Assembly (NCBI RefSeq): GCF_007954275.1
Contig: NZ_VOLT01000010.1
Span: 1 to 64,000, forward strand
Reading direction: 5' to 3'
Origin: Colwellia demingiae
GTDB lineage: Bacteria > Pseudomonadota > Gammaproteobacteria > Enterobacterales > Alteromonadaceae
DNA: 64,000 nucleotides
The translations under genes were made by a program, and so were the position numbers. Of the stretch, positions 1 through 64,000 are shown piece by piece (position 1 is the stretch's first letter; each line of letters starts with the position of its first letter). The notes beneath the pieces were generated by a model that did not search any database, had not been told where the DNA came from, and saw nothing but the letters and a program-made list of their open reading frames with translations.

Positions 1-890
1 TCGTTAACGGTGATAAAGAAGCGGTTGATGTGTTATTAAGTGACGAACGCATTAAAGCGGTTAGTTTTGTTGGCTCAACACCGATTGCTGAGTACATTTA
101 CACCACAGCGAATGCGAATGGCAAACGTTGTCAGGCACTGGGCGGCGCTAAAAATCACGCCATCATTATGCCTGATGCCGACATGGACAACGCGGTAAAT
201 CAATTGTTGGGTGCTGCCTTTGGCTCCTCGGGAGAGCGTTGTATGGCGTTGTCTGTCGCGGTTGCGGTAGGCGACGAAGCGGCGGATGCCTTAGTGGAAA
301 AAATGACGCTAGCGATGAAAAATCTCAGTGTGGGCGCTCATGACAATGCCAGTAATGATTTTGGTCCCGTCATTACACAAGCACACAAAGAAAAAGTAGA
401 AGGTTACATCACCAGCGCGCACAATCAGGGAGCAACGATTGTTGTCGATGGTCGCCAGCCACACGTTAAGGGTTATGAAAACGGCTTCTTTGTTGGCGCA
501 ACCTTAATTGATGGTGTTACGCCTGAAATGGACAGTTACGTTGCTGAAATCTTTGGTCCGGTATTGCAAGTAATGCGCGTTAAAACCATGCAAGAAGCAA
601 TGCAGTTAATTAACGACCATGAGTACGGCAATGGTACCTGTATCTTTACCCGTGATGGTGAAGCGGCGCGTTATTTCTCTGATAACATTCAAGTGGGTAT
701 GGTTGGCATTAATGTACCACTACCTGTGCCTGTTGCTTATCACAGTTTTGGTGGCTGGAAGCGTTCATTATTTGGTGATTTACATGCTTATGGCCCAGAT
801 GGCGTTCGTTTTTACACCAAGCGTAAAACCATCACCCAACGCTGGCCTTCAAGCGGTGTGCGTGAAGGAGCAAGCTTCGCGTTTGCTTAG
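1..890 (+). CDS. mmsA: Methylmalonate-semialdehyde dehydrogenase (CoA-acylating), 3' part
   Basis: C-terminal 295 residues; the frame is open from base 3, so the start lies outside the window. The enzyme oxidises methylmalonate semialdehyde (or malonate semialdehyde) to propionyl-CoA (acetyl-CoA) with NAD and CoA in valine and beta-alanine breakdown. Visible marks are VSFVGSTP (cofactor region), GGAKNH where ordinary aldehyde dehydrogenases have the general-base Glu (ELGGK), and the catalytic Cys in GERCMA. Loss of that Glu is typical of the CoA-dependent subfamily. A hairpin terminator follows the stop. The subfamily call is firm; the exact substrate is inferred. Confidence 0.93.
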   Translation, partial: VNGDKEAVDVLLSDERIKAVSFVGSTPIAEYIYTTANANGKRCQALGGAKNHAIIMPDADMDNAVNQLLGAAFGSSGERCMALSVAVAVGDEAADALVEKMTLAMKNLSVGAHDNASNDFGPVITQAHKEKVEGYITSAHNQGATIVVDGRQPHVKGYENGFFVGATLIDGVTPEMDSYVAEIFGPVLQVMRVKTMQEAMQLINDHEYGNGTCIFTRDGEAARYFSDNIQVGMVGINVPLPVPVAYHSFGGWKRSLFGDLHAYGPDGVRFYTKRKTITQRWPSSGVREGASFAFA

Positions 891-911
891 TTAATTACCT
901 CCAATAAAACC

Positions 912-941
912 AGTGTGGCTTAATTAAAGTTAAGCCACACT
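912..941 (+). terminator. Rho-independent-like terminator after mmsA
   Basis: Perfect 12-bp inverted repeat (AGTGTGGCTTAA / TTAAGCCACACT) with a 6-nt loop, 21 bases after the mmsA stop. The T-run after it is only three bases and is followed by a pyrimidine-rich stretch, so termination is likely but not textbook. The rest of the gap to the next gene shows nothing convincing. Confidence 0.6.
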
Positions 942-1139
942 TTCCCCCCTTCCCCCCTCTAAAGATCACCAATTATTTGCAAATAGTAAAAAATTCAACA
1001 ACGAATTTGGTTACTTTTTCATGATTATCTCTTCGTTTTGTAGTGCTATGAATTGATTGACTGACTGCTTTTATATTTTTAATTTTCTTATAAATAGCAT
1101 AAAGTTGACGACTATCATTTTTACTGGATTCAATAACTT

Positions 1140-2216
1140 GTGAAAACTCCATCGGCATTTATTATTGGCGCAGCTAAACAACAAGATAAGGTAGGTAGTC
1201 TTGATCAGGTTTTACTGCTCGAGTCACAATTACTTCAACAGGGTATTACGCCTAAACATTTAGTTATAGAGCCTTTAGAGGCTGATTGGCATAGTCCTGA
1301 AAAAGTGCATCACTTTAGAAGTGGTTGCGCTCCAATTGAGGCATTGGCTGAAGCAAAAAAATTAATTGAAAATGGTGAAGCTGCGGTTGTAATTAGTGGT
1401 GAAGATCATATCAGAACGGGTTATAGCCGAGAAAACCGGTTAAGTAAAATGGCAGTTTATGGACAGAGTTATCCATTAACACAAGCTTATACCGACTTAG
1501 CCCGTGCTTTTAGTGACAACCACACCATTACAGAACAACAATTTAAAGAATTCTCTAGTGCACTGTTTGAAAATTATCAAATCAGTTTTCGTAACGCTCT
1601 GTCTGATAGCTTTACTCCTGAATTATTGCCCGATTTACGTTGGCATAAACCGATAACAGATTTATTTAGAGGCGTAGATTGTGCAAACCCTATGGTCGAT
1701 TTTTCAGGTCGATTATTGTTAACCCGCGCAGATATAGCTGAGCAGTTGGGCGTTGATAAAAGCCAATGGTTGAAGGTGAAAGCCGTAGGGTTGAGCCGCC
1801 TTGATGGTGATGGACGAGAGTTTTTAAACGATATTTCGAGATATGAACATTTACAGCAAGCTTATCAACAAGCCTGTGGTGAAGCTAATATCGACTTTGT
1901 GCACCTGTTCAAAAGTGGTGATGCCTTATTAGAAACTTATACTTGTTACCCTGTTGTCCCAATGGCTTTTTTATTAGTCAGTGGTTTGGTTGAGGTTTTA
2001 GAGGATATTCCAGACTTTCTCGCTGAACATAGTATTACCATTACTGGCGGCATGAATTTGGCCAAAGCAGCATGGAATAATCCAGCACTTAATGCACTGG
2101 TGCTAATGCATCATCGATTATGTGATGGCCCAGAAAAGCTTGGTTTAATACATGGAAATGGTGGTTTAGGTTATCGACAAGGGGTCGCGATTGTAGAGCG
2201 TGTTGACGCTATTTAA
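1140..2216 (+). CDS. Thiolase-family protein (acetyl-CoA acetyltransferase-like)
   Basis: 358 aa with a GTG start; an in-frame TAA lies just upstream, and the next Met is inside the fold, so GTG is the only sensible start. Thiolase marks: SGCAPIEAL (nucleophile-Cys loop equivalent, about residues 61-69), VVISGEDHI, a histidine region near MHHRLCD and the C-terminal IHGNGGLGYRQG loop, which matches the usual NGNGG. It is shorter than typical degradative thiolases (about 390 aa) and the motifs are divergent, so a biosynthetic or atypical acyl transfer is possible. It stands alone between mmsA and the ppiC/tRNA repeats. Fold confident, substrate unknown. Confidence 0.75.
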   Translation: MKTPSAFIIGAAKQQDKVGSLDQVLLLESQLLQQGITPKHLVIEPLEADWHSPEKVHHFRSGCAPIEALAEAKKLIENGEAAVVISGEDHIRTGYSRENRLSKMAVYGQSYPLTQAYTDLARAFSDNHTITEQQFKEFSSALFENYQISFRNALSDSFTPELLPDLRWHKPITDLFRGVDCANPMVDFSGRLLLTRADIAEQLGVDKSQWLKVKAVGLSRLDGDGREFLNDISRYEHLQQAYQQACGEANIDFVHLFKSGDALLETYTCYPVVPMAFLLVSGLVEVLEDIPDFLAEHSITITGGMNLAKAAWNNPALNALVLMHHRLCDGPEKLGLIHGNGGLGYRQGVAIVERVDAI

Positions 2217-2269
2217 AATGCTCTGTAACTGCCAATAGGTACATGGTTAGTAACAAAATTTAAAACAGA

Positions 2270-2303
2270 AAAAAGCCCTGACTCTTTCGAATCAGGGCTT
2301 TAT
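2270..2303. terminator. Hairpin of the tRNA-Leu type, outermost left copy
   Basis: AAGCCCTGA / TCAGGGCTT stem around CTCTTTCGAA. The same hairpin, with small changes, stands in front of each tRNA-Leu-like copy in this window (about 2844, 32344 and 33767). It can end the thiolase transcript on the plus strand or a tRNA transcript on the minus strand. It is the outermost mark of the repeat structure around the island. Confidence 0.65.
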
Positions 2304-2308
2304 AATAT

Positions 2309-2360
2309 TGGTATCAGCGGTCGGACTCGAACTGACACATATTGCGATCATTTTTTTGAA
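2309..2360 (-). pseudogene. Decayed 3' half of tRNA-Leu (old attachment-site remnant)
   Basis: Starting TGGTATC and containing GGTCGGACTCGAACTGACAC, this stretch aligns with the 3' half of the intact tRNA-Leu at 33807-33891 (TGGTACC, GACGGACTTGAACCGTCAC) with many substitutions, and ends at TTTTTTTGAA, a degraded copy of the ATTTTGAAT core. The preceding hairpin is the same as at the intact gene. I read it as the scar of an earlier insertion at this site. Confidence 0.6.
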
Positions 2361-2393
2361 AAGAACATACATTCAAAAAACACTCGTTGTAAA

Positions 2394-2672
2394 TTAAGTC
2401 CGGTAAAGTACTTTAATTACATGCCAACCAAATTTAGTTTTAACTAAGTGAGGTTCTAATATTGCGCCCTTAAAAGCTATTTTATCAAACTGAGGTACCA
2501 TTTGACCTCGTTTAAACTCGCCTAAATCACCGCCCTTTTTACCAGACGGACATGACGAATATTTTTTAGCTAACGTTTGAAACTTAGCGCCTTTACCTAA
2601 CTGCTCAATAATATCTTCTGCAATTTCTTTGTGCTTCACCAATATATGAAGTGCGTATGCTGTAGCTGCCAT
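2394..2672 (-). CDS. ppiC: Peptidyl-prolyl cis-trans isomerase C (parvulin), copy 1
   Basis: 92-aa single-domain parvulin that catalyses cis/trans isomerisation of peptidyl-proline bonds in the cytoplasm. Marks: start [11 protein letters not shown], central [13 protein letters not shown], then FGWHVIKV. I chose the ATG at 2672 because it gives exactly the length and N-terminus of the second copy at 33442-33720; a longer in-frame opening to 2735 adds 21 unrelated residues. The two copies are nearly identical (one visible residue difference, I/V near residue 22). It lies between a decayed and a clean tRNA-Leu 3' half, so it may be island cargo rather than a core gene. Confidence 0.92.
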
Positions 2673-2843
2673 GAGAAACCTTTTTAATACCGTTTTATAA
2701 CTAAAGAAAAAGTGAATAGATGAATATCGCTGCAATTAGTTTTTCAAAAACCAATACCGTGTAATACATTATAAACAAGCATAGTGTAAAAGATTTTATA
2801 TCGGCTCATGACTAATCTATTTTAAATATTATATTTCGGCAAT

Positions 2844-2876
2844 AAAAAAGCCCCGACTCTTTCGAATCAGGGCTTT
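2844..2876. terminator. Hairpin before the left tRNA-Leu half
   Basis: AAAGCCCCGA / TCAGGGCTTT stem with the loop CTCTTTCGAA, followed within ten bases by the tRNA 3' end. It matches the hairpin beside the intact tRNA at 33767-33797 and so belongs to the duplicated tRNA 3' flank. Confidence 0.7.
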
Positions 2877-2883
2877 CATATAA

Positions 2884-2937
2884 TGGTACCGCAAGACGGA
2901 CTTGAACCGTCACTTCTTTCGAAATCGGATTTTGAAT
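2884..2937 (-). pseudogene. 3' half of tRNA-Leu(CAA), left attachment site (attL)
   Basis: Identical to bases 33807-33860 of the intact tRNA-Leu, from the CCA end (TGG on the plus strand) to the anticodon loop, then abruptly different (AGAGCATGCC). The break falls right after ATTTTGAAT, the anticodon-loop sequence, which is the recombination core. The missing 5' half is found at 34086-34125, which is how an integrated element with its two ends would look. Confidence 0.88.
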
Positions 2938-2991
2938 AGAGCATGCCTAAAACCACTATATAAAATCAATAACTTATAAATTATTTACGGA

Positions 2992-3011
2992 CTTTGCAAA
3001 AACTTTGCAAA
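2992..3011 (+). other. Paired CTTTGCAAA repeats, candidate left arm-type integrase sites
   Basis: Two direct copies of CTTTGCAAA 11 bp apart (about one helical turn), between attL and the integrase gene. A matching pair in the same orientation lies just inside the right core at 34012-34030. Position and phasing fit arm-type binding sites of a tyrosine recombinase; binding itself is inferred. Confidence 0.5.
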
Positions 3012-3040
3012 TCTAACTTCGAATTGTCATACTAGATTTT

Positions 3041-4327
3041 ATGACTACTCAAACAGCACGACACGATATTCAAGACGGATTATACGTCTACCTTCAAGAC
3101 AACAGCAAACGCTGGTACGCACGGTTTGTAATCAAAACCGAAGATAAAGGTAACGGAAAATGGTATAGCAAAGCCACTAAAGAAAAAGAATTAGATAAAG
3201 CTATAGCAAGTGCTCATATTATTCTTATGGAATATAAAATAAAAGCTAAAAATAATCTATTAGTTGGTAGTAAACGATTCAAAGATGTTGCAGCTAAGAC
3301 CATCCAAAAGTTGCAGATAGAATACGATGATGACGGAAAATTTAGTTGCCGTGATTATATGCAAGCCCTGAATAAATACCATATCCCCTTCTTCAACCGA
3401 ATGTATATAACCTCAATTGACCAAGACAAAATACGTGAATTTAATAATTGGCGTATAGAGAAACTGGGACGTATCCCTGCAAAGTCAACGATACTTACCC
3501 ACAACGCTGCAATTAATATGGTGTTTAAAGAGGCCATCGAAAACAAGTGGATGATTGCAGCTCAAGTTCCAGTTCTAACATCAAAAGGCGAAAACGGTAA
3601 GCGACGAGCTGCATTTTCGGAGGATGAATACGATAAAGTTTTTGATACGCTTCTTAACATGATTGATAACAGCCGCAAAGAGATAACAAAACTAATAAGA
3701 GAGCTGTTACTTAACTATATGGAATTTGCTGTTTACACTGGAATTCGCCCCGGCACTGAAATGGACGGTATTACTTGGGGTGATATTGAAATGGCTCGCC
3801 AAGACAATAATGTACGTTTCAAAGTAAAAGTCAAAAAAGGTAAAACGAGTAAACATACAGGTACCCGAACAGTTATTTGCCGAGACCAAATATGGGGTAC
3901 CTTAGAAACATTACGTGATAGATTTCCTAATAGAAAACCAAAAGATAAATTATTCAGGTTAGCAGATGGTAAAGAGACCAAAGAGCTTGGGGTTGCCTTC
4001 AGGAAAGTACTTGAAGCCTGCGATTTAAAAGACTCTGCGGATGGAGCTAGAACACTTTATTCATTACGTCATTCTTACATTACTTGGCAATTGCTACGAC
4101 GTGATTTACGAATCGATATATTAGCCAAACAATGCGGTACTAGTACAGCAATGATTGAGCAACACTATAGCCATGTTGTACCTAGCATGTTTGAAGAAGA
4201 ACTATCTGGCGTTAAGTTTGATAAAAAAGAGAAAAAGGTTCGTCACATTAATAAGAAGTCTTTAGACCAACAGATAGAGAAGTACAAAGGCTGGGAAGCT
4301 GAGTTTAAAAAACGAGGGTGTATCTAA
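3041..4327 (+). CDS. int: Site-specific tyrosine recombinase (island integrase)
   Basis: 428 aa. It cuts and joins attP with the tRNA-Leu core. The N-terminal ~200 residues hold an arm-binding and SAM-like core-binding region; the catalytic domain follows. Visible catalytic residues are R236 in YTGIRPG, K in the KKGKTSKHTGTR strand, R343-H344 in SLRHSYIT and the nucleophile Y376 in IEQHYSHV. The first His of the HxxRH box is a Tyr here (YSLRH), a frequent variant in phage-type integrases. The basic tail of about 45 residues after Tyr is long. It is the first island gene, reading inward from attL, as is usual for island integrases. Confidence 0.95.
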   Translation: MTTQTARHDIQDGLYVYLQDNSKRWYARFVIKTEDKGNGKWYSKATKEKELDKAIASAHIILMEYKIKAKNNLLVGSKRFKDVAAKTIQKLQIEYDDDGKFSCRDYMQALNKYHIPFFNRMYITSIDQDKIREFNNWRIEKLGRIPAKSTILTHNAAINMVFKEAIENKWMIAAQVPVLTSKGENGKRRAAFSEDEYDKVFDTLLNMIDNSRKEITKLIRELLLNYMEFAVYTGIRPGTEMDGITWGDIEMARQDNNVRFKVKVKKGKTSKHTGTRTVICRDQIWGTLETLRDRFPNRKPKDKLFRLADGKETKELGVAFRKVLEACDLKDSADGARTLYSLRHSYITWQLLRRDLRIDILAKQCGTSTAMIEQHYSHVVPSMFEEELSGVKFDKKEKKVRHINKKSLDQQIEKYKGWEAEFKKRGCI

Positions 4328-4382
4328 GTAAGAGTTAACCTAGTTGCTAACTCTCCACACAAATAAAAACTAATACTTTGCT

Positions 4383-4970
4383 TTAGGTAACCAAGCCACC
4401 TTCTCTAGAGTTGGGTGCTAAATAGTTTTTCACAAATATATTCGGCAACGCTATTTCATTTAACAAGATATTAAAACAATCAAACTTTATTGGTAGTTTA
4501 TTGCTCCCATCTTCATAGCCCTTTTCTCTAAAAATAGAATGTGCTTCAAAGTGTTCTCGTGTACATGAACCAACAATGTATGCGTGAGTGAAATTTCTCA
4601 CATTTTTTTGAGAGGACCCCTTAGGCCGTAACAGTGAAACAAATATATATAAATTTGGTTTTTGATGTTGGTGATTATATGCTGGTGCTGTTGCTACGTA
4701 ATAGTCTAATGGTGCTTTTGTTCTGTCTTTAGTTTTAACCTCAAATGTATCTCCATTAACAAAACTATAATCATGTGTAGTTTGATCCCTTTCATCAACG
4801 AATGGAGTATTTAAACCTCTTAGCCAATCTTCTACAATAATCTCCCCTAAAACACCGACTGGGTTAGCTTCCTCGCCTCTATAGGATAATCGCCATGCTG
4901 GCATATTTTCGCACAACGTATCGACCCTTTTGAAATGTTCATTATTTAGTTCAACTTTAATATACGACAA
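4383..4970 (-). CDS. Putative PD-(D/E)XK nuclease-like protein beside the restriction enzyme
   Basis: 195 aa with a TTG start: the reading frame opens with TTG TCG TAT ATT, and AAGGAG stands 8 bases upstream. The central part has THDYSF followed by TFEVKTKDRT (E-x-K at about residues 77-79), which is the spacing of a PD-(D/E)XK active site. It is only 18 bases downstream of the restriction endonuclease on the same strand, so the two are probably co-transcribed. It may be an accessory nuclease or a specificity partner. I do not recognise the family by name; the nuclease call rests on the motif. Confidence 0.55.
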   Translation of the reverse strand: MSYIKVELNNEHFKRVDTLCENMPAWRLSYRGEEANPVGVLGEIIVEDWLRGLNTPFVDERDQTTHDYSFVNGDTFEVKTKDRTKAPLDYYVATAPAYNHQHQKPNLYIFVSLLRPKGSSQKNVRNFTHAYIVGSCTREHFEAHSIFREKGYEDGSNKLPIKFDCFNILLNEIALPNIFVKNYLAPNSREGGLVT

Positions 4971-4988
4971 TTGAGTTACTCCTTTTAA

Positions 4989-6356
4989 TTATATTTCTAA
5001 ACAGTGCTTTACAGGGGTTGGAAATAGTAAAGCTAAATCCTTCTTATTCATCTTAAACAAAGGGCCTTTCTCACTAACTTTTGGTTTATCTCCACCTTTA
5101 CGTTTGATTAGGTGATCCATAGTAATAGTTCCATCCGCTAACAAAGGCATTAACTGACTAACCATGGGGTTTTTAGTGTGAGTAACTGATTTAAGTTTGA
5201 AATATTCATGCCCATCTATTTCAATACTTTCGGCATCAATCCAAAAAGTTTCTTTGTGTTTTTCTAATAATCGATCTCGTAATAAGTCTGCTGGCCAAAA
5301 TGCAACATCACCCTCTTTATTGTGATGTTCTATTAGTTGGTCAATCTTCTCATCATAAGTAAACTGTAACCCTTGGCTATTAGGCTTCTTGGCTGAAATA
5401 GTGCAATACAGTTTAAAGTCCACCTCTCTTTGATAACCAAACGCATCAAGGATAGCGGCACTACTTTTTAGTGGACTAATTTTCCAGTCTGCAACTTGGG
5501 CAAACAAAGTAGTTCTACTTCCATTTCCACGTCCTGACTTAAGCTCAATACCTTTATAGTCAGGTAATTTGCTACTATTGGGTGGAACGCCTAGAGCATC
5601 TTCAATAGCCATTCCTATAGCAGTCGAACCTTTGAGTGTCGCCTTTATTAAACCGCCTTTAGCAATATCCCTAAGCTTATTGAGTAATTCAATTGCAACA
5701 CTTTCATCATTAGGTAATAGCTCTTGTAACTTAGTTAACTCATTACCACCTTCAGCCAATTGCAGAGTGCTTAAGTTTACCAAAACCAACTGTTCATCAG
5801 CAAATATCAACGCGACTTGGTCACCAGCTTCAGCAAAATCCCCAAGACCACGAAACCACATTCGTGGGTCACCTTGCTTTGTCACAGGTCGATATAAACT
5901 CATTAAGGAGTTTTTACATTCGTTGTTACCAATAAATAAAGCTGTTTTCATTACTTTGTGTTCAGGACCTTGACCTTGTGAATCATAATCATGGAAAGCT
6001 GCACTTCTGAACAAATGTCTTACCGGATGAGTTGCATCTAAAATAGATTTTTTTAGACCTGTAGGAGTTGGTTCAAAAATGACAAAATCAATTCCTTTGG
6101 AAACCAATAGCTTCTTGTTTACTGAAACAACTAGAGCTTTATTGATTGCATCTTCGTTTGACATACCTTCACTTAATTCCTTTTTAGTTGAAGTGGATAA
6201 TTTGATTATATTATGGTCATCACATGCTTTTACAAGCTCAGTCCAACTGCCAAAGTTATATTCATTAGCAATCAGTAATTGGGCTTGATGGAGTTTCAAG
6301 TCATGCTTTTTTTGGAAGGCTTTAGCTTCCTTTTTATATGTGGATAGGTTTTTCAA
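4989..6356 (-). CDS. MvaI/BcnI-like Type II restriction endonuclease
   Basis: 455 aa with a TTG start preceded by AGGAGAT. The middle and C-terminal parts resemble the MvaI/BcnI family: a LEDALG-like IEDALGVPPN segment, then PDYKGIELKSGRG (about residues 264-276), which supplies the D...E-x-K metal site, then TLFAQVADW. Known members cut CCWGG or CCSGG; the site here cannot be read from sequence. An extra N-terminal ~50 residues (AKAFQKKHDLKLHQAQLLIA, then FGSWTELV) form a helical module seen on other phage and stress proteins. Divergent from the methyltransferase gene, so expression of both can be balanced from one region. Confidence 0.75.
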   Translation of the reverse strand: MKNLSTYKKEAKAFQKKHDLKLHQAQLLIANEYNFGSWTELVKACDDHNIIKLSTSTKKELSEGMSNEDAINKALVVSVNKKLLVSKGIDFVIFEPTPTGLKKSILDATHPVRHLFRSAAFHDYDSQGQGPEHKVMKTALFIGNNECKNSLMSLYRPVTKQGDPRMWFRGLGDFAEAGDQVALIFADEQLVLVNLSTLQLAEGGNELTKLQELLPNDESVAIELLNKLRDIAKGGLIKATLKGSTAIGMAIEDALGVPPNSSKLPDYKGIELKSGRGNGSRTTLFAQVADWKISPLKSSAAILDAFGYQREVDFKLYCTISAKKPNSQGLQFTYDEKIDQLIEHHNKEGDVAFWPADLLRDRLLEKHKETFWIDAESIEIDGHEYFKLKSVTHTKNPMVSQLMPLLADGTITMDHLIKRKGGDKPKVSEKGPLFKMNKKDLALLFPTPVKHCLEI

Positions 6357-6375
6357 GGTTCTTATCTCCTAACAT

Positions 6376-6489
6376 CTAAGGATTACGTATATCCTCAACG
6401 TAAGCTAACGTTTCACAGGACTTCTCAACTGAAACCAGTTGAAGGCATTGGGTTACCTTTCGCTTACAGGTTACTGTATAAATCCTTAG
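6376..6489. promoter_or_regulatory. Nested inverted repeats in the divergent R-M control region
   Basis: An outer CTAAGGATT / AATCCTTAG pair (6376 and 6481) encloses a near-perfect 16-bp palindrome AACGTAAGCTAACGTT (6397-6412), a hairpin TCAACTG/CAGTTGA (6424-6441) and a GTAAGC/GCTTAC pair. The region lies between the divergent nuclease and methyltransferase genes. It could be a set of operators for autoregulation or a structured 5' leader of the nuclease mRNA. No separate C-protein gene is visible. Confidence 0.5.
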
Positions 6490-6601
6490 CATGTCCAGAA
6501 ATAAAACTGATATACTTCAAATTTTTAAAAATCTTGTCCCTGGATTTTTTAACGTATTCAGATTAGAATAAAAAGCACTTTAAATTAGGTAGGTAGAACA
6601 G

Positions 6602-8182
6602 TTGAATTACATAGAATTATTTGCAGGATGTGGTGGTTTATCTTTAGGTCTGGAATCAATTAACTGCTCTAATATGGTAATGGCTAATGAGTTGTCCCCT
6701 ATGCCTGCTCAGACATTCGCGTACAACTTTTTCAAAGAAGACTTTGAAGAGAAAGACATCCTACCTAAAAGAACTAAGTGGCTTTCTAGTAACTTCTCTT
6801 TAGATGAAATGTCTAAAAGAATGAGAGAAGACCCTCGGACTTATCCAGAGTTGAACATCAAAGATAGTGTTTGTGATGTTAAAGATATTAATTCCTTAAA
6901 GGGAAACTTAGTTGTAGCCAATGTTATTCATTTAAACCAGTTCCTTAATGACAGTCCTGACTTAGTTAAAAAACTATCTAATTCATTTGGAGACGGAGAG
7001 CTAGACTTCGTTTCTGGTGGTCCTCCTTGTCAAAGCTTTAGTATGGCAGGGATGAGAAAGAAAGATTGTGATAAGAACTCTTTGCCTTGGGAGTTTGCTT
7101 CTTTCGTTGCAAAAGTACGCCCCAAATTTACCATTTTAGAAAATGTCACTGGTATTTTAAGGGCCTTCCAAGAAGAAGGTGAAAAGTATTATGCTTGGAT
7201 TGAAGTATCCAAAGCATTTAGTCAGATAGGCTATATACCACTTTGCCTACATGTAAACGCAAAGTATGCTGGCATCCCTCAAAATAGACCTAGGTTTATT
7301 ATGATAGGCGTTAGGGATGACATTTATCAGAAGCTATCTAAGTCATTTAATAAGTCCGAGAAAGAGCTCTTTTCATCTTCATACGCTTTTTATAACGGTG
7401 TAAGGCATGGGATAGAAAGTGAGATAGCAAAACTCAAATATCATGATGTAGTTAATTCAGCAGACATAGAGTTGTTTAAAAACTCATTTCTGTCTGAATT
7501 AGTTTCTCATTCAGAAAACTTTGTAAGCGTATCTTGTGCAATTGATGATTTAAGGTTCAATGGTGATAAATCAAAGCCATCTGAATACATTACAACCAAC
7601 TATGACGCTCTACTAGGAAAAGTTTACAAAAAGCCTACCAAACTGTTTAACCATGAAGAACGGAGAAATGGGGAGTTAGTCCAAAGACGTTTTAGGCTTT
7701 ATCAGATAATGCAAAGAATAGGGAATAGTTTAGCGAAAGAAGTTCGCTCTATTTTGAAAGGGACAAGCTCAGATTTAAGTGATGTAGCATGGTCTGCTTT
7801 TTCAGAGCATGATTACTTAATAGAAGACGGGAGTTATTTAAAATTCAACACTAAAACTCAGTTCATAGATTTCTTATTACGTCATCCGACTAAGAAGCAA
7901 ACTCAGAAAGCGTTGGATCCAAGCTCACCTGCCCCTGCTGCTTTATCAATTCCTGATGATGCTTGTCATTACCATCATGACGAACTCAGAACTCTTACAG
8001 TTCGTGAAATGGCTCGAATCCAATCATTTCCAGATAGTTTTGTATTCCGTTCAAAGGTGACAACTGGTGGACAAATGAGGAGGTTCGAAGTTCCTCAATA
8101 TACTCAAGTAGGAAACGCAGTCCCACCTTTATTAGGTAGAGCACTAGGCCTTAGCCTGAAAAATTTATTGAAACGAATTTAG
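6602..8182 (+). CDS. DNA (cytosine-5) methyltransferase
   Basis: 526 aa with a TTG start. It transfers a methyl group from S-adenosylmethionine to C5 of cytosine and protects host DNA from the divergent nuclease. Motif I is ELFAGCGGLSLG at residue 4 onward, motif IV is GGPPCQSF with the nucleophile Cys143, motif VI is ENV, motif VIII QNRPR, and motif X is YTQVGNAVPPLLGRAL. The target-recognition region between motifs VIII and X is long (about 230 residues). The stop is 10 bases before the next gene. The last 40 codons are duplicated at 10291-10413. Confidence 0.95.
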   Translation: MNYIELFAGCGGLSLGLESINCSNMVMANELSPMPAQTFAYNFFKEDFEEKDILPKRTKWLSSNFSLDEMSKRMREDPRTYPELNIKDSVCDVKDINSLKGNLVVANVIHLNQFLNDSPDLVKKLSNSFGDGELDFVSGGPPCQSFSMAGMRKKDCDKNSLPWEFASFVAKVRPKFTILENVTGILRAFQEEGEKYYAWIEVSKAFSQIGYIPLCLHVNAKYAGIPQNRPRFIMIGVRDDIYQKLSKSFNKSEKELFSSSYAFYNGVRHGIESEIAKLKYHDVVNSADIELFKNSFLSELVSHSENFVSVSCAIDDLRFNGDKSKPSEYITTNYDALLGKVYKKPTKLFNHEERRNGELVQRRFRLYQIMQRIGNSLAKEVRSILKGTSSDLSDVAWSAFSEHDYLIEDGSYLKFNTKTQFIDFLLRHPTKKQTQKALDPSSPAPAALSIPDDACHYHHDELRTLTVREMARIQSFPDSFVFRSKVTTGGQMRRFEVPQYTQVGNAVPPLLGRALGLSLKNLLKRI

Positions 8183-8192
8183 GGAGGTTTAA

Positions 8193-8993
8193 TTGGCTAT
8201 TGGAAAGTATGTTCAGGTTCATATAATAAGTATTATAGAGCTCTGTGAAAGCACAGATGCGAATTTACTTAGTCAATTAAAAAATAAAGAGTTTTCCAAT
8301 AAAACATTTGGCCTTTCATTCCCATTTTTTAAAGAAGTTAAAGAAATAGATGAAAAGTCAAATGTAAGGTATTGGTCTACAGTCTACTCTGTTTGCAATC
8401 AACAGGTCAGAGTCTGTAGTCAATGGTATGCTTTACATCAAGCACGTTTCGATAAGTTTCTTGAAGCTAATAGAATTTCAGAATCAAATCTAGTAAATGA
8501 CCTATCTCCCCAACCTAAAGAAATAATAAATAAACGCTATAAATATAGGGCTATTGGAAACGCTTCAAATATATTAGTACGAAATATTTTATCAAGTCTT
8601 GGTAATGAATCTTTTACAAAGGTTGATTGGCAAAAAACAATCGAATATTTTGATCATAACTGTGCGTATTGTGGCCAGAAAGGCGATATTGAAATGGACC
8701 ATATTATTCCAATGAATAAGTCATCTCTAGGTGAACATAAGATTGGCAATATTGTTCCATCTTGTAAGCCTTGCAATAGGAAGAAACATGATAAAAGCTA
8801 TACTGATTTTTTAAAGGGTAACTCCGCGGCCACCCAGCGTATAGATTCATATATGGAAAGTAGAAATTATAATCCTATACGTAATAAAAAAGTTAGTGAA
8901 TTTTTACGGCTAGCTTATGATGAAGTTGCAACACTAGCTGAACGATATATTGATATTATCAATGAAAAGTTAGACAACAACTCAACAGAATAA
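8193..8993 (+). CDS. HNH endonuclease
   Basis: 266 aa; TTG start with the strong ribosome site AGGGAGG overlapping the end of the methyltransferase gene, so the two are translationally close. The HNH/McrA-type core is CAYCGQKGDIEMDHIIPMNK (D169-H170) followed by CKPCNRKKHDKSY: a treble-clef zinc site with two CxxC pairs, the general-base His and the NRKK end. The N-terminal ~140 residues are unrecognised. It could be a second restriction enzyme or a modification-dependent nuclease linked to the methyltransferase; the cassette structure (repeat at 10291) argues it came in together with the next gene. Confidence 0.8.
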   Translation: MAIGKYVQVHIISIIELCESTDANLLSQLKNKEFSNKTFGLSFPFFKEVKEIDEKSNVRYWSTVYSVCNQQVRVCSQWYALHQARFDKFLEANRISESNLVNDLSPQPKEIINKRYKYRAIGNASNILVRNILSSLGNESFTKVDWQKTIEYFDHNCAYCGQKGDIEMDHIIPMNKSSLGEHKIGNIVPSCKPCNRKKHDKSYTDFLKGNSAATQRIDSYMESRNYNPIRNKKVSEFLRLAYDEVATLAERYIDIINEKLDNNSTE

Positions 8994-9062
8994 TGATTTA
9001 ACTTTTTATAGTTATATCCGTAAACCATTGAATTTATATAAATATCTAATTGGAGAAACAGT

Positions 9063-10172
9063 GTGGGTCGAAAGTTTATTTCACAAAAGAAACAAACTAG
9101 AGAGGAGCTTTTTGATTCTTTAGTTAAAAATGCAATAGATTTCCTAGATTCATCTCTTGATAATCTAGAGAAAAGGCCTAAAAACTCTATTGTTGATTTT
9201 TATACTTCCATAGAATTGTTTTTAAAAGCAAGGCTAATGCATGAACACTGGACTTTGATTATCAGCAAGCCGGAAAATGCGAATATTGACAGTTTTATGG
9301 TTGGTGATTTTCATTCTGTATTTTTAGAGGACGTGATTAAAAGGTTAAAATCAATAATTAACGAGCCTTTACCTGAAAGTACTATCGCTAACTTTAAAGC
9401 CTTAGGTGAGCATAGAAATCAAATAGTTCATTTTGCCCACACTGATTACAGCGATATAAAAGCAACGAAGGCTGGCGTAGTAGTTGAACAATGGTCTTCG
9501 TGGCATCATTTGCACGAATTAATTGGTACAAAGTGGCTTGATATATTTAAAGTTTATTCATTAGAAATCAATCGAATTCATCAAAGAATGATGCAACAAA
9601 CCGAATTTATTCAAGCTAGGTATGATGAACTTGAACCAAAGATTAAGATAGAAGAGAAGAAAGGAAAGAAGGTTATCGATTGCCTTCATTGTAAAATGCA
9701 TTCAGGCATAATTACAGAAGAAAAAAAATGGGGTGTTGATTATAACTGTATGGTTTGTGGAGTGAAGGACTTGGCAATTACTCCTTTAAACGAAACTATC
9801 GAATGTTCTGAGTGTAATAAAGAATTTAAATTTTTTGATTCCACAGTTAAACATTGTCCAAATTGTAAGGTTGAACTTACTACAAAAAAGTTAATTGAGC
9901 TTTGTGAAAATAAATACAAAGAAGGTGATGGTTGGTGGGAGGAAGGTCAAGCACATATTGCAAGCTGCCATGAATGCCAAAATGAAAGGCCATCGGTGTT
10001 CTTTATAGATAACCTTTGGAGTTGTGTTTCATGCTTTGATCGTGGCTGGCAAGCAATCTGCTGTCCCAACTGTGATGAATTTGTTACGGGGGATATGGAT
10101 AAATTAAAATATTTTGCTTGTCACAAGTGTGAAGACGACGTCAGAAGAAATATGGAAGCTGATGGCTTTTAA
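9063..10172 (+). CDS. HEPN-like protein with multiple zinc ribbons
   Basis: 369 aa; GTG start with a GGAG site. The N-terminal ~170 residues are helical with EHRNQIVHFAH, which contains the R-x4-H signature (R118, H123) of HEPN ribonucleases. The C-terminal half has eight CxxC/CC pairs (for example CLHC, CMVC, CSEC, CPNC, CHEC, CVSC, CPNC, CHKC), enough for about four zinc ribbons that could bind nucleic acid. It follows the HNH gene by 69 bases on the same strand. HEPN proteins often act as toxins or abortive-infection RNases. I do not recognise this architecture as a named system; RNase function is inferred from one motif. Confidence 0.6.
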   Translation: MGRKFISQKKQTREELFDSLVKNAIDFLDSSLDNLEKRPKNSIVDFYTSIELFLKARLMHEHWTLIISKPENANIDSFMVGDFHSVFLEDVIKRLKSIINEPLPESTIANFKALGEHRNQIVHFAHTDYSDIKATKAGVVVEQWSSWHHLHELIGTKWLDIFKVYSLEINRIHQRMMQQTEFIQARYDELEPKIKIEEKKGKKVIDCLHCKMHSGIITEEKKWGVDYNCMVCGVKDLAITPLNETIECSECNKEFKFFDSTVKHCPNCKVELTTKKLIELCENKYKEGDGWWEEGQAHIASCHECQNERPSVFFIDNLWSCVSCFDRGWQAICCPNCDEFVTGDMDKLKYFACHKCEDDVRRNMEADGF

Positions 10173-10290
10173 CGAGGAATACAACTGCTTTGACCGCAAT
10201 CAAAAACAAATCAGCTATCAACTATACTTCGTTGAAACATCTAGAGCAGTGGCCAAATTAACTTGGCCTCTATATTCGTTCGAAAATAAC

Positions 10291-10413
10291 CACTGGTGGA
10301 CAAATGAGGTGATTTGAAGTCCCTCAATATACTCAAGTAGGTAATGCGGTTCCGCCTTTATTAGGTAGAGCTTTAGGTTTATCTATCAATAGCTTACTAA
10401 AAAAGTTAACCTA
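10291..10413 (+). pseudogene. Remnant of a C5 methyltransferase 3' end
   Basis: Reads TGGQMR, an in-frame TGA, then FEVPQYTQVGNAVPPLLG and a normal stop: motif X of a cytosine-5 methyltransferase. It matches 8063-8182, the end of the intact methyltransferase, at about 80% of bases, with differences mostly at third positions. No other methyltransferase part is present. Two such copies flank the HNH and HEPN genes, so those genes were probably inserted or exchanged by recombination at the methyltransferase 3' end. The rest of the 10173-10515 gap shows only the palindrome below. Confidence 0.85.
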
Positions 10414-10457
10414 GATTAATTGCAAGATTTTAATTAAATTAATATAAAATAATGGAC

Positions 10458-10495
10458 CCTCCTTTCAATTTAAACATGTTTAAATTGAAAGGAGG
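10458..10495. promoter_or_regulatory. Perfect 38-bp palindrome upstream of the Septu-like pair
   Basis: Each 19-base arm (CCTCCTTTCAATTTAAACA and its complement) matches perfectly around CATG. The right arm ends in AAGGAGG, a perfect anti-16S sequence, 20 bases before the ATG at 10516; a second, weaker AAGGA stands 9 bases before that ATG. It may be a terminator of the preceding cassette, an operator, or an RNA hairpin that hides a ribosome site. It lacks a proper T-tract (TTTT only), which favours control over termination. Confidence 0.65.
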
Positions 10496-10515
10496 CATTT
10501 TAAGGATATTCTCAT

Positions 10516-12000
10516 ATGATGTTTTACGTTAGAACTAATTCAGCTCTACTTCAATCAAAGAGTTACACTCGCCCATTTGCATTATTAGAAAAAATAAAAT
10601 GGAATGATTTTAGCTACACCACTTTATTTAGATTATATGTATATCCCAAAGATTCAGCTGATCGAGTTCAAATAGGTCAATTAAAAATAATGCATTTGGG
10701 ACAAAAAACTGAAGAAGATACATTTGATCCAGAAATTAAATCTTTTGATGACTTATCCAATTTGTCTAAAGAATACTGTTCTCTGGGAGATGAGTTAACT
10801 TATTATAAAAGCTTGAAAACAATTGATGGCTCACTTGCCATAAAAATTCTAAAACAATTAAATGATGTGTCATTTAACTCCAATATTCGAAGTAAATTTG
10901 AAAGTGACGATTGTTTCAATTCATCTTTACTCAGGTACAGTGAGTCTAAAGAAGCTCTAGACAAAGGGGCTTCTTTGTTTGGAAAAAGAATAATAAGGCA
11001 AATAGAGTTCTCTGCGACTATACCTGTTACAGAAGAAAAAAATTATAAATTCAATTTCAACTTTAACACTTTTAAAGGGCTTCCCCACAGAGTTAACCTA
11101 TTGGTTGGTTCAAATGGTGTTGGAAAAACCCAAGTTATGGCGAAGCTAGCAATTCTTCTTAGTAGGTTTGCCAAAGATAACTTTGACGATAACAAAAGTA
11201 GCTTAAAAAAGTTAACCGAAGCTGGCGTTATTGAACCTCGTCCTTCCTTATACAATGTAATCGCAGTATCTTTTAATGCCTTTGATAGTTTTGAATTACC
11301 GAGTATTAAGCAGACAAAAGATTTTAGTTATAGTTACTGTGGTTTAAGAAAAGATGACTCTTCCTACTACAGTGAGCAAGAATTAGCGGGCAAAATTCAA
11401 AAATTATTAAGTTCTTTGGACGATTTAAAACTTAAAAAAGCGGAAGGGTACCTAAAACAACTATTACATTACGGTGATGACGAAAAAATAACCTCTTCAT
11501 CAAATTACTCAAATCTTAGTGCAGGTCAAAAAATTGTTCTCAATATTTTATTACATGTTCTTAATAAAATAACGCCTCAATCACTAATTTTACTAGATGA
11601 GCCAGAGACTCATTTGCACCCTAAATTAATGACGTCACTTTTTATCATACTCACAGAAGTTCTTATAGAGTTTGATTCATTTGCTATTATTGCAACACAT
11701 TCGCCAATAATAGTTCAACAAGTACCTTCAAGATCTGTACATGTTCTAAAGAGAATCGATAATATCCCTGATTTATCTGAACCCGTTATTGAATGTTTTG
11801 GGGAAAATTTAAGTGAGATATCTAGGCATGTTTTCCAAACAGCTCAAAGTGACCGTGACTATGAATCGATAATTGATGAATTGCTTGCAGATAATTTCAA
11901 TGATCCTGAGCTAGTTGAAGAACTTTTTGAAGGAAGATTAGGAATGAACGCTCGAATGTATTTGCGCTCTAAAGCTGCATTAAGGAGCCAAAATGATTAA
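10516..12000 (+). CDS. Septu-like AAA/ABC-type ATPase (PtuA-like)
   Basis: 494 aa. Walker A LLVGSNGVGKTQV (about 196-208), ABC signature LSAGQK (334-339), Walker B LILLDEPETHLHP (about 356-368) and switch His in ATHSP (about 393-397) place it among the OLD/RecF/AAA_21 ATPases used in defence. No TOPRIM domain is present. It overlaps the following HNH gene by 8 bases, the arrangement of Septu (ptuA ATPase, ptuB HNH nuclease). The first ~170 residues, before the P-loop, are unusual. Retron-type reverse transcriptase is absent nearby, so a retron version is unlikely. Anti-phage role is inferred from family knowledge. Confidence 0.75.
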   Translation: MMFYVRTNSALLQSKSYTRPFALLEKIKWNDFSYTTLFRLYVYPKDSADRVQIGQLKIMHLGQKTEEDTFDPEIKSFDDLSNLSKEYCSLGDELTYYKSLKTIDGSLAIKILKQLNDVSFNSNIRSKFESDDCFNSSLLRYSESKEALDKGASLFGKRIIRQIEFSATIPVTEEKNYKFNFNFNTFKGLPHRVNLLVGSNGVGKTQVMAKLAILLSRFAKDNFDDNKSSLKKLTEAGVIEPRPSLYNVIAVSFNAFDSFELPSIKQTKDFSYSYCGLRKDDSSYYSEQELAGKIQKLLSSLDDLKLKKAEGYLKQLLHYGDDEKITSSSNYSNLSAGQKIVLNILLHVLNKITPQSLILLDEPETHLHPKLMTSLFIILTEVLIEFDSFAIIATHSPIIVQQVPSRSVHVLKRIDNIPDLSEPVIECFGENLSEISRHVFQTAQSDRDYESIIDELLADNFNDPELVEELFEGRLGMNARMYLRSKAALRSQND

Positions 12001-12862
12001 CATGAAATTCAAAATTTCCGCTCCATCGAAGGCTTCTTTTAAAGTGTTTAAATCCAAATCAGGGGCTAGGAAAACAGTTTTACAAAATGCGGTTAATTCA
12101 GTAAAGACAAGAAAAGCATTATACTTATCGAATAGGTCCTGTTTGCATACTTTAAGAAGAACGACATATTCAGGAGTGCAAAGTGCAGCATTAGAACATT
12201 GCTATGATAGTTCAACAAATGCCTTAGTAGAAATTAAGGTAAGCTTAATTAAGAATATCAAAACACAAAATGAATACCTTTTATCTAAATGCCCATACTG
12301 CTTAGTAAGAGAACCATCCACATGGGATCATTATTTACCTAAAGCAAAATACCCTGAATACTCGGTATTTTCACCAAACCTCATTAGAGTTTGTGACGTT
12401 TGTAATAGAAAAAAATCAGATGGGTTAGTACAGAATACCAAGGAAGCAATACATACTTATTTTGACAAGTTACCCAATACTGAACTACTTGTATGTGACG
12501 TGACTTTAGATAACGCAAACATTCCAATCATGAATTTTAATGTACCAAATCCGACAAATAACACTCAAATTACATTAGTTCAAAATCATTTTAATGCTTT
12601 CGATTTAGCCGAGACTTATATCGACTATGCTAAAGATTATTTATCAGTTCTCCTTCAGGAATTTGCGAATAAATTTCCTACTGGTATCACCGCACAAATT
12701 TATAAACAAGAACTAATATTCATACATAATCAGATACCTATGAACAGAGGTTATAATTATTGGCAAGCTGCTTTATTAAAAGGCTTGGCTCGAAACTTAA
12801 ATTTAGTATCTGTTATTAACAACTTACAATGCGTTCATTCAAATAACTGGAAAAGAGTCTAG
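11993..12862 (+). CDS. Septu-like HNH endonuclease (PtuB-like)
   Basis: 289 aa. The ribosome site AAGGAG is inside the end of the ATPase gene, 6 bases before this ATG; a second in-frame ATG lies three codons later. HNH core: CPYCLVREPSTWDHYLPKAK (from about residue 100), then NLIRVCDVCNRKKSD, with two CxxC pairs and the DHYLPK element typical of PtuB-like nucleases. The C-terminal ~140 residues are an unrecognised helical region. With the ATPase it would form a nucleoprotein effector that degrades DNA after phage sensing. Its nearest neighbour downstream is an unrelated resolvase. Confidence 0.78.
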   Translation: MINMKFKISAPSKASFKVFKSKSGARKTVLQNAVNSVKTRKALYLSNRSCLHTLRRTTYSGVQSAALEHCYDSSTNALVEIKVSLIKNIKTQNEYLLSKCPYCLVREPSTWDHYLPKAKYPEYSVFSPNLIRVCDVCNRKKSDGLVQNTKEAIHTYFDKLPNTELLVCDVTLDNANIPIMNFNVPNPTNNTQITLVQNHFNAFDLAETYIDYAKDYLSVLLQEFANKFPTGITAQIYKQELIFIHNQIPMNRGYNYWQAALLKGLARNLNLVSVINNLQCVHSNNWKRV

Positions 12863-13169
12863 AGTTGTTTATCAAATAGTTAACCAATGAGCTCTATTGT
12901 AGAAATGTTGATTGATAGAAATTGATAATTATTTGGTATCAGCACCACTTAGCGTTAAAAAACGAAATGCTAATGTCTGCAATGAGCTTCAGCAAACCTA
13001 CTACTTATCATAAGTACATATTTAATATAAAAATTAATACTATGTAACTTTTAAGTACACTCTAAATTGCCAGTAAGTTAGTTGAATAAGGTTGTCATTT
13101 TTAAGTCTGTTTTGTGGCTAACTTTACAGTTATGTTGAACATCTAAGACCCCAAATTTACGGTGATAAC
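12863..13169. other. 307-base gap before the resolvase; possible res region
   Basis: No reading frame with a ribosome site is seen. An imperfect inverted pair, GCCAGTAAGTTAG (about 13068) and CTAACTTTACAG (about 13119), lies directly upstream of the serine recombinase, where res sites normally are. A weaker TTAGCGTT/AATGCTAA pair near 12949 could be the end of the Septu-like transcript. All are weak. Confidence 0.3.
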
Positions 13170-13712
13170 ATGACAGAACATATTGGATATATACGTGTTT
13201 CTACGATTGAACAAAATACTGTGCGTCAATTACTTAATGTTGAGCTTAATAAATATTTTACAGATAAATGTAGCGGCAAAGATACTAATCGCCCTCAGTT
13301 AAAATTGTTAATTGAATATGCGCGTGAAGGCGATGTTATTCATGTTCACGATATCAGCAGAATGGCGCGTAATACTGAAGATTTATTGCGTTTAGTTAAA
13401 GAATTCACTGAGCAAGGGATCAGTTTGAAATTTCACAAAGAGCATCTTGAGTTCAACGGTGAAAATAGTCCTATGCAACAACTAATGTTGACTATGCTTG
13501 GCGGCATTTATCAATTTGAACGCGCTATGATCCTAGAACGCCAGCGTGAAGGGATCGCTATTGCTAAAGCAAAGGGCAAGTATCTTGGTAAGCCTGTTAA
13601 TCAAGTTCTTCATGAGAAGATCAGAGAGTTGTTTAGCCAAGGTGTGAATAAATCACAAATAGCTAAACAACTTGGCTGTACTAGACCAACGGTATACAAG
13701 GCTTTAAAGTAA
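13170..13712 (+). CDS. Serine recombinase (resolvase/invertase family)
   Basis: 180 aa, the usual length for Tn3-type resolvases and Pin-type invertases. N-terminal catalytic domain: IGYIRVSTIEQN with the nucleophile Ser11, then HDISRMARNTEDL, MLTMLGGIYQFERAMI and ERQREGI along the dimer helix. The C-terminal part (from about residue 145) is a helix-turn-helix: SQGVNKSQIAKQLGCTRPTVYKAL. It stands alone and may resolve multimers of an excised circular element or be left from a transposon. A decayed relative lies at 15220. Resolvase versus invertase cannot be decided. Confidence 0.92.
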   Translation: MTEHIGYIRVSTIEQNTVRQLLNVELNKYFTDKCSGKDTNRPQLKLLIEYAREGDVIHVHDISRMARNTEDLLRLVKEFTEQGISLKFHKEHLEFNGENSPMQQLMLTMLGGIYQFERAMILERQREGIAIAKAKGKYLGKPVNQVLHEKIRELFSQGVNKSQIAKQLGCTRPTVYKALK

Positions 13713-13759
13713 GTTTTAGTATGGAAGTAGATAATTGCCTTTCTTTTTATAGAGAAAGG

Positions 13760-15013
13760 CTAACTAACGTATTTCGCATGGGGAATGAAACCACCATTTA
13801 ATGCTACAACTCTTTTTATATCATCAACTTCAATTTCGTCGATTCCAAGAGACTTAATTATTCTCATTAACTCAGAAAATATTTGATCCGTTTTACTTAT
13901 TTTAACAATAATATATTCATAAGGCTTTGTGCAGTAATAAGGACTTACATCATCATCAGCTGTATCAGGAACCCCTTCATTTAGCCCTATTTTTATAAAG
14001 TAGTTATAAGATTCAGACCAAATTAAACTAATCTTAGCAGAACCATATCTTGGTGGAAAAATAGAATTGGTTTTGGCCAGATCTGACGAATTCCAATCCC
14101 CATCATTATCACCATTTAAGGAGTTTAAAGCATAACTAAGAGTAAAAACCTCATCTCTTGTGTTCGGTATCCAATTAAATGCAAACTCTCCACTTGCTTT
14201 AGTTGGAACCAAATCGTCTCTACTTTCCCAAACAGCTCTCCCATTAATAACAATATCTTCCGGTACATAGCCGCATTCAATATTACCTAATTCAAAAGAT
14301 TCATTTAAGGCTGTAATATCAGGATATTTTCCCTGTTCTAGAGTCTGCTTAATGCACCCGATTAACAATAATTGATTAGCACTGTATTCATCGTTTGAGT
14401 TAATAAAAATAATATCAAACTCTCTTTTTGCATATTCGGCCAATGATTCAGGTAATTTTTTTAAACCTAAATGATCATCATTACGTTTATGATATTTATC
14501 AATAACGTTTCTATATAATGGATTCGGACGAGCATCAAACGAGCTTAATTTCGACTTCATTATGGTAACCCATGAATTAAAGCCATCAGACTCTAACAGC
14601 TTATTAAGTTGAAATAACTTTGCAGCATATTGCTCGTCATTATTAACAACTTTAGTATCTGCTTCTAAAGTAAATCCGTTCAGTACCACACTTATATTTG
14701 ATGAATCACTAACAAACCTCAGTAAGTACATCATGTGGCTTGCTCCTGAGCCTGGGCGATAACTCCTATCAAAGTCGACGTCATTAATAACCATCCCATG
14801 ATAAAAGTATCCCGGGTTACTTGTGGGAATTCCGAAGTGTTCTCTCAAAGTATTAGCTTCTTCCATCTTTAAACGACGCGTTCCTCTCTTTACTTCGGAG
14901 ACCCTTGATGGTTCTAAATTTAGTAATTTTGCAACAAAACCACTACTACTCTGTGAGCACGCATATTCACAAAAATGCTTCGATTCTGGTATTGATATTT
15001 TTATATTTTCCAT
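13760..15013 (-). CDS. Protein with N-terminal HTH, function unknown
   Basis: 417 aa from the ATG at 15013 (MENIKISIPESK), chosen because AAGGA stands 8 bases before it; a longer opening to 15052 has no ribosome site. Residues ~15-60 read GFVAKLLNLEPSRVSEVKRG, a phage-repressor-like HTH, followed by an extended acidic region (DSSDLAK, GDNDGDWN) without known motifs. The upstream region has a GTAATT/AATTAC inverted pair at 15074-15095 that may be its own operator. It may be a regulator with a large sensing domain. Convergent with the resolvase gene. Confidence 0.5.
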   Translation of the reverse strand: MENIKISIPESKHFCEYACSQSSSGFVAKLLNLEPSRVSEVKRGTRRLKMEEANTLREHFGIPTSNPGYFYHGMVINDVDFDRSYRPGSGASHMMYLLRFVSDSSNISVVLNGFTLEADTKVVNNDEQYAAKLFQLNKLLESDGFNSWVTIMKSKLSSFDARPNPLYRNVIDKYHKRNDDHLGLKKLPESLAEYAKREFDIIFINSNDEYSANQLLLIGCIKQTLEQGKYPDITALNESFELGNIECGYVPEDIVINGRAVWESRDDLVPTKASGEFAFNWIPNTRDEVFTLSYALNSLNGDNDGDWNSSDLAKTNSIFPPRYGSAKISLIWSESYNYFIKIGLNEGVPDTADDDVSPYYCTKPYEYIIVKISKTDQIFSELMRIIKSLGIDEIEVDDIKRVVALNGGFIPHAKYVS

Positions 15014-15073
15014 TGCTTTATTCCTTAATAATAACGACCTACAAAGTACCAAAACACCACTTACGAATAAAGC

Positions 15074-15095
15074 GTAATTATAGCGTAAAAATTAC
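15074..15095. promoter_or_regulatory. Inverted repeat upstream of the HTH gene
   Basis: GTAATT and AATTAC arms with AGCGTAA repeated twice (15071 and 15082), 60-80 bases before the HTH gene start. This is where an autoregulatory operator would be; no direct evidence of binding. Confidence 0.3.
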
Positions 15096-15219
15096 AACTA
15101 CCGTTTAATGTAGAACTATAATCAACGAATAAGTTCCTCTATAGCTTATGATTCAATAGAGAGGTTAGGATCAAATAACTTTGGTAGGGCTTTGTTATTA
15201 CATCTTTACTTGTTGAGTC

Positions 15220-15447
15220 ATGGCTCGCTTTGATAACGACAAGCGAATCGAACGAATTAAACAAGGTCAGAGACGTGCTAACGATGCAGGTAAAAAATTT
15301 GGGGTAGTACTAAAAATCAAGAAATTAGAATTAAAGTAATTTTATATTTGGATAAAAAATCTAACCGTTAAGAAATTGCTAAAATAGGAGGTTGATGTCT
15401 TGCCACTGTATATCGTATTAAAAATGAATTGAAACCTCTTACGTAGT
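15220..15447 (+). pseudogene. Decayed C-terminal part of a serine recombinase
   Basis: Translation begins MARFDNDKRIERIKQGQRRA and continues DAGKKFG; after a one-base frame change it reads GSTKNQEIRIKVILYLDKKS, then stops inside what was REIAKIGG, and ends ATVYRIKNELKPL. This is the linker helix plus helix-turn-helix of a resolvase, missing the catalytic domain and carrying a frameshift and two stops. It is not a copy of the gene at 13170, so the island has received at least two such enzymes. The rest of 15014-15659 shows no gene. Confidence 0.75.
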
Positions 15448-15659
15448 GACCAAATTAACTAGGCCACTAGAATGAGCTGTTACATGTTTTGTAATATTGC
15501 TTTTCAATACCGCTTATCGTAGTTGTTTTCTAAACGCTGAACCATAATGAAACATAGCCATCGTATGGATGTACACAACGTGTTGCTGAAGGAAGAATAT
15601 ATTGCCATGAAATGTATTTCTCCACACTGTTGTATTTTCTAAATATAACAAAATGTTAC

Positions 15660-16436
15660 TTATGAGTACTCAACTGCTAATTGAGAAGTATTAATTGACT
15701 TTAGGTCATCATCTGATTGCATTATTTCAATATAATGAGGATTCATTTTAATAACCCCTCTCAACTCATTGAGTATTTCTTTTTCATCATAATTTAATCG
15801 AGCTTTGTAACATGCTTTATTGAATAATGCGTTTGCCTTGTTATCTTCATGATTAAATTGATCTAGTTTAATGGCATCATTAATAGTTTTTAATGCTTCT
15901 TCATATTGTTCTAATCCACACAAACAATAAGCTTTATGAGCATAAATTTCTGAAGTTGGTTCCAATATCAACAGTTTGTTGGCCCAGACTATTGCTGTTT
16001 TAAAGCTCTTTTGGTACTTATATGCAAGCATTCTAAGGTAATATGTTTCTGATTCATGCCTTTTTTCTAACTCGCCAATTCTAGAATTTATTTGATTGAT
16101 AACCTCTTTAGATATGTCACCTTTTAGATCCCCTCTTAATGATTCAGAGAGTTTCAAAAATAGTTCAGGATCTTTAAAATCCTCAGGAGAGAATAATTTA
16201 GAATGATGAGAAGTAACTAATCTATAAAATACCAATAGCAGTAAAGTAGAGTAGATAAAAATAAAACTCAATATCGATTTCCTCTCTAATGAGTCTAAAC
16301 CATTCCCAAACATTATCACTAATGTGCAAAAACCGTATATAAGAACAATAAATAAGGCTAATATACTTACAGGGCTTTTTGACAAGCTTTTTGCGGTTTC
16401 GCCGAATTTTGTGACTTCATTCATTTTAATAGTCAT
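15660..16436 (-). CDS. Membrane protein with TPR repeats
   Basis: 258 aa. Two membrane spans near the N-terminus (SILALFIVLIYGFCTLVIMF at about 23-42 and a second at about 56-74), then a cytoplasmic or periplasmic TPR-like part: the segments LAYKYQKSFKTAIVWANKLL, IYAHKAYCLCGLEQYEEALK and NKACYKARLNYDEKEILNEL are consecutive helix pairs with the A/G/Y pattern of TPRs. Last gene of a minus-strand operon with a 62-aa protein and two lipoproteins (gaps of 6 and 12 bases, then an overlap). Probably a scaffold; function not recognised. Confidence 0.6.
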   Translation of the reverse strand: MTIKMNEVTKFGETAKSLSKSPVSILALFIVLIYGFCTLVIMFGNGLDSLERKSILSFIFIYSTLLLLVFYRLVTSHHSKLFSPEDFKDPELFLKLSESLRGDLKGDISKEVINQINSRIGELEKRHESETYYLRMLAYKYQKSFKTAIVWANKLLILEPTSEIYAHKAYCLCGLEQYEEALKTINDAIKLDQFNHEDNKANALFNKACYKARLNYDEKEILNELRGVIKMNPHYIEIMQSDDDLKSINTSQLAVEYS

Positions 16437-16442
16437 AAGATT

Positions 16443-16631
16443 TTATTTTTCCCCTACAATTATATACCCGCCTTCGAATTCGTCATCACTTCCAGCGTGC
16501 AGTGTAGAATCTATGTATGTCATTTCTGTTGCAGTTTCATAAGCGATTGTAAAACCATTTTCTAGTAAAATCGTTTTTTCAGAAAGTGCTTCAATATCAG
16601 TTTTAACCTTTTTTACCACTACAGTTGTCAT
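16443..16631 (-). CDS. Small acidic protein of unknown function
   Basis: 62 aa, beginning MTTVVVKKVKTDIEALSEKT, with the end GSDDEFEGGYIIVGEK. Starts with AAGGATATTAAT ahead of the ATG. It lies 6 bases before the TPR gene and 12 after the lipoprotein gene, so it is part of the operon. No membrane span or signal peptide. Confidence 0.5.
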   Translation of the reverse strand: MTTVVVKKVKTDIEALSEKTILLENGFTIAYETATEMTYIDSTLHAGSDDEFEGGYIIVGEK

Positions 16632-16643
16632 ATTAATATCCTT

Positions 16644-17510
16644 TTATGAATTAGCCCATATTGCTTTGTTTATTTTGTCTATTATGTTTCGTCGTTCTTG
16701 GCTCCTGTTTAAATAACCACTTAACCTTTGTTCTATACAAGCTATATCAGCACAATTTTCTAGAAGGCCTTTCTCTGCTTTTTCAATGTTACTCATGAGA
16801 GCAGAATCACCTAGAGTTAATTTCCATAAATTTTGATTTAAAATATTTCCAGGTGCAACAGTAGATAAAATTAAGTTAATTTTATTTTTGTTAAGTGTAT
16901 TTGTATTTTTTGCATCATCAACAATTGCTTGATATTGCTTTGAACCGAGAGATTCCTTTAATTCACTTTCTAAAGTAGATACCTTAGCCTCTGCTTTATC
17001 CGCTCTTTCTTTTTGTAGCTGAGCCTCTATAGCACTTGTTGGTTGTACGGTTACTAATCTAGATCCTCCAGATTCAGCTAATTTCTGAGCAGCAATCCCC
17101 GTAGCAAAAAATTGAGAAATACCACCAGAAGCAGCTGCACTGCCAGTTTTAGCTTCTCCACCAAATTCAGCTCCTAAAGTTGCCAAAACAGAGTATGTAT
17201 CTGTTTTCTTGGAACCATCTTTGTTCGTCTCGTTACTTTGGAATACACAATCTGGCTTTCCACATTTGGCAGGTTTTGCATTTCCTTTGTAAACTTCTTC
17301 ATTTGCCAAAAGAGGCATCCATACTCCTTCTACCCGTTTATAACCTATAGTTATATCAGGGCTACCAGTAGTTGGTTCAGCTGAAATATCTATAGCTACT
17401 TTTGTTGTGGTTGAAAATATTAATGTATTACTATGTTGAGGAGTTGAGCTACAACCTGAAAGTGCTACTGCAAATAAAATTGTTAAGCCTACGGAGTTAC
17501 TGTTGCACAT
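16644..17510 (-). CDS. Lipoprotein of unknown function
   Basis: 288 aa with a lipoprotein signal (hydrophobic TILFAVALSGC, Cys at about residue 20), so it is anchored to the inner or outer membrane after lipidation. The mature part has a beta-rich N-terminal half (VAIDISAEPTTGSPDITIGY), an Ala/Gly-rich stretch near residue 125, and a coiled-coil-like region (QLQKERADKAEAKVSTLESE, about 166-185). It overlaps the upstream lipoprotein gene by 22 bases. No known family recognised; two lipoproteins and a TPR membrane protein in one operon suggest an envelope complex. Confidence 0.6.
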   Translation of the reverse strand: MCNSNSVGLTILFAVALSGCSSTPQHSNTLIFSTTTKVAIDISAEPTTGSPDITIGYKRVEGVWMPLLANEEVYKGNAKPAKCGKPDCVFQSNETNKDGSKKTDTYSVLATLGAEFGGEAKTGSAAASGGISQFFATGIAAQKLAESGGSRLVTVQPTSAIEAQLQKERADKAEAKVSTLESELKESLGSKQYQAIVDDAKNTNTLNKNKINLILSTVAPGNILNQNLWKLTLGDSALMSNIEKAEKGLLENCADIACIEQRLSGYLNRSQERRNIIDKINKAIWANS

Positions 17511-17863
17511 ATCTCATTTCCTTTTAATTTTTCTAAATGTTCAATAAAGTGTTCTAATTGTTGTTTGTTTTGCACTATTACTAAAACTCTACAATCCATT
17601 GGAACAGAGACGATTTTGTTTTCTTCAAAACCCAATGTAATCCCATTTTGAATGGAAACCCCGATAGTTTTAATGCCTGTTACATTAATATTTTTGTTAG
17701 TTAAAGGTGGCTTAATGACTTGAACATAGCCGAAGTGATGAGCTACAGTTCTTCCTTTTTCATCAATTGTTATTTTGCTTGTGCAAGCAGATGATAAAAA
17801 AATAATATGAAAAATTATTAATTTAGAAATGTAACTCTCCATGTTTTTGTACAATGAGGACAT
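17489..17863 (-). CDS. Small lipoprotein, first gene of the envelope operon
   Basis: 124 aa from the first ATG; a second ATG seven codons in (MESYISKLII) is also possible, and neither has a good ribosome site (AAGG directly abuts the first). The signal HIIFLSSACTS has a lipobox with Cys at about residue 27. The mature domain of ~97 residues includes ITIDEKGRTVAHHFGYVQV and a conserved-looking Cys pair (MDCRVLV, NEICATV). The hairpin at 17866-17904 sits directly before the start. Function unknown. Confidence 0.5.
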   Translation of the reverse strand: MSSLYKNMESYISKLIIFHIIFLSSACTSKITIDEKGRTVAHHFGYVQVIKPPLTNKNINVTGIKTIGVSIQNGITLGFEENKIVSVPMDCRVLVIVQNKQQLEHFIEHLEKLKGNEICATVTP

Positions 17864-17865
17864 CC

Positions 17866-17904
17866 TTTTTTAACCATAACCTAATATAGATTATGGTTAA
17901 AAAA
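17866..17904. promoter_or_regulatory. 14-bp perfect inverted repeat before the lipoprotein operon
   Basis: TTTTTTAACCATAA and its complement around an 11-base loop, touching the start of the first lipoprotein gene. Either side ends in a run of six T/A, so it could be a bidirectional terminator, but its position at the translation start suggests an operator or an RNA hairpin that blocks initiation. Confidence 0.5.
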
Positions 17905-17967
17905 AAGACAACTTTTCACATTTAAAATTTATGAAGTTTGAAAAATTTTAGTTAATAAAATTACACT

Positions 17968-18121
17968 CCTATGTAGCTTATTCAGGTAACACTGTCATTA
18001 TGGGAAACCACAACAAATTAACGTGATATTTAATCATACTTTATGGTTTAGCATTATTAAAATTGTAGATTTCTAGTGTTTTATGGTGTTCTCATGACAC
18101 CACCTGAGTAAGCTACATAGG
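17968..18121. repeat. 154-bp element with 19-bp terminal inverted repeats
   Basis: Ends CCTATGTAGCTTATTCAGG and CCTGAGTAAGCTACATAGG (18 of 19 bases pair). The inside is AT-rich and has no reading frame. No clear target duplication flanks it. It may be a small non-autonomous transposable element or a long cruciform. It occupies part of the 540-base gap 17864-18403, which otherwise shows nothing. Confidence 0.5.
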
Positions 18122-18403
18122 CATGAAAATTAATATTTATCAGCTCCAATAAATATCAACTACTGGAAATTATCGTTTCGGTGCTTTCCCCTGTAGTTGT
18201 TGCTTTCGAAGTTACAATTAACTAATAAGACTAGAGGCTCATAGGAAATATTTGTGTTAAGAGCCATTGAGATGCCTACAGATAAAATGCAACAAAGGAA
18301 TTAAAATTAGATAGTAGATGTATAAGGATAGGAGAATAAAAAATTACTCTTATAAACAATAAATATAGAATTACATGTCTATGAATAATAACTGTCTGTT
18401 ACC

Positions 18404-18511
18404 TTAAGTGGCAGACTTAGCTTTGCTGAACGAACTTGGTATACCTGCCGCATAACTCAAAGTAGTTATAAACGATAGAAGTAATAGAATGATTAACGAA
18501 TTAGCTTTCAT
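18404..18511 (-). CDS. Possible 35-aa secreted peptide
   Basis: An open frame too short for usual gene calling: MKANSLIILLLLSFITTLSY then AAGIPSSFSKAKSAT. The first 20 residues form a textbook signal peptide (Lys, then ten hydrophobic residues, Ala-x-Ala-like cleavage site), leaving a mature peptide of about 14-15 residues. A weak GGTGA lies about 10 bases before the ATG. It could also be the 5' remnant of a longer broken gene. Confidence 0.4.
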   Translation of the reverse strand: MKANSLIILLLLSFITTLSYAAGIPSSFSKAKSAT

Positions 18512-18567
18512 AATATTTAGTCACCGTATTTGTAGCGTAATTAAAAAATAGAGTCTCACCTTGATAC

Positions 18568-19206
18568 TTATTTCTTGTGCTCACGTTTAGTTTTCCTTTC
18601 TACCGACATTTCTTTAGCGGCAATTTCATTTTCCATTGCATATTGAAGTATATAAGCCAATTGCGAATCGAATTTATGTTTTTCTCTTCCCCTGCTAGTA
18701 AGATCATCTGATATTAGCCATTTTTTTATTTCTTCTACTTGTAATTCTTGCCCATGTTCATACCTATAAGCCTTACAAATATGTTTTTCATATTGATTTA
18801 AATAAAACAAACACGCCGTTTCAAGAGATTTCCTTTGTTCAATATTTAACTTCAACGGATAAAAGTTATGGGTATATTTTGAACCAGATACTTGGTTCCC
18901 AAACTTTTTCCAGTATTTTCCTATTGAGCCAAAACGTAATTCGTTCAACTCATGAATAAGACTCTCACCCAATGGCAACTGCCCTTGCTCTTCTAATCGC
19001 TTTATACTTTTAACACTAACTTTAGATAAACTAATTTTTGTTTCTTTAGATAGTACTTTTAATTTTTTTAAGAGCTGCTTGAGTTTCTTTAACTTTCCTT
19101 CAGAAACATTACCAGATTCATAGCCCACCTCAACTAACTTAAGTAATTTATCTCCATTTTCAATCCACACTTTTGGTGCTTTGGGCTGGTTTGGTTTCGT
19201 GCTCAT
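18568..19206 (-). CDS. Lysine-rich protein of unknown function
   Basis: 212 aa starting MSTKPNQPKAPKVWIENGDK; very basic (KLKKLKQLLKKLK near residues 38-50) and predicted mostly helical, with a charged tail ending RKTKREHKK. No catalytic motif. Upstream lie three 23-24-bp-spaced TCGAAAAA repeats shared with the divergent gene at 19518, so it may be a DNA-binding partner of that module (inference). Confidence 0.45.
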   Translation of the reverse strand: MSTKPNQPKAPKVWIENGDKLLKLVEVGYESGNVSEGKLKKLKQLLKKLKVLSKETKISLSKVSVKSIKRLEEQGQLPLGESLIHELNELRFGSIGKYWKKFGNQVSGSKYTHNFYPLKLNIEQRKSLETACLFYLNQYEKHICKAYRYEHGQELQVEEIKKWLISDDLTSRGREKHKFDSQLAYILQYAMENEIAAKEMSVERKTKREHKK

Positions 19207-19251
19207 TTCATTACCTTACTCTTGAATCTCAATTAAGGATATACAATCACA

Positions 19252-19318
19252 TCGAAAAACACAATTCAAAAACGTCGAAAAACCTGTTTGAAATCTTATC
19301 GAAAAATGTGATTTTTTA
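19252..19318. repeat. Three iteron-like repeats
   Basis: TCGAAAAA begins at 19252, 19275 and 19299 (spacing 23 and 24 bp), each followed at the same distance by TT-AAA-like bases (TTcAAA, TTgAAA, TTtTTT). They lie in the 311-base gap between two divergent genes, upstream of a possible replication initiator. Spacing near two helical turns is typical of iterons or of cooperative operators. No other feature is seen in the gap. Confidence 0.5.
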
Positions 19319-19517
19319 AAACTGAGATTTGATCTCCTTAGCAGAAAGTAGTTTAATTTTTTCTTAAATAGTAATTTCGTATCTAACTGAGAACTGTAAA
19401 AACATTTCATACGAACTAAGTCTTTTGGAGCAAGCCTTTGGAGGTGGTTTTTATAAGTATTGTATCGATTAAACACCACTTAGATATGTAACAAACACTA
19501 CTAATAGGAATTGAATT

Positions 19518-20903
19518 ATGAGAGCTGAGAAGAATAACGGTTGTAAGGTTGTGAACACAAGAATACATACTATCACTACACTACTCCAAGACACCTTACT
19601 CCAACATGATCTGTTAAATGATCACCTTTATACAGAGCTACTAAACAACCAAACACTAGATAAAATTTGTGGCCCTGAAGGTTTGAGATTCAAATATGAA
19701 AGAGCAAGTGTCCTTAACAAATATCACAATTACTTTTGGACAGGCGCTCAGCATTCTATGGACTGGCAAATGCTAAAGTCAATCCAAGAACATTACCTGT
19801 TGTTAAGAAAGAAAGCTGAATCTGATACCAAGTTAATCTCTAGTGATTTTGATAATTTATTATCAGAAGATAACTTGATGTACCTTCATCAAAACATCAC
19901 TTCAGCTTTAGTCAATCCTGAGCTTGAAGTTGAAACAGGTATCGATGAATTTGAGATATCCTTCATTATCCCTAGCATATGGCGAGAAAGTATATTCAAC
20001 GAGCTATGTTGTGATGGTGTTATTAAGGAGAGACATTACACCAATGAGGGTTACGATAGACGCTATGGTAGCTCAACTCAATTTCAATACCGCACTGGTG
20101 GAATATTTGTTTTTCATTATATGGCAACGCAAGGTGACTGCTTAGTCTCATTTAGATTATCGCAAACACCTTGGCGTAACATACGTCACTTCTTTAATTG
20201 TTTTAAACAAGGGTTAGATAGAAACTATCAAGAATTTTTAGATCATGCCAAGGTAACGAGAGTTGATCCTTATATGTTAATCAAAGGCTACCCTCTACCG
20301 TTACTTCTTGTTCTTGAAGACTATACACCTAACGGTGAAGCTATTAGTACCTCTTGTTATAGAGAGAACGAGGGCTTTGCTAGAAGCATATACTCAGGAG
20401 ATCGATTCAAGTCGAGCCACTTTATATTTTACGATATGCTATTGAAATTCTTAGAATTAAAGAAAGGGTACATCAAAGGTAAGAAGCCAATTAAAACTCG
20501 ACAGAGATTTAAAAAACTTTTTGATAAAGCCTGTTCTGTATTTTGTATTTCTAAAATAGAGCGACGTATACATACTCATAAAAACGGAAGCAAGAACAAC
20601 AGCATCAATGATATTAACAAGCTCAACGGCCATGGCTTTGAACGATTAAAGTTTTTCTCGCCACTAGCTTTGTTAGAGGTTAGCCATAGTATTCGCGTTA
20701 AAATATTCGAGCATGGCTTTGCTAATGTAGCTGATGAACTTTTGCCTAAGCAAAGAGAATCGCTACGTAAGATATTAGCTAAACCGCAGTATCAACTGTA
20801 TTTTGACCATAAAACAGTTATGCAGCAACACATTAATAACGTTGAAAAGCTTCAGCGTATAATTAAGTGTCCTGATATTTTACCCAATAATATTAAGTTG
20901 TAG
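19518..20903 (+). CDS. Possible replication initiator (rolling-circle Rep-like)
   Basis: 461 aa. The middle holds TRVDPYM (R248-D250), HFIFYDM (301-307) and KIERRI (346-351), in an order that resembles phage/plasmid replication initiators of the RstA/Rep_trans type (an R-x-D strand, a FYDK-like Tyr segment and an E-R strand). The resemblance is weak and the catalytic Tyr is not certain. Start: ATG with GGAATT about 8 bases upstream. The iteron-like repeats 200 bases upstream support a replication role. It could equally be an unrelated island protein. Confidence 0.35.
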   Translation: MRAEKNNGCKVVNTRIHTITTLLQDTLLQHDLLNDHLYTELLNNQTLDKICGPEGLRFKYERASVLNKYHNYFWTGAQHSMDWQMLKSIQEHYLLLRKKAESDTKLISSDFDNLLSEDNLMYLHQNITSALVNPELEVETGIDEFEISFIIPSIWRESIFNELCCDGVIKERHYTNEGYDRRYGSSTQFQYRTGGIFVFHYMATQGDCLVSFRLSQTPWRNIRHFFNCFKQGLDRNYQEFLDHAKVTRVDPYMLIKGYPLPLLLVLEDYTPNGEAISTSCYRENEGFARSIYSGDRFKSSHFIFYDMLLKFLELKKGYIKGKKPIKTRQRFKKLFDKACSVFCISKIERRIHTHKNGSKNNSINDINKLNGHGFERLKFFSPLALLEVSHSIRVKIFEHGFANVADELLPKQRESLRKILAKPQYQLYFDHKTVMQQHINNVEKLQRIIKCPDILPNNIKL

Positions 20904-20960
20904 AGTTAAATGAATGGCTTGAGCAAGGAAGCTCCCGTCAAACTTTGTGAGAATCAGCTA

Positions 20961-21506
20961 TTAATTTAGGCGTTCTTTAAACTTAAATAGCGACCTTAAC
21001 CGAACTCTAATTACACTAGTATTACCATGGGTGCGAGTATCTAACGCACTGTCTTTATCACCAAATTCAATGATTTCAAGCTTAGTCAATATTTCTTCTG
21101 TTTTATTAATCCAACAATTGTGCATAGCCCTAATTTTATTATCTGTAACTTCATAACCAGCATCTTCGGCTACAGCAGTTAAAAAATCTTTCATTGTAAG
21201 ATACGCATATGCACATCCATACCTCACTGACTCTTCATATTTATTCAAAAGAAATTTAGCAATCTCATGCCCCTGCTTATTTAATTTGTATCCGTTAACA
21301 GAGCGGTTCATCATTCTCTGAAGAATCTTATGATGCTCTTGGATAAATTTTAACCTTAGGGCTAAGCTAGGTTCGTCGTCGTCCTCTCCTGAAAAATCTT
21401 CTAAGTCTGTATAATCTCGTGCAGCATCCTCAAATTCGTTGAAGTACAACTTAATTCCATCCTTCTTTACAATTCCCACCATCTTTCCCTTTAATTTACA
21501 ACACAT
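20961..21506 (-). CDS. Protein of unknown function
   Basis: 181 aa from the outer ATG; an inner ATG at 21482 has AAAGGGA close upstream and gives 173 aa. An acidic patch (DLEDFSGEDDDE, about 35-46) is followed by a mostly helical part with a likely HTH-type segment NKIRAMHNCWINKTEEILTK. No family recognised. It stands between the Rep-like gene and the next hypothetical, convergent with the former. Confidence 0.45.
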   Translation of the reverse strand: MCCKLKGKMVGIVKKDGIKLYFNEFEDAARDYTDLEDFSGEDDDEPSLALRLKFIQEHHKILQRMMNRSVNGYKLNKQGHEIAKFLLNKYEESVRYGCAYAYLTMKDFLTAVAEDAGYEVTDNKIRAMHNCWINKTEEILTKLEIIEFGDKDSALDTRTHGNTSVIRVRLRSLFKFKERLN

Positions 21507-21670
21507 TTCATTTAAAAATGAAAGTGCCTGAAGTAGTTGATTTTAACTGTTTTACTTATGTTCTTTTTAACAGGCTTTGTTCTTATACAAAAGTAAAATA
21601 TGGAAGAAAACCTTGAAACAACAAAGTTAACTAATCATATCAGTGCAACCAATAAATAAAGGAAAACTAA

Positions 21671-22069
21671 ATGGGCGTTTTTACTACAAGAATATCAAAG
21701 AACCTTTTAAGTTCTAATCTGGCGTATGAAGGGGCTGTATATTTAGATGTCGAAGATGTAAACGAAATTCATTTTATATTATCTAATTTATTTCAAAACC
21801 AAAAAGAATTAAAAGAACTGTTAAAACATATAAATAAGATAGATAGTCTGGAAATAGATTACTCATTTTCAAGTGTTGTGGAGCTATCTATTAGTTACTA
21901 TGAACACTTCTCGGAAAGCGACATTCACTATTTTCATGAATTGCTACTTATCGTATTGCATGATCTACATCACAACGCTTCATACTCAACTTATGAATCA
22001 GGTAACTTTACCTTTAGCTTAAGTTTGTACGAGAAAAAAATGTGCATGGAACTAAATACTGTTAAATAA
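21671..22069 (+). CDS. Hypothetical protein
   Basis: 132 aa with a good AAGGAAAACTAA ribosome site before the ATG. Acidic, with helical NQKELKELLKHINKI and a HYFHELLLIVLHDLHHNA stretch rich in His. No motif known to me. Single gene between divergent neighbours. Confidence 0.5.
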   Translation: MGVFTTRISKNLLSSNLAYEGAVYLDVEDVNEIHFILSNLFQNQKELKELLKHINKIDSLEIDYSFSSVVELSISYYEHFSESDIHYFHELLLIVLHDLHHNASYSTYESGNFTFSLSLYEKKMCMELNTVK

Positions 22070-22179
22070 CCATACACAATGATTATTCGTAAGTATTTTC
22101 ACCCATATTAAAGGTTATCAATGAATAGAGATTGTACACAAACCATTAATCAATATACTAGATAGCCCTACTTATTTAA

Positions 22180-22872
22180 TCAATCATAATTGATAACTTG
22201 TGACTCTGATATAGCTTGGTGAGTCATTGGTTTATCAATCTGCTGTGCAATTAGGGTTTGTGGAATATGGGGTTGTAGCAATGATTCAAATTGCTCAACC
22301 TGATTAAAATTGGGGTCTAGCCAGCTGTCTACTAACGATAGATCTTGCGGTAATATCAGGGGCATAGCTTTGCTGTGTATATGCTTCAGCTTCTCATGTG
22401 GTGGTAGCGTTATAACCGAACAGCTCAGTTTAACTTCACCTGTTACTTGGTGTTGCCATTCACGACACAAACCGCCAAGAATTAAACCTCCCTCTTCAGC
22501 GACCATATCGTAATAGTGAACAGGCTTTTTGTTCACAAATTCAGTTTCACCAAAACCTTTAACGGCGATTATACAACGCGAACTTCGGTACGCTTGATAC
22601 CCTGCACTTTGAGGTACATTGAGTTTGTCGTACCGTGTATTGAATGACGTAAACTTGGATGGTTTAAAACCTTTTTCCGTTTGGTCTAACAATAACCACC
22701 AAGTCGCATTTTCAACTTGTCTTTGATGGCCTACATTTCTAACAATAGAAATGGTATCAGCGGATTTAACAAACCGACGGTCAAATGGCCTATCAACAAT
22801 CTTGTTAATGTTTAAGCTGGTATAAAGCTTTCTCACTCCAGCATCAAAACTGGCATTGAACCTTCCGCACAT
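22180..22872 (-). CDS. SRAP-domain protein (abasic-site sensor, YedK/HMCES-like)
   Basis: 230 aa. It starts MCGRF: after Met removal Cys2 forms a thiazolidine cross-link with abasic sites in single-stranded DNA, shielding them. Other family marks are TWWLL, KPSKFTSFNTRYD, RCIIAVKGFGE with the Glu/Asn active-site partners, and HSKAMPLIL with the conserved His. It lies 31 bases after umuC on the same strand and thus under the same LexA-controlled promoter. Confidence 0.92.
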   Translation of the reverse strand: MCGRFNASFDAGVRKLYTSLNINKIVDRPFDRRFVKSADTISIVRNVGHQRQVENATWWLLLDQTEKGFKPSKFTSFNTRYDKLNVPQSAGYQAYRSSRCIIAVKGFGETEFVNKKPVHYYDMVAEEGGLILGGLCREWQHQVTGEVKLSCSVITLPPHEKLKHIHSKAMPLILPQDLSLVDSWLDPNFNQVEQFESLLQPHIPQTLIAQQIDKPMTHQAISESQVINYD

Positions 22873-22903
22873 AATTTTTATTCCTCATTCCTCACCGTTT
22901 AGC

Positions 22904-24160
22904 TTAACAAAGTATCTTAGGTATATCGCGCCAGTTGCTTGTGTATTGAGGGCTTAAAAAATGACGCTTCATTTGCCATGTTTCGGTTTGCCCTTCTGCC
23001 CCTATTTTTACCGTACCTTGGCCATAGCGATTATTAATATTATCAAAGCACTTCATTAGCACAGGGTTGGAGTTATCAGGCATGAATAGATCAGGCTGTT
23101 GAAATGTCCTGCTTTCCAATTCAATGGCACCAACACCACAACGGTAGAAACGAACACCTTCAACAAAAATGTCTGCCAGTACCAAGCTAATGGCTTTGGC
23201 AATATCACAACTATTATCAGTCGCTACAGGAAATTTATAAACCATCGCTTGTTTATAGTAGTTATCATCGTGAGGCGAGCTAGAAGCAAATATCATCAAC
23301 TTCTTTATCAACGATGACTGCTGTCTTACTTTCTTAGCGACAATAGCGCCATGTGTTGCTAACGCTGATTGTAATGTATGAATATCAACAATGCGCTGTC
23401 CAAAACTGCGTGTTGAAAAGATTTCTCGCTTAGGCTCTCTAATGTCACCCCACGACAAACAGCTAATGCCGTTTAATTCATTAACGGTTCGTTCAGTTAC
23501 CACGCTAAATTGTTTCCTAATTACTTTAGGGCATTGAGTTGATAATTGATAAGCTGTTTTTATTTCCTGTTGCTTTAAACGTTGTGATATTTTCCTACCA
23601 ATTCCCCACACTTCATTTACGTCCATCCGTTCTAATATGGCTTTGCCGCTTTGAGCATTATCTATTACCGCCACACCATTATAGCCACTGAGCTTTTTAG
23701 CCGCATGGTTGGCTGCCTTCGCTAGTGTTGATGTAGTGCCAAAACCTACCCCGACTGGTAACTTTGTTTCCTTCCATATGGCTCGCCTTATTTCATGGCC
23801 GTATTTATGCCAATCAGTAATTAAACCATCGTAGTTTTTAAAGTGTAGAAATGATTCATCAATAGAGTAAACATGATGGTTATCACTGTACCTTGCGATG
23901 ACATTCATCATCCTTTCGCTTAAGTCCGCATAAAGTTCATAGTTAGATGAACGAACAACAACACCATGCTTTTGGAGTAACCACTTTACTTTGAAATATG
24001 GTTCAAACTTAGGTATACCAAGCCGTCTCGCAATAGGGCAGACCGCACAAATACAACCATCGTTGTTTGTTAAAACAACCACAGGTTTATTTCTTATGCT
24101 TGGGTCAAATACCTTTTCCGCACTTGCATAAAAAGAGACAGCATCAACTAGTGCATACAT
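22904..24160 (-). CDS. umuC: DNA polymerase V catalytic subunit
   Basis: 418 aa Y-family translesion polymerase, which with UmuD'2 copies across lesions. Polymerase motifs: ALVDAVSFYASAE at the N-terminus with the first metal Asp, VVVLTNNDGCICA, and YSIDESFLHF with the catalytic Asp-Glu; then GIGRKISQRL (thumb HhH). The first ~13 bases overlap the umuD end, giving translational coupling. Length matches E. coli UmuC (422 aa). Island copy; a second chromosomal copy could exist outside the window. Confidence 0.95.
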   Translation of the reverse strand: MYALVDAVSFYASAEKVFDPSIRNKPVVVLTNNDGCICAVCPIARRLGIPKFEPYFKVKWLLQKHGVVVRSSNYELYADLSERMMNVIARYSDNHHVYSIDESFLHFKNYDGLITDWHKYGHEIRRAIWKETKLPVGVGFGTTSTLAKAANHAAKKLSGYNGVAVIDNAQSGKAILERMDVNEVWGIGRKISQRLKQQEIKTAYQLSTQCPKVIRKQFSVVTERTVNELNGISCLSWGDIREPKREIFSTRSFGQRIVDIHTLQSALATHGAIVAKKVRQQSSLIKKLMIFASSSPHDDNYYKQAMVYKFPVATDNSCDIAKAISLVLADIFVEGVRFYRCGVGAIELESRTFQQPDLFMPDNSNPVLMKCFDNINNRYGQGTVKIGAEGQTETWQMKRHFLSPQYTSNWRDIPKILC

Positions 24161-24561
24161 GCTGTTAATTCAGGAGCAGGATGGTGTAGTCGAATAGAAC
24201 GAGTAACTATGCCCTCTAATTGAAAGTCATCTTCTGGTTTTATAGTGATAGGTGCATGAGCTTTTGAGGCCGATAGTAATCTTGCTTGTGGTTTATCAAT
24301 GAGCTTGCAAACAAAGCACCCATTATAATTAGCCACAATAACATCACCATTCTTTACGGTTAATGATCTATCAACAATGAGTAAATCCCCATCAAAAATA
24401 CCAATACCTTCCATTGACTGCCCTGATGCTTGACCAATAAAGGTAGCATTGGGGTGTCGGATAAGAAGCTGGTCTAATGATAAACCAAGTTCTTTATATT
24501 CTACGGCAGGAGATTCGAAGCCAGAGATCCCAGCTTCAATGTATATGGGTATAACTTTCAT
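24148..24561 (-). CDS. umuD: UmuD-like protease subunit of DNA polymerase V
   Basis: 137 aa, normal UmuD length. LexA-family S24 peptidase: cleavage-type start, nucleophile Ser in QASGQSMEGIGIFDGD, and Lys in VIVANYNGCFVCKLIDK as the general base. RecA filaments stimulate self-cleavage to UmuD'. Followed directly by umuC and the SRAP gene. A perfect LexA box lies upstream. Confidence 0.94.
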   Translation of the reverse strand: MKVIPIYIEAGISGFESPAVEYKELGLSLDQLLIRHPNATFIGQASGQSMEGIGIFDGDLLIVDRSLTVKNGDVIVANYNGCFVCKLIDKPQARLLSASKAHAPITIKPEDDFQLEGIVTRSIRLHHPAPELTACMH

Positions 24562-24576
24562 GATGAAAAACCAATT

Positions 24577-24596
24577 AACTGTACATTTAAACAGTA
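24577..24596 (-). promoter_or_regulatory. LexA (SOS) box upstream of umuD
   Basis: On the minus strand TACTGTTTAAATGTACAGTT: CTGT-N8-ACAG, a full match to the gammaproteobacterial LexA consensus, 16 bases before the umuD start. It predicts DNA-damage induction of umuD, umuC and the SRAP gene. Confidence 0.92.
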
Positions 24597-24782
24597 TAGG
24601 TTTTTAAATCTAATATAGAAAGATTTATACTTAGTTTTGACATTGTTCTTTCGTATTTAAAGGTAAGCGAAATAGGTTTCATAACGATTAATGCTAACTA
24701 TCCTGCACAGTTACACTCATTGAATTTGTTTAATTTACTTTGATTAAGTACTATAAATAAAACAAACCAGTGGACTTATCCC

Positions 24783-25523
24783 ATGAAATACCTTTTGTTA
24801 CTCATTAACTTAGTTTTTTCAATTTCAGCTTCTGCACTTGCCCACATACCTGTTTGTCCTCATCTTAAAAATGGTACGCCTAAGGCAAGTGATGTTGTGT
24901 TATGTCGAGAGGGTTACGCTCTTGGCTACAATAATAAGTTAAAGTCAGCCGAATGGGTTTCTTACATTTTAGAGAAGGAACCCGGCAATGATGTGGATCG
25001 ACAAGATGATTTTAGGGTTGATCCTGATATAAAATCAGAGTTTCAAACTACACCAGATGATTATGATGAACCTATATATCATCAAGGTCATTTAGCTAAT
25101 AGCGAATCGATTGATCAAACACAAAGTGCTAACGATGAAACGTTCTTTATGTCGAATATGACACCTCAGTTACCTACTCATAATACAGGAATTTGGAAGG
25201 GCCTAGAAAACCGTGAGCGAAAATGGGCAAATAAGCGAGGAAGGGTAATTGTTTTAGCTGGGCCTGTTTATCACAATGAATTTTCATATATTGGAAAGAA
25301 GGTTCCAGTACCTTCTGCTTATTGGAAAGTAATTTATGACCCTCAAAAAAAAGAGGCTATCGCTTATTTGATTCCGCATAAAAAACTTAAGACAAAGCAG
25401 CTTGATAACTATCTGGTATCAATTGATCATATAGAAGAAATGTATGAATTAGACCTATTAAATATGCTAGATGATAAATTAGAAGATGCTATTGAGAAGA
25501 TTACACAGCCTAAACAATGGTAA
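24783..25523 (+). CDS. Secreted DNA/RNA non-specific endonuclease (EndoG/NucA family)
   Basis: 246 aa. Signal peptide of about 20 residues (LLLLINLVFSISASALA), so it acts outside the cytoplasm. The betabetaalpha-metal region has YHQGHLANSESID, with the general-base His in the position of DRGH; the usual Asp-Arg is His-Gln here. Next are FFMSNMTPQ, NTGIWKGLENRERKWA with the Mg-binding Asn, and GRVIVLAGPVY. A small ACGGTAT/ATACCGT hairpin lies after the stop. Likely digests extracellular or periplasmic DNA. Activity depends on tolerance of the altered DRGH motif. Confidence 0.85.
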   Translation: MKYLLLLINLVFSISASALAHIPVCPHLKNGTPKASDVVLCREGYALGYNNKLKSAEWVSYILEKEPGNDVDRQDDFRVDPDIKSEFQTTPDDYDEPIYHQGHLANSESIDQTQSANDETFFMSNMTPQLPTHNTGIWKGLENRERKWANKRGRVIVLAGPVYHNEFSYIGKKVPVPSAYWKVIYDPQKKEAIAYLIPHKKLKTKQLDNYLVSIDHIEEMYELDLLNMLDDKLEDAIEKITQPKQW

Positions 25524-25649
25524 TTAACTAAGCAGGACATTTAACCGTATCGTTTAGCTCAACGGTATGGTTTTAATAATACCGTGAATAAAACGGTGCC
25601 ATTATTACGTTACTGATAGGAGTTCAGTCCTAATTTGGATTTACGTTCA

Positions 25650-25817
25650 TTATTTAGAGTGTTTATTACAAACTGAAGATAATTGTTCTTTGTTTTGTAC
25701 GCTGCTATTCCATGAAGCCATAAGTTGCTGAAGCTCTTTAAGCTCATCTTTTGAAGGCTCACCAGAAATTGATTTCTCTGATAGGTATTCGAATCGTTGA
25801 AAATCATCTTTGTTCAT
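25650..25817 (-). CDS. Small protein of unknown function
   Basis: 55 aa. I chose the ATG at 25817 because AAGGAGGG stands 6 bases before it; the longer reading to 25856 has no such site. Sequence MNKDDFQRFEYLSEKSISGE, then helical and Glu/Lys-rich. No known domain. Confidence 0.5.
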   Translation of the reverse strand: MNKDDFQRFEYLSEKSISGEPSKDELKELQQLMASWNSSVQNKEQLSSVCNKHSK

Positions 25818-25886
25818 AATTGCCCTCCTTGGCTTGTTAATATAAACATAGTCCAATACATATAAACATTCAAAAATGACAGTAGA

Positions 25887-26384
25887 TTAAACCACACACA
25901 ACTCAGGTTTTTGTTCTTCGAAGTCGGAGATCACTTCGTGTCCAGTAGATCGTAGTACCATTAGATGAAATTCTGTGAAGGTTGTAAGATTATTTGAGTT
26001 CTTAATTTCATCCACTATAAACTGTTGCCAGTGTTTAATTAACTCCTGCCGATTAACACTATCATCCATCACATCTAACTCGGCATATTGACCATGCACT
26101 CGCCCTAAAAACTTAGTTGTTTTACCTTCTTCTATTATTTCATAAACCGCAATGTTGAGTATTTCCCATTGTTGATTATCAATTCGAATTAAGGTCACTA
26201 GGGAAAGTAATGCCCCTCTTTCTTTAATGTTATCAGGGAATAGAATAAGGCACTCAAAGTTACTATCCGGTTTATCAAATCCATCTAACCTGTTTTCAAA
26301 GTATGTTTGTATTTGAAGTGTTAGCTCAAATGATAGTGAACGTGTATCTATGTGGTTCTTTATCTTAATTTTGATTGGTTCCAT
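25887..26384 (-). CDS. Hypothetical protein
   Basis: 165 aa with GAGGAATTAACG before the ATG. Beta-rich start (IKIKIKNHIDTRSLSFELTL), then a mixed fold with VTLIRIDNQQWEILNIAVYE. Not recognised. Divergent from the AAA+ operon; it may be regulated from the same region. Confidence 0.5.
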   Translation of the reverse strand: MEPIKIKIKNHIDTRSLSFELTLQIQTYFENRLDGFDKPDSNFECLILFPDNIKERGALLSLVTLIRIDNQQWEILNIAVYEIIEEGKTTKFLGRVHGQYAELDVMDDSVNRQELIKHWQQFIVDEIKNSNNLTTFTEFHLMVLRSTGHEVISDFEEQKPELCVV

Positions 26385-26499
26385 CGTTAATTCCTCTTTT
26401 TAGTTAACTACAGAGAAATTACTAATAATAGTAAGAAGTTACCTTCTACCTAGGTAAACAGTTTTGTCAAAAATAGGCCTTTAAACAGGTATATAGCCT

Positions 26500-26531
26500 G
26501 ATACCTTGGATACAAAGCAACCAAAGGTATC
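26500..26531 (+). promoter_or_regulatory. Hairpin in the AAA+ operon leader
   Basis: GATACCTTGG pairs with CCAAAGGTATC (one bulged base) around an 11-base loop. The right arm contains AAAGGT, the ribosome site of a 24-codon open frame that starts at 26536 and runs into the AAA+ gene. This could control translation of the operon. Confidence 0.4.
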
Positions 26532-26535
26532 AATC

Positions 26536-26610
26536 ATGTATCAATACATATTAAGACTTATTCACGCTTGTTTAGATAAAAGGGGGCGTTATGGCAACAC
26601 ACTACGCTGA
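26536..26610 (+). CDS. Possible 24-aa leader peptide overlapping the AAA+ gene
   Basis: MYQYILRLIHACLDKRGRYG then NTLR and a stop, ending 20 bases inside the AAA+ gene in another frame. The AAA+ ribosome site (AGGGGG) lies inside it, so ribosomes finishing the leader would free or reach the main start. Real expression is unproven. Confidence 0.3.
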   Translation: MYQYILRLIHACLDKRGRYGNTLR

Positions 26611-28624
26611 GCTTTTACCTGCAAACATGTATCAACCCCTAGCAACAAAGTTTGCTTATCTAGCCATGACTTCCGGCTATATTGACCCCTGTGATTTACT
26701 CAATATCAAAGGCAGTATGATCAAATCAATATGCGGCACTAATATGAAACTAGCCAATGAATCACTGGAGGAATTTGAACAGTTAACTAAGCATTTCTAT
26801 GACAGGCTCAATAAGGATACTAACACTAACCTGACACATAACTGCCGAGTGTTAACAAACGGCTTGGAACTGCCTAACAATGCGTGGAAAGTTTTACGGT
26901 TGATGGTGACAATGACAACCAATGGCGGTTTAAACGAATTCATACAACACACATTACCTTCGGATATGTATGTAACCGCACTGTTGGCTTCGATGATAGG
27001 TGTTGATGAAACAGATATAATTAATATTAACTTGGCCTTATCTGATACAGGACTATTTCGTGATTGCTGCTTAGACTTATTAGATTTAGATGGATTACCA
27101 AGAGGCATTGTTAATGGTTTAATTGGTGACAAAGTTGAAAGCTATACCCAACTAATCTCACTGTTAGTACAACTTCAACCTTGCAGTGAATTAACCACTA
27201 AGGATATAACCCATCTTGATATCAATGCCTTAGTCGAATTTTTGTCCGTGGCGGTAAATCATTCATTAATAGGCGTTAATATTCTCCTATGGGGGGAAGC
27301 AGGAACAGGGAAAACACAAGTTTGTAGACTACTTGCAGATATCGTAGGTGCAGCCCTGATAGGTATTAAACCATTAGGTGAAGATATTAACCAAAACAAA
27401 CTGAATTACGATAATAACACCAGTAGCTCAGGTTTAAGATTGCAGTATCACCGCTTGGTTCAAAACGTGGTGAGTAATGAAGAAAAAAACATGTTGGTTG
27501 TTGAAGAAGCCGAAGATATCTTTTTACAAGGTATATCAAACCGTGGTTTAGGCAAAGATGCTCTGCACAATGTTTTAGAAAATAACACCGTACCAACCGT
27601 ATGGATCACTAATGACGTAGATGCTTTACCCACTAGCTGTATTAGGCGTTTTAGCTTTGTTAAACATATTCATGTGCCTGATAACAGAGTGATGGAAAAC
27701 TTAATTAGCAAAGTAAGTAAGGGGCTTAGGTTATCTAAAACCTTTAAAACTATGTTGGCGGCTAAGGCAAATGTGACACCCGCAAATATTACTAACGCGA
27801 CTTTTGTCTGTAGCACCCTTGAACTAACGGGTAAGGAAGCCGAGACCACGATACTCGATATGATAGATGAAACATTATCGGCCTGTGGTTTTGATGAGCA
27901 TAAAGTGCAATACAAGCCACAATTACCTTTCTCTACTGAATTTTTGAATATCCAAGGTGGCAATCAGGCCATCGAGCAGATAACACTGTCGCTTAACAAA
28001 AATGGAAATGTACGTGTGCTGTTAACGGGTCCGTCCGGTACAGGAAAAACAGCGGTCGTTAATCATATGGCTAAACAAGCTAATAAAGAACTTATCACCG
28101 TCAGGTGCAGTGATGTACTCGACAAATATGTCGGCGGAAGTACAAAAAACATAGCCCGACTTTTTCGTGAAGCAGAAGAAAAAGAGGCCATCCTATTTTT
28201 CGATGAAATTGATAGTTTATTATTAGACCGTGGCGGCATGTCTCAAAGTTTTGAAGTGCAACAAGTCAACGAATTACTGACGCAAATAGAGTGCTTTCAA
28301 GAACCTTTTTTTGCAGCTACAAATTTCTCTGCTCATCTAGATCGAGCCATGGCACGTCGTTTTGACTTTAAACTTCACTTTGAGTATCTAACATCATCAC
28401 AGGCTTTAAAACTCTACAATCGCCTCTCAGCACAATCAGTTATCCCTAATAAAGTATCTGCAAAATTATTAGCACTTAAATTTTTAGCGCCCGGAGATTT
28501 TGCAATCTTAACGCGCCGAAGAAAGATCTCAACCACCAAGCTATCACACACTGAATGCTTAAAAATACTAACCAGCGAAAATAACCGTAAGCAAAAAAAC
28601 AAAGCCATTGGCTTTATTAACTAA
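26591..28624 (+). CDS. Double AAA+ ATPase (CDC48/FtsH-like)
   Basis: 677 aa. First AAA+ module: Walker A GEAGTGKT (about 235-242) with a weak Walker B (VVEEAED, about 304-310). Second module: Walker A GPSGTGKT (about 480-487), pore-type KYVGGS, Walker B ILFFDEIDSL (about 534-543), second-region Arg finger MARRFD. Degeneracy of Walker B in the first ring suggests that only the second hydrolyses ATP well. The N-terminal ~200 residues are a helical adaptor region. Followed by a hypothetical gene, radC-like and DUF2787, a set frequent in marine gammaproteobacterial islands. Likely a protein remodeller; substrate unknown. Confidence 0.85.
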   Translation: MATHYAELLPANMYQPLATKFAYLAMTSGYIDPCDLLNIKGSMIKSICGTNMKLANESLEEFEQLTKHFYDRLNKDTNTNLTHNCRVLTNGLELPNNAWKVLRLMVTMTTNGGLNEFIQHTLPSDMYVTALLASMIGVDETDIININLALSDTGLFRDCCLDLLDLDGLPRGIVNGLIGDKVESYTQLISLLVQLQPCSELTTKDITHLDINALVEFLSVAVNHSLIGVNILLWGEAGTGKTQVCRLLADIVGAALIGIKPLGEDINQNKLNYDNNTSSSGLRLQYHRLVQNVVSNEEKNMLVVEEAEDIFLQGISNRGLGKDALHNVLENNTVPTVWITNDVDALPTSCIRRFSFVKHIHVPDNRVMENLISKVSKGLRLSKTFKTMLAAKANVTPANITNATFVCSTLELTGKEAETTILDMIDETLSACGFDEHKVQYKPQLPFSTEFLNIQGGNQAIEQITLSLNKNGNVRVLLTGPSGTGKTAVVNHMAKQANKELITVRCSDVLDKYVGGSTKNIARLFREAEEKEAILFFDEIDSLLLDRGGMSQSFEVQQVNELLTQIECFQEPFFAATNFSAHLDRAMARRFDFKLHFEYLTSSQALKLYNRLSAQSVIPNKVSAKLLALKFLAPGDFAILTRRRKISTTKLSHTECLKILTSENNRKQKNKAIGFIN

Positions 28625-28649
28625 ACCCCAACCACAATAGGTACATACT

Positions 28650-29087
28650 ATGACTAAATCATTATTGAGCAAGCTCAAGCTATCAACGCGCCCTGAAAAA
28701 ACTTCAGAAAATCCAACGCTAAAGAAACGTGAGAAATTACTAACCAAGTTAAACCAGCAACTTGCTATGGCACAAAGCCACGTTGCGGGTGAAACACATA
28801 CTGTTTTCAAAGAAAAGTGGCAAAAGAATGCGGAAACAGGTGTGCAAGAGAAAATACAAATACCCAAAAAAGTCAGCCTATGGTTTTACCTTCGCAATAA
28901 TCAATACTTTTTTGAAGTGCGTTATGGCAATAAACCACTGGAATTAAGCAAGGGGAATCATGCTATTGAGGTGGGTGAAAAAGAAAACCTAGTTTCAACC
29001 ATTACCACCGTTATCGAAGCAGTTGTTGCTGGCGAACTAGACCCCCTACTCGATAAGGTCACTTCACACCTGAGTAAAAAGAAATAA
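28650..29087 (+). CDS. Hypothetical protein of the AAA+ operon
   Basis: 145 aa, 25 bases after the AAA+ gene. Basic helical N-terminus (KLSTRPEKTSENPTLKKREK, about 10-29), then a beta-rich core (KVSLWFYLRNNQYFFEVRYG). Resembles small conserved proteins found with such AAA+ genes (possibly the DUF6641 group, from memory only). Likely an adaptor or substrate of the ATPase. Confidence 0.6.
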   Translation: MTKSLLSKLKLSTRPEKTSENPTLKKREKLLTKLNQQLAMAQSHVAGETHTVFKEKWQKNAETGVQEKIQIPKKVSLWFYLRNNQYFFEVRYGNKPLELSKGNHAIEVGEKENLVSTITTVIEAVVAGELDPLLDKVTSHLSKKK

Positions 29088-29179
29088 CCACCCAAAACTT
29101 ATGCCTCTAGTCTAAAACTCTCAGGTTAGAGGCTTTACCCACTAACTTAAATCCCCAACTAAAATCAAAGGGATAATAC

Positions 29180-29617
29180 ATGCCTATTCTACGAGAGATT
29201 GAAGTGCGTTATACCTTCAAAGAAATTGATTGTGATGTTACAGGTAAGGCATTAGACAACCCGAAACGAACTCATGAGGTCTTTAGCTTTTTAAGGTTTG
29301 AGCCTAAGGAAAAGTTTATCGTGGTGAACCTAAGTAACCAAAATACCATCATGAGTTATGAAACCGTGGCATCAGGTACAGTCAACTCGGTAAGTTTACG
29401 TCCTGCTGAAGTGTTACGTACTGCCATCATTATTAATGCGCCAGCTATTGTTTTAGTCCACAACCATCCATCAGGCATAGTCAATCCAAGTAAAGCCGAT
29501 ATCGCATTCACTAAAGTCGTTATCGATGCTGCCAAGTTATTAAGTATCGACGTACTTGACCACATAATTATCGGTGAAAGTGATTTCTATAGCCTAAAAC
29601 AACACGGAGATATGTAA
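29180..29617 (+). CDS. RadC-like JAB/MPN domain protein
   Basis: 145 aa, only the JAB metalloprotease-like domain of RadC. HNHPSG with the two metal His, the Ser/Asp of NPSKADIAFT, and the C-terminal DVLDHIIIGESDFYSLKQHG are all present. It lacks the N-terminal HhH part of chromosomal RadC (about 220 aa). This short version is typical of genomic islands. The role is not known; it does not appear to be a recombination factor. Confidence 0.93.
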   Translation: MPILREIEVRYTFKEIDCDVTGKALDNPKRTHEVFSFLRFEPKEKFIVVNLSNQNTIMSYETVASGTVNSVSLRPAEVLRTAIIINAPAIVLVHNHPSGIVNPSKADIAFTKVVIDAAKLLSIDVLDHIIIGESDFYSLKQHGDM

Positions 29618-29758
29618 CCAGATAGAAAGCCTGCCTTATTTAATTACCGCCTAAAACATACCACAGTTATTCGCCAGCATATAAGTGAACCTGATCACCG
29701 AAAACTTAGCTTAAACATCTAATTTTAATTAACATTTATACACCAAAGGAATAAAATC

Positions 29759-30172
29759 ATGACTATTCGTATTAAGCACGAAGGCGTAGCCTTGCCTCTT
29801 AGCCCAATGTTCGCATTGTATATTGCCGACTTAATTGCACCTTATGAAACCAATGAGACAGTTGTACTTAACTTTAGAGATCCAAACTACTCAGCTGAAA
29901 ATGGTGGTTATCACCCAGTTGAAATTCGATTAGAAAACGAAGGTAATTGCTGGCGTTTTTGTTACATCACCGATTTTTGCTTTGTCGGTAATGGTCATAT
30001 GGCAGAACTTGCTAAAGATCTAGACTTTGACTTTGATGCTGGCGTGTTTCAAAACCTGTTCGGTACATATCCTATAGAGCAAGCTATAGAAATCTTTCAA
30101 GTTTGGGAAAGTAACTTTGTTTATTACGCTATAGTGTCAAAAGTGTTTACCATTCAAAAAATAGCAGATTAA
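29759..30172 (+). CDS. DUF2787 family protein
   Basis: 137 aa. NFRDPNYSAENGGYHPVEIR, YITDFCFVG and DFDFDAGVFQNLFG are characteristic of DUF2787, a family common in Vibrio, Shewanella and Alteromonas islands next to radC-like genes. GGAATAAA before the ATG is the ribosome site. Function unknown. Confidence 0.85.
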   Translation: MTIRIKHEGVALPLSPMFALYIADLIAPYETNETVVLNFRDPNYSAENGGYHPVEIRLENEGNCWRFCYITDFCFVGNGHMAELAKDLDFDFDAGVFQNLFGTYPIEQAIEIFQVWESNFVYYAIVSKVFTIQKIAD

Positions 30173-30360
30173 TTGTATTTTTTGGATATACGCACGTAAA
30201 ACATTTAACTATCTATATAAATCAGCTACTACTTTAACTATTTTTTCCTGTATTAATTTTAGAGTTTCATCATCATGATAATAAGGAGCATTAACATCTG
30301 TTACTTTATCTAATATGAACGATTGAGTATGTGATAATGTACGTGAAAGGTGAATAGGTA

Positions 30361-30489
30361 ATGATAACTCAACAAGCCAAATACAATGACTGTGACTCAT
30401 CAATAAATAAAAAACAAACACCATACCCACAAGCCTTTGTTTATGGCGATGTAATCAAAGCAGTTGTAAGTCCACCCTCACGCATGTAA
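30361..30489 (+). CDS. Possible 42-aa small protein
   Basis: An ATG with AAGGTG eight bases before it opens a short frame, MITQQAKYNDCDSSINKKQT then PYPQAFVYGDVIKAVVSPPS. It is hydrophilic with no membrane span. It lies in the 351-base space between DUF2787 and the nuclease gene, where I see nothing else. Supported by the ribosome site alone. Confidence 0.35.
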   Translation: MITQQAKYNDCDSSINKKQTPYPQAFVYGDVIKAVVSPPSRM

Positions 30490-30523
30490 TGTAATATTAA
30501 TAGCGCAGTGTGACAGGTGGAAA

Positions 30524-32113
30524 ATGAACAATTTAGAAAAAATACTAGAACAAGAAGGACCAACAAGCAGTTCGAAGATTGTAGATAGGTTGGTTTCAAT
30601 ATATAAGATATCCAAACCTGCTGCTCGAAAACGAGTTTCAAGAGGCTCTCCAAATATTGTTAGCCTGAAAGGTATTTCTCTACCTCGCAGAGAAAAATTT
30701 GTTTACTTAAAAAAAGATTTCGGGTCACCTCAGTACTGGAATAACTTAATTTCTGTACTTCAGGAGACAAACTCAGCATATGGTTTAGCATTAGGTGCAT
30801 TAACCCAAAGAGGTGAAATTGTTTTAAAGAATCATTTCTCTATTATTTGTGGTGCACCTTTGCGTCAAGCAAAGCACTTAGCGCCAGATACAATACTTAA
30901 AAACTTAGTTGCTGCAAAGTTAGTATCTATTATAGATATTTCAGGTGTTGGAGAGTGTGTTGCGTTAACTAAAGGAAGTGATGTTTATTATGAGTCACTG
31001 ATTCCGCACTTTAAAGCCAGAATGATTACTGAAAATATTCTACTTAATGGTATTGGTGCTTGGGTCAAGAATATTGGACTGGGTAGTTATGGGAAGATAC
31101 TACTTAGAAATGAAGTTAACGATGTTCAACCTAGAGTTGGAACATTTCATTGGGATTTAACCGCACCTTCATACCTTGGTGCATTGACCACCCTTACTCT
31201 AAAGGGGGCTCCTAATAAGCTTGGATTTATTGCTTGTGATATATGCTTAGGAAAGAGAATAAGTGAAAAAGGTTTAGCGCCATTTTTATATAAATGCAAC
31301 ACTTTGCGCAGCCTAAAGAATGTTGGTAGATGCCTCCAAATTTTTGTTGCTGATAGGTTTGAAAAAGACGCCTTTATCAAAGCAAAAGAAAATGGAATTC
31401 TTCCTATCACACCTGAAAACTTGTTTGGAAAAGATGTATCTGAAGGGCTTAATTACTTAATTTCAGCGTTAAGTGGCCTTGCCGATTTAATGTTTGAACC
31501 TGAAATGTTTGATGAAATGTTTACTCGTTTATCAAAAATTGAAGGAGCCGTAAATAATCTGCGAGGTGCATTTTTTGAGTTTATTGTTGCAGAAATATTT
31601 AGAAAGAAAGCAATAGATGTTCGTATGAATTACATACTAAAAACATCGCTTGGTGAAAGAGCCGAAGCCGACATAGTAGTTAATTCTCTAGAACAATTAT
31701 TATTCATTGAATGTAAAGGGTACTCACCACATGCTACAGTTCCAGACAGTGAGGTAAAAAAATGGCTAACCGAAAGAGTTCCAAGAACTGTTAAGGCCGC
31801 AAATGAGCACACTGATTGGAAAGACAAGATCCCAACATTAGAATTTTGGACAACTGGAAAGTTATCTGAAAGTGCGATTCAAATGATTGAGTTGGCGATG
31901 AAAACTGTTAAGCCAACTCGATATAAACTAGGTTACAAAGATGTGTTAGTCGTACAAAGGGCTATCAGAGTAACAAAAGACAATGGACTTATTAGTTCGT
32001 TTGAGAAAAACTACATCAAAGATCCAATATCATCAATTAAATTAAAGAGGCCTAAATTCGATAGCACCATGCGCTTTAATGATGAATTGGTAATTAATGA
32101 AACTTCATCCTAA
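30524..32113 (+). CDS. Winged-helix plus PD-(D/E)XK nuclease-like protein
   Basis: 529 aa; GGTGGAAA before the ATG. Residues 1-50 are a winged-helix-like reader (TSSSKIVDRLVSIYKISKPA then ARKRVSRGSP). The C-terminal part has EADIVVNSLEQLLFIECKG: D383, E396 and K398, exactly a PD-(D/E)XK catalytic arrangement. The middle (about 60-330) is unrecognised. Not next to an ATPase or methyltransferase. Probably a single-gene defence effector or a restriction-like enzyme (inference); the nuclease motif is clear in sequence. Confidence 0.65.
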   Translation: MNNLEKILEQEGPTSSSKIVDRLVSIYKISKPAARKRVSRGSPNIVSLKGISLPRREKFVYLKKDFGSPQYWNNLISVLQETNSAYGLALGALTQRGEIVLKNHFSIICGAPLRQAKHLAPDTILKNLVAAKLVSIIDISGVGECVALTKGSDVYYESLIPHFKARMITENILLNGIGAWVKNIGLGSYGKILLRNEVNDVQPRVGTFHWDLTAPSYLGALTTLTLKGAPNKLGFIACDICLGKRISEKGLAPFLYKCNTLRSLKNVGRCLQIFVADRFEKDAFIKAKENGILPITPENLFGKDVSEGLNYLISALSGLADLMFEPEMFDEMFTRLSKIEGAVNNLRGAFFEFIVAEIFRKKAIDVRMNYILKTSLGERAEADIVVNSLEQLLFIECKGYSPHATVPDSEVKKWLTERVPRTVKAANEHTDWKDKIPTLEFWTTGKLSESAIQMIELAMKTVKPTRYKLGYKDVLVVQRAIRVTKDNGLISSFEKNYIKDPISSIKLKRPKFDSTMRFNDELVINETSS

Positions 32114-32184
32114 GGACAAAAATAAAACAATAATCGATTGATAAATGGTTATATTAATGGAGTTTTTGCAAATCAGATAGGAGG

Positions 32185-32316
32185 ATGTTTACCAACGATT
32201 TTTTGAAACAAGTAATATCAAGCTCACTCATGTACTTAGTAATAAACGTATGGATAATACTGTGGGATGAACGTATATGGTTAAGTTCATTCGTAGGAAA
32301 TATTCTTGCTCAGTAA
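32185..32316 (+). CDS. Possible 43-aa membrane peptide
   Basis: Frame MFTNDFLKQVISSSLMYLVI, then NVWIILWDERIW; one potential membrane span. AGGAGG is present but directly touches the ATG, which is too close for good initiation. Low support. Confidence 0.2.
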   Translation: MFTNDFLKQVISSSLMYLVINVWIILWDERIWLSSFVGNILAQ

Positions 32317-32343
32317 CTCGACCTCCACGCTAAATTCAGAACC

Positions 32344-32486
32344 AAAAAAGCTATTATTTCGAATTAGAGCTTTATAATGATGATATCAGCGACCGAAACC
32401 CAATCGTCACCTCTTTCGCAATCGAATTTTGAAAAAATGCTAGTTCTAAATTAAGTCCTATAAAGCACTTTCGTTACATGCCCAAT
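32344..32486 (-). pseudogene. Decayed hairpin, tRNA-Leu 3' half and ppiC fragment
   Basis: In order: a decayed terminator hairpin (AAAAAAGCTATT...GAATTAGAGCTTT), a decayed tRNA 3' half starting at 32381 and ending in ATTTTGAA (32426-32433), then the last ~12 codons of ppiC (…KVLYRT, stop at 32451-32453) with substitutions. It mirrors 2270-2440 in the left flank. The rest of 32114-32495 contains no gene of quality. It indicates an older attachment site inside the island. Confidence 0.7.
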
Positions 32487-32495
32487 CTAAGTACA

Positions 32496-33332
32496 TTAAT
32501 AATCTACGATTTCTAGTTGATAAGTGCCCTTTTTCAATCTAGCAAGTTTAATCAAAACATCAGGATTCGCAGATTTAGCAGTATCAATAACTAGCTTTTG
32601 CTGGTCTTTAGGCATTTTCTCACCGATCACAAGTTCTTTTAAGCATTTGGGAGAATAACTATGACCATTACCGTTTTCTAGTGTCAGAAGTCGGTACTCT
32701 TTTTCATACTTCCACGCTTTTGATTTAGTACCAATTGTTTTAGTAATATCAGTTATCGTATCTGTCATTGGGTTATCATTTAAAATGTGCCTTGAACGAG
32801 CAAAGCTATCTAAAGACAAGGTTACAGGGCGGTCTTGATACTCAACTTCTATAGGTCTGATTGTTAGCTCTTGATCATAAAAATCTTGCTGCAACTGCTC
32901 ACTATCAAATACCAAACAAAACCCCCTCAAGCCACCAGCATAATGTGACCACATAAGATTTTCATAAAGCGGGTCATCATTATCATCATAGCGGGACATA
33001 CAGATAGCTTTAGACTTATGGACAGTTCCAATCATAGCTTTTTCGAAATCTCGTTTAAGCATTTTAAAGAACAACTCTTCCTGACTATCATTGTCCGTTA
33101 CACCAGCCTCTTTGAGCATTCTATCTCGTTGAGCAACATCAACTTCAGAGTCCGGTATAGGTGTAACCCTACTAAGCAGGTTTTTCCGAACATAATCTGA
33201 CACTGTTTCATCAAGAACATAACTCCCTTCAAACGGGTCATTGAATTTCCCTAAATCAGAAAACCACAAGACACTATTTGATAGACCACTCAAACTAAAC
33301 GTATCAACTTCTCGAAATTTATATAACTTCAT
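32496..33332 (-). CDS. DUF2971 domain protein
   Basis: 278 aa. The N-terminal KLYKFREVD…LWFSDLGKFNDPFEGS is the family signature, followed by AICMSRYDDNDDPLYENLMW then SHYAGGLRGFCLVFD, also typical. Function unknown; the family is often found in defence islands. It lies between a ppiC fragment and ppiC copy 2, so it entered through the ppiC/tRNA repeats. Confidence 0.85.
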   Translation of the reverse strand: MKLYKFREVDTFSLSGLSNSVLWFSDLGKFNDPFEGSYVLDETVSDYVRKNLLSRVTPIPDSEVDVAQRDRMLKEAGVTDNDSQEELFFKMLKRDFEKAMIGTVHKSKAICMSRYDDNDDPLYENLMWSHYAGGLRGFCLVFDSEQLQQDFYDQELTIRPIEVEYQDRPVTLSLDSFARSRHILNDNPMTDTITDITKTIGTKSKAWKYEKEYRLLTLENGNGHSYSPKCLKELVIGEKMPKDQQKLVIDTAKSANPDVLIKLARLKKGTYQLEIVDY

Positions 33333-33441
33333 AATCCACCAGCAACATAAATGAAGCTATCGTACCTAATTTAAGACAAAAAAAACGTCCTCTAGTTCAC
33401 ACCCTTTACTTTTAATATTATTATCAATTAGTTGAGACTTA

Positions 33442-33720
33442 TCAAGTTCGATAGAGCACTTTAATTACATGCCAACCAAATTTAGTTTTAACTAAGTGAG
33501 GCTCTAATATTGCGCCCTTAAATGCTATTTTATCAAACTGAGGTACCATTTGACCTCGCTTAAACTCGCCTAAATCACCACCCTTTTTACCAGACGGACA
33601 TGACGAATACTTTTTAGCTAACGTTTGAAACTTAGCACCTTTACCTAACTGCTCAACAATATCTTCTGCAATTTCTTTGTGCTTCACCAATATGTGAAGT
33701 GCGTACGCTGTAGCTGCCAT
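33442..33720 (-). CDS. ppiC: Peptidyl-prolyl cis-trans isomerase C (parvulin), copy 2
   Basis: 92 aa, differing from copy 1 by about one residue, with several synonymous base changes, so the duplication is recent or both are selected. Parvulin marks [17 protein letters not shown] and FGWHVIKV are intact. It is directly followed on the plus strand by the terminator hairpin and the intact tRNA-Leu. Under the larger boundary model it is inside the island. Confidence 0.95.
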
Positions 33721-33766
33721 GTAAAACCTTTTAAGCCTTCTCTTTTGGACATAACCTTTTGGACAT

Positions 33767-33797
33767 AAAAAAGCCCCGACTCTTTCGAATCAGGGCT
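33767..33797 (-). terminator. tRNA-Leu terminator hairpin
   Basis: AAGCCCCGA / TCAGGGCT stem (one mismatch) with the loop CTCTTTCGAA, followed on the minus strand by TTTTTT. It lies ten bases downstream of the tRNA and is the best-preserved of the four copies. Confidence 0.8.
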
Positions 33798-33806
33798 ATC
33801 TTTATA

Positions 33807-33891
33807 TGGTACCGCAAGACGGACTTGAACCGTCACTTCTTTCGAAATCGGATTTTGAATCCGACGTGTCTACCAATTCCACCACTGCGGC
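33807..33891 (-). tRNA. tRNA-Leu(CAA), intact
   Basis: 85 nt with encoded CCA. Acceptor stem GCCGCAG / TTGCGGT, discriminator A; anticodon stem TCGGA / TCCGA with the loop TTCAAAA, so the anticodon is CAA (reads UUG). The class II variable arm (TTTCGAAAGAAGT) confirms Leu. The only full copy here. Its anticodon loop is the attachment core. Confidence 0.95.
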
Positions 33892-34011
33892 AAAGGACTG
33901 TAGAAATTTTTGCTAATTAGCAAAGAAGTAATTTTTCACTTAAAAAGTTATTTCTTTGTAAACTATTTTCGTCTAACTATCTTACTTAATCACGACTAAA
34001 TAAAATTTTTT

Positions 34012-34030
34012 CTTTGCAAATCTTTGCAAG
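34012..34030 (+). other. Paired CTTTGCAA repeats, candidate right arm-type sites
   Basis: CTTTGCAAA and CTTTGCAAG, 10 bp apart, in the same orientation as the left pair at 2992-3011. They lie between the intact tRNA and the outer right core, which supports 34086-34094 as the true island end. Apart from these repeats, the tRNA remnant and the tRNA leader, the 33892-34325 gap shows no gene. Confidence 0.45.
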
Positions 34031-34085
34031 GGCATAATTCGTCGCCAGACTATTAAAATTAAGCATCTACGTGTAGGCGCTCTAA

Positions 34086-34125
34086 ATTTTGAATCCGACG
34101 TGTCTACCAATTCCACCACTGCGGC
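34086..34125 (-). pseudogene. 5' half of tRNA-Leu, right attachment site (attR)
   Basis: ATTTTGAATCCGACGTGTCTACC through CTGCGGC is identical to the 5' half of the intact tRNA (33852-33891), while the left side (GGCGCTCTAA) differs. The next ~80 bases also resemble the leader of the intact tRNA but diverge, so this is the original chromosomal promoter side. Together with 2884-2937 it would rebuild one complete tRNA-Leu. Confidence 0.85.
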
Positions 34126-34325
34126 AAAGGACTGTAGTATGTTTTGCAATTTGCAAAGAATTGAGTTTTCATTTAAAAATTAAATTCTTTATAAACTTTT
34201 TTCTTTTGAACTTTAGCTACAAGCTAAAGATGGGGGCATTATACGAAACTTATTCCAGTAAGCAACAAGTTTTTCATGCCTTCACGACACTTAGTCATCA
34301 AGTGTCGTTTATTTGTGCAATCATC

Positions 34326-34946
34326 TTACATTTTGTGGGCATCTAAAAAGATATCAACAGCCTTACTCACTTGATAAGTGATCTCTTCATCGCTGGCTTT
34401 TTTATCTGGCAATAATAAGCTGCGGGTATGGAGCGGCCCTTTCGCCATTTCCATTAACATTTGCGCACTAAAATGACAGTTTTCAATTTTTAAAATCTTT
34501 TGCTCGGTCAACCACGTTAAATAATCAACTAAAGGCAATATGCCAGTCATTGGTCCATTTTTATATATCATTTCACCCAATTCAGGAAACTTCACTACTT
34601 GCTGAACGACTAAACGAAATAGTGACATTAACTCTGGTGATAACATACCTACCACAAACTTAAAGCATACTTGGTTGAGTGCTTCTTTTGCTCCAAGATC
34701 GCGATTTATTGAGGTTAAAATTTCAGACTGTGCTTTTACTTGCCTTTGAATAACAGCCATCAACAAACCGTGCTTATTTCCAAACTCATTGTAGATAGAA
34801 CGTCTTGAGCCGCCTGCTTCATTAATGATCATTGCTAAAGACGTTTCATCAAAACCTAGATTATAAAAAAGATTTTGTGCTGCATCTAAAATCAATAGAC
34901 CCCTTGGACTGAGTTTTGTTATGTCTATACTGCTGTCTTTAACCAT
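34326..34946 (-). CDS. TetR-family repressor of the RND pump
   Basis: 206 aa from the ATG at 34946 (MVKDSSIDITKL, with GGA seven bases before); a longer TTG opening would run into the operator. HTH: AAQNLFYNLGFDETSLAMII, then GGSRRSIYNEFGNKHGLL. The C-terminal ligand-binding part is unremarkable. It is divergent from the efflux operon and probably represses it and itself through the two palindromes at 34983-35023. Confidence 0.9.
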   Translation of the reverse strand: MVKDSSIDITKLSPRGLLILDAAQNLFYNLGFDETSLAMIINEAGGSRRSIYNEFGNKHGLLMAVIQRQVKAQSEILTSINRDLGAKEALNQVCFKFVVGMLSPELMSLFRLVVQQVVKFPELGEMIYKNGPMTGILPLVDYLTWLTEQKILKIENCHFSAQMLMEMAKGPLHTRSLLLPDKKASDEEITYQVSKAVDIFLDAHKM

Positions 34947-34982
34947 GAGATTGTCCGTAATTGTAACTATATTGTTGACTTT

Positions 34983-35023
34983 GGTACTACATAGTACCAA
35001 AATATACGGTACTGACTAGTACC
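34983..35023. promoter_or_regulatory. Two TetR-type operators
   Basis: GGTACTACATAGTACC at 34983-34998 and GGTACTGACTAGTACC at 35008-35023: the same 6-bp arms around 4-base spacers, 25 bp apart, between the divergent repressor and pump genes. This is the form expected for TetR-family binding sites. Confidence 0.8.
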
Positions 35024-35108
35024 AATTGTACAGATCAGCAAAATTGAACTTTACTGACAGGGACATCCCTGCACTTTTGTCTAGTCAAAAGAAACTGAAG
35101 GAACACGT

Positions 35109-36209
35109 ATGCGCGCGCTCTCATTTATATTTATTGCTCTGATACTCGCTGGGTGTAATGAACCTGCTAAAGAGATTACTAAACCAATTCGTCCAATCAT
35201 GTGGACCAAAGTAGAAATATCTCCGTTTGAACAAATTCGCACCTTGTCTGGTATTGTTGCCCCTGTTGAAGCAACTAAATTGAGCTTTGAAGTGCAAGGA
35301 AAAATTCAAACCATTGAGGTGAATCTTGGTAATGAAGTGGTTAAAGGTCAAGAGCTAGCGCGCTTAAACCAACGTAGTTTTAACTTGGGACTTCAGTCTG
35401 CACAAGCGCAATACCAACAAGCCAAAGCAACATTAATTGATGCCAGAAATAGCCATAGACGATACGAACAATTACTTAAGCAAGGCGTAGTGTCACAATC
35501 AGGCTTTGATAATGCTAAGGCTACTTATGATGCCAGTAAAAGTGCTGCTGATGTTGCACAAGCACAATTGGATATTGCCAGTAAAAATTTGCAAGACAGT
35601 ATTTTATTAGCCCCTTATGATGGCATTATTACCAAACGTTTATTTGAGCCTTCCCAGCAAATATCCGCAGGACAATCTCTCTTTGAAATTGAAGGTAAAC
35701 ATGGTCTTGAAGTTCATGTCATGGTACCTGAAACGCTCATTCGTGAGTTAAGACAGCTTTCTATTCTCCCTATCCATTTTCCGGTTTTACCTGAATTAAC
35801 GATGCAAGGTCAAATTACCGAAATTGGCACTCGTGCTGAATTTGCTAATGCTTTCCCGGTTACGGCAGTACTAGAAGGTGATAATCCTTTACTGCGTGCA
35901 GGTATGACAGCTGAGGTGGATTTTTCTTTTTCTGGTACAGGAAGAACAGGCCATACAGGTGATGTTTTTCGTATCCCTGCCACTGCGCTAAGTGCAGGAT
36001 TAGAGCAAAAAGCTTATGTTTTTGTTTATAACCCTGACAGCCAACAAGTGATTAAAACCCAGGTACAAACAGAAAACATTTTCAAAAATGAAGTGTTCAT
36101 TTCATCCGGCTTAAAACAAGGTGATATTATTGCTACCGCCGGTGTTGCCTTTTTGCGTGATGGTCAACAGGTCAGTTTGACTGATAATAACATTCAGCGT
36201 TTTAACTAA
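35109..36209 (+). CDS. RND efflux membrane fusion lipoprotein
   Basis: 366 aa periplasmic adaptor that links the inner-membrane pump to an outer-membrane channel. Lipobox LILAGC with Cys at residue 16 anchors it to the membrane. Then GKIQTIEVNLGNEVVKGQEL (lipoyl half), an alpha-hairpin (about 90-160), and a beta-barrel part (LAPYDGIITKRLFEPSQQIS). Followed 20 bases later by the pump gene. No outer-membrane factor is in this operon. Confidence 0.92.
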   Translation: MRALSFIFIALILAGCNEPAKEITKPIRPIMWTKVEISPFEQIRTLSGIVAPVEATKLSFEVQGKIQTIEVNLGNEVVKGQELARLNQRSFNLGLQSAQAQYQQAKATLIDARNSHRRYEQLLKQGVVSQSGFDNAKATYDASKSAADVAQAQLDIASKNLQDSILLAPYDGIITKRLFEPSQQISAGQSLFEIEGKHGLEVHVMVPETLIRELRQLSILPIHFPVLPELTMQGQITEIGTRAEFANAFPVTAVLEGDNPLLRAGMTAEVDFSFSGTGRTGHTGDVFRIPATALSAGLEQKAYVFVYNPDSQQVIKTQVQTENIFKNEVFISSGLKQGDIIATAGVAFLRDGQQVSLTDNNIQRFN

Positions 36210-36228
36210 GTCAGTATTAGGAAGATTA

Positions 36229-39200
36229 ATGAACATTACCCAACTGGCTTTTACTTACCGAAAAAGCGTATTTTTGATTATTGCAGTGTTACTTGTTAAT
36301 GGCCTCTTTGCCTACTTCACTTTACCAGCCCAAGAAGATCCAACGATTACCATTAGTGAGGCGATTGTTAGTACTTCTTTTCCCGGTATGGCGCCCGATA
36401 GAATTGAGCAGTTAATCACTAAAAAACTAGAAGAAGAAATACGAAAGATACCGCAAGTAAAAGAGATAAAATCTAGCTCCGCAACTGGTATATCTATTAT
36501 TCACGTTAAAATTTACGACCGTTATTTTAACCTTGATGATATTTGGCAAAACCTGCGTAATAAAGTAGCAGCAGCACATAATAAAATGCCCTCAGGTACC
36601 CATACTCCTTTTGTTAACGATGAGTTTGGTGATGTATCTGTTGTCACCTTAGCGCTAACCGCTGATGGTTTTGATTTGGGTGAGATGTATGATATTGCTC
36701 AACATATTCGCGATACTTTATATGGCGTCGAAGGTACTAAAAAAATTGAAATATTAGGCCGCCAAGAAGAACGTATTTTTTTAGAAGCATCAAATGCAAA
36801 ACTTGCTCAGTTAGGTATTTCACCTCAATCGCTTATCAATGAATTACAAAAGCAAAATATTGTCCGCTCTGGCGGCGAAGTAAACACGGGTGCTATCAGT
36901 TTTATTGTTGAACCCTCAGGTAATTTCAATAGCTTAGCTGATATTGGTGATACCTATATCAGCATTCCTAATACTGAAGATTTTATCGCATTAAAAGATG
37001 TAGTGACTTTACGTCGTGATTTTATCGACCCACCCGATAAAACCGCTTACTTGAATGGTCAATCAGCGATATTTTTTGCAATTTCGATGTTGCCAGAAAA
37101 CAATCTTTTAGAATACGCCCCGCGTGTATTAAACAAAATCAATGAAATCGAATCAAGTTTACCTATTGGTTATAACCTTGAAATTGCCACTTATCAGGCC
37201 GACCAAGTGGCAAAAACCATTAATGGTGTCTCTGTTAATGTACTGCAAACGTTGGCTATTGTATTAGTGGTTGTGATTCTATTTTTAGGTTTACGTACTG
37301 GTTTGATTGTTGGCGCTATTGTGCCTTTTGTTATGCTAACCACATTAAGCATAATGCAATTTAGTGACATGAAACTCGAACGAATGAGCTTAGCCACTCT
37401 TATTATCTCGCTCGGTTTATTGGTTGATAATGGCATTGTTATCGCTGAAGACTTCAAGCGTCGATTAGAAGATGGTGTAGATCGTTATAACGCCATGTTG
37501 CAAGGTAGCAAAGAGTTAGCAATTCCTTTACTAAGTTCATCTGTGACGACTGTTTTGTTTTTCTTACCACTTATGCTGGCTGAACATGTTGCTGGGGAAT
37601 ATACCCGCTCTATCTCACTGGTTATTCTAATTACCTTACTTACCAGTTGGATATTGGCTTTATGTGTTACCCCGCTACTGTGTTATTTCTTTATTACGCT
37701 ACCTGCAAATAAAGAGTCTACCAGCGAAGAACCAGGTAAGTTTTACCGATATTATGAGACTTTCTTGCATTGGTTACTTAAACATAAAGCCCTGTTTATG
37801 ACTGCGATGTTAGCGCTGTTCATCGGCTCAATACTTTCAATGAAATATGTCGCCAAACAATTTTTTCCTGATTCAGATCGTACCCAAATATTGGTAAATA
37901 TCGATTTACCTAATGGCACTTCATCCACAGAAACCAATCGTCAGATGAAGGATATTTTCACTTGGTTAGACGATGATACACGTTTTGATTTTATTGAGAG
38001 TTACTCTGCTTATGTTGGCTTTAGTGGCCCAAGATTTGTAATGTCGCTTAACCCTGAAGACCCAGCTCAAAATAAGGGTTTCATGGTATTAAACGTTAAA
38101 GATAATACCGATATTAGTGCAACGGTATTAACACTTGATGAGCAAATAGAGCATGATTTCCCCAACGTTTCTGCCCGCGTTAAAAAAATGTTTTTAGGAC
38201 CTTCTGATTCAAGTACCATTAAAATTCAAGTGAAAGGGCCAGATAAAGAAGTTATCTATAAAAAAGCACAACAGATAATGGCTGTTCTGCACGATGTGCC
38301 CAATACGATTGATATACGTACCGATTGGGAAAACCTGATCACTAAAATTGACGTGCAAATTGACCAGCATAGAGCCAAACGTTCAGGCCTTACTTCTGAA
38401 GAAATAGCTCAGGCACTCGATGCTTACTTCTCCGGTTCGAAAATTACTGAATTTCGAGAAGGTGATAATATTATCCCTGTTGTGCTGCGTGCAGAGCAAG
38501 AAGAACGACAAAGCTTAGATAGACTTAGAACCCTAAATATTTATTCCAACAAAACGGGGCAAACGGTGCCCTTGTTCCAAGTAGCTAACTTAGCACCTTA
38601 TAATCAATTTTCTATTATTCACCATGAAGACCTCTTTCGTACCATCAGTATTCAAGCGAGAAATACTGATGTTGCCGCAGAAGACCTTAAGTTGATTATT
38701 GATGCAAAAATTCAAGCTTTAGCGGCTGATTTACCGATAAACCATCGCATTGAATATGATGGTGTGATTAAGGAGTCTCGTGCTGCTCAAAAAGCGTTAG
38801 GTGCTAGCATGCCAATAGTTTTAGGCTTGATATTAATCTTATTAGTGGCACAGTTTAATTCATTTAGACAGGCCGCAGTGATCACCTTAACTATCCCACT
38901 ATCATTTATAGGTGCTGTATTAGGCTTATTTTTGATGCAAGCTCCTTTTGGCTTTATGGTAACCCTAGGGCTATATAGTTTAGCGGGTATTATAATTAAT
39001 AACGCTATTGTGCTCATTGACCGCATTAAAATTGAAATAGCCTCAGGAAAGTCTGACTATCAAGCAGTGGTTGATGCGTGTCTAACACGGTTACGTCCAA
39101 TAGCTATGACCACTATCACTACCGTAATGGGATTATTACCCTTAATCATTGGTAAAGACCCGTTGTTTTACGGTATGGCAAACGTTATTGCTTTTGGTCT

Positions 39201-39291
39201 CGGTATTGGCACCATTTTAACCTTAGCTGTGGTACCAGCACTGTATTGTGGTTTTTATAAAATCACTGATAATCAAGTAGAGTCTGTATAA
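36229..39291 (+). CDS. RND efflux permease (AcrB/MexF family)
   Basis: 1020 aa inner-membrane proton-driven exporter. Twelve spans in two blocks: one N-terminal (FLIIAVLLVNGLFAYF), five or so around 335-490, and the second set around 860-1000. Two periplasmic loops. Marks: FPGMAPDRIEQLITKKLEEE, SLGLLVDNGIVIAEDFKRR in span 4 with the proton-relay Asp residues, and GLYSLAGIIINNAIVLIDRI in the second half. The VDNGIVIAED form is typical of HME/HAE-1 relatives. Substrate unknown. Confidence 0.93.
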   Translation: MNITQLAFTYRKSVFLIIAVLLVNGLFAYFTLPAQEDPTITISEAIVSTSFPGMAPDRIEQLITKKLEEEIRKIPQVKEIKSSSATGISIIHVKIYDRYFNLDDIWQNLRNKVAAAHNKMPSGTHTPFVNDEFGDVSVVTLALTADGFDLGEMYDIAQHIRDTLYGVEGTKKIEILGRQEERIFLEASNAKLAQLGISPQSLINELQKQNIVRSGGEVNTGAISFIVEPSGNFNSLADIGDTYISIPNTEDFIALKDVVTLRRDFIDPPDKTAYLNGQSAIFFAISMLPENNLLEYAPRVLNKINEIESSLPIGYNLEIATYQADQVAKTINGVSVNVLQTLAIVLVVVILFLGLRTGLIVGAIVPFVMLTTLSIMQFSDMKLERMSLATLIISLGLLVDNGIVIAEDFKRRLEDGVDRYNAMLQGSKELAIPLLSSSVTTVLFFLPLMLAEHVAGEYTRSISLVILITLLTSWILALCVTPLLCYFFITLPANKESTSEEPGKFYRYYETFLHWLLKHKALFMTAMLALFIGSILSMKYVAKQFFPDSDRTQILVNIDLPNGTSSTETNRQMKDIFTWLDDDTRFDFIESYSAYVGFSGPRFVMSLNPEDPAQNKGFMVLNVKDNTDISATVLTLDEQIEHDFPNVSARVKKMFLGPSDSSTIKIQVKGPDKEVIYKKAQQIMAVLHDVPNTIDIRTDWENLITKIDVQIDQHRAKRSGLTSEEIAQALDAYFSGSKITEFREGDNIIPVVLRAEQEERQSLDRLRTLNIYSNKTGQTVPLFQVANLAPYNQFSIIHHEDLFRTISIQARNTDVAAEDLKLIIDAKIQALAADLPINHRIEYDGVIKESRAAQKALGASMPIVLGLILILLVAQFNSFRQAAVITLTIPLSFIGAVLGLFLMQAPFGFMVTLGLYSLAGIIINNAIVLIDRIKIEIASGKSDYQAVVDACLTRLRPIAMTTITTVMGLLPLIIGKDPLFYGMANVIAFGLGIGTILTLAVVPALYCGFYKITDNQVESV

Positions 39292-39334
39292 CTTAGCCTA
39301 ATAACAAGCCCTCAGCTTGCTTTACCTATGACAC

Positions 39335-39374
39335 AAAAAAGCCAATTTTCTCTGACGAGGAAGTTGGCTTTTTA
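39335..39374 (+). terminator. Terminator of the RND operon
   Basis: AAAAAGCCAACTT-type stem (AAAAAAGCCAA / TTGGCTTTTTA) with an ~18-base loop, 44 bases after the pump stop, ending in a T-tract. Confidence 0.85.
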
Positions 39375-39524
39375 TTTAATGTCTGCCTCCGGTATATTAA
39401 TCCCATTTATATCCGTTGCTTTACGCTAACTAACAGGGATACTCAATTAAGATAAACTTTGTTAAACTGCTGACATTATTTTACGCCATTCTTGCGCGTA
39501 AAGACTCAATATAAAGAAGATTAA

Positions 39525-40025
39525 ATGACTGATACTACCTCTGTAAATTTTCCTCGAGCTGGCTTTAGACGCCGCTTCGGCTCATGGATTTATGATCTAT
39601 TAATTATCATCGCTATATTTATGCTTTCAGGCTACGTATGCGTAGCGCTTTTTGTTGCTTTAGATGCAATGGAGTTAATTTCAATTGCCAGAAGTGGCTT
39701 TGGTATTGACTGGAATGCCACACATCTTGCTTATAAAGTTGCCTTTAATTTTTGGTGTGTTGCTTGGGTTTGTCTGTTTTTTATTTACTTTTGGTCTAAA
39801 AAAGGCCAAACATTAGGTATGAGAGCATGGCGTTTACGTTTACAAAACCATGATGGTTCACTACTTAGCAAAACAACGGCAATTAAACGTTTATTACCAA
39901 CGTTATTGGGTTTAGGTAATATTTGGGTTATTTTTGATAGAAAAAACAAACTCAGTTTACAAGATAGAGTTACCAATACTGAAGTGGTGCTATTATCACT
40001 TGAAGCAAATAGAGGCCGCTTATAA
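39525..40025 (+). CDS. RDD family membrane protein
   Basis: 166 aa. RDD signature: FRRRFGSWIYDLLII (first span with Arg and Asp), a second span near 60-80 with VAWVCLFFIYF, then KGQTLGMRAWRLRL and IKRLLPTLLGLGNIWVIFD. Family function is not settled (some are Na+/H+ antiporters). Single gene between the RND operon and convergent lptG. Confidence 0.88.
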   Translation: MTDTTSVNFPRAGFRRRFGSWIYDLLIIIAIFMLSGYVCVALFVALDAMELISIARSGFGIDWNATHLAYKVAFNFWCVAWVCLFFIYFWSKKGQTLGMRAWRLRLQNHDGSLLSKTTAIKRLLPTLLGLGNIWVIFDRKNKLSLQDRVTNTEVVLLSLEANRGRL

Positions 40026-40163
40026 ACGCTACTTTATTGAGCTAAATGTATAGCTGTTAATAGTGCTACTCCTCAAGTGAATAGTGCCATTAACAGCGTG
40101 TGGTATATTTGGCTATTTACTACCCTTGTTAATATTAAGTCGTCTTAAAAATCTTAGAAAAAA

Positions 40164-41231
40164 CTAAGCAGTTTTCTTCCCAATAAAATACCAAGCAATA
40201 CCAACAAAGAACAAACTCGGCATCATAGCCCCAAGTATTGGTGGTAATTGATAGACCAAACTCAATGATCCTAATACTTCATTACTAATAAAAAATAGAA
40301 TGCCCGTAAAGACGCCCATCATAATGCGCGCGCCCATCGACACTGAACGTAAAGGACCAAAAATAAAAGAAAGTGCCACTAAAAGCATTACCGCAACAGT
40401 TAATGGCTGCATTATTTTTCGCCAAAAAGCTAGCTTATAACGACTAGGATCTTGTTCATTCGCTTCTAAGTAATCTAAGTAATCAATCAAGCCTCTTAAA
40501 GAAAGTGACTCAGGGGTAACGGTTACTACGCCAAGCTTTTTCGGTGTTAGCGAGGAGTTCCAAATTTTTTGACTATGGCTTTTAATGATAATTTCTTTAT
40601 CAGTTAAGGAAAACTCCTCAACATCAGTCAATAACCAGCTTTTATCTTGATAAATTGCACTTTTCGCCGAGAGCCAACTATCAATTTTTAATTCATCATT
40701 GAAGCCATAAATTTGTACTTTCTTTAATTGACCTCTGTCCAGCACTTCACCAATATTAACAAAGTAATCACCATCTTTAGCCCAAACACCATTTTTAGCG
40801 GCAATTAAACTTCCTCCTGAAATTGCTTGAGCGCGTATTTCACGCGCTTTCGCCTCACCACTTGGCGCCAACCATTCACCAATGGCCATACTAACGATAA
40901 TCAATAAAACAGCCGTTTTCATCACCGACTTAATAATATCTAATCGCGATAAACCTGCGGCTTGCATTACAATGAGTTCACTATTACTTGCTAACATGCC
41001 GATACCAATTAAGCCGCCAATAAGTGCTGACATAGGGAAAAATACTTCCACATCGCGTGGCACGGCATAAAGCACATATAATGCGGCATGGGCTAGATCA
41101 TAATTACCTCGACCTATAGCGCGCATTTGCTCAACAAACTTAATAATGCCACTGACACTAACAAAAACAGCCAAGGTAATAAAAGTAGTAGAGGCAATAA
41201 CACGACCAATATAAAAATCAATAATGCGCAT
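40164..41231 (-). CDS. lptG: LPS export ABC permease LptG
   Basis: 355 aa, six-span permease of the LptB2FG complex that extracts lipopolysaccharide from the inner membrane. Marks: FVSVSGIIKFVEQMRAIG, LIGIGMLASNSELIVMQAAG (coupling helix region), MAIGEWLAPSGE, a periplasmic jellyroll and SFIFGPLRSVSMGARIM. Normal length. The start ATG overlaps a TAA (TAATG) of an upstream 44-codon frame instead of lptF itself, because the region is triplicated (see 41231-41499). Confidence 0.96.
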   Translation of the reverse strand: MRIIDFYIGRVIASTTFITLAVFVSVSGIIKFVEQMRAIGRGNYDLAHAALYVLYAVPRDVEVFFPMSALIGGLIGIGMLASNSELIVMQAAGLSRLDIIKSVMKTAVLLIIVSMAIGEWLAPSGEAKAREIRAQAISGGSLIAAKNGVWAKDGDYFVNIGEVLDRGQLKKVQIYGFNDELKIDSWLSAKSAIYQDKSWLLTDVEEFSLTDKEIIIKSHSQKIWNSSLTPKKLGVVTVTPESLSLRGLIDYLDYLEANEQDPSRYKLAFWRKIMQPLTVAVMLLVALSFIFGPLRSVSMGARIMMGVFTGILFFISNEVLGSLSLVYQLPPILGAMMPSLFFVGIAWYFIGKKTA

Positions 41232-41365
41232 TAATCACCCTTAACTTGTTCAAAAAATCTCACCACACCACTCACACAGCTACCGACAAAAACAGCCAAG
41301 GTAATAAAAGTAGTAGAGGCACTATGATGAGTAAAGCGACCAATATAAAAATCAATAATGCGCAT
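41231..41365 (-). CDS. 44-codon frame, tandem copy of the lptG start (copy 2)
   Basis: Starts MRIIDFYIGRFTHHSASTTF and ends VVRFFEQVKGD; it matches the first ~36 residues of LptG (shared MRIIDFYIGR, ASTTFITLAVFV, then FxEQ). Its stop and the lptG start share TAATG. Same 135-base length as copy 3. One predicted membrane span. Too short for usual gene calls. It may be a leftover of tandem duplication kept in frame for translational coupling, or a small membrane protein. Confidence 0.55.
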   Translation of the reverse strand: MRIIDFYIGRFTHHSASTTFITLAVFVGSCVSGVVRFFEQVKGD

Positions 41366-41499
41366 TAATTGCCCTTAACTTGTTCAATAAATCTAATGAC
41401 AACACTCAAGCAGCTACCGATAAAAACAGCGAGTGTAATGAAAGTCGTTGAGGCACTATGATAAGTAAAGCGACCAATATAAAAATCAATAATGCGCAT
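41365..41499 (-). CDS. 44-codon frame, tandem copy of the lptG start (copy 3)
   Basis: Starts MRIIDFYIGRFTYHSASTTF and ends VIRFIEQVKGN, the same length as copy 2 and about three-quarters identical. Its ATG overlaps the lptF stop (TAATG), and its stop overlaps the copy-2 start. Substitutions between copies are mostly conservative (H/Y, V/I, D/N), which fits drift under some coding constraint. Expressed only if ribosomes reinitiate along the chain. Confidence 0.55.
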   Translation of the reverse strand: MRIIDFYIGRFTYHSASTTFITLAVFIGSCLSVVIRFIEQVKGN

Positions 41500-42665
41500 T
41501 AACTTTCTTTTCCTTCAGTCGTTTTTTTAATCGATTTTCGTTTGAAACTCGGTAATTTTGCTTTGATAATTCGCCCACTACTACGCTCTTTCATTAATAA
41601 CATCATCCCAATAAACAAAGCACTGATATGTATGGGCCACAAGCCAACAACACTTGGAATGGCGTTCTTTTCAATAGCTGAGCGCATTGAAGTTAATAAT
41701 AATAAATACCCTAAAAATAACATCAAGGCCGGCAGCATTTTGGCAAACTTACCCTGCCTTGGATTAACCACACTTAACGGCACGGCAATAAAAATTAGAA
41801 TAATACAGGCTAAAGGAAAAGCGATACGCCATTGAATTGTAGCCCGGTACGCTGACTCTAGCTCTGGAGGCATATTGTTATACAACTCGAGCGTAGTTAT
41901 CGCACTTAGTTTACGGTGTTGATGTTCTACTTCTTGGTCTTTAATTTGAATATAATACTTGGTAAACGCCACAGATTGGAATTCTTTACTCTCTATATCT
42001 CTATGGTAACGAATGCCATCACCAAGCACTAACTGCTGGGAGCCAGAATCATCTTCAAAAACCTTGCCTGTTTTTGCGTACACTAAACTTGAGTTAATAA
42101 TGCTGGCATCAACATTGTCACCTTTAGGTAACTGAGCAACAAAGACTTTATTGAAACTATTGGTTTCTCGGTCTTTATCATGAATAAAAACTACCGCATC
42201 TTGATTTCCTGTTTGCTGGAAACGCCCAGAAACTAAGGCACTTAGACCCGAATCTGCCGCAAGTTCTTCTTTAACTTTATATTGATATTCGGAGGCTAAC
42301 GGCGCTAGGTATAGAGTAAAAATTCCGGTAAAAATAGCCGTAATAATCGCGAGCACCAAAGTCACTCTCACCACATACCATTCACTAACACCACACGCGT
42401 GCAACACAGTCATTTCACTGTCTGCATAAATACGTCCATAGGCGAGTAAAACGCCTAGGAATAAGCTAAGGGGTAATATAAACCCCGCAAGATCTGGTAT
42501 TTTCAAGGCAATGAAAGTCATTACCAATTGCCCCGGTATACTTCCTTCTGAAGCATCACCGAGTACACGGACAAATTTTTGACTGATAAAAATAGTCATT
42601 AACACAAAAAATACTGCTAATTGCGTTTTGGCGACTTCTTTTAATAAATAACGAAAAATGATCAC
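41499..42665 (-). CDS. lptF: LPS export ABC permease LptF
   Basis: 388 aa from the GTG at 42665, which gives MIIFRYLLKE as in other LptF and has GGGA eight bases upstream; the longer opening adds 15 unrelated residues. Marks: FVRVLGDASEGSIPG, LPLSLFLGVLLAYGRIYADS then EMTVLHACG, and the C-terminal spans. Partner of LptG; lptB is not in the window. Divergent from pepA, the usual order in gammaproteobacteria. Confidence 0.95.
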   Translation of the reverse strand: MIIFRYLLKEVAKTQLAVFFVLMTIFISQKFVRVLGDASEGSIPGQLVMTFIALKIPDLAGFILPLSLFLGVLLAYGRIYADSEMTVLHACGVSEWYVVRVTLVLAIITAIFTGIFTLYLAPLASEYQYKVKEELAADSGLSALVSGRFQQTGNQDAVVFIHDKDRETNSFNKVFVAQLPKGDNVDASIINSSLVYAKTGKVFEDDSGSQQLVLGDGIRYHRDIESKEFQSVAFTKYYIQIKDQEVEHQHRKLSAITTLELYNNMPPELESAYRATIQWRIAFPLACIILIFIAVPLSVVNPRQGKFAKMLPALMLFLGYLLLLTSMRSAIEKNAIPSVVGLWPIHISALFIGMMLLMKERSSGRIIKAKLPSFKRKSIKKTTEGKES

Positions 42666-42902
42666 AAAAAGATCCCGTATAAACTTAGTTTTTTTCTGAC
42701 ATAATGGCAATTATTGAGTAAACTTGTCGTTTTCATAAGTAAACTATATAGTCAGTGACTAACTCATATTGATGAGTGCGACTATAATTATAGCCCTTAG
42801 CGATATCAATTGAATAGACAAGAGTGCTATTTTTTACTTATTTTAGCAATATATGCAATATATTCTAAATAAACACCTTATTAAATTGTAAAAGGAAAAG
42901 TC

Positions 42903-44408
42903 ATGGAGTTCAGTGTAAAAAGCGGCAGTCCAGAAAAACAACGTAGCGCTTGTATTGTTGTAGGTGTTTTTGAACCACGCAGACTTAGCGGTACAGCCGA
43001 ACAGCTTGATGAAATCAGTGAAGGCTACATAAGCAACCTTTTACGCAAAGGCGATTTAGAAGGTAAATCAGGACAGATGTTATTATTACATCACGTGCCT
43101 AATATTTTAAGCGAGCGTGTTTTATTAGTAGGTTGCGGTAAAGAGAGAGAGCTTGATGAACGTCAATATCGTCAAATAATTACCAAAACAATTAACACCT
43201 TGAATGAAACAGGTTCTATGGAAGCCGTATGCTTCTTATCTGAGTTACATGTTAAAGGTCGTGATATTTACTGGAAAGTTCGCCAAGCTGTTGAAGCAGC
43301 ACAAGATGTCTTATATAGTTTTGATAGTTTAAAAACTCGTAAAGCTGAGGCTCGTCGTCCTTTACGTAAAGTTGTTTTTAATGTGCCAACTCGCCGTGAA
43401 CTGCCTATTGGTGAACGCGCCGTTAGTCATGCCTTAGCCATTTCTGAAGGTATTACTACCTGTAAGAATGTAGCTAACATGCCACCAAACATTTGTAATC
43501 CAGCTTATCTTGCTGAACAAGCCAAGATTCTTGAAAATGATTATGACAAAGTTACAACAACGATTGTTGACGAAAAAGAAATGGAAGAGCTTGGTATGGG
43601 TTCATACTTAGCTGTTGGTCGTGGTTCAGTAAATGAATCTTTAATGAGTATCATTAAATATGACGGTGCCGGTGATGATTCAAAGCCACTAGTATTAGTG
43701 GGTAAAGGTTTAACTTTTGACAGTGGTGGTATTTCATTAAAACCTGGCGCAGGCATGGATGAAATGAAATATGACATGGGTGGTGCCGCAGGTGTATTAG
43801 GTGCTATGCATGCTCTGGTCGAACTTAATTTACCTATTAATGTTATTGGCGTTTTAGCTGGTTGTGAAAACATGCCAAGCAGTAACGCATATCGCCCAGG
43901 TGATATATTAACAACTATGTCTGGTCAAACTGTTGAAGTACTTAATACTGATGCTGAAGGCCGTTTAGTTTTATGTGATGCACTTACCTATGTTGAACGT
44001 TTTAATCCTGAAGCGGTTATTGATGTAGCCACGTTAACTGGTGCTTGTGTCGTTGCTTTAGGCGCACATGCAACAGGCTTGCTAAGTAGTCATAATCCAC
44101 TTGCTCATGAGTTATTAAATGCTTCAGAGCAAAGTGGTGACAGAGCATGGCGTATGCCGTTATGGGATGATTATCAAGATCAACTTGAAAGCCCATTTGC
44201 TGACTTTACCAATTTAGGTGGTAAAGAAGCAGGAACGATTACAGCAGCTTGTTTCTTATCGCGTTTCACCAAAAAATATAATTGGGCGCATTTAGATATT
44301 GCTGGTACAGCATGGCGCAGCGGTAAAAATAAAGGCGCAACGGGTCGTCCCGTAAGTATGTTAACGCAGTTTTTACTTAATCGTGCTGGTCAAGAACAAG
44401 GCGAGTAA
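42903..44408 (+). CDS. pepA: Leucyl aminopeptidase (cytosol aminopeptidase, PepA)
   Basis: 501 aa hexameric M17 enzyme that removes N-terminal residues and, in E. coli, also binds DNA (Xer, carAB). Two-metal site marks: [17 protein letters not shown] (Lys, Asp), [11 protein letters not shown], and the signature [24 protein letters not shown] before the ATG. Length as usual. Followed by a repeat element. Confidence 0.97.
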
Positions 44409-44428
44409 ACTGCTACAGTAGATTGATA

Positions 44429-44694
44429 TATACCCGTTCCACTTGAAGATGCATGATTCAGCTGGAATTAGAAACGCCTTTAGGCAAGGCATTGATATTG
44501 AGAATGGTTGTTCCCTTCTCAATATCAATAACGCAGCATAAAGCGTTTCTAAACCAGCCCCTTGGAGAAGGCTGGGCAAATCATACTCTGCGTTACATTT
44601 CTTTTTAAGGGAATAACCCTTAATAAAAAAATGTGCCTTAATTATGAATCGCTCAGACTTCCTGAAACGAGCATCTTCAAGTGGAGCGGGTATA
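44429..44694. repeat. 266-bp MITE-like element with 11-bp target duplication
   Basis: Ends TATACCCGTTCCACTTGAAG… and …CTTCAAGTGGAGCGGGTATA: 24-bp terminal inverted repeats with one mismatch. It is flanked on both sides by the perfect direct repeat GTAGATTGATA (44418-44428 and 44695-44705). No transposase reading frame. A shorter relative is at 62368-62496. It occupies most of the 44409-44767 gap; the remainder holds the hairpin below. Confidence 0.8.
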
Positions 44695-44713
44695 GTAGAT
44701 TGATATAAAAAGA

Positions 44714-44746
44714 TTAACCCCTAGTAGTTCTACTACTAGGGGTTAA
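44714..44746. terminator. 14-bp perfect hairpin before holC
   Basis: TTAACCCCTAGTAG and its complement around a 5-base loop. No T-tract beyond the arms, so it may terminate pepA transcription, stop convergent reading, or act in the holC leader. Confidence 0.5.
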
Positions 44747-44767
44747 TGATTACAATAGGCCAATAAA

Positions 44768-45238
44768 ATGCAAACCCAAGTAATGTTTTATCTACTTAAG
44801 GATGATGGAACAGACGAGACAGAAAAAGAGTCCCGCTCTGCGATTTATCATGCTTGTTTGCAAGCCAGTTATTTTTATCGACAGAATCAGCGTGTCTATA
44901 TTTACGCACAAGACCAGCAACATGCTGAGCAAATTGATGAAATGCTTTGGGCATTTGATAGCGATAGTTTTGTACCACATAACCTAGTTGGTGAAGGTCC
45001 AAAGCAAGGCGCTATGGTGGAAATAGGTTATCAAGTACCACAAGGGCGTCGTCCTGTGCTTATTAACCTCAATAGTGCAGTGCCTAACTTTGCCAATCAA
45101 TTTCAATTCATCGTTGATTTTGTACCCAGTGATGAAACACTTAAACAACAAGCGAGAGAACGCTTTAAAACTTGCCGTCAATGGGGTTTTCAAGTTGATA
45201 ACCAAGCGGTAACTGTGTCAGAAGAAGCCATTAAATAG
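44768..45238 (+). CDS. holC: DNA polymerase III chi subunit
   Basis: 156 aa (E. coli 147). Links the clamp loader (via psi) to SSB. Marks: MQTQVMFYLLKDDGTDETEK (typical FYLL start), then RVYIYAQDQQHAEQIDEMLW, DSFVPHNLVGEG, and RPVLINLNSAVP. Classic order pepA-holC-valS. Confidence 0.95.
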   Translation: MQTQVMFYLLKDDGTDETEKESRSAIYHACLQASYFYRQNQRVYIYAQDQQHAEQIDEMLWAFDSDSFVPHNLVGEGPKQGAMVEIGYQVPQGRRPVLINLNSAVPNFANQFQFIVDFVPSDETLKQQARERFKTCRQWGFQVDNQAVTVSEEAIK

Positions 45239-45454
45239 CGACTACTATTTATACAGGGCTAGCACAAAAACAAACAAGAAAATGAAGACGAACACAAAAA
45301 ACTAATTCAATAAACGTTGCATTTTACTTTGCTGCATTTTTACTTTGTTGAACTTTTACTAGTGAAGCGTATAGATGACTTAACTGATAAAAAGTACTGA
45401 AGAACAGTGCCGTAACAAAACAACGAACAACTATTAAACCTATTACCGGATAAA

Positions 45455-48328
45455 ATGATGGAAAAAACCTTTAACCCTACCGACATTGAACAGTCCCTTT
45501 ATACTAGCTGGGAAGAGCAAGGTTACTTTAGCCCTACAGGTGAAGGTGACAGTTACAGCATTGCTATTCCACCACCGAATGTTACTGGTAGCTTACATAT
45601 GGGTCATGCTTTTCAGCAAACCATCATGGATACGCTTATTCGTTACCAACGCATGCAAGGTAAAAATACCTTATGGCAAACAGGTTGTGACCATGCAGGT
45701 ATAGCAACACAAATGGTTGTTGAACGAAAAATTGCTGCTGAAGAAGGTAAAACTCGACATGACTATGGTCGTGAAGGCTTTATCGATAAAATTTGGGAAT
45801 GGAAAGAAGAGTCTGGCGGCACCATTGGTAAACAAATGCGTCGTTTAGGTAATTCTATCGATTGGACTCGTGAACGTTTTACGATGGATGATGGTATGTC
45901 TGAAGCGGTACAAGAAGTATTTGTACGCTTATTTGAAGACGATTTGATTTATCGTGGTAAACGCCTTGTAAACTGGGATCCAAAATTCCATACCGCTATT
46001 TCTGATTTAGAAGTAGAGAATAAAGACAAAAAAGGCCACATGTGGCATTTGCGTTATCCCTTAGCTAACGGTGCGAAAACAGCAGAAGGTCTTGATTATT
46101 TGGTTGTAGCGACAACACGACCGGAAACTATGCTTGGTGATACTGGCGTTGCAGTAAACCCAGAAGACCCTCGCTATAAAGACCTAATTGGCAAGCAAGT
46201 ATTATTACCGTTAGTAAACCGATTAATTCCTATTGTTGGTGATGACCATGCCGATATGGACAAAGGCACGGGTTGTGTAAAAATCACCCCTGGCCATGAC
46301 TTTAACGATAATGAAGTAGGTAAACGTCATCAATTACCACAAATCAACATTTTTGATAAAGACGCTGCAGTATTAGCCGCCGCTGAAATTTACGATACTA
46401 AAGGTGAAGCATGTAACGCGTACGATGCTGAATTACCCGCTGAGTTTGCTGGTATGGACCGATTTGTCGCTCGTAAAGCTATCGTCGCTAAATTTGACGA
46501 ATTAGGTTTATTAGTTGAAGTAAAAGATCATGACTTAGTTGCACCCTATGGTGATAGATCTGGCGTGATCATTGAGCCCCTTCTTACTGACCAGTGGTAT
46601 GTTCGTGTTGAAAAACTAGTAGGTCCTGCAGTTGACGCTGTAAAAGATGGTCAAATTGAATTTGTACCTAAGCAATATGAAAACATGTATTTCTCTTGGA
46701 TGAACAACATTCAGGATTGGTGTATTTCACGCCAACTGTGGTGGGGACATCGCATCCCTGCTTGGTATGACGAAAACGGTAAAGTATATGTAGGTCGCAC
46801 CGAAGAAGAAGTCCGTGCTAATAACCCTATTAGCGATGACATGAAGCTACGTCAAGATGATGATGTACTTGATACCTGGTTCTCATCTGCTCTTTGGACG
46901 TTCTCAACGTTAGGCTGGCCAAAAGAAACTGAAGATTTAAAAACCTTCCACCCTACTGATGTATTGGTGACAGGTTTTGATATCATTTTCTTCTGGGTTG
47001 CCCGCATGATTATGATGACGATGCACTTCAACAAAGATGAAAATGGTAAAGCACAAATACCTTTCAAGAAAATCTACATGACCGGCCTTATTCGTGATGA
47101 AAATGGCGACAAGATGAGTAAATCAAAAGGTAATGTGGTTGATCCATTAGACATGATTGATGGTATCTCTCTTGAAGACTTATTACAGAAACGAACGGGT
47201 AATATGATGCAGCCTAAGTTGGCTGCTAAAATTGAAAAGCTTACCAAAAAAGAATACCCAAATGGTATTGAAGCTCATGGTACTGATGCGCTTCGTTTTA
47301 CTTTAACGTCTGTTGCAACAACTGGCCGTGATATTAGCTGGGACATGAAACGTCTTGAAGGGTACCGTAACTTTACCAATAAGTTATGGAATGCTAGCCG
47401 ATACGTGATGATGAATACCGAAGAATTTGATTGCGGTAGCTCTTCATCTTTAGGAACAGCAGGCGAAATGGAATTATCACTTGCGGATCGTTGGATCATA
47501 GGTCAATTCGAGCAAACTGTAAAAACGGTTCATGAAGCCTTTGATACTTATCGTTTCGATCTTGCCTCACAAGCTTTGTATGAATTTACCTGGAACCAAT
47601 TCTGTGATTGGTATTTAGAGCTTACTAAGCCAGTATTATTTAAAGGTAATGAAGCGCAACAACGTGGAACTCGCCATACCTTAGTAAACGTTCTAGAAGC
47701 TTTATTACGCTTGATGCACCCTATCATGCCGTTCATTACTGAAACCATTTGGCAGCGTGTGCAGCCATTAAGTGATTTTAGTAAAAATGGTGATTCAATT
47801 ATGGTTCAAGCTTTCCCACAATTTAACGAAAGCAATTGTGACCAGCAAGCCATCGACGATTTAGAGTGGGTTAAACAGTTTATCATTGCCATTCGAAATA
47901 TCCGTGGTGAAATGGATATATCGCCAAGTAAAGAATTGCCAGTATTGCTTAAGAATGTAAATGAAAACGATCAACGTCGTTTAAATGAAAATGAACAATT
48001 CTTAAGTTCACTAGCGAAACTTGAAAGCATTACCGTGTTAGCCGAAAATGAACAAGGTCCAGCGTCAGCATCGGCTGTAGTTGGCGATTTATCAGTGCTT
48101 ATACCAATGGCAGGTTTAATTGATAAAGAAGCTGAACTGGCTCGTTTAGATAAAGCGATGGACAAGCTTGAAAAAGACGCAGCGAGAACACGTGGCAAGC
48201 TTAGCAATGACAATTTTGTTGGTAAAGCACCAGCAGCTGTTATTGATAAAGAAAAAGCGAAACTAGCGGAAGCTGAATCTGCATTGGTTAAAATGCAAGA
48301 GCAAAAAGATCAAATTGCTGCGCTTTAA
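45455..48328 (+). CDS. valS: Valyl-tRNA synthetase
   Basis: 957 aa class I synthetase. HIGH-type [12 protein letters not shown] near residue 45, [12 protein letters not shown] near 550, editing domain [18 protein letters not shown]-terminal coiled coil ([20 protein letters not shown], residues about 892-911). Two adjacent ATGs at the start; either is possible. The space before it (217 bases) shows no distinct feature. Confidence 0.98.
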
Positions 48329-48352
48329 CCTAAAACAGATAAGCTAAAAGCC

Positions 48353-48387
48353 AAAAATGACGGCTAGTCCAAATAGCCGTCATTTTT
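48353..48387 (+). terminator. valS terminator
   Basis: AAAAATGACGGCTA / TAGCCGTCATTTTT stem, 7-base loop, T-tract; 25 bases after valS. Confidence 0.92.
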
Positions 48388-48540
48388 TATTAATCATTTC
48401 CTCACATCTCCTCAAACCCCAGTTTATTGGACTATTAACACTACCATTGATAGTTACTCGTATTTAAACAAAGAAAATTTGAACTAATCTGTTTTTTTAT
48501 AAAGCAAATTAAAAACAACTATGCTAGACTACTTTCGCGT

Positions 48541-48802
48541 TGAGTTCTTGCGTTGCAGATGAAGGTTTATACTGACTTTTGTTGTAGTTTTCTATCTGAT
48601 GCACATAGTGTATTGATTATTCTACACAGGCAGATTTAGACAATGCAAACTATTGTTTGAAGCAATGATTGTGTCGAATATGGTTTGTTTCCTTCCTCTT
48701 CCTGTACTTTTTGGTAGAGGGCACTTACTCGGGTGAAAACGGTTTCTACCTATTTTGGGATAGAGCCACAATATTATTTTATGATTACAGGAAAATGTTA
48801 GT
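48541..48802 (+). promoter_or_regulatory. Long leader of the cold-shock gene
   Basis: A TATGCTAGA-type -10 near 48521 suggests a transcript start near 48530, so ~260 untranslated bases precede the cold-shock ATG. Long structured leaders that respond to temperature are known for cspA. Nothing else is seen between the valS terminator and the gene. Confidence 0.5.
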
Positions 48803-49012
48803 ATGTCTGATACAGTTACTGGTAAAGTTAAATTTTTCAACGAAACTAAAGGTTTCGGTTTTATAGAGCAAGAAAATGGTCCTGACGTGTTTGTTCACTT
48901 CAGCGCTATCTCTGGAGACGGTTTCCGTACTCTAGCTGACGGTCAAGCAGTTACTTTTACTGTTAAACAAGGTCAAAAAGGCCCTGAAGCAGAAAACGTA
49001 CTAGCTGTATAA
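48803..49012 (+). CDS. CspA-family cold-shock protein
   Basis: 69 aa single OB fold. RNP1-type KGFGFIEQ and RNP2-type VFVHFSAI are intact; start [16 protein letters not shown] is typical. Single-stranded RNA/DNA chaperone. Own terminator follows. Confidence 0.97.
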
Positions 49013-49033
49013 GTTTAACTTATAAGCTAATCT

Positions 49034-49074
49034 AAAAAAACGAAGCATGAGTTTAACTCTTCCTTCGTTTTTTT
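49034..49074 (+). terminator. Terminator of the cold-shock gene
   Basis: AAAAAAACGAAG / CTTCGTTTTTTT with a T-run, 21 bases after the stop. Confidence 0.93.
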
Positions 49075-49152
49075 GTGTCTGCAGTTTAAGAAAATAAAAT
49101 ACACTCATATCAAAAAAACCAACAACTTCAATTAACTATCAACTAGATCCCA

Positions 49153-49920
49153 TCAACTAAACTTGTAACGACCTTTCCTTAATAATTCAATTACCCAAAT
49201 AAAACCAGTTAAACAGAATACGAATGTTAATAAGGCAAAGAATATTATTTGACCATTATTAAACCCCCCAACGGACCCTTGACCTAGAAAAGGGTAATCC
49301 ATGAAGTGCAGCATAAAGAAAAGATCAACAAAGCGTTTATCATCATTACTGTGCCCAATCAAACGACCTGAGCTAGCGTCGATATAAACACTCGTATTTA
49401 GAGCGTCTGAGAAATTTACCTGCCAAGCTATATTTCTTTCTTTGAGCATATCTGTAATAGGCGGCTTCACTTTTACTATACCACTTACACCCCCTTTGCC
49501 TTTATAACTTGCTTGAGCTAACTTACTTGCAACACCATCATCAATGATAAGCTTTTCTCCAGCGTAAGCATCTACGAGACTGTAATCACTTTTAAAATGA
49601 CTGTATAAGCCTTCTTCATGGGTTAACAAGTAATAAGGTTTACCTAGTCGCTGTATTAAGGCTATCTCAGTTACCGGTTTACTACTTTTACTCATAATCA
49701 GTTCAAGGTTTACTAAACGGTCATGTTCAACTTTCTGGAAGGTGATGGCTTTTTTATTTTGATTACCACGTGCTTTTTCATGATCCATTAAATTAAAAAA
49801 TAAACCTGTACTTAGCCAAATGAATAACTGAATAAAAACCAATAGAGATAGCCATTTGTGGAGTTTCTTAATTGTAGAAAACTTAATAAATGATTGTTTT
49901 AGAGCATTACGCTTTTTCAT
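49153..49920 (-). CDS. PepSY-type membrane protein
   Basis: 255 aa with an N-terminal span (LLVFIQLFIWLSTGLFF) after KLHKWLS and a C-terminal span near 225-245; a periplasmic part with PepSY-like pieces (AWQVNFSDALNTSVYIDASS, then GRLIGHSND). Overlaps the gene upstream by 14 bases. Such pairs occur with iron or metal uptake and in reductase systems. Function not established. Confidence 0.7.
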   Translation of the reverse strand: MKKRNALKQSFIKFSTIKKLHKWLSLLVFIQLFIWLSTGLFFNLMDHEKARGNQNKKAITFQKVEHDRLVNLELIMSKSSKPVTEIALIQRLGKPYYLLTHEEGLYSHFKSDYSLVDAYAGEKLIIDDGVASKLAQASYKGKGGVSGIVKVKPPITDMLKERNIAWQVNFSDALNTSVYIDASSGRLIGHSNDDKRFVDLFFMLHFMDYPFLGQGSVGGFNNGQIIFFALLTFVFCLTGFIWVIELLRKGRYKFS

Positions 49921-50656
49921 CTACAACCTCCTTATTCAAATCATTATCAACTTTACTGTTTCTTTTTTTCTGCTGGGGCATAAGACGAAAGTAAGTCAGC
50001 ACTAAGCCAAATATACTGGCAATAAAAGCAAGAACAGTGAAGACAAGAAGTAACTTATTGTCTGCCTCTTCATCGATATAATCCATAACATGAAAAGCAA
50101 ACATCCAATCAAAAATACGCCAGTAGCTATGACGCTTAGTTACCAATTGACCAGAGTTAGCACTTATATAAAAACTAGGGCTAGCAAAGTCATCAAAATC
50201 AATTCGCCATGCTGGTAAATGGCGACTACTTAATTCTCTTGGTGGATTAACGGTAATCAACTGAACATTGATTACCGTTGTTTTGGTATTTATGTAGTTG
50301 TCTTTAGCGATAGAAGTCGCGAGTTGTTCATTGATTGGCGATAGTTGCTGACCATCAAGCGCTGAAAGAAGCACTTTCTGATCGCCATCATTAAAACGAT
50401 AAACGGTTTGATTTAGCAATAAACCAAGCTTAACATTTGATGCTTTATTATGGTCGTTCATTAACTCGCTAAAAGAATAACCTACTTGCTCTGGAGTTAG
50501 TCTTTGTTTGTTCTTGGCTACTAATGTATCACCATGAATATAATCAATATCCATTAGCACCATATAAGTCCCCGTTACCGACCACGTTAACAGTTGTAGA
50601 CCAACAAATAACATCAGCCATTTATGATATTTTCTACTCTTTCTATGCAAAGACAC
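49907..50656 (-). CDS. PepSY-type membrane protein, paralogue of the next gene
   Basis: 249 aa with the same plan: KYHKWLMLFVGLQLLTWSVT span, then a periplasmic region ending PAWRIDFDDFASPSFYISAN, then SGQLVTKRH, and a C-terminal span. About a third identical to the downstream neighbour, so an old duplication. Basic/acidic tail (RNSKVDNDLNKEVVDEKA). Confidence 0.7.
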   Translation of the reverse strand: MSLHRKSRKYHKWLMLFVGLQLLTWSVTGTYMVLMDIDYIHGDTLVAKNKQRLTPEQVGYSFSELMNDHNKASNVKLGLLLNQTVYRFNDGDQKVLLSALDGQQLSPINEQLATSIAKDNYINTKTTVINVQLITVNPPRELSSRHLPAWRIDFDDFASPSFYISANSGQLVTKRHSYWRIFDWMFAFHVMDYIDEEADNKLLLVFTVLAFIASIFGLVLTYFRLMPQQKKRNSKVDNDLNKEVVDEKA

Positions 50657-50669
50657 TACAATGTTTCCT

Positions 50670-51845
50670 TTAAATTTCTGCTAACGCTTGTACTAACATG
50701 GCTTCAATTTGGGACATAATTGCTTGGTTCGTGGCAGCATCAAAACCACTTATACGTGGCGTATGAATATGCCCCGTAGGGATTGTTGAACCTAACTTAT
50801 TACGCAAGGCAATACTGCGATAAGAGATCTCATTAGATAAATAACCTCCCCCGCCACCTTGCACCGCAATCTTATCAACAAGCTCAGATAAGTTATTGGC
50901 TGTAACATTTTTTGCTGTACCTGATTCGAGTATCGTTACCCCACGGTTATCATTAATTTTGTAGCGACCTTTCGCTTTCATCATCGCTTGATAAGGCAAA
51001 CTAAAAAGAACAAATTCATCACCTATCAGCGGTGCTTCAAGTAAACTAGGTACTAAAGGGTTGTTTTTATTAGCGCCAGTATAAACATTGACGTTATCTG
51101 GTGCTGTAGCGCTGCGTCTTAAACCTGGAAAATGCTCTAAATCAAAGTCACTTCGACCCATTGAAATAGTCGCAATCAAATCAACGCTATTTAATGCATA
51201 ATAAGGGGCTAACAAGCTTTCAACTTCACCGTGATCAAAATCAGCATAACGTACTGGTATCATGGCAGTATTTATTTCCGCCGTTATCTTTTTCCCGTTA
51301 TTCATGTATTCGATAACAACACCATCGAGTAGTAACGCAGCTAAACCTGAAGGGTTAGATTGTTTAATGTTTCTATCAAGCAAAAATGGGTCAAAACCAG
51401 TTAGCAGAATACGCTTATCGGTAGCTTGCTTGTAAGTTAAATCATTGCGACCACGGGATGTGTTTTCAAAGGTTTCAACTAAAGCTGCCAATTCAGTTTG
51501 AGAATATTGAATTGGCGTAGTTTTTACAAATGAGATAATAGCTAACCTTGTCCAGTATAAGGGCCTATCATCAACAATCTGACCATTTTTCGCTTGTTCT
51601 TTACTGTATTGCCATAATTGATTACCAAGCAGTGATAACGATTGCTGCGCTAAAATAAAAGTATTATTTTGTGGCCAGTTCTTTTTAAACGCAGACCACT
51701 CAAAATGTGTATTTACTCCTGGCATGGCTTCTTGAGCTTTATTTACACGTTGCTCTTCAATGGTCAAGAGTGTCTTAGCATTGGAATATAAACTAGTTGA
51801 GCTGATAAAAAGGGAAAAAATCAATAATGCACGGTTGAACTTCAT
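50670..51845 (-). CDS. Peptidase C15-like protein with changed catalytic Cys
   Basis: 391 aa, signal peptide (LLIFSLFISSTSLYSNA). The C-terminal ~230 residues look like pyrrolidone-carboxylate peptidase: ILLTGFDPF, the N-P-S-G motif (QSNPSGLAA), SMGRSDFDLEHF with the Glu, and TGHIHTPR with the catalytic His. The Cys motif YxCN is YLSN here (GGYLSNEISY), so the nucleophile is Ser or lost. Longer than bacterial Pcp (about 215). 13 bases before the PepSY pair; likely same operon. Confidence 0.7.
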   Translation of the reverse strand: MKFNRALLIFSLFISSTSLYSNAKTLLTIEEQRVNKAQEAMPGVNTHFEWSAFKKNWPQNNTFILAQQSLSLLGNQLWQYSKEQAKNGQIVDDRPLYWTRLAIISFVKTTPIQYSQTELAALVETFENTSRGRNDLTYKQATDKRILLTGFDPFLLDRNIKQSNPSGLAALLLDGVVIEYMNNGKKITAEINTAMIPVRYADFDHGEVESLLAPYYALNSVDLIATISMGRSDFDLEHFPGLRRSATAPDNVNVYTGANKNNPLVPSLLEAPLIGDEFVLFSLPYQAMMKAKGRYKINDNRGVTILESGTAKNVTANNLSELVDKIAVQGGGGGYLSNEISYRSIALRNKLGSTIPTGHIHTPRISGFDAATNQAIMSQIEAMLVQALAEI

Positions 51846-51944
51846 GGTGAGCCTTTAACAAATAGGTGAAGATATAAAACCATAATGCCAATGAAAAATA
51901 TCGAAGTAAACTTCAAAAGCAAGAGCCTCACTTGAACATAACTA

Positions 51945-51983
51945 AAAATGGCGGTATATGTTTACAACATATACCGCCATTTT
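51945..51983. terminator. Terminator between rib genes and the C15-like gene
   Basis: 17-bp perfect stem AAAATGGCGGTATATGT / ACATATACCGCCATTTT with a 5-base loop. On the minus strand it follows ribB by 23 bases. It shows that the rib transcript ends here, with no ribH or nusB following as in many relatives. Confidence 0.9.
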
Positions 51984-52005
51984 ATTGTGTACTTAAACTC
52001 TAATG

Positions 52006-53115
52006 CTAGTCAGCAATGTACTCAACTACTTCTAGGCCAAAACCTGACAATGAGTGATATTTAGTTTGCGAACTTAATAAACGCATTTTACTCACACCTA
52101 AGTTTGCTAGGATTTGTGAGCCCACACCAACATTGCGAGATCCAATGTGACGATTAGTTTCTTTTACCGTTTCACCCGCATCAATCTTGGCATATTTTTC
52201 TACCAAGTTAATTAATTCATTTGGTGACTCATGCTTACCGAGTAAAACAAGTACACCACCTTCTTTAGCAATTTTTTCTAATGCATTAGCCATTGGCCAA
52301 GTCGAAATACTTTCACGTTGACTGAATAATAAATCTCTAAAAGTATTTTCTAAATGTACACGTACAAAAGTAGGTTCATCAGCTTTAATTTCGCCTTTAG
52401 TTAAAGCAAAGTGCGCTTGACCGTCAATGGTGTCTTTAAACACGGTTAAATCAAATTCACCAAAAGCGGTAGGAAGTTTACACTGAGAAACTCGCTCAAT
52501 GGTTGTTTCAGTAGCATTTCTAAATTCAATTAAATCAGCAATGGTGCCCATTTTTATATCGTGTTTTTGTGCAATGATTTCTAAGTCAGAGCGACGCGCC
52601 ATCGTGCCATCTTCATTTAAAATCTCGACAATAACAGCAGCTGATTCAAAACCCGCCATACGTGCTAAGTCAACACTCGCTTCAGTATGACCTGCGCGAT
52701 TTAACACACCACCATCTTTAGCGATTAGCGGGAAAATATGACCTGGTTGAACGATACTAAGATGAGTCGCTTCTTTATTTGCCGCAGCAAGAACAGTCGT
52801 TGCACGATCAGCAGCAGATATACCTGTAGTTACACCGGTAGCAGCTTCAATTGACACGGTAAAGTTGGTACTAAACTGTGCCTCATTTTTATCTACCATT
52901 AAGGGCAGCTTCAATGTTTCACACTTTTCACGGCTCATTGGCATACAAATTAAGCCGCGGCCATGAGTTGCCATAAAGTTAATGGCTGCAGGAGTCACTT
53001 TTTCAGCGGCCATAATGAAGTCGCCTTCATTTTCTCTGTCTTCATCATCCATTAAAATAACCATCTTACCTAATGCGATGTCTGCGATGATTTCTTGTGG
53101 GGTATTTAAATTCAT
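52006..53115 (-). CDS. ribB: 3,4-dihydroxy-2-butanone 4-phosphate synthase with degenerate GTP cyclohydrolase II-like tail
   Basis: 369 aa. N-terminal ~205 residues: [44 protein letters not shown], all active-site parts of RibB, making the four-carbon unit of riboflavin. The tail resembles RibA but lacks the zinc Cys triad (CxGDx..CDC), so it should not have cyclohydrolase activity. This RibB-with-inactive-RibA form is known in gammaproteobacteria. Same strand as ribE, ribD and nrdR. Confidence 0.92.
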
Positions 53116-53205
53116 TTCGGCCTCTTTAAATGGCTAGCTATGTTGTTAGCCTATTTTAACTATTCTAATTTGATATGTTTTTATTTATTTTTGTTCGAAA
53201 GCAAA

Positions 53206-53892
53206 CTACTTAATAAAGCCTGCTTTTAATAACATGGATTCGGTAACATTCGACGTTGGAGCTTGATCATCTTCATTACTTTTAGTCAATAATCGTTCTA
53301 AGTAACGAGCAATTAAGTCCACTTCAATGTTCACCTTGCTACCTACTTGATACTGAGCAAAGATGGTTTCTTTTACCGTATGTGGCACAATCGTTAATCG
53401 AAAACTACCTTTTGAGCTCTCTTCAGCAAGTGCATTAACCGTTAAACTAGTACCATCAATAGTTACCGAACCTTTTTCGGCAATATAGTGTGCTAAATCA
53501 CTTGGCATACTTAACCAGTATTCAATACTATTACCATTATTATTGATAGCTAATATTTCACTGACACCATCTACATGTCCTGAAACCATATGACCACCAA
53601 AACGTGTGCTTGCCAACATCGCTTTTTCTAGGTTTACTTTACTGCCAACCTGATAGTTTGCAAAACCAGTTCGCTGCAGGGTTTCGTTCGAAACATCCGC
53701 GCTATAACTGCCATTACCTTTGCCATTATCAAAATCAACCACAGTAAGACAAATACCGTTAGTGGCGATGGAGTCACCCAGTTTAACGTCACTCATATCT
53801 AAGCTATTGGTATCAATAACTAAACGAGCACCTTGGGCATTAACATTGATGGCCTTAATAGTACCAACAGCTTCGATAATTCCTGTAAACAT
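53206..53892 (-). CDS. ribE: Riboflavin synthase alpha chain
   Basis: 228 aa. Two lumazine-binding repeats: MFTGIIEAVGTIKAI and later GGHMVSGHVDGVSEI; SVTIDGTSLTVNAL in the second. Turns two 6,7-dimethyl-8-ribityllumazine into riboflavin. A little longer than E. coli (213). 12 bases after ribD. Confidence 0.95.
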   Translation of the reverse strand: MFTGIIEAVGTIKAINVNAQGARLVIDTNSLDMSDVKLGDSIATNGICLTVVDFDNGKGNGSYSADVSNETLQRTGFANYQVGSKVNLEKAMLASTRFGGHMVSGHVDGVSEILAINNNGNSIEYWLSMPSDLAHYIAEKGSVTIDGTSLTVNALAEESSKGSFRLTIVPHTVKETIFAQYQVGSKVNIEVDLIARYLERLLTKSNEDDQAPTSNVTESMLLKAGFIK

Positions 53893-53904
53893 AGACTTCT
53901 CTAT

Positions 53905-55155
53905 TTAATTTTTTATGTGTTTATTGTTAGTTAGTTGGCTAGTGATGCGAATATCTCCACCGACCATACGAATATCACTAATAGTTAATGCCTTGGCTTG
54001 GTTTAGCCTTAATACTGAGGGCATTTCCATTAAATTTTTACCGTCGCCACCCATTAATTTGGGCGCTTGATAAAGAATGAGTTCATTAACTAAATCTTGC
54101 TCAATAAAGGCACCACTTAATTGTGCGCCCGACTCAATCAAAATATCATTGAGCCCTCGTTTTGCTAGATACTCTAACAAAGTCTTCAAATTTATTTTCA
54201 ATTTACCCTGAGAGTTTTCAGTCACAGGTAATTGCACCTGTTCTACGAAATGCGGCCATTTTGGTAAGTTTTCAAGATGTGATTCAATTTTATTTTCAAT
54301 GTAGTCAGGATCTATGCCATTAATAATTAAAATTGGTGACTGATGTTCGAATAATGCCAGGTTTGGCGTCAACCTATTTTGACTATCGATTACAATGCGT
54401 AATGGCTGACGAAGGGCTTCTTTCGGGTAGTTATCTTTCAACTCACCTAGCTCAGACCAACGTACCGTCATTTTAGCATTATCGAAAAGCACTGAATCTG
54501 CACCTGTAATAATCGCGCAACTTTGGGCGCGTAAACGCTGAACATCTTGCCGAGCATCGCTTGAGGTAATCCATTTACTTTCGCCACTGGCCATGGCTGT
54601 TTTTCCATCAAGACTTGCTGCTAATTTACAGCGTACATAAGGAAGATTATTAATCATCTTATGAATGAACCCGACGTTAAGGTGCTTAGCGCTTTCTTCT
54701 AACAAACCCGATTGCACCGTGATGCCCGCTTTTTCTAATAGGGATAAGCCATTACCAGAAACTTGTGGATTGGGATCAACCATAGCGGCAATAACATGAC
54801 TAACACCAGCATCAATTAATGCTTTGGCACATGGCGGCGTACGGCCAAAATGGCTGCAAGGTTCAAGAGTGACATAGGCAGTAGCGCCTTTGATTAAAGC
54901 GGGATTGTTTTCTTTTGCCTCAGCTAACGCATTAACTTCTGCGTGACCCTGCCCTGCCTTTTGATGATAGCCCTCACCAATAACTTTACCAACATCTTCT
55001 TTATAGCTCACTAACACACAACCAACTCTCGGGTTGGGAGAAGTAGTGAAATGCCCTTTTTTAGCTAAATCTATAGCCCTAGACATAAAATGCTTATCTT
55101 GGTCAGTAAAGTATTGTTCAGTAAAAGTCTTGTTATTAGGCGAACTAGTTGTCAT
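53905..55155 (-). CDS. ribD: Bifunctional riboflavin deaminase/reductase
   Basis: 416 aa. N-terminal deaminase zinc site: GHAEVNALAEA and TLEPCSHFGRTPPCAKALI; C-terminal reductase: VRCKLAASLDGKTAM, SGAQLSGAFI. One base after nrdR ends, so one operon. E. coli has 367; the extra is in loops of the reductase. Confidence 0.96.
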   Translation of the reverse strand: MTTSSPNNKTFTEQYFTDQDKHFMSRAIDLAKKGHFTTSPNPRVGCVLVSYKEDVGKVIGEGYHQKAGQGHAEVNALAEAKENNPALIKGATAYVTLEPCSHFGRTPPCAKALIDAGVSHVIAAMVDPNPQVSGNGLSLLEKAGITVQSGLLEESAKHLNVGFIHKMINNLPYVRCKLAASLDGKTAMASGESKWITSSDARQDVQRLRAQSCAIITGADSVLFDNAKMTVRWSELGELKDNYPKEALRQPLRIVIDSQNRLTPNLALFEHQSPILIINGIDPDYIENKIESHLENLPKWPHFVEQVQLPVTENSQGKLKINLKTLLEYLAKRGLNDILIESGAQLSGAFIEQDLVNELILYQAPKLMGGDGKNLMEMPSVLRLNQAKALTISDIRMVGGDIRITSQLTNNKHIKN

Positions 55156-55156
55156 A

Positions 55157-55654
55157 TTATTTAGCCGTTTTCGCTGGTTTAGCCTTTTTTGCTTTACCGT
55201 TTTTTTCTTTTCCTAATCGCGTGATCTCATCAGCAAATTCACTGATATCTTCAAAGGACAAATAAACAGAGGCGAAACGTAAGTAAGCAACTTTATCTAA
55301 TTCTTTAAGCTGCGACATAATTAAGTCTCCTAGCATTTCACTGCTAATTTCTCGCTCACCCGTAGCGCGCATTTGAGACTTCAGCTTATTAACCGCTAAC
55401 TCTATCTGTTCCATGCTTACAGGGCGTTTTTCTAATGCTCGGGTTAAGCCGCTGAGCATTTTATCTTCATTAAACGGTTCTCTGCTGCCATCACGTTTTA
55501 TGATTCTTGGCATGACCAATTCAGCACTTTCAAACGTTGTATAACGTTCGTGACAAGCTAAACATTCACGACGTCGTCTTACTTGATGGCCATCAGAAAC
55601 TAAACGTGAATCGATGACTTTAGTGTCATTCGCTGAACAAAATGGACAATACAT
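55157..55654 (-). CDS. nrdR: Transcriptional repressor NrdR
   Basis: 165 aa. Zinc ribbon [18 protein letters not shown], then [20 protein letters not shown]-cone [16 protein letters not shown]-type segment. Represses ribonucleotide reductase genes when dATP is high. Tail rich in Lys/Ala ([15 protein letters not shown]). First gene of the rib operon. Confidence 0.97.
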
Positions 55655-55693
55655 GGTTTACCTACGGTAATGAAACTAAGTTTACGGGCAAAA

Positions 55694-55720
55694 AAAATGG
55701 CCGCTCAAGGCGACCATTTT
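55694..55720 (-). terminator. glyA terminator
   Basis: AAAATGGCCGC / GCGACCATTTT stem with one mismatch and a short loop, 48 bases past the glyA stop on the minus strand, followed there by an A/T-rich run. Confidence 0.75.
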
Positions 55721-55767
55721 AATATAAATTCACTTATATTAGTGAATTAGTTTCTCATTCAACTGTT

Positions 55768-57027
55768 TTACTTTTGGTAAACAGGGAAACGAGCACATAA
55801 CTCTTTAACTTGATCTTGAACACGTTTACTAACGTCTTCATTTTCAATATCATCAAGAATGTCACAAATCCAGCCAGTTAATGCTTTAGTTTCTTCGATA
55901 CCAAAACCACGACGAGTAATCGCTGGAGTACCTAAACGTAGACCTGATGTAACAAACGGAGAACGAGGATCGTTTGGAACTGAGTTTTTGTTCACTGTGA
56001 TGTGAGCTTTACCTAAAGCGGCATCAGCATCTTTACCAGTAATATCTTTATCGATTAAATCAAGTAACAATAAGTGGTTTTGAGTACCGTTAGATACTAC
56101 TTTATAACCACGTTCTTGTAATACAGCTACCATTGCTAAAGCGTTAGCTAAAACATTTTGTTGGTAAACTTTAAATTCTGGAGATAATGCTTCTTTAAAT
56201 GCAACGGCTTTCGCTGCAATAATGTGCATTAATGGTCCACCTTGACCACCAGGGAAAACAGCGCTGTTTAACTTTTTGTAAATAGCTTCGTCATCACAAC
56301 CAGAGATAATTAAACCGCCACGTGGGCCAGCTAATGTTTTATGCGTAGTTGTAGTCACAACATGCGCATGTGGAACTGGGTTAGGATAAAGACCTGCAGC
56401 AATTAAACCAGCAACGTGAGCCATATCTACGAAGAAGTAAGCGCCAACTTTATCAGCAATTGTACGCATACGTGCCCAGTCAACAACACCTGAGAATGCT
56501 GAGAAACCACCGATAATCATTTCTGGTTGGTGCTCAACAGCTAAACGTTCTAATTCTTCATAGTCAATATCGCCTGTTTCAGGGTGAAGACCATATTGGA
56601 ACGCTTCGTAAGACTTACCAGAGAAGCTTACATGTGAACCATGAGTTAAGTGACCACCATGAGCTAAGCTCATACCTAACACTTTACCACCAGGCTTAAC
56701 TAAAGCTTGGAAAACAGCTGCGTTAGCTTGTGAACCAGCATGAGGCTGAACGTTGGCATAAGTAGCGCCAAATAATTCTTTAGCACGGTCAATAGCTAAT
56801 TGCTCAGCGATATCAACATATTCACAACCACCGTAGTAACGCTTGCCAGGGTAACCTTCAGCGTATTTGTTAGTAAGTTGTGAGCCTTGTGCTTCAAGAA
56901 CGCGCGGGCTACAGTAGTTTTCAGATGCAATTAATTCAATGTGCTCTTCTTGACGAACAACTTCATTGCTCATTGCTTCATAAAGTTCTGGATCAAAAGT
57001 AGCAATATTCATATCACGAGTAAACAT
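55768..57027 (-). CDS. glyA: Serine hydroxymethyltransferase
   Basis: 419 aa PLP enzyme converting serine and tetrahydrofolate to glycine and methylene-THF. Marks: [45 protein letters not shown] with the PLP Lys. Start TAAGGAATAAACC before ATG. Classic neighbour of nrdR. Confidence 0.98.
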
Positions 57028-57372
57028 GGTTTATTCCTTAAGTATTTCAGCCCAAGGCTGCAAACTGTGTCCTAGTTACCTATTTAGTAAACTTAATTAC
57101 TTAATTCGATTAACTTGGACACACAAAATTAGTGGCAGTATTTTGCCTGATTTTTGCCTGTATGTACACGGCAAAACGGGCTAGCCTTAGTGCATTTCGC
57201 ACTGTTTTATAGCGTAAGTTGTTAAGCCATCGAACTTAACAGCACAATAAAAGTTTTCACCAAAGCAAGCAAACAGACTATAACTAATAAAAAAGCAACT
57301 TACAACGAATATAAAACAGAAAACAAAACAAATACCCGAATAATAAACAGGTATAACATGTAAAGTGCAAAT

Positions 57373-57392
57373 TATTCATGGAGCCATGAATA
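57373..57392. promoter_or_regulatory. 20-bp palindrome in the glyA upstream region
   Basis: TATTCATGGAGCCATGAATA: 9-bp arms and a 2-base centre, in the 475-base space between the membrane-protein gene and glyA. It could be an operator for glyA or a terminator for the upstream gene. The rest of the space has no open frame. Confidence 0.4.
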
Positions 57393-57502
57393 TTATTACG
57401 AAACCGAAAAGACTGGTCCCATAGTTAGTGGTGATATTGTTTATCGGAAGTTATTTATGACTTTATTGTGCAAAACTAAGCGCTATATTTGCACATGCAT
57501 CA

Positions 57503-58168
57503 TTAGATTAAGCTAAGTTGGTTCAACTCTTTAGTGCGCTTTTGATGGAACCAATGGCTGACCAACCACAATATGACTATAACAAGATTGATAACAAAGA
57601 AAGGCGGCCAAGGTGATTTTTCTGATTCTTCAATCATGACATAAATGTACCAGTTAACTGCAGGTAGCAATAACCAGCATGATAGCTTAATTAATTTAAT
57701 ATATTTAATCGAAGACTCCAACCCTGCAATAGCGTTAGCTACCGCTTTATCAGGACTATCACAGCTGTGTTTCCAAATACGTAAACGTATCTTAATTTCA
57801 TAATAAACAAAGATTACTGAGGTTATGGCTCCGAAAGCAAGGTAAGCAATAGTTGCCGTTCCCCAATCCCCTTGATATAGGCCAATTAATAACGCAGTGA
57901 TAAGCCCAACAGTAGCGATGATATCAATCGCTAACAAAGACTTTGCTAGCAGAGTACGTTTTTTAGTTTGTTTTAATAACGCTTGAATGTCTGTTTTTTC
58001 ATAAGGTTGATTTTGCCAATCTTGGCTAAGTGTGAGCCATTGTTCATCAAGTAGATTCGTTGGCTCTGCGCTAGTATCTGAGACAGTATCTGAACTTAAT
58101 TGTACATCGGGTTCTTCATGACCGTCTTGATGAAATGCTTTATTTTCCGGTGATTTATCGTTACTCAT
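57503..58168 (-). CDS. Membrane protein, possible anti-sigma partner
   Basis: 221 aa. Acidic N-terminal ~80 residues (cytoplasmic), then four likely spans (SLLAIDIIATVGLITALLIG, ATIAYLAFGAITSVIFVYY, LSCWLLLPAVNWYIYVMI, and FFVINLVIVILWLVSHWF). Overlaps the sigma gene by 4 bases, hence probably controls it. No zinc HxxxCxxC motif. Inference from context. Confidence 0.6.
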   Translation of the reverse strand: MSNDKSPENKAFHQDGHEEPDVQLSSDTVSDTSAEPTNLLDEQWLTLSQDWQNQPYEKTDIQALLKQTKKRTLLAKSLLAIDIIATVGLITALLIGLYQGDWGTATIAYLAFGAITSVIFVYYEIKIRLRIWKHSCDSPDKAVANAIAGLESSIKYIKLIKLSCWLLLPAVNWYIYVMIEESEKSPWPPFFVINLVIVILWLVSHWFHQKRTKELNQLSLI

Positions 58169-58821
58169 ACGGCCTCCAACATTTGAGCTAAAACTTGTTT
58201 CGCTCTCTGTAATCGTACACCAACAAGGTTTGTTGTAATGGCTAAAACGTCTGCAATCTCTTGATAACTCATGCCTTCTAATGCAAGTGTTATCACCTGC
58301 TGTTGCTCAAGTTTTAACTGCCGAATTGCTTCGGCTAGCTTTTGTTGTCGTTGACTCTGGTTAAGAGATTGATATGGTGTAGGTTGACGTTCATCTTTTT
58401 CAACCTCCATACTAATGTTACTTAAATCTTGATCAACTTTAATGGTTTTGACTGCCTTAGCAACGTGTGTCGCTAATACATTGTGAGCAATACGCGCAAC
58501 AAAAGTTTTTACCGCCGAATCCTGACGAAACTTAGGCAAGGCTCGCCAAATATTTAACGCGATCTCTTGAAAAAGCTCATCTTGAATAGCGACTTTTGCT
58601 TCAAAACCGGTAATGATATGACGTAGCAATTTTTCATGCTCCGTCATCCACAGGGTAAATACGGCTTGATGATCCGCAATCTGTGGCTCTACTGAATGAC
58701 AATCCAATGCGTGTTCCTGGCAGTCTATTCCCTGTGCGGTAGCATAGGAAATATCTGCTTTTTTTATGCTTAACTTACTTAAATTTAACATAAAATTTAC
58801 TGTGATTTCATCATTTATCAT
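58165..58821 (-). CDS. ECF-type sigma-70 factor
   Basis: 218 aa. Region 2 (QDELFQEIALNIWRALPKFR then TFVARIAHNVLATH) and region 4 (LKLEQQQVITLALEGMSYQE then IADVLAITTNLVGVRLQRAK) are clear; no region 1 or 3. An N-terminal ~55-residue extension is unusual. Co-transcribed with the membrane protein. 28 bases after the ABC permease gene. Confidence 0.92.
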   Translation of the reverse strand: MINDEITVNFMLNLSKLSIKKADISYATAQGIDCQEHALDCHSVEPQIADHQAVFTLWMTEHEKLLRHIITGFEAKVAIQDELFQEIALNIWRALPKFRQDSAVKTFVARIAHNVLATHVAKAVKTIKVDQDLSNISMEVEKDERQPTPYQSLNQSQRQQKLAEAIRQLKLEQQQVITLALEGMSYQEIADVLAITTNLVGVRLQRAKQVLAQMLEAV

Positions 58822-58849
58822 TCTTTACATCATCACTAACGGGGTAGGC

Positions 58850-60025
58850 TTAACTTAATGCCATGACTACTTTTTCTGACTTCAGCTTTTTAGCTAACGC
58901 TAAAACTAAAGCAACCGTGATAGCAATAGTCACTGCACTCGTAGCGAAAACCGCTAACCAATCGACGTCAACACCCTTAAATATATTTTCAATTATCATG
59001 GATTGACCCGCTATTGGCAGCCAATTTAGCCACTGAGGACGGTCATCCATCATCGAAACAACAAAAGGGATAAAAGCAGGAATACCAATAAGCATACCTA
59101 CCGTTGATTGCGCCTCTTTAAAACTCTTTGTTTGAAATGCCACAAATAACTGACAGGCTGACGCAAAGAAACAAATAGGTAAGAGTAGTAATAATAATAC
59201 AGCTGCGGTCGATATATCTAAGCTAAAGGTGGCACCAATTTTTGTTAAATCGACAAAACCTACGGAAACAGAAGTAAGTATCAATATCAGTAACACCCCA
59301 ATAACTGCAACGGTTGAAGCACTTATCAATTTTGCTAACACTATTTTCAAGGTGCTCACAGGTTGGCAAAGTAACATTTCCAGCACATTACGTTCACGCT
59401 CACCAGCACTTGAATCAATCGCGACAGATAAACCAGACATAAATGCAGCTAACATCAAATAAATACCAAGCATCATTGAAATCAGCATAAAAGTAGCATC
59501 AGGCTTTGCCGTGTCTTGCTCAACTAATTTAACTGGGTTTAACAAACGTATGTCTACGCCTCGCAGTAACAAGCGTTTATAACCAATGGATAAAGAAAAT
59601 GCTCTTACGGCATTATTAATTCGCCTTACCGGTGGTTGAACAGCCTTGTCAGTGAAATCAGCTTGTAAATGCAATTTTATCGGCTTACCTTCTGCCATAT
59701 CTGCTGCATAATCTTCTGGGATCTCAATCGCTATATTACGTTGTTCCCAAGTAGACTTTTCATCCTTAGGTACATCAGCAAAATCTAATAAATTTTTCTC
59801 CGCAAAGTGCTTGATTAACTTAGGTGCATGCTCAGCGCCGATGAACTTGACATAGACAGGCGGCTCATCCACTAATTTTTCAATCATGATCTTTGACATG
59901 ACCATTATTCCGACAGGCGCTAAGATAGCCATCATTAACGCAACCATCAGAGCACGTTTATCACGAAAAGCTTCTCTGTATTCTTTTATCACTAATGCTT
60001 TTAATTGGATTAAATCTAGATTCAT
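58850..60025 (-). CDS. ABC-2 type exporter permease (NatB-like)
   Basis: 391 aa. One N-terminal span (ALMVALMMAILAPVGIMVMS), a periplasmic part, then five spans from about 175, with the ERERNVLEMLLCQP segment of ABC-2 permeases. Shares one base with the stop of the ATPase gene. Resembles NatB (Na+ export) but substrate cannot be read. Confidence 0.88.
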   Translation of the reverse strand: MNLDLIQLKALVIKEYREAFRDKRALMVALMMAILAPVGIMVMSKIMIEKLVDEPPVYVKFIGAEHAPKLIKHFAEKNLLDFADVPKDEKSTWEQRNIAIEIPEDYAADMAEGKPIKLHLQADFTDKAVQPPVRRINNAVRAFSLSIGYKRLLLRGVDIRLLNPVKLVEQDTAKPDATFMLISMMLGIYLMLAAFMSGLSVAIDSSAGERERNVLEMLLCQPVSTLKIVLAKLISASTVAVIGVLLILILTSVSVGFVDLTKIGATFSLDISTAAVLLLLLLPICFFASACQLFVAFQTKSFKEAQSTVGMLIGIPAFIPFVVSMMDDRPQWLNWLPIAGQSMIIENIFKGVDVDWLAVFATSAVTIAITVALVLALAKKLKSEKVVMALS

Positions 60026-60795
60026 TATGCTGCTACTCCTTCATCTGAACCAATTAATTTAACAAAAGCTTCTTCTAAATTCTGTTCACCCGCTAACTCA
60101 CATAACTCTTGTGGAGTGCCTTGGGCGGCAAGTTTTCCATTCGCCACAATAATCACGCGGTCACATAAAGCAGCAACCTCTTGCATTACATGTGACGAGA
60201 ATAAAATACAGTGCCCTTTGGCTTTAAACTTCGCTAAATGATTACGCAAAATACGAGTACTCATTACATCTAACCCTCGCGTTGGCTCATCAAGCACGAA
60301 GTTTTGCGGTTGATGAACTAATGCTTGAGCTAGCGTAACTTTCATACGTTGCCCTTGAGAAAAACCAACGGTTTTACGATGCGCTAAATCACCTAACTCT
60401 AAATCTTGGATCACTTGTTCTATCGCTTGTTTTTTAGTTTGTCCTGACATGCCATGTAGACTTGCAAAGTAATCAATTTGTTCATAAGCAGTAAGACGTT
60501 CATACAAACCGAATTTATCGGGGAAAATACCTAACTTGGCACGAGCGGCAAGTGGGTTTTCAGTAACACTGATACCATCAATGGTGGCAAAGCCTTCGTC
60601 AGCTGAAAGCAAACCATATAGCGTGCGTAAACAGGTTGTTTTTCCGGCGCCATTTGGGCCTAAAATCCCGGTAATTTCACCGTCTTTTGCGGTGAAAGAA
60701 AGCCCATCTAGCGCTTTTACCGTATTCTTCTTGTCTTTCTTATCAATAAAGCTCTTATGTAAATTATTTACTTCTATCATTACTTTTTCCTTCAA
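60025..60795 (-). CDS. ABC exporter ATPase (NatA-like)
   Basis: 256 aa. Walker A GILGPNGAGKTTCLR, signature VGFSQGQRMKVTLAQALV, Walker B NFVLDEPTRGLDV, switch HVMQEV. Partner of the permease; same operon with the sigma factor further downstream. Confidence 0.95.
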   Translation of the reverse strand: MKEKVMIEVNNLHKSFIDKKDKKNTVKALDGLSFTAKDGEITGILGPNGAGKTTCLRTLYGLLSADEGFATIDGISVTENPLAARAKLGIFPDKFGLYERLTAYEQIDYFASLHGMSGQTKKQAIEQVIQDLELGDLAHRKTVGFSQGQRMKVTLAQALVHQPQNFVLDEPTRGLDVMSTRILRNHLAKFKAKGHCILFSSHVMQEVAALCDRVIIVANGKLAAQGTPQELCELAGEQNLEEAFVKLIGSDEGVAA

Positions 60796-60842
60796 ACATA
60801 GTTATTTCCTTATTCGTGCCATTGCTTGTAAATGCATGCGAT

Positions 60843-62285
60843 CTATTGAATACCGTTAACACTGGTCATAAAAGTTTCTTGAGGAATATCTTTTAAACAA
60901 GATTCATCAAGTTTCTTAGGCGTTTTACTGGTTAAAAATTCTTGGATAATATCACTCGCACACGTACTCATTGCCACGGTATGAGAAGCATTTTCAACAA
61001 TAATATGATGGCTATTAGGTAGAGACTTCGCTGAATATTCACCATTACTCGGCGGAGTTACCGGATCTAAGTTACCTGATAAAATTAACGTCGGAATATC
61101 TGCGGTGACACTTTGGTAAAAATCTTCACTAGGACGGTATTCAGGGAAAAATGGACAAACCATATCCCAAGCTAGCTGGCTGTCTTTACCATCAAAGTTA
61201 TTATTTGCGTCTGCAGCTTTATCTGCTAATGATAATCTTGGCATGTCTTCATTACATACAATGTTAAAGAGCAAGCCAGTATAAACAAGTTGTTCACCCT
61301 CAGTGCGAGCCATCAAGCCAACTAGTGGTTGATAATTACCTAAGAAAGCTTGATGAATAACAAGTGGCACCATAGAACGACCTTCCATTCCATAGAGCTG
61401 AAAACGTAAGTTACCAGTAAATTTAGTATCATCAATAACAAGTTTTGTCGGTGTGCCTAAACGAGGATGTAAGATATCAATGCTAGCTGGCTGTTTAGCT
61501 AAACGTGCTTTTACTGCTTGAAATTCTGCAGCTAAATTAGGGAAAGCTTTATTGCAGGATTCACTGTTTTTACAATTATCAATCAATAGATTAAAAGAGC
61601 GTGCACCACTTTGCCCAAACATGCCGATAGGTACTTCGATGGGGCCAACACTATCTAACACTACACTTTCCAGAGATTCAGGAAACATGCGCATAAATAC
61701 CAAGCCGGCACGTGTGCCATAAGAGCCGCCATAAATGTTTAACTTTTCATGGCCTAATGCTGCTCGTATTGCATCAAAATCTCGAATAGCATTTTCAGAA
61801 TTATATTGAGTTACATCACCTTTAAATTGCGCAACACAATCTTTTACCTCTTGAGGGTTTAGTGCATCAGGTAAAGCGCTATAAACATTATCTACTGCTT
61901 CAAATTCACATGATAAGGGGCTGCTTTCACCAGTACCGCGTTGATCAACAAGAATAATATCACGCGTTTTACGCACCTCACGAAACACTCGATTCAATCC
62001 TGTCGCTAATTCAACCGCTGCTTGGCCTGGGCCACCTGCTAAAAACATTAACGGCGCTTTGTATTCACTATCATCAATAGCAGGCAATACTGCAAAATTA
62101 ACGGCTATTTTATCACCATCAGGCTTCTGATAATTTTCTGGCACTTCAAGTTTGCCACACTTTACTTGTGAGCGAATTTCTCCTAGATGACAGTTTTCTA
62201 GAGTTAATTTATTATCATTGGCCCAACTCGTTGCCGTTAATGACAACAAACTTAGCGCTAAAATATTTTTCCACGTTATATTCAT
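60843..62285 (-). CDS. Secreted alpha/beta hydrolase (TAP-type peptidase)
   Basis: 480 aa with a signal peptide (LALSLLSLTATSWA). Oxyanion GGPGQAAVE, nucleophile Ser in IYGGSYGTRAG, Asp in LILSGNLDPVTPP, His in VENASHTVAMSTC: the full triad of tripeptidyl/prolyl aminopeptidase relatives, with the TAP C-terminal domain. Probably periplasmic or extracellular peptide breakdown. 47 bases before the ABC genes. Confidence 0.9.
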   Translation of the reverse strand: MNITWKNILALSLLSLTATSWANDNKLTLENCHLGEIRSQVKCGKLEVPENYQKPDGDKIAVNFAVLPAIDDSEYKAPLMFLAGGPGQAAVELATGLNRVFREVRKTRDIILVDQRGTGESSPLSCEFEAVDNVYSALPDALNPQEVKDCVAQFKGDVTQYNSENAIRDFDAIRAALGHEKLNIYGGSYGTRAGLVFMRMFPESLESVVLDSVGPIEVPIGMFGQSGARSFNLLIDNCKNSESCNKAFPNLAAEFQAVKARLAKQPASIDILHPRLGTPTKLVIDDTKFTGNLRFQLYGMEGRSMVPLVIHQAFLGNYQPLVGLMARTEGEQLVYTGLLFNIVCNEDMPRLSLADKAADANNNFDGKDSQLAWDMVCPFFPEYRPSEDFYQSVTADIPTLILSGNLDPVTPPSNGEYSAKSLPNSHHIIVENASHTVAMSTCASDIIQEFLTSKTPKKLDESCLKDIPQETFMTSVNGIQ

Positions 62286-62367
62286 ACTATCTTTCCTTAA
62301 TAAAGCATTGGACAGTTAGTCTGCAGGTTTACCCATTTATTACAGAAAAATAAAAATAAATTTTATA

Positions 62368-62496
62368 TATACCCAAACCACCTGAAGATGCAGGTTTCAG
62401 CTGGAAATAGAAATGCCTTTAGGTAAGGCATTGATTGAAGAGAATAGTTATTCTATTGTCGAAATCAATAACGCACCTTCAAGTAGCTTGGGTATA
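62368..62496. repeat. 129-bp MITE-like element, short relative of the one at 44429
   Basis: Ends TATACCCAAACCACCTGAAG and CTTCAAGTAGCTTGGGTATA, with inner segments CTGGAAATAGAAATGCCTTT and AATCAATAACGCA shared with 44429-44694. No target repeat recognised. It fills part of the 62286-62637 gap; the rest shows nothing. Confidence 0.7.
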
Positions 62497-62637
62497 CGAT
62501 CCACAAGTAATCAATAAGTAGACAAATAGCTACTTTATCCATCACAAGACTAAAAAAGTTAAAATAGCCATTCCCAAACGCCTGAATAAGCGATATGGTT
62601 TAGTTATATCTTTTTAAATTAGTAGTGGGGATTTTAT

Positions 62638-62856
62638 ATGGACTTAAATCAGTGGGTAGATGAATTATTTGAAGTGTTTGATGAAGATAAAGACGGCGTG
62701 ATAAGTCGTTCTGAATTTGTTGAGCTAATTGACGTTTTATTGCAAGACAAAGGTATTCGTATGTGCGAAACCATTTTTAATCGTTTTGATAAAAATCACA
62801 GTAACTCAATCTCTAAAGATGAGCTAAAAGATATGGTTATTGAGTTAGCACTTTAA
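62638..62856 (+). CDS. EF-hand protein
   Basis: 72 aa with two EF-hand loops, DEDKDGVISRSE and DKNHSNSISKDE, each 12 residues with Asp at 1, and Glu at 12. No signal peptide, so a cytoplasmic calcium binder. GTGGGGATTTTAT before the ATG. Confidence 0.88.
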   Translation: MDLNQWVDELFEVFDEDKDGVISRSEFVELIDVLLQDKGIRMCETIFNRFDKNHSNSISKDELKDMVIELAL

Positions 62857-62979
62857 CTAAAGTCTGCTCAACTCTGATACCAAGGCTAAAAACAGATTTA
62901 GCCTTAGATGAGCTGTATCTTTGCTTTGTAAAATTAATCAGCGTGCATTTGTACACTGAATTTATTAAAGCTGCTTATT

Positions 62980-63639
62980 ATGATTGATCAAAAAGATTCT
63001 GCTTCAACCAATTCTCAACCAACCTCTTATAGTCAAAACGAAGAAAAACTTAATGTTATCAGCCATGCTTTTGGGCTATTGTTAAGTTGTTTAGCACTAT
63101 TTTTACTATTAAAAAATAGCCATGGCGAACTTAACCGGATAGTTAGTTTTAGTATTTTCGCTACCAGTGGTATTCTGCTTTTTCTTTCCTCAACTCTTTA
63201 CCATAGTTCAACGAATAAGCGTGCTAAGAAGTTATTTAAACTGCTGGATCACTGCGCAATATATTTACTCATCGCAGGTACTTATACACCACTATTCGCT
63301 ATCACATTAGCAGGCCCGCTTGGCTATACTTTGCTGGCTTTTATTTGGCTATTTGCTCTATTTGGTATTATTTTCAAAATAAAGTTTGGTGACAAATACA
63401 AAAAAACATCTCTAGCCACTTATTTAGGCATGGGGTTTATTTCGTTGGGCATTTTAGGCGAGTTATATGAGAAACTACCTGAACAAGCCATTGTCTTGCT
63501 GGCATTAGGTGGACTAGTTTATTTTCTTGGGGTATTTTTCTATGTTAAAAAAATGGTGCCCTACACTCACGCTATTTGGCACCTTTTTGTTTTAGGAGGC
63601 GTCACTTGCCACTTTTTGATGATTTATTGGTATGTGTAA
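62980..63639 (+). CDS. Hemolysin III family membrane protein
   Basis: 219 aa, seven spans. Marks: NVISHAFGLLLS, SSTLYHSSTNKRAKKLFKLLDHCAIY, AGTYTPL, and YTHAIWHLFVLGGVTCHF with conserved His residues (PAQR-like metal site). Known as YqfA/HlyIII; membrane homeostasis role. The opening ~27 residues are hydrophilic. Confidence 0.92.
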   Translation: MIDQKDSASTNSQPTSYSQNEEKLNVISHAFGLLLSCLALFLLLKNSHGELNRIVSFSIFATSGILLFLSSTLYHSSTNKRAKKLFKLLDHCAIYLLIAGTYTPLFAITLAGPLGYTLLAFIWLFALFGIIFKIKFGDKYKKTSLATYLGMGFISLGILGELYEKLPEQAIVLLALGGLVYFLGVFFYVKKMVPYTHAIWHLFVLGGVTCHFLMIYWYV

Positions 63640-63668
63640 TTAAAAATTAGCCATAGATTGCTAGCCAC

Positions 63669-63697
63669 AAAAAAGCCGCAATAAATGCGGCTTTTTA
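63669..63697. terminator. Bidirectional terminator
   Basis: AAAAAAGCCGCA / TGCGGCTTTTT stem between the convergent HlyIII and fabV genes. Confidence 0.92.
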
Positions 63698-63779
63698 GTA
63701 AATACAAACTAAACATCGAACTAGCATTCAAAGTAAACTTTAACGCCTTAAGGCAACAAAGCTTAACGAACTAGCTGAA

Positions 63780-64000
63780 TTAATCTAAATTGTTAATAGT
63801 AACTTCTGGGCTAACATCAGCGTCGTAATCAACACCATCAATACCAAAACCAAACAGTTTTAAGAACTCTTGATGATAAGCAACGTAATCTGTTAATTCA
63901 TCAATCGTGTCAGTATCAACTTTGTTCCAAATATCAGTAACACGTTGTTGAACACTGTCTTCTAGTTCTTTATAGTTTTGACGGAAACGACCTTCCTCAT
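63780..64000 (-). CDS. fabV: Trans-2-enoyl-ACP/CoA reductase, 3' part
   Basis: C-terminal ~72 residues only: [29 protein letters not shown] then [14 protein letters not shown], which match the FabV end. NADH-dependent enoyl reductase in fatty-acid synthesis. The 5' part lies outside the window. Confidence 0.9.

Follow-up and report, generated by a model that had tools for sequence, protein, structure and literature searches.

The closest described counterparts of the locus analysed here are gene pairs translated by termination-reinitiation across a 1-nt TAATG overlap (Huber et al., PMC6728339, PMC10666635). As described in the portions of these reports used here, such pairs consist of two full genes with one overlap, they carry a Shine-Dalgarno (SD)-like sequence inside the upstream frame, and they encode subunits of one complex. 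In the same portions, reinitiation in E. coli pairs requires an overlap or a very short distance, has almost disappeared at +38 nt and needs no more of the upstream gene than its last 15 nt (PMC10666635), and removal of the SD sequence reduced it in four of five pairs (PMC6728339). The lptF–lptG junction of Colwellia demingiae, which joins two essential genes of lipopolysaccharide transport and is found in the 64,000-nt stretch of DNA that we analysed (the window), resembles them: it has the same overlap, an SD-like sequence lies within the frame upstream, and both products belong to one complex. However, it contains more than one copy of the overlap and of the gene start, giving three consecutive overlaps that run via two mini-frames.

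Three other kinds of system bear a partial likeness to this locus. In partial tandem gene duplications, units follow one another head to tail and break where a short sequence is shared; the Colwellia unit has this arrangement too, its breakpoint being at a Gln codon. Unlike such duplications in general, its breakpoints straddle a stop/start overlap, so that every copy forms a closed frame and supplies the coupling site anew, in several species. In Salmonella, an intergenic short ORF reportedly controls a downstream Mg2+ transporter gene (PMC8092293). The Colwellia mini-frames are also short frames just ahead of a gene, but each is a copy of the start of that very gene, and no aborting or sensing feature was seen in them. 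MicroProteins correspond to a truncated form of a larger protein and interfere with the complex to which that protein belongs. A Colwellia mini-peptide would similarly be a truncated piece of a complex subunit; unlike a microProtein, the mini-frame of the 134-bp type shows no detectable constraint on its 3' half and is known here from sequence alone.

Structure of the junction

On the minus strand, the gene order is lptF, two mini-frames of 44 codons each, and lptG, and these are linked by three TAATG stop/start overlaps, in all of which the last A of the stop codon is also the A of the ATG. The lptF gene (41499–42665; PF03739 profile match, 242 bits) probably starts with the GTG at 42665, the longest open frame beginning with a TTG at 42710. 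Its stop codon and the start of mini-frame 1 (41365–41499) overlap at 41497–41501, the stop of mini-frame 1 and the start of mini-frame 2 (41231–41365) at 41363–41367, and the stop of mini-frame 2 and the start of lptG at 41229–41233. The lptG gene (40164–41231; PF03739 profile match, 280 bits) is intact and has 355 codons. An AAGGG sequence stands ahead of the second overlap at 41372–41376, and an SD-like AAGGG, located in the tail of mini-frame 2, is found upstream of lptG at 41238–41242. All these features are on the minus strand, the reading of which confirmed the chain of two in-frame mini-frames between lptF and lptG that the initial annotation had described.

Both mini-frames have the same layout: the start of lptG with a 9-nt and a 6-nt insertion, followed by an lptF-like tail, VKGN; mini-frame 1 has counterparts in relatives. 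Alignment with lptG places the 9-nt insertion, which lptG does not have, within codons 11–15, FTYHS in mini-frame 1 (41455–41469; the exact placing is ambiguous) and FTHHS in mini-frame 2 (41321–41335). In the whole window, Tandem Repeats Finder reported a 134-bp period at 41203–41502 (2.2 copies) with a score of 481, and the four other repeats that it listed scored 53–59. The unit had been said to be present three times. Two full copies are indeed there, but the lptG start falls short of a third one because it is devoid of both insertions and diverges past the Gln codon where the mini-frames change over to the lptF-like tail. The two mini-frames share an identical run of 36 nt and differ at 17 of 135 nt; the 15 codons affected correspond to 7 amino-acid changes and 8 silent ones. 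A pairwise search matched a mini-frame to the lptG start with 70% identity (E 3.7e-8), and three mini-frames compared with Pfam had no family match at E≤1 and no match to the PF03739 profile.

Several other repeats occur upstream of lptF in the window. An element of about 290 bp at 44414–44707 contains inverted arms of 33 nt (88% complementary) and, further inside, an inverted pair of 40 nt, and direct repeats of 17 nt are present at its two ends; judging by this layout, it looks like a MITE-like insertion. It sits between an M17 aminopeptidase gene (42903–44408) and a frame of 156 amino acids (44768–45238). An inverted repeat with perfectly matching 16-nt arms and a 3-nt loop lies at 44713–44747, just ahead of the latter frame, and a tandem repeat with a 16-bp unit (2.8 copies, 45318–45360) is found between this frame and the one at 45455–48328.

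Distribution among relatives

The tandem-copied junction is not unique to this genome and recurs in other Colwellia bacteria of cold seas. The genus set comprised 39 genomes, of which 38 had a match and G011, where no LptG was found, was not counted. Mini-frames are present in eight of the 38, with 12 copies in all: two each in G000 (the genome of the window), G022, G014 and G005, and one each in G009, G019, G029 and G023. In the other 30 genomes, lptF is joined directly to lptG with a spacing of −4 to 0 nt. The number of copies is therefore 0 in 30 genomes, 1 in four and 2 in four. The carriers appear to include Colwellia sp. TT2012, C. marinimaniae MTCD1 and Colwellia MAGs, among them DT_22, DT_17 and ALOHA_DT_125.

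This survey also bears on whether the repeats could be an artefact of assembly or sequencing. The copies are not identical to each other, and the same structure occurs in seven other genomes, including that of G009, which is a single contig of 5,373,180 bp. Hence, an assembly error is very unlikely; nothing was found in its favour, and we consider this explanation refuted for practical purposes.

Outside the genus, a composite mini-frame query run against 295 family genomes gave no second match in any of the 279 non-genus genomes, although 20 of these had no match even to lptG, and divergent copies could thus have been missed. As a control that is free of sequence similarity, we compared the gaps between the two PF03739 matches. 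Of 77 family genomes examined (only two of them from this genus), 76 had matches, and 74 had two on one contig among the matches listed (not G044 and G067). The gap was 68–131 nt in 73 of them and 378 nt in G000, again among the matches listed. At the class level, 71 of 75 genomes had matches, and 63 entered the comparison after G000, six genomes with matches on different contigs and the broken G348 had been set aside; G330 and G361 have two pairs of matches, and one pair was counted for each. The gap in these 63 genomes was 26–226 nt. No exact 15-nt repeat was present in the four wide-gap junctions that were validly read; G382, with a 142-nt gap and a partial match, is outside this set. A search of open-licence literature by titles and abstract openings returned no description of such an arrangement.

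The units are present in hadal piezophiles. Piezophily was considered as the trait behind them and rejected, as C. piezophila (G007) has no units and a genome that, judging by its size, fits the piezosensitive strain 34H has one.

Origin of the repeated unit

All copies share the order of lptG start, 9-nt insertion and a tail matching the last lptF codons. Aligned with lptG, each mini-frame corresponds to the first 35 lptG codons plus the 9-nt in-frame insertion around codons 11–15, and the 134-bp type has the further 6-nt insertion. Beyond the Gln codon, the mini-frame departs from lptG, ending in VKGN or similar before the stop. The lptF end of G005, CAAGGTAAGGGTAATTAATG, is identical to the tail of the mini-frames in G014 and in G005, and, except for its first codon, it also equals the lptF end of G014. 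The insertion and the tail are present in all 11 open copies, and the single frameshifted copy, that of G023, has both of them, with a 1-nt deletion at the insertion.

Most simply, these sequence features would be explained by one old tandem duplication spanning the overlap of the lptF stop and the lptG start. In such a duplication, lptG would have been joined at its codon 35 to one of the last codons of lptF, both of them Gln codons. The original unit would then have been about 119 bp long and would have contained the last lptF codons with their SD-like sequence, TAATG and the first 35 lptG codons. The lengths agree: 35 codons, 4 codons and TA make 119 bp, which becomes 128 bp with the 9-nt insertion and 134 bp with both insertions. 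Since the overlap and the SD-like sequence would be carried within the unit, coupling would have survived without any further assumption.

In a tree of lptF and lptG (41 rows, with the duplicated part removed), the carriers do not form one clade. G014, G005, G022, G029 and G023 make up a clade consisting of carriers only, whereas G000 and G009 group with two genomes that have no unit and G019 groups with three. Four changes of state are needed, and three of them are forced by well-supported branches. The shared insertion and tail, taken together with the scattered positions on the tree, point to one origin followed by losses, transfers or both.

In some species, the copies resemble the neighbouring lptG more closely than expected from the divergence of lptG itself. 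To the right of the insertion, only 3 to 8 of 69 nt separate those of G014 and G005 from the lptG of the same genome, whereas a comparison of the lptG of these two genomes with that of G022 and G029 gives 12 to 15 differences. This suggests that the copies of G014 and G005 have been homogenised with lptG by recombination that spared the insertion. The copies of G022 and G029, at 13 to 21 of 69 nt from their own lptG, carry no sign of it.

The 9-nt insertion in codons 11–15 (loci L001 and L005–L010) is itself conspicuous, as it is kept in every open mini-frame despite flanks that look homogenised in some species. A search for its template in the G000 window and in the ~3.1-kb locus of the six other carriers of open copies found, beyond the mini-frames, only two sites, with 3 mismatches. 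The insertion pattern TTTACTYATNNTAGYGC was matched in 17 of the 39 genus genomes. In seven of them, which are mini-frame carriers, the match is at the mini-frames; the other ten have one match each away from lptFG, nine on other contigs and one, in G020, about 190 kb off on the contig that holds lptFG. With the pattern reversed as a control, two genomes had a match, a number that the ten non-carriers exceed. The scar of a mobile or integrated element was also considered as a source of the unit and rejected: there was no phage match, none was confirmed in viral contigs, and the plasmid search gave a single 66-nt match, to lptF. In G005 (L010), lptF contains, about 70 nt ahead of its stop, a head-to-tail repeat of the 15-nt sequence AAACTACCTAGCTTT.

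Selection on the mini-frames

The claim that the mini-frames stay open extends to the relatives: 11 of the 12 copies in the eight genomes are intact, and in no copy does the frame stop before the lptG start. Frameshifts and stops in relatives, which the initial annotation had regarded as counter-evidence, came down to one copy, the G023 mini-frame with its 1-nt deletion. The shifted frame overlaps lptG by 14 nt while the TAATG sequence is still there, and exact coupling may therefore be dispensable. For the 153 substitutions inferred by a model, 3.5 stops before lptG are expected under neutrality, and the probability of finding none is 0.03. With the lower bound of 91 substitutions, it becomes 0.12, which makes the open-frame statistic weak.

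Codon models were applied to the 11 open copies (the frameshifted one was dropped) and to 16 lptG starts. The dN/dS was 0.25 for the former and, over the shared codons, about 0.04 for the latter; pooled pairwise counts gave 0.36 and 0.07, respectively. The 128-bp type as a whole had a ratio of 0.27 and the 134-bp type one of 0.30, the latter being composed of 0.10 in the 5' half and 1.04 in the 3' half (codons 26–44 of five copies; log-likelihood −199.54, compared to −199.55 when omega was fixed at 1 and kappa at 2, hence no gain). The five codons that hold the insertion have undergone at least two, three and one changes at the first, second and third codon positions, respectively. Unfortunately, the purifying signal of the 5' half is confounded by the likely homogenisation: it cannot simply be read as constraint on a peptide, because this half is the most similar to lptG and homogenisation would give the same signal. 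As far as these ratios go, the mini-peptides look only partly constrained.

A functional product would be a small membrane peptide, of which the initial annotation had spoken; in the reading considered here, it would have a helix like LptG TM1 and would sit at the gate between LptG TM1 and LptF TM5, where the LptC helix binds, or compete for it. The conserved N-terminal half (dN/dS of 0.10, subject to the above caveat) and the retention of the insertion between homogenised-looking flanks are in its favour. So is the location of the LptC helix at the TM1G/TM5F gate, although in the published structure, as far as the portion of the report used here describes it, LptC contacts LptG TM1 via one residue only (PMC6744409). 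However, the neutrally evolving 3' half of the 134-bp type contains much of the would-be helix. The peak 19-residue hydropathy ranges from 1.10 to 2.39 in the 11 open copies compared to 1.76–2.05 in 41 LptG N-termini, the helix of G029 is weak, and no Pfam family was matched. The two copies of the window do differ mostly conservatively, as had been stated, with their seven changes falling mostly among hydrophobic residues, but this does not hold across relatives, some of whose copies have charged or polar residues in the would-be helix (charged ones in G022 copy 1). The proposal is thus weakened, and we consider such a peptide quite unlikely.

The same data could describe a purely neutral, drifting repeat, the deletion of which has not yet become fixed and which is open by chance. 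The 3' half of the 134-bp type evolves as a neutral sequence would, one of the 12 copies is frameshifted, the stop test ranges from 0.03 to 0.12 only, and the scattered distribution requires several losses or transfers. Nevertheless, the repeat spans lineages in which the synonymous divergence of lptG starts exceeds 1 in several pairs, it is present in the window despite the identical 36-nt run, which should favour deletion, and the signals ahead of lptG described below are found in every carrier. We regard an entirely neutral repeat as improbable.

Proposed coupling across the junction

In all eight carriers, lptG is preceded by TAATG and by a sequence of the AAGGG or AGGGG type, which lies inside the upstream frame, as in termination-reinitiation pairs. 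The spacing that characterises these pairs, an overlap or about −8 to +10 nt, was found at the three junctions of the window and at the junctions of the seven relatives with mini-frames, the G023 mini-frame being frame-shifted. The energy of the SD-like duplex before lptG, calculated with what we take to be the anti-SD sequence, is −4.9 to −6.6 kcal/mol in the eight carriers, which is within the range of −3.0 to −10.0 kcal/mol of 33 junctions that have no mini-frame. Other regulatory elements were not apparent. Promoter-like sites over 41100–42800 occur at the level of shuffled sequence (6 vs a mean of 5.7), which does not support an internal promoter in the mini-frames, and the only such site on the minus strand is inside lptF. 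There was no Rfam match at E≤1 in 41000–42900, and RNA folding around the start sites had no usable pattern.

We lean towards the explanation that the unit is a relic of duplication that acts as a ribosome relay and that the peptide is a by-product. A ribosome would finish lptF, restart on each mini-frame in turn and restart again on lptG; such stepwise restarting is possible because every copy carries its own stop/start overlap. The mini-frames would be kept open since an internal stop would break the coupling of LptG, which belongs to an essential complex. A stop within a mini-frame would put lptG up to ~130 nt from the last terminating ribosome, and thus the frames would be held open, if by anything, for the passing of ribosomes, the peptides themselves being by-products. 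The weak open-frame statistic, the G023 frameshift and the dN/dS ratios below 1 obtained for all sets other than the 3' half of the 134-bp type, which could stem from constraint on the peptide, count against this reading. Furthermore, a direct tandem repeat is expected to be lost easily, and its persistence hints at a benefit, which also counts against a mere relic.

One such benefit would be a tuned reinitiation ladder, in which each additional stop/start step loses ribosomes, LptG is lowered relative to LptF, and the number of copies is selected as the setting. The copy number does differ between species (0, 1 or 2), and the unit persists in all five members of one clade. The only measured support is a slightly weaker average SD-like duplex, about −5.6 kcal/mol in the eight carriers compared to −6.3 kcal/mol at the 33 junctions with no mini-frame, but this difference is slight, and the values of the carriers fall within the range of those junctions. 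Ribosomes lost could be replaced by de novo initiation, and no lifestyle matches the presence of the unit. In addition, LptF and LptG belong to one and the same complex, LptB2FGC, according to the portion of the structural report used here (PMC6744409), and a shortage of LptG would thus have no obvious use. Selection for such a setting is unlikely, though by no means far-fetched. In a more elaborate and rather unlikely version, gain and loss of the unit would be an adaptive heritable dial that sets the number of reinitiation steps from LptF to LptG, and the retained 9-nt insertion would prevent the mini-peptide from being toxic as a mimic of LptG TM1.

Implications

The relay reading, which we favour, involves no new kind of system: the arrangement combines the known coupling by overlap with partial tandem duplication, and it is a natural experiment. 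Related genomes provide a natural series of 0, 1 and 2 extra stop/start steps between genes of one complex, with which the loss at every reinitiation step, and any compensation by the cell, can be tested directly. The locus also illustrates that, when a tandem duplication spans an overlap, an essential operon can gain closed mini-frames and stay intact; new small genes could arise in this way, among others.
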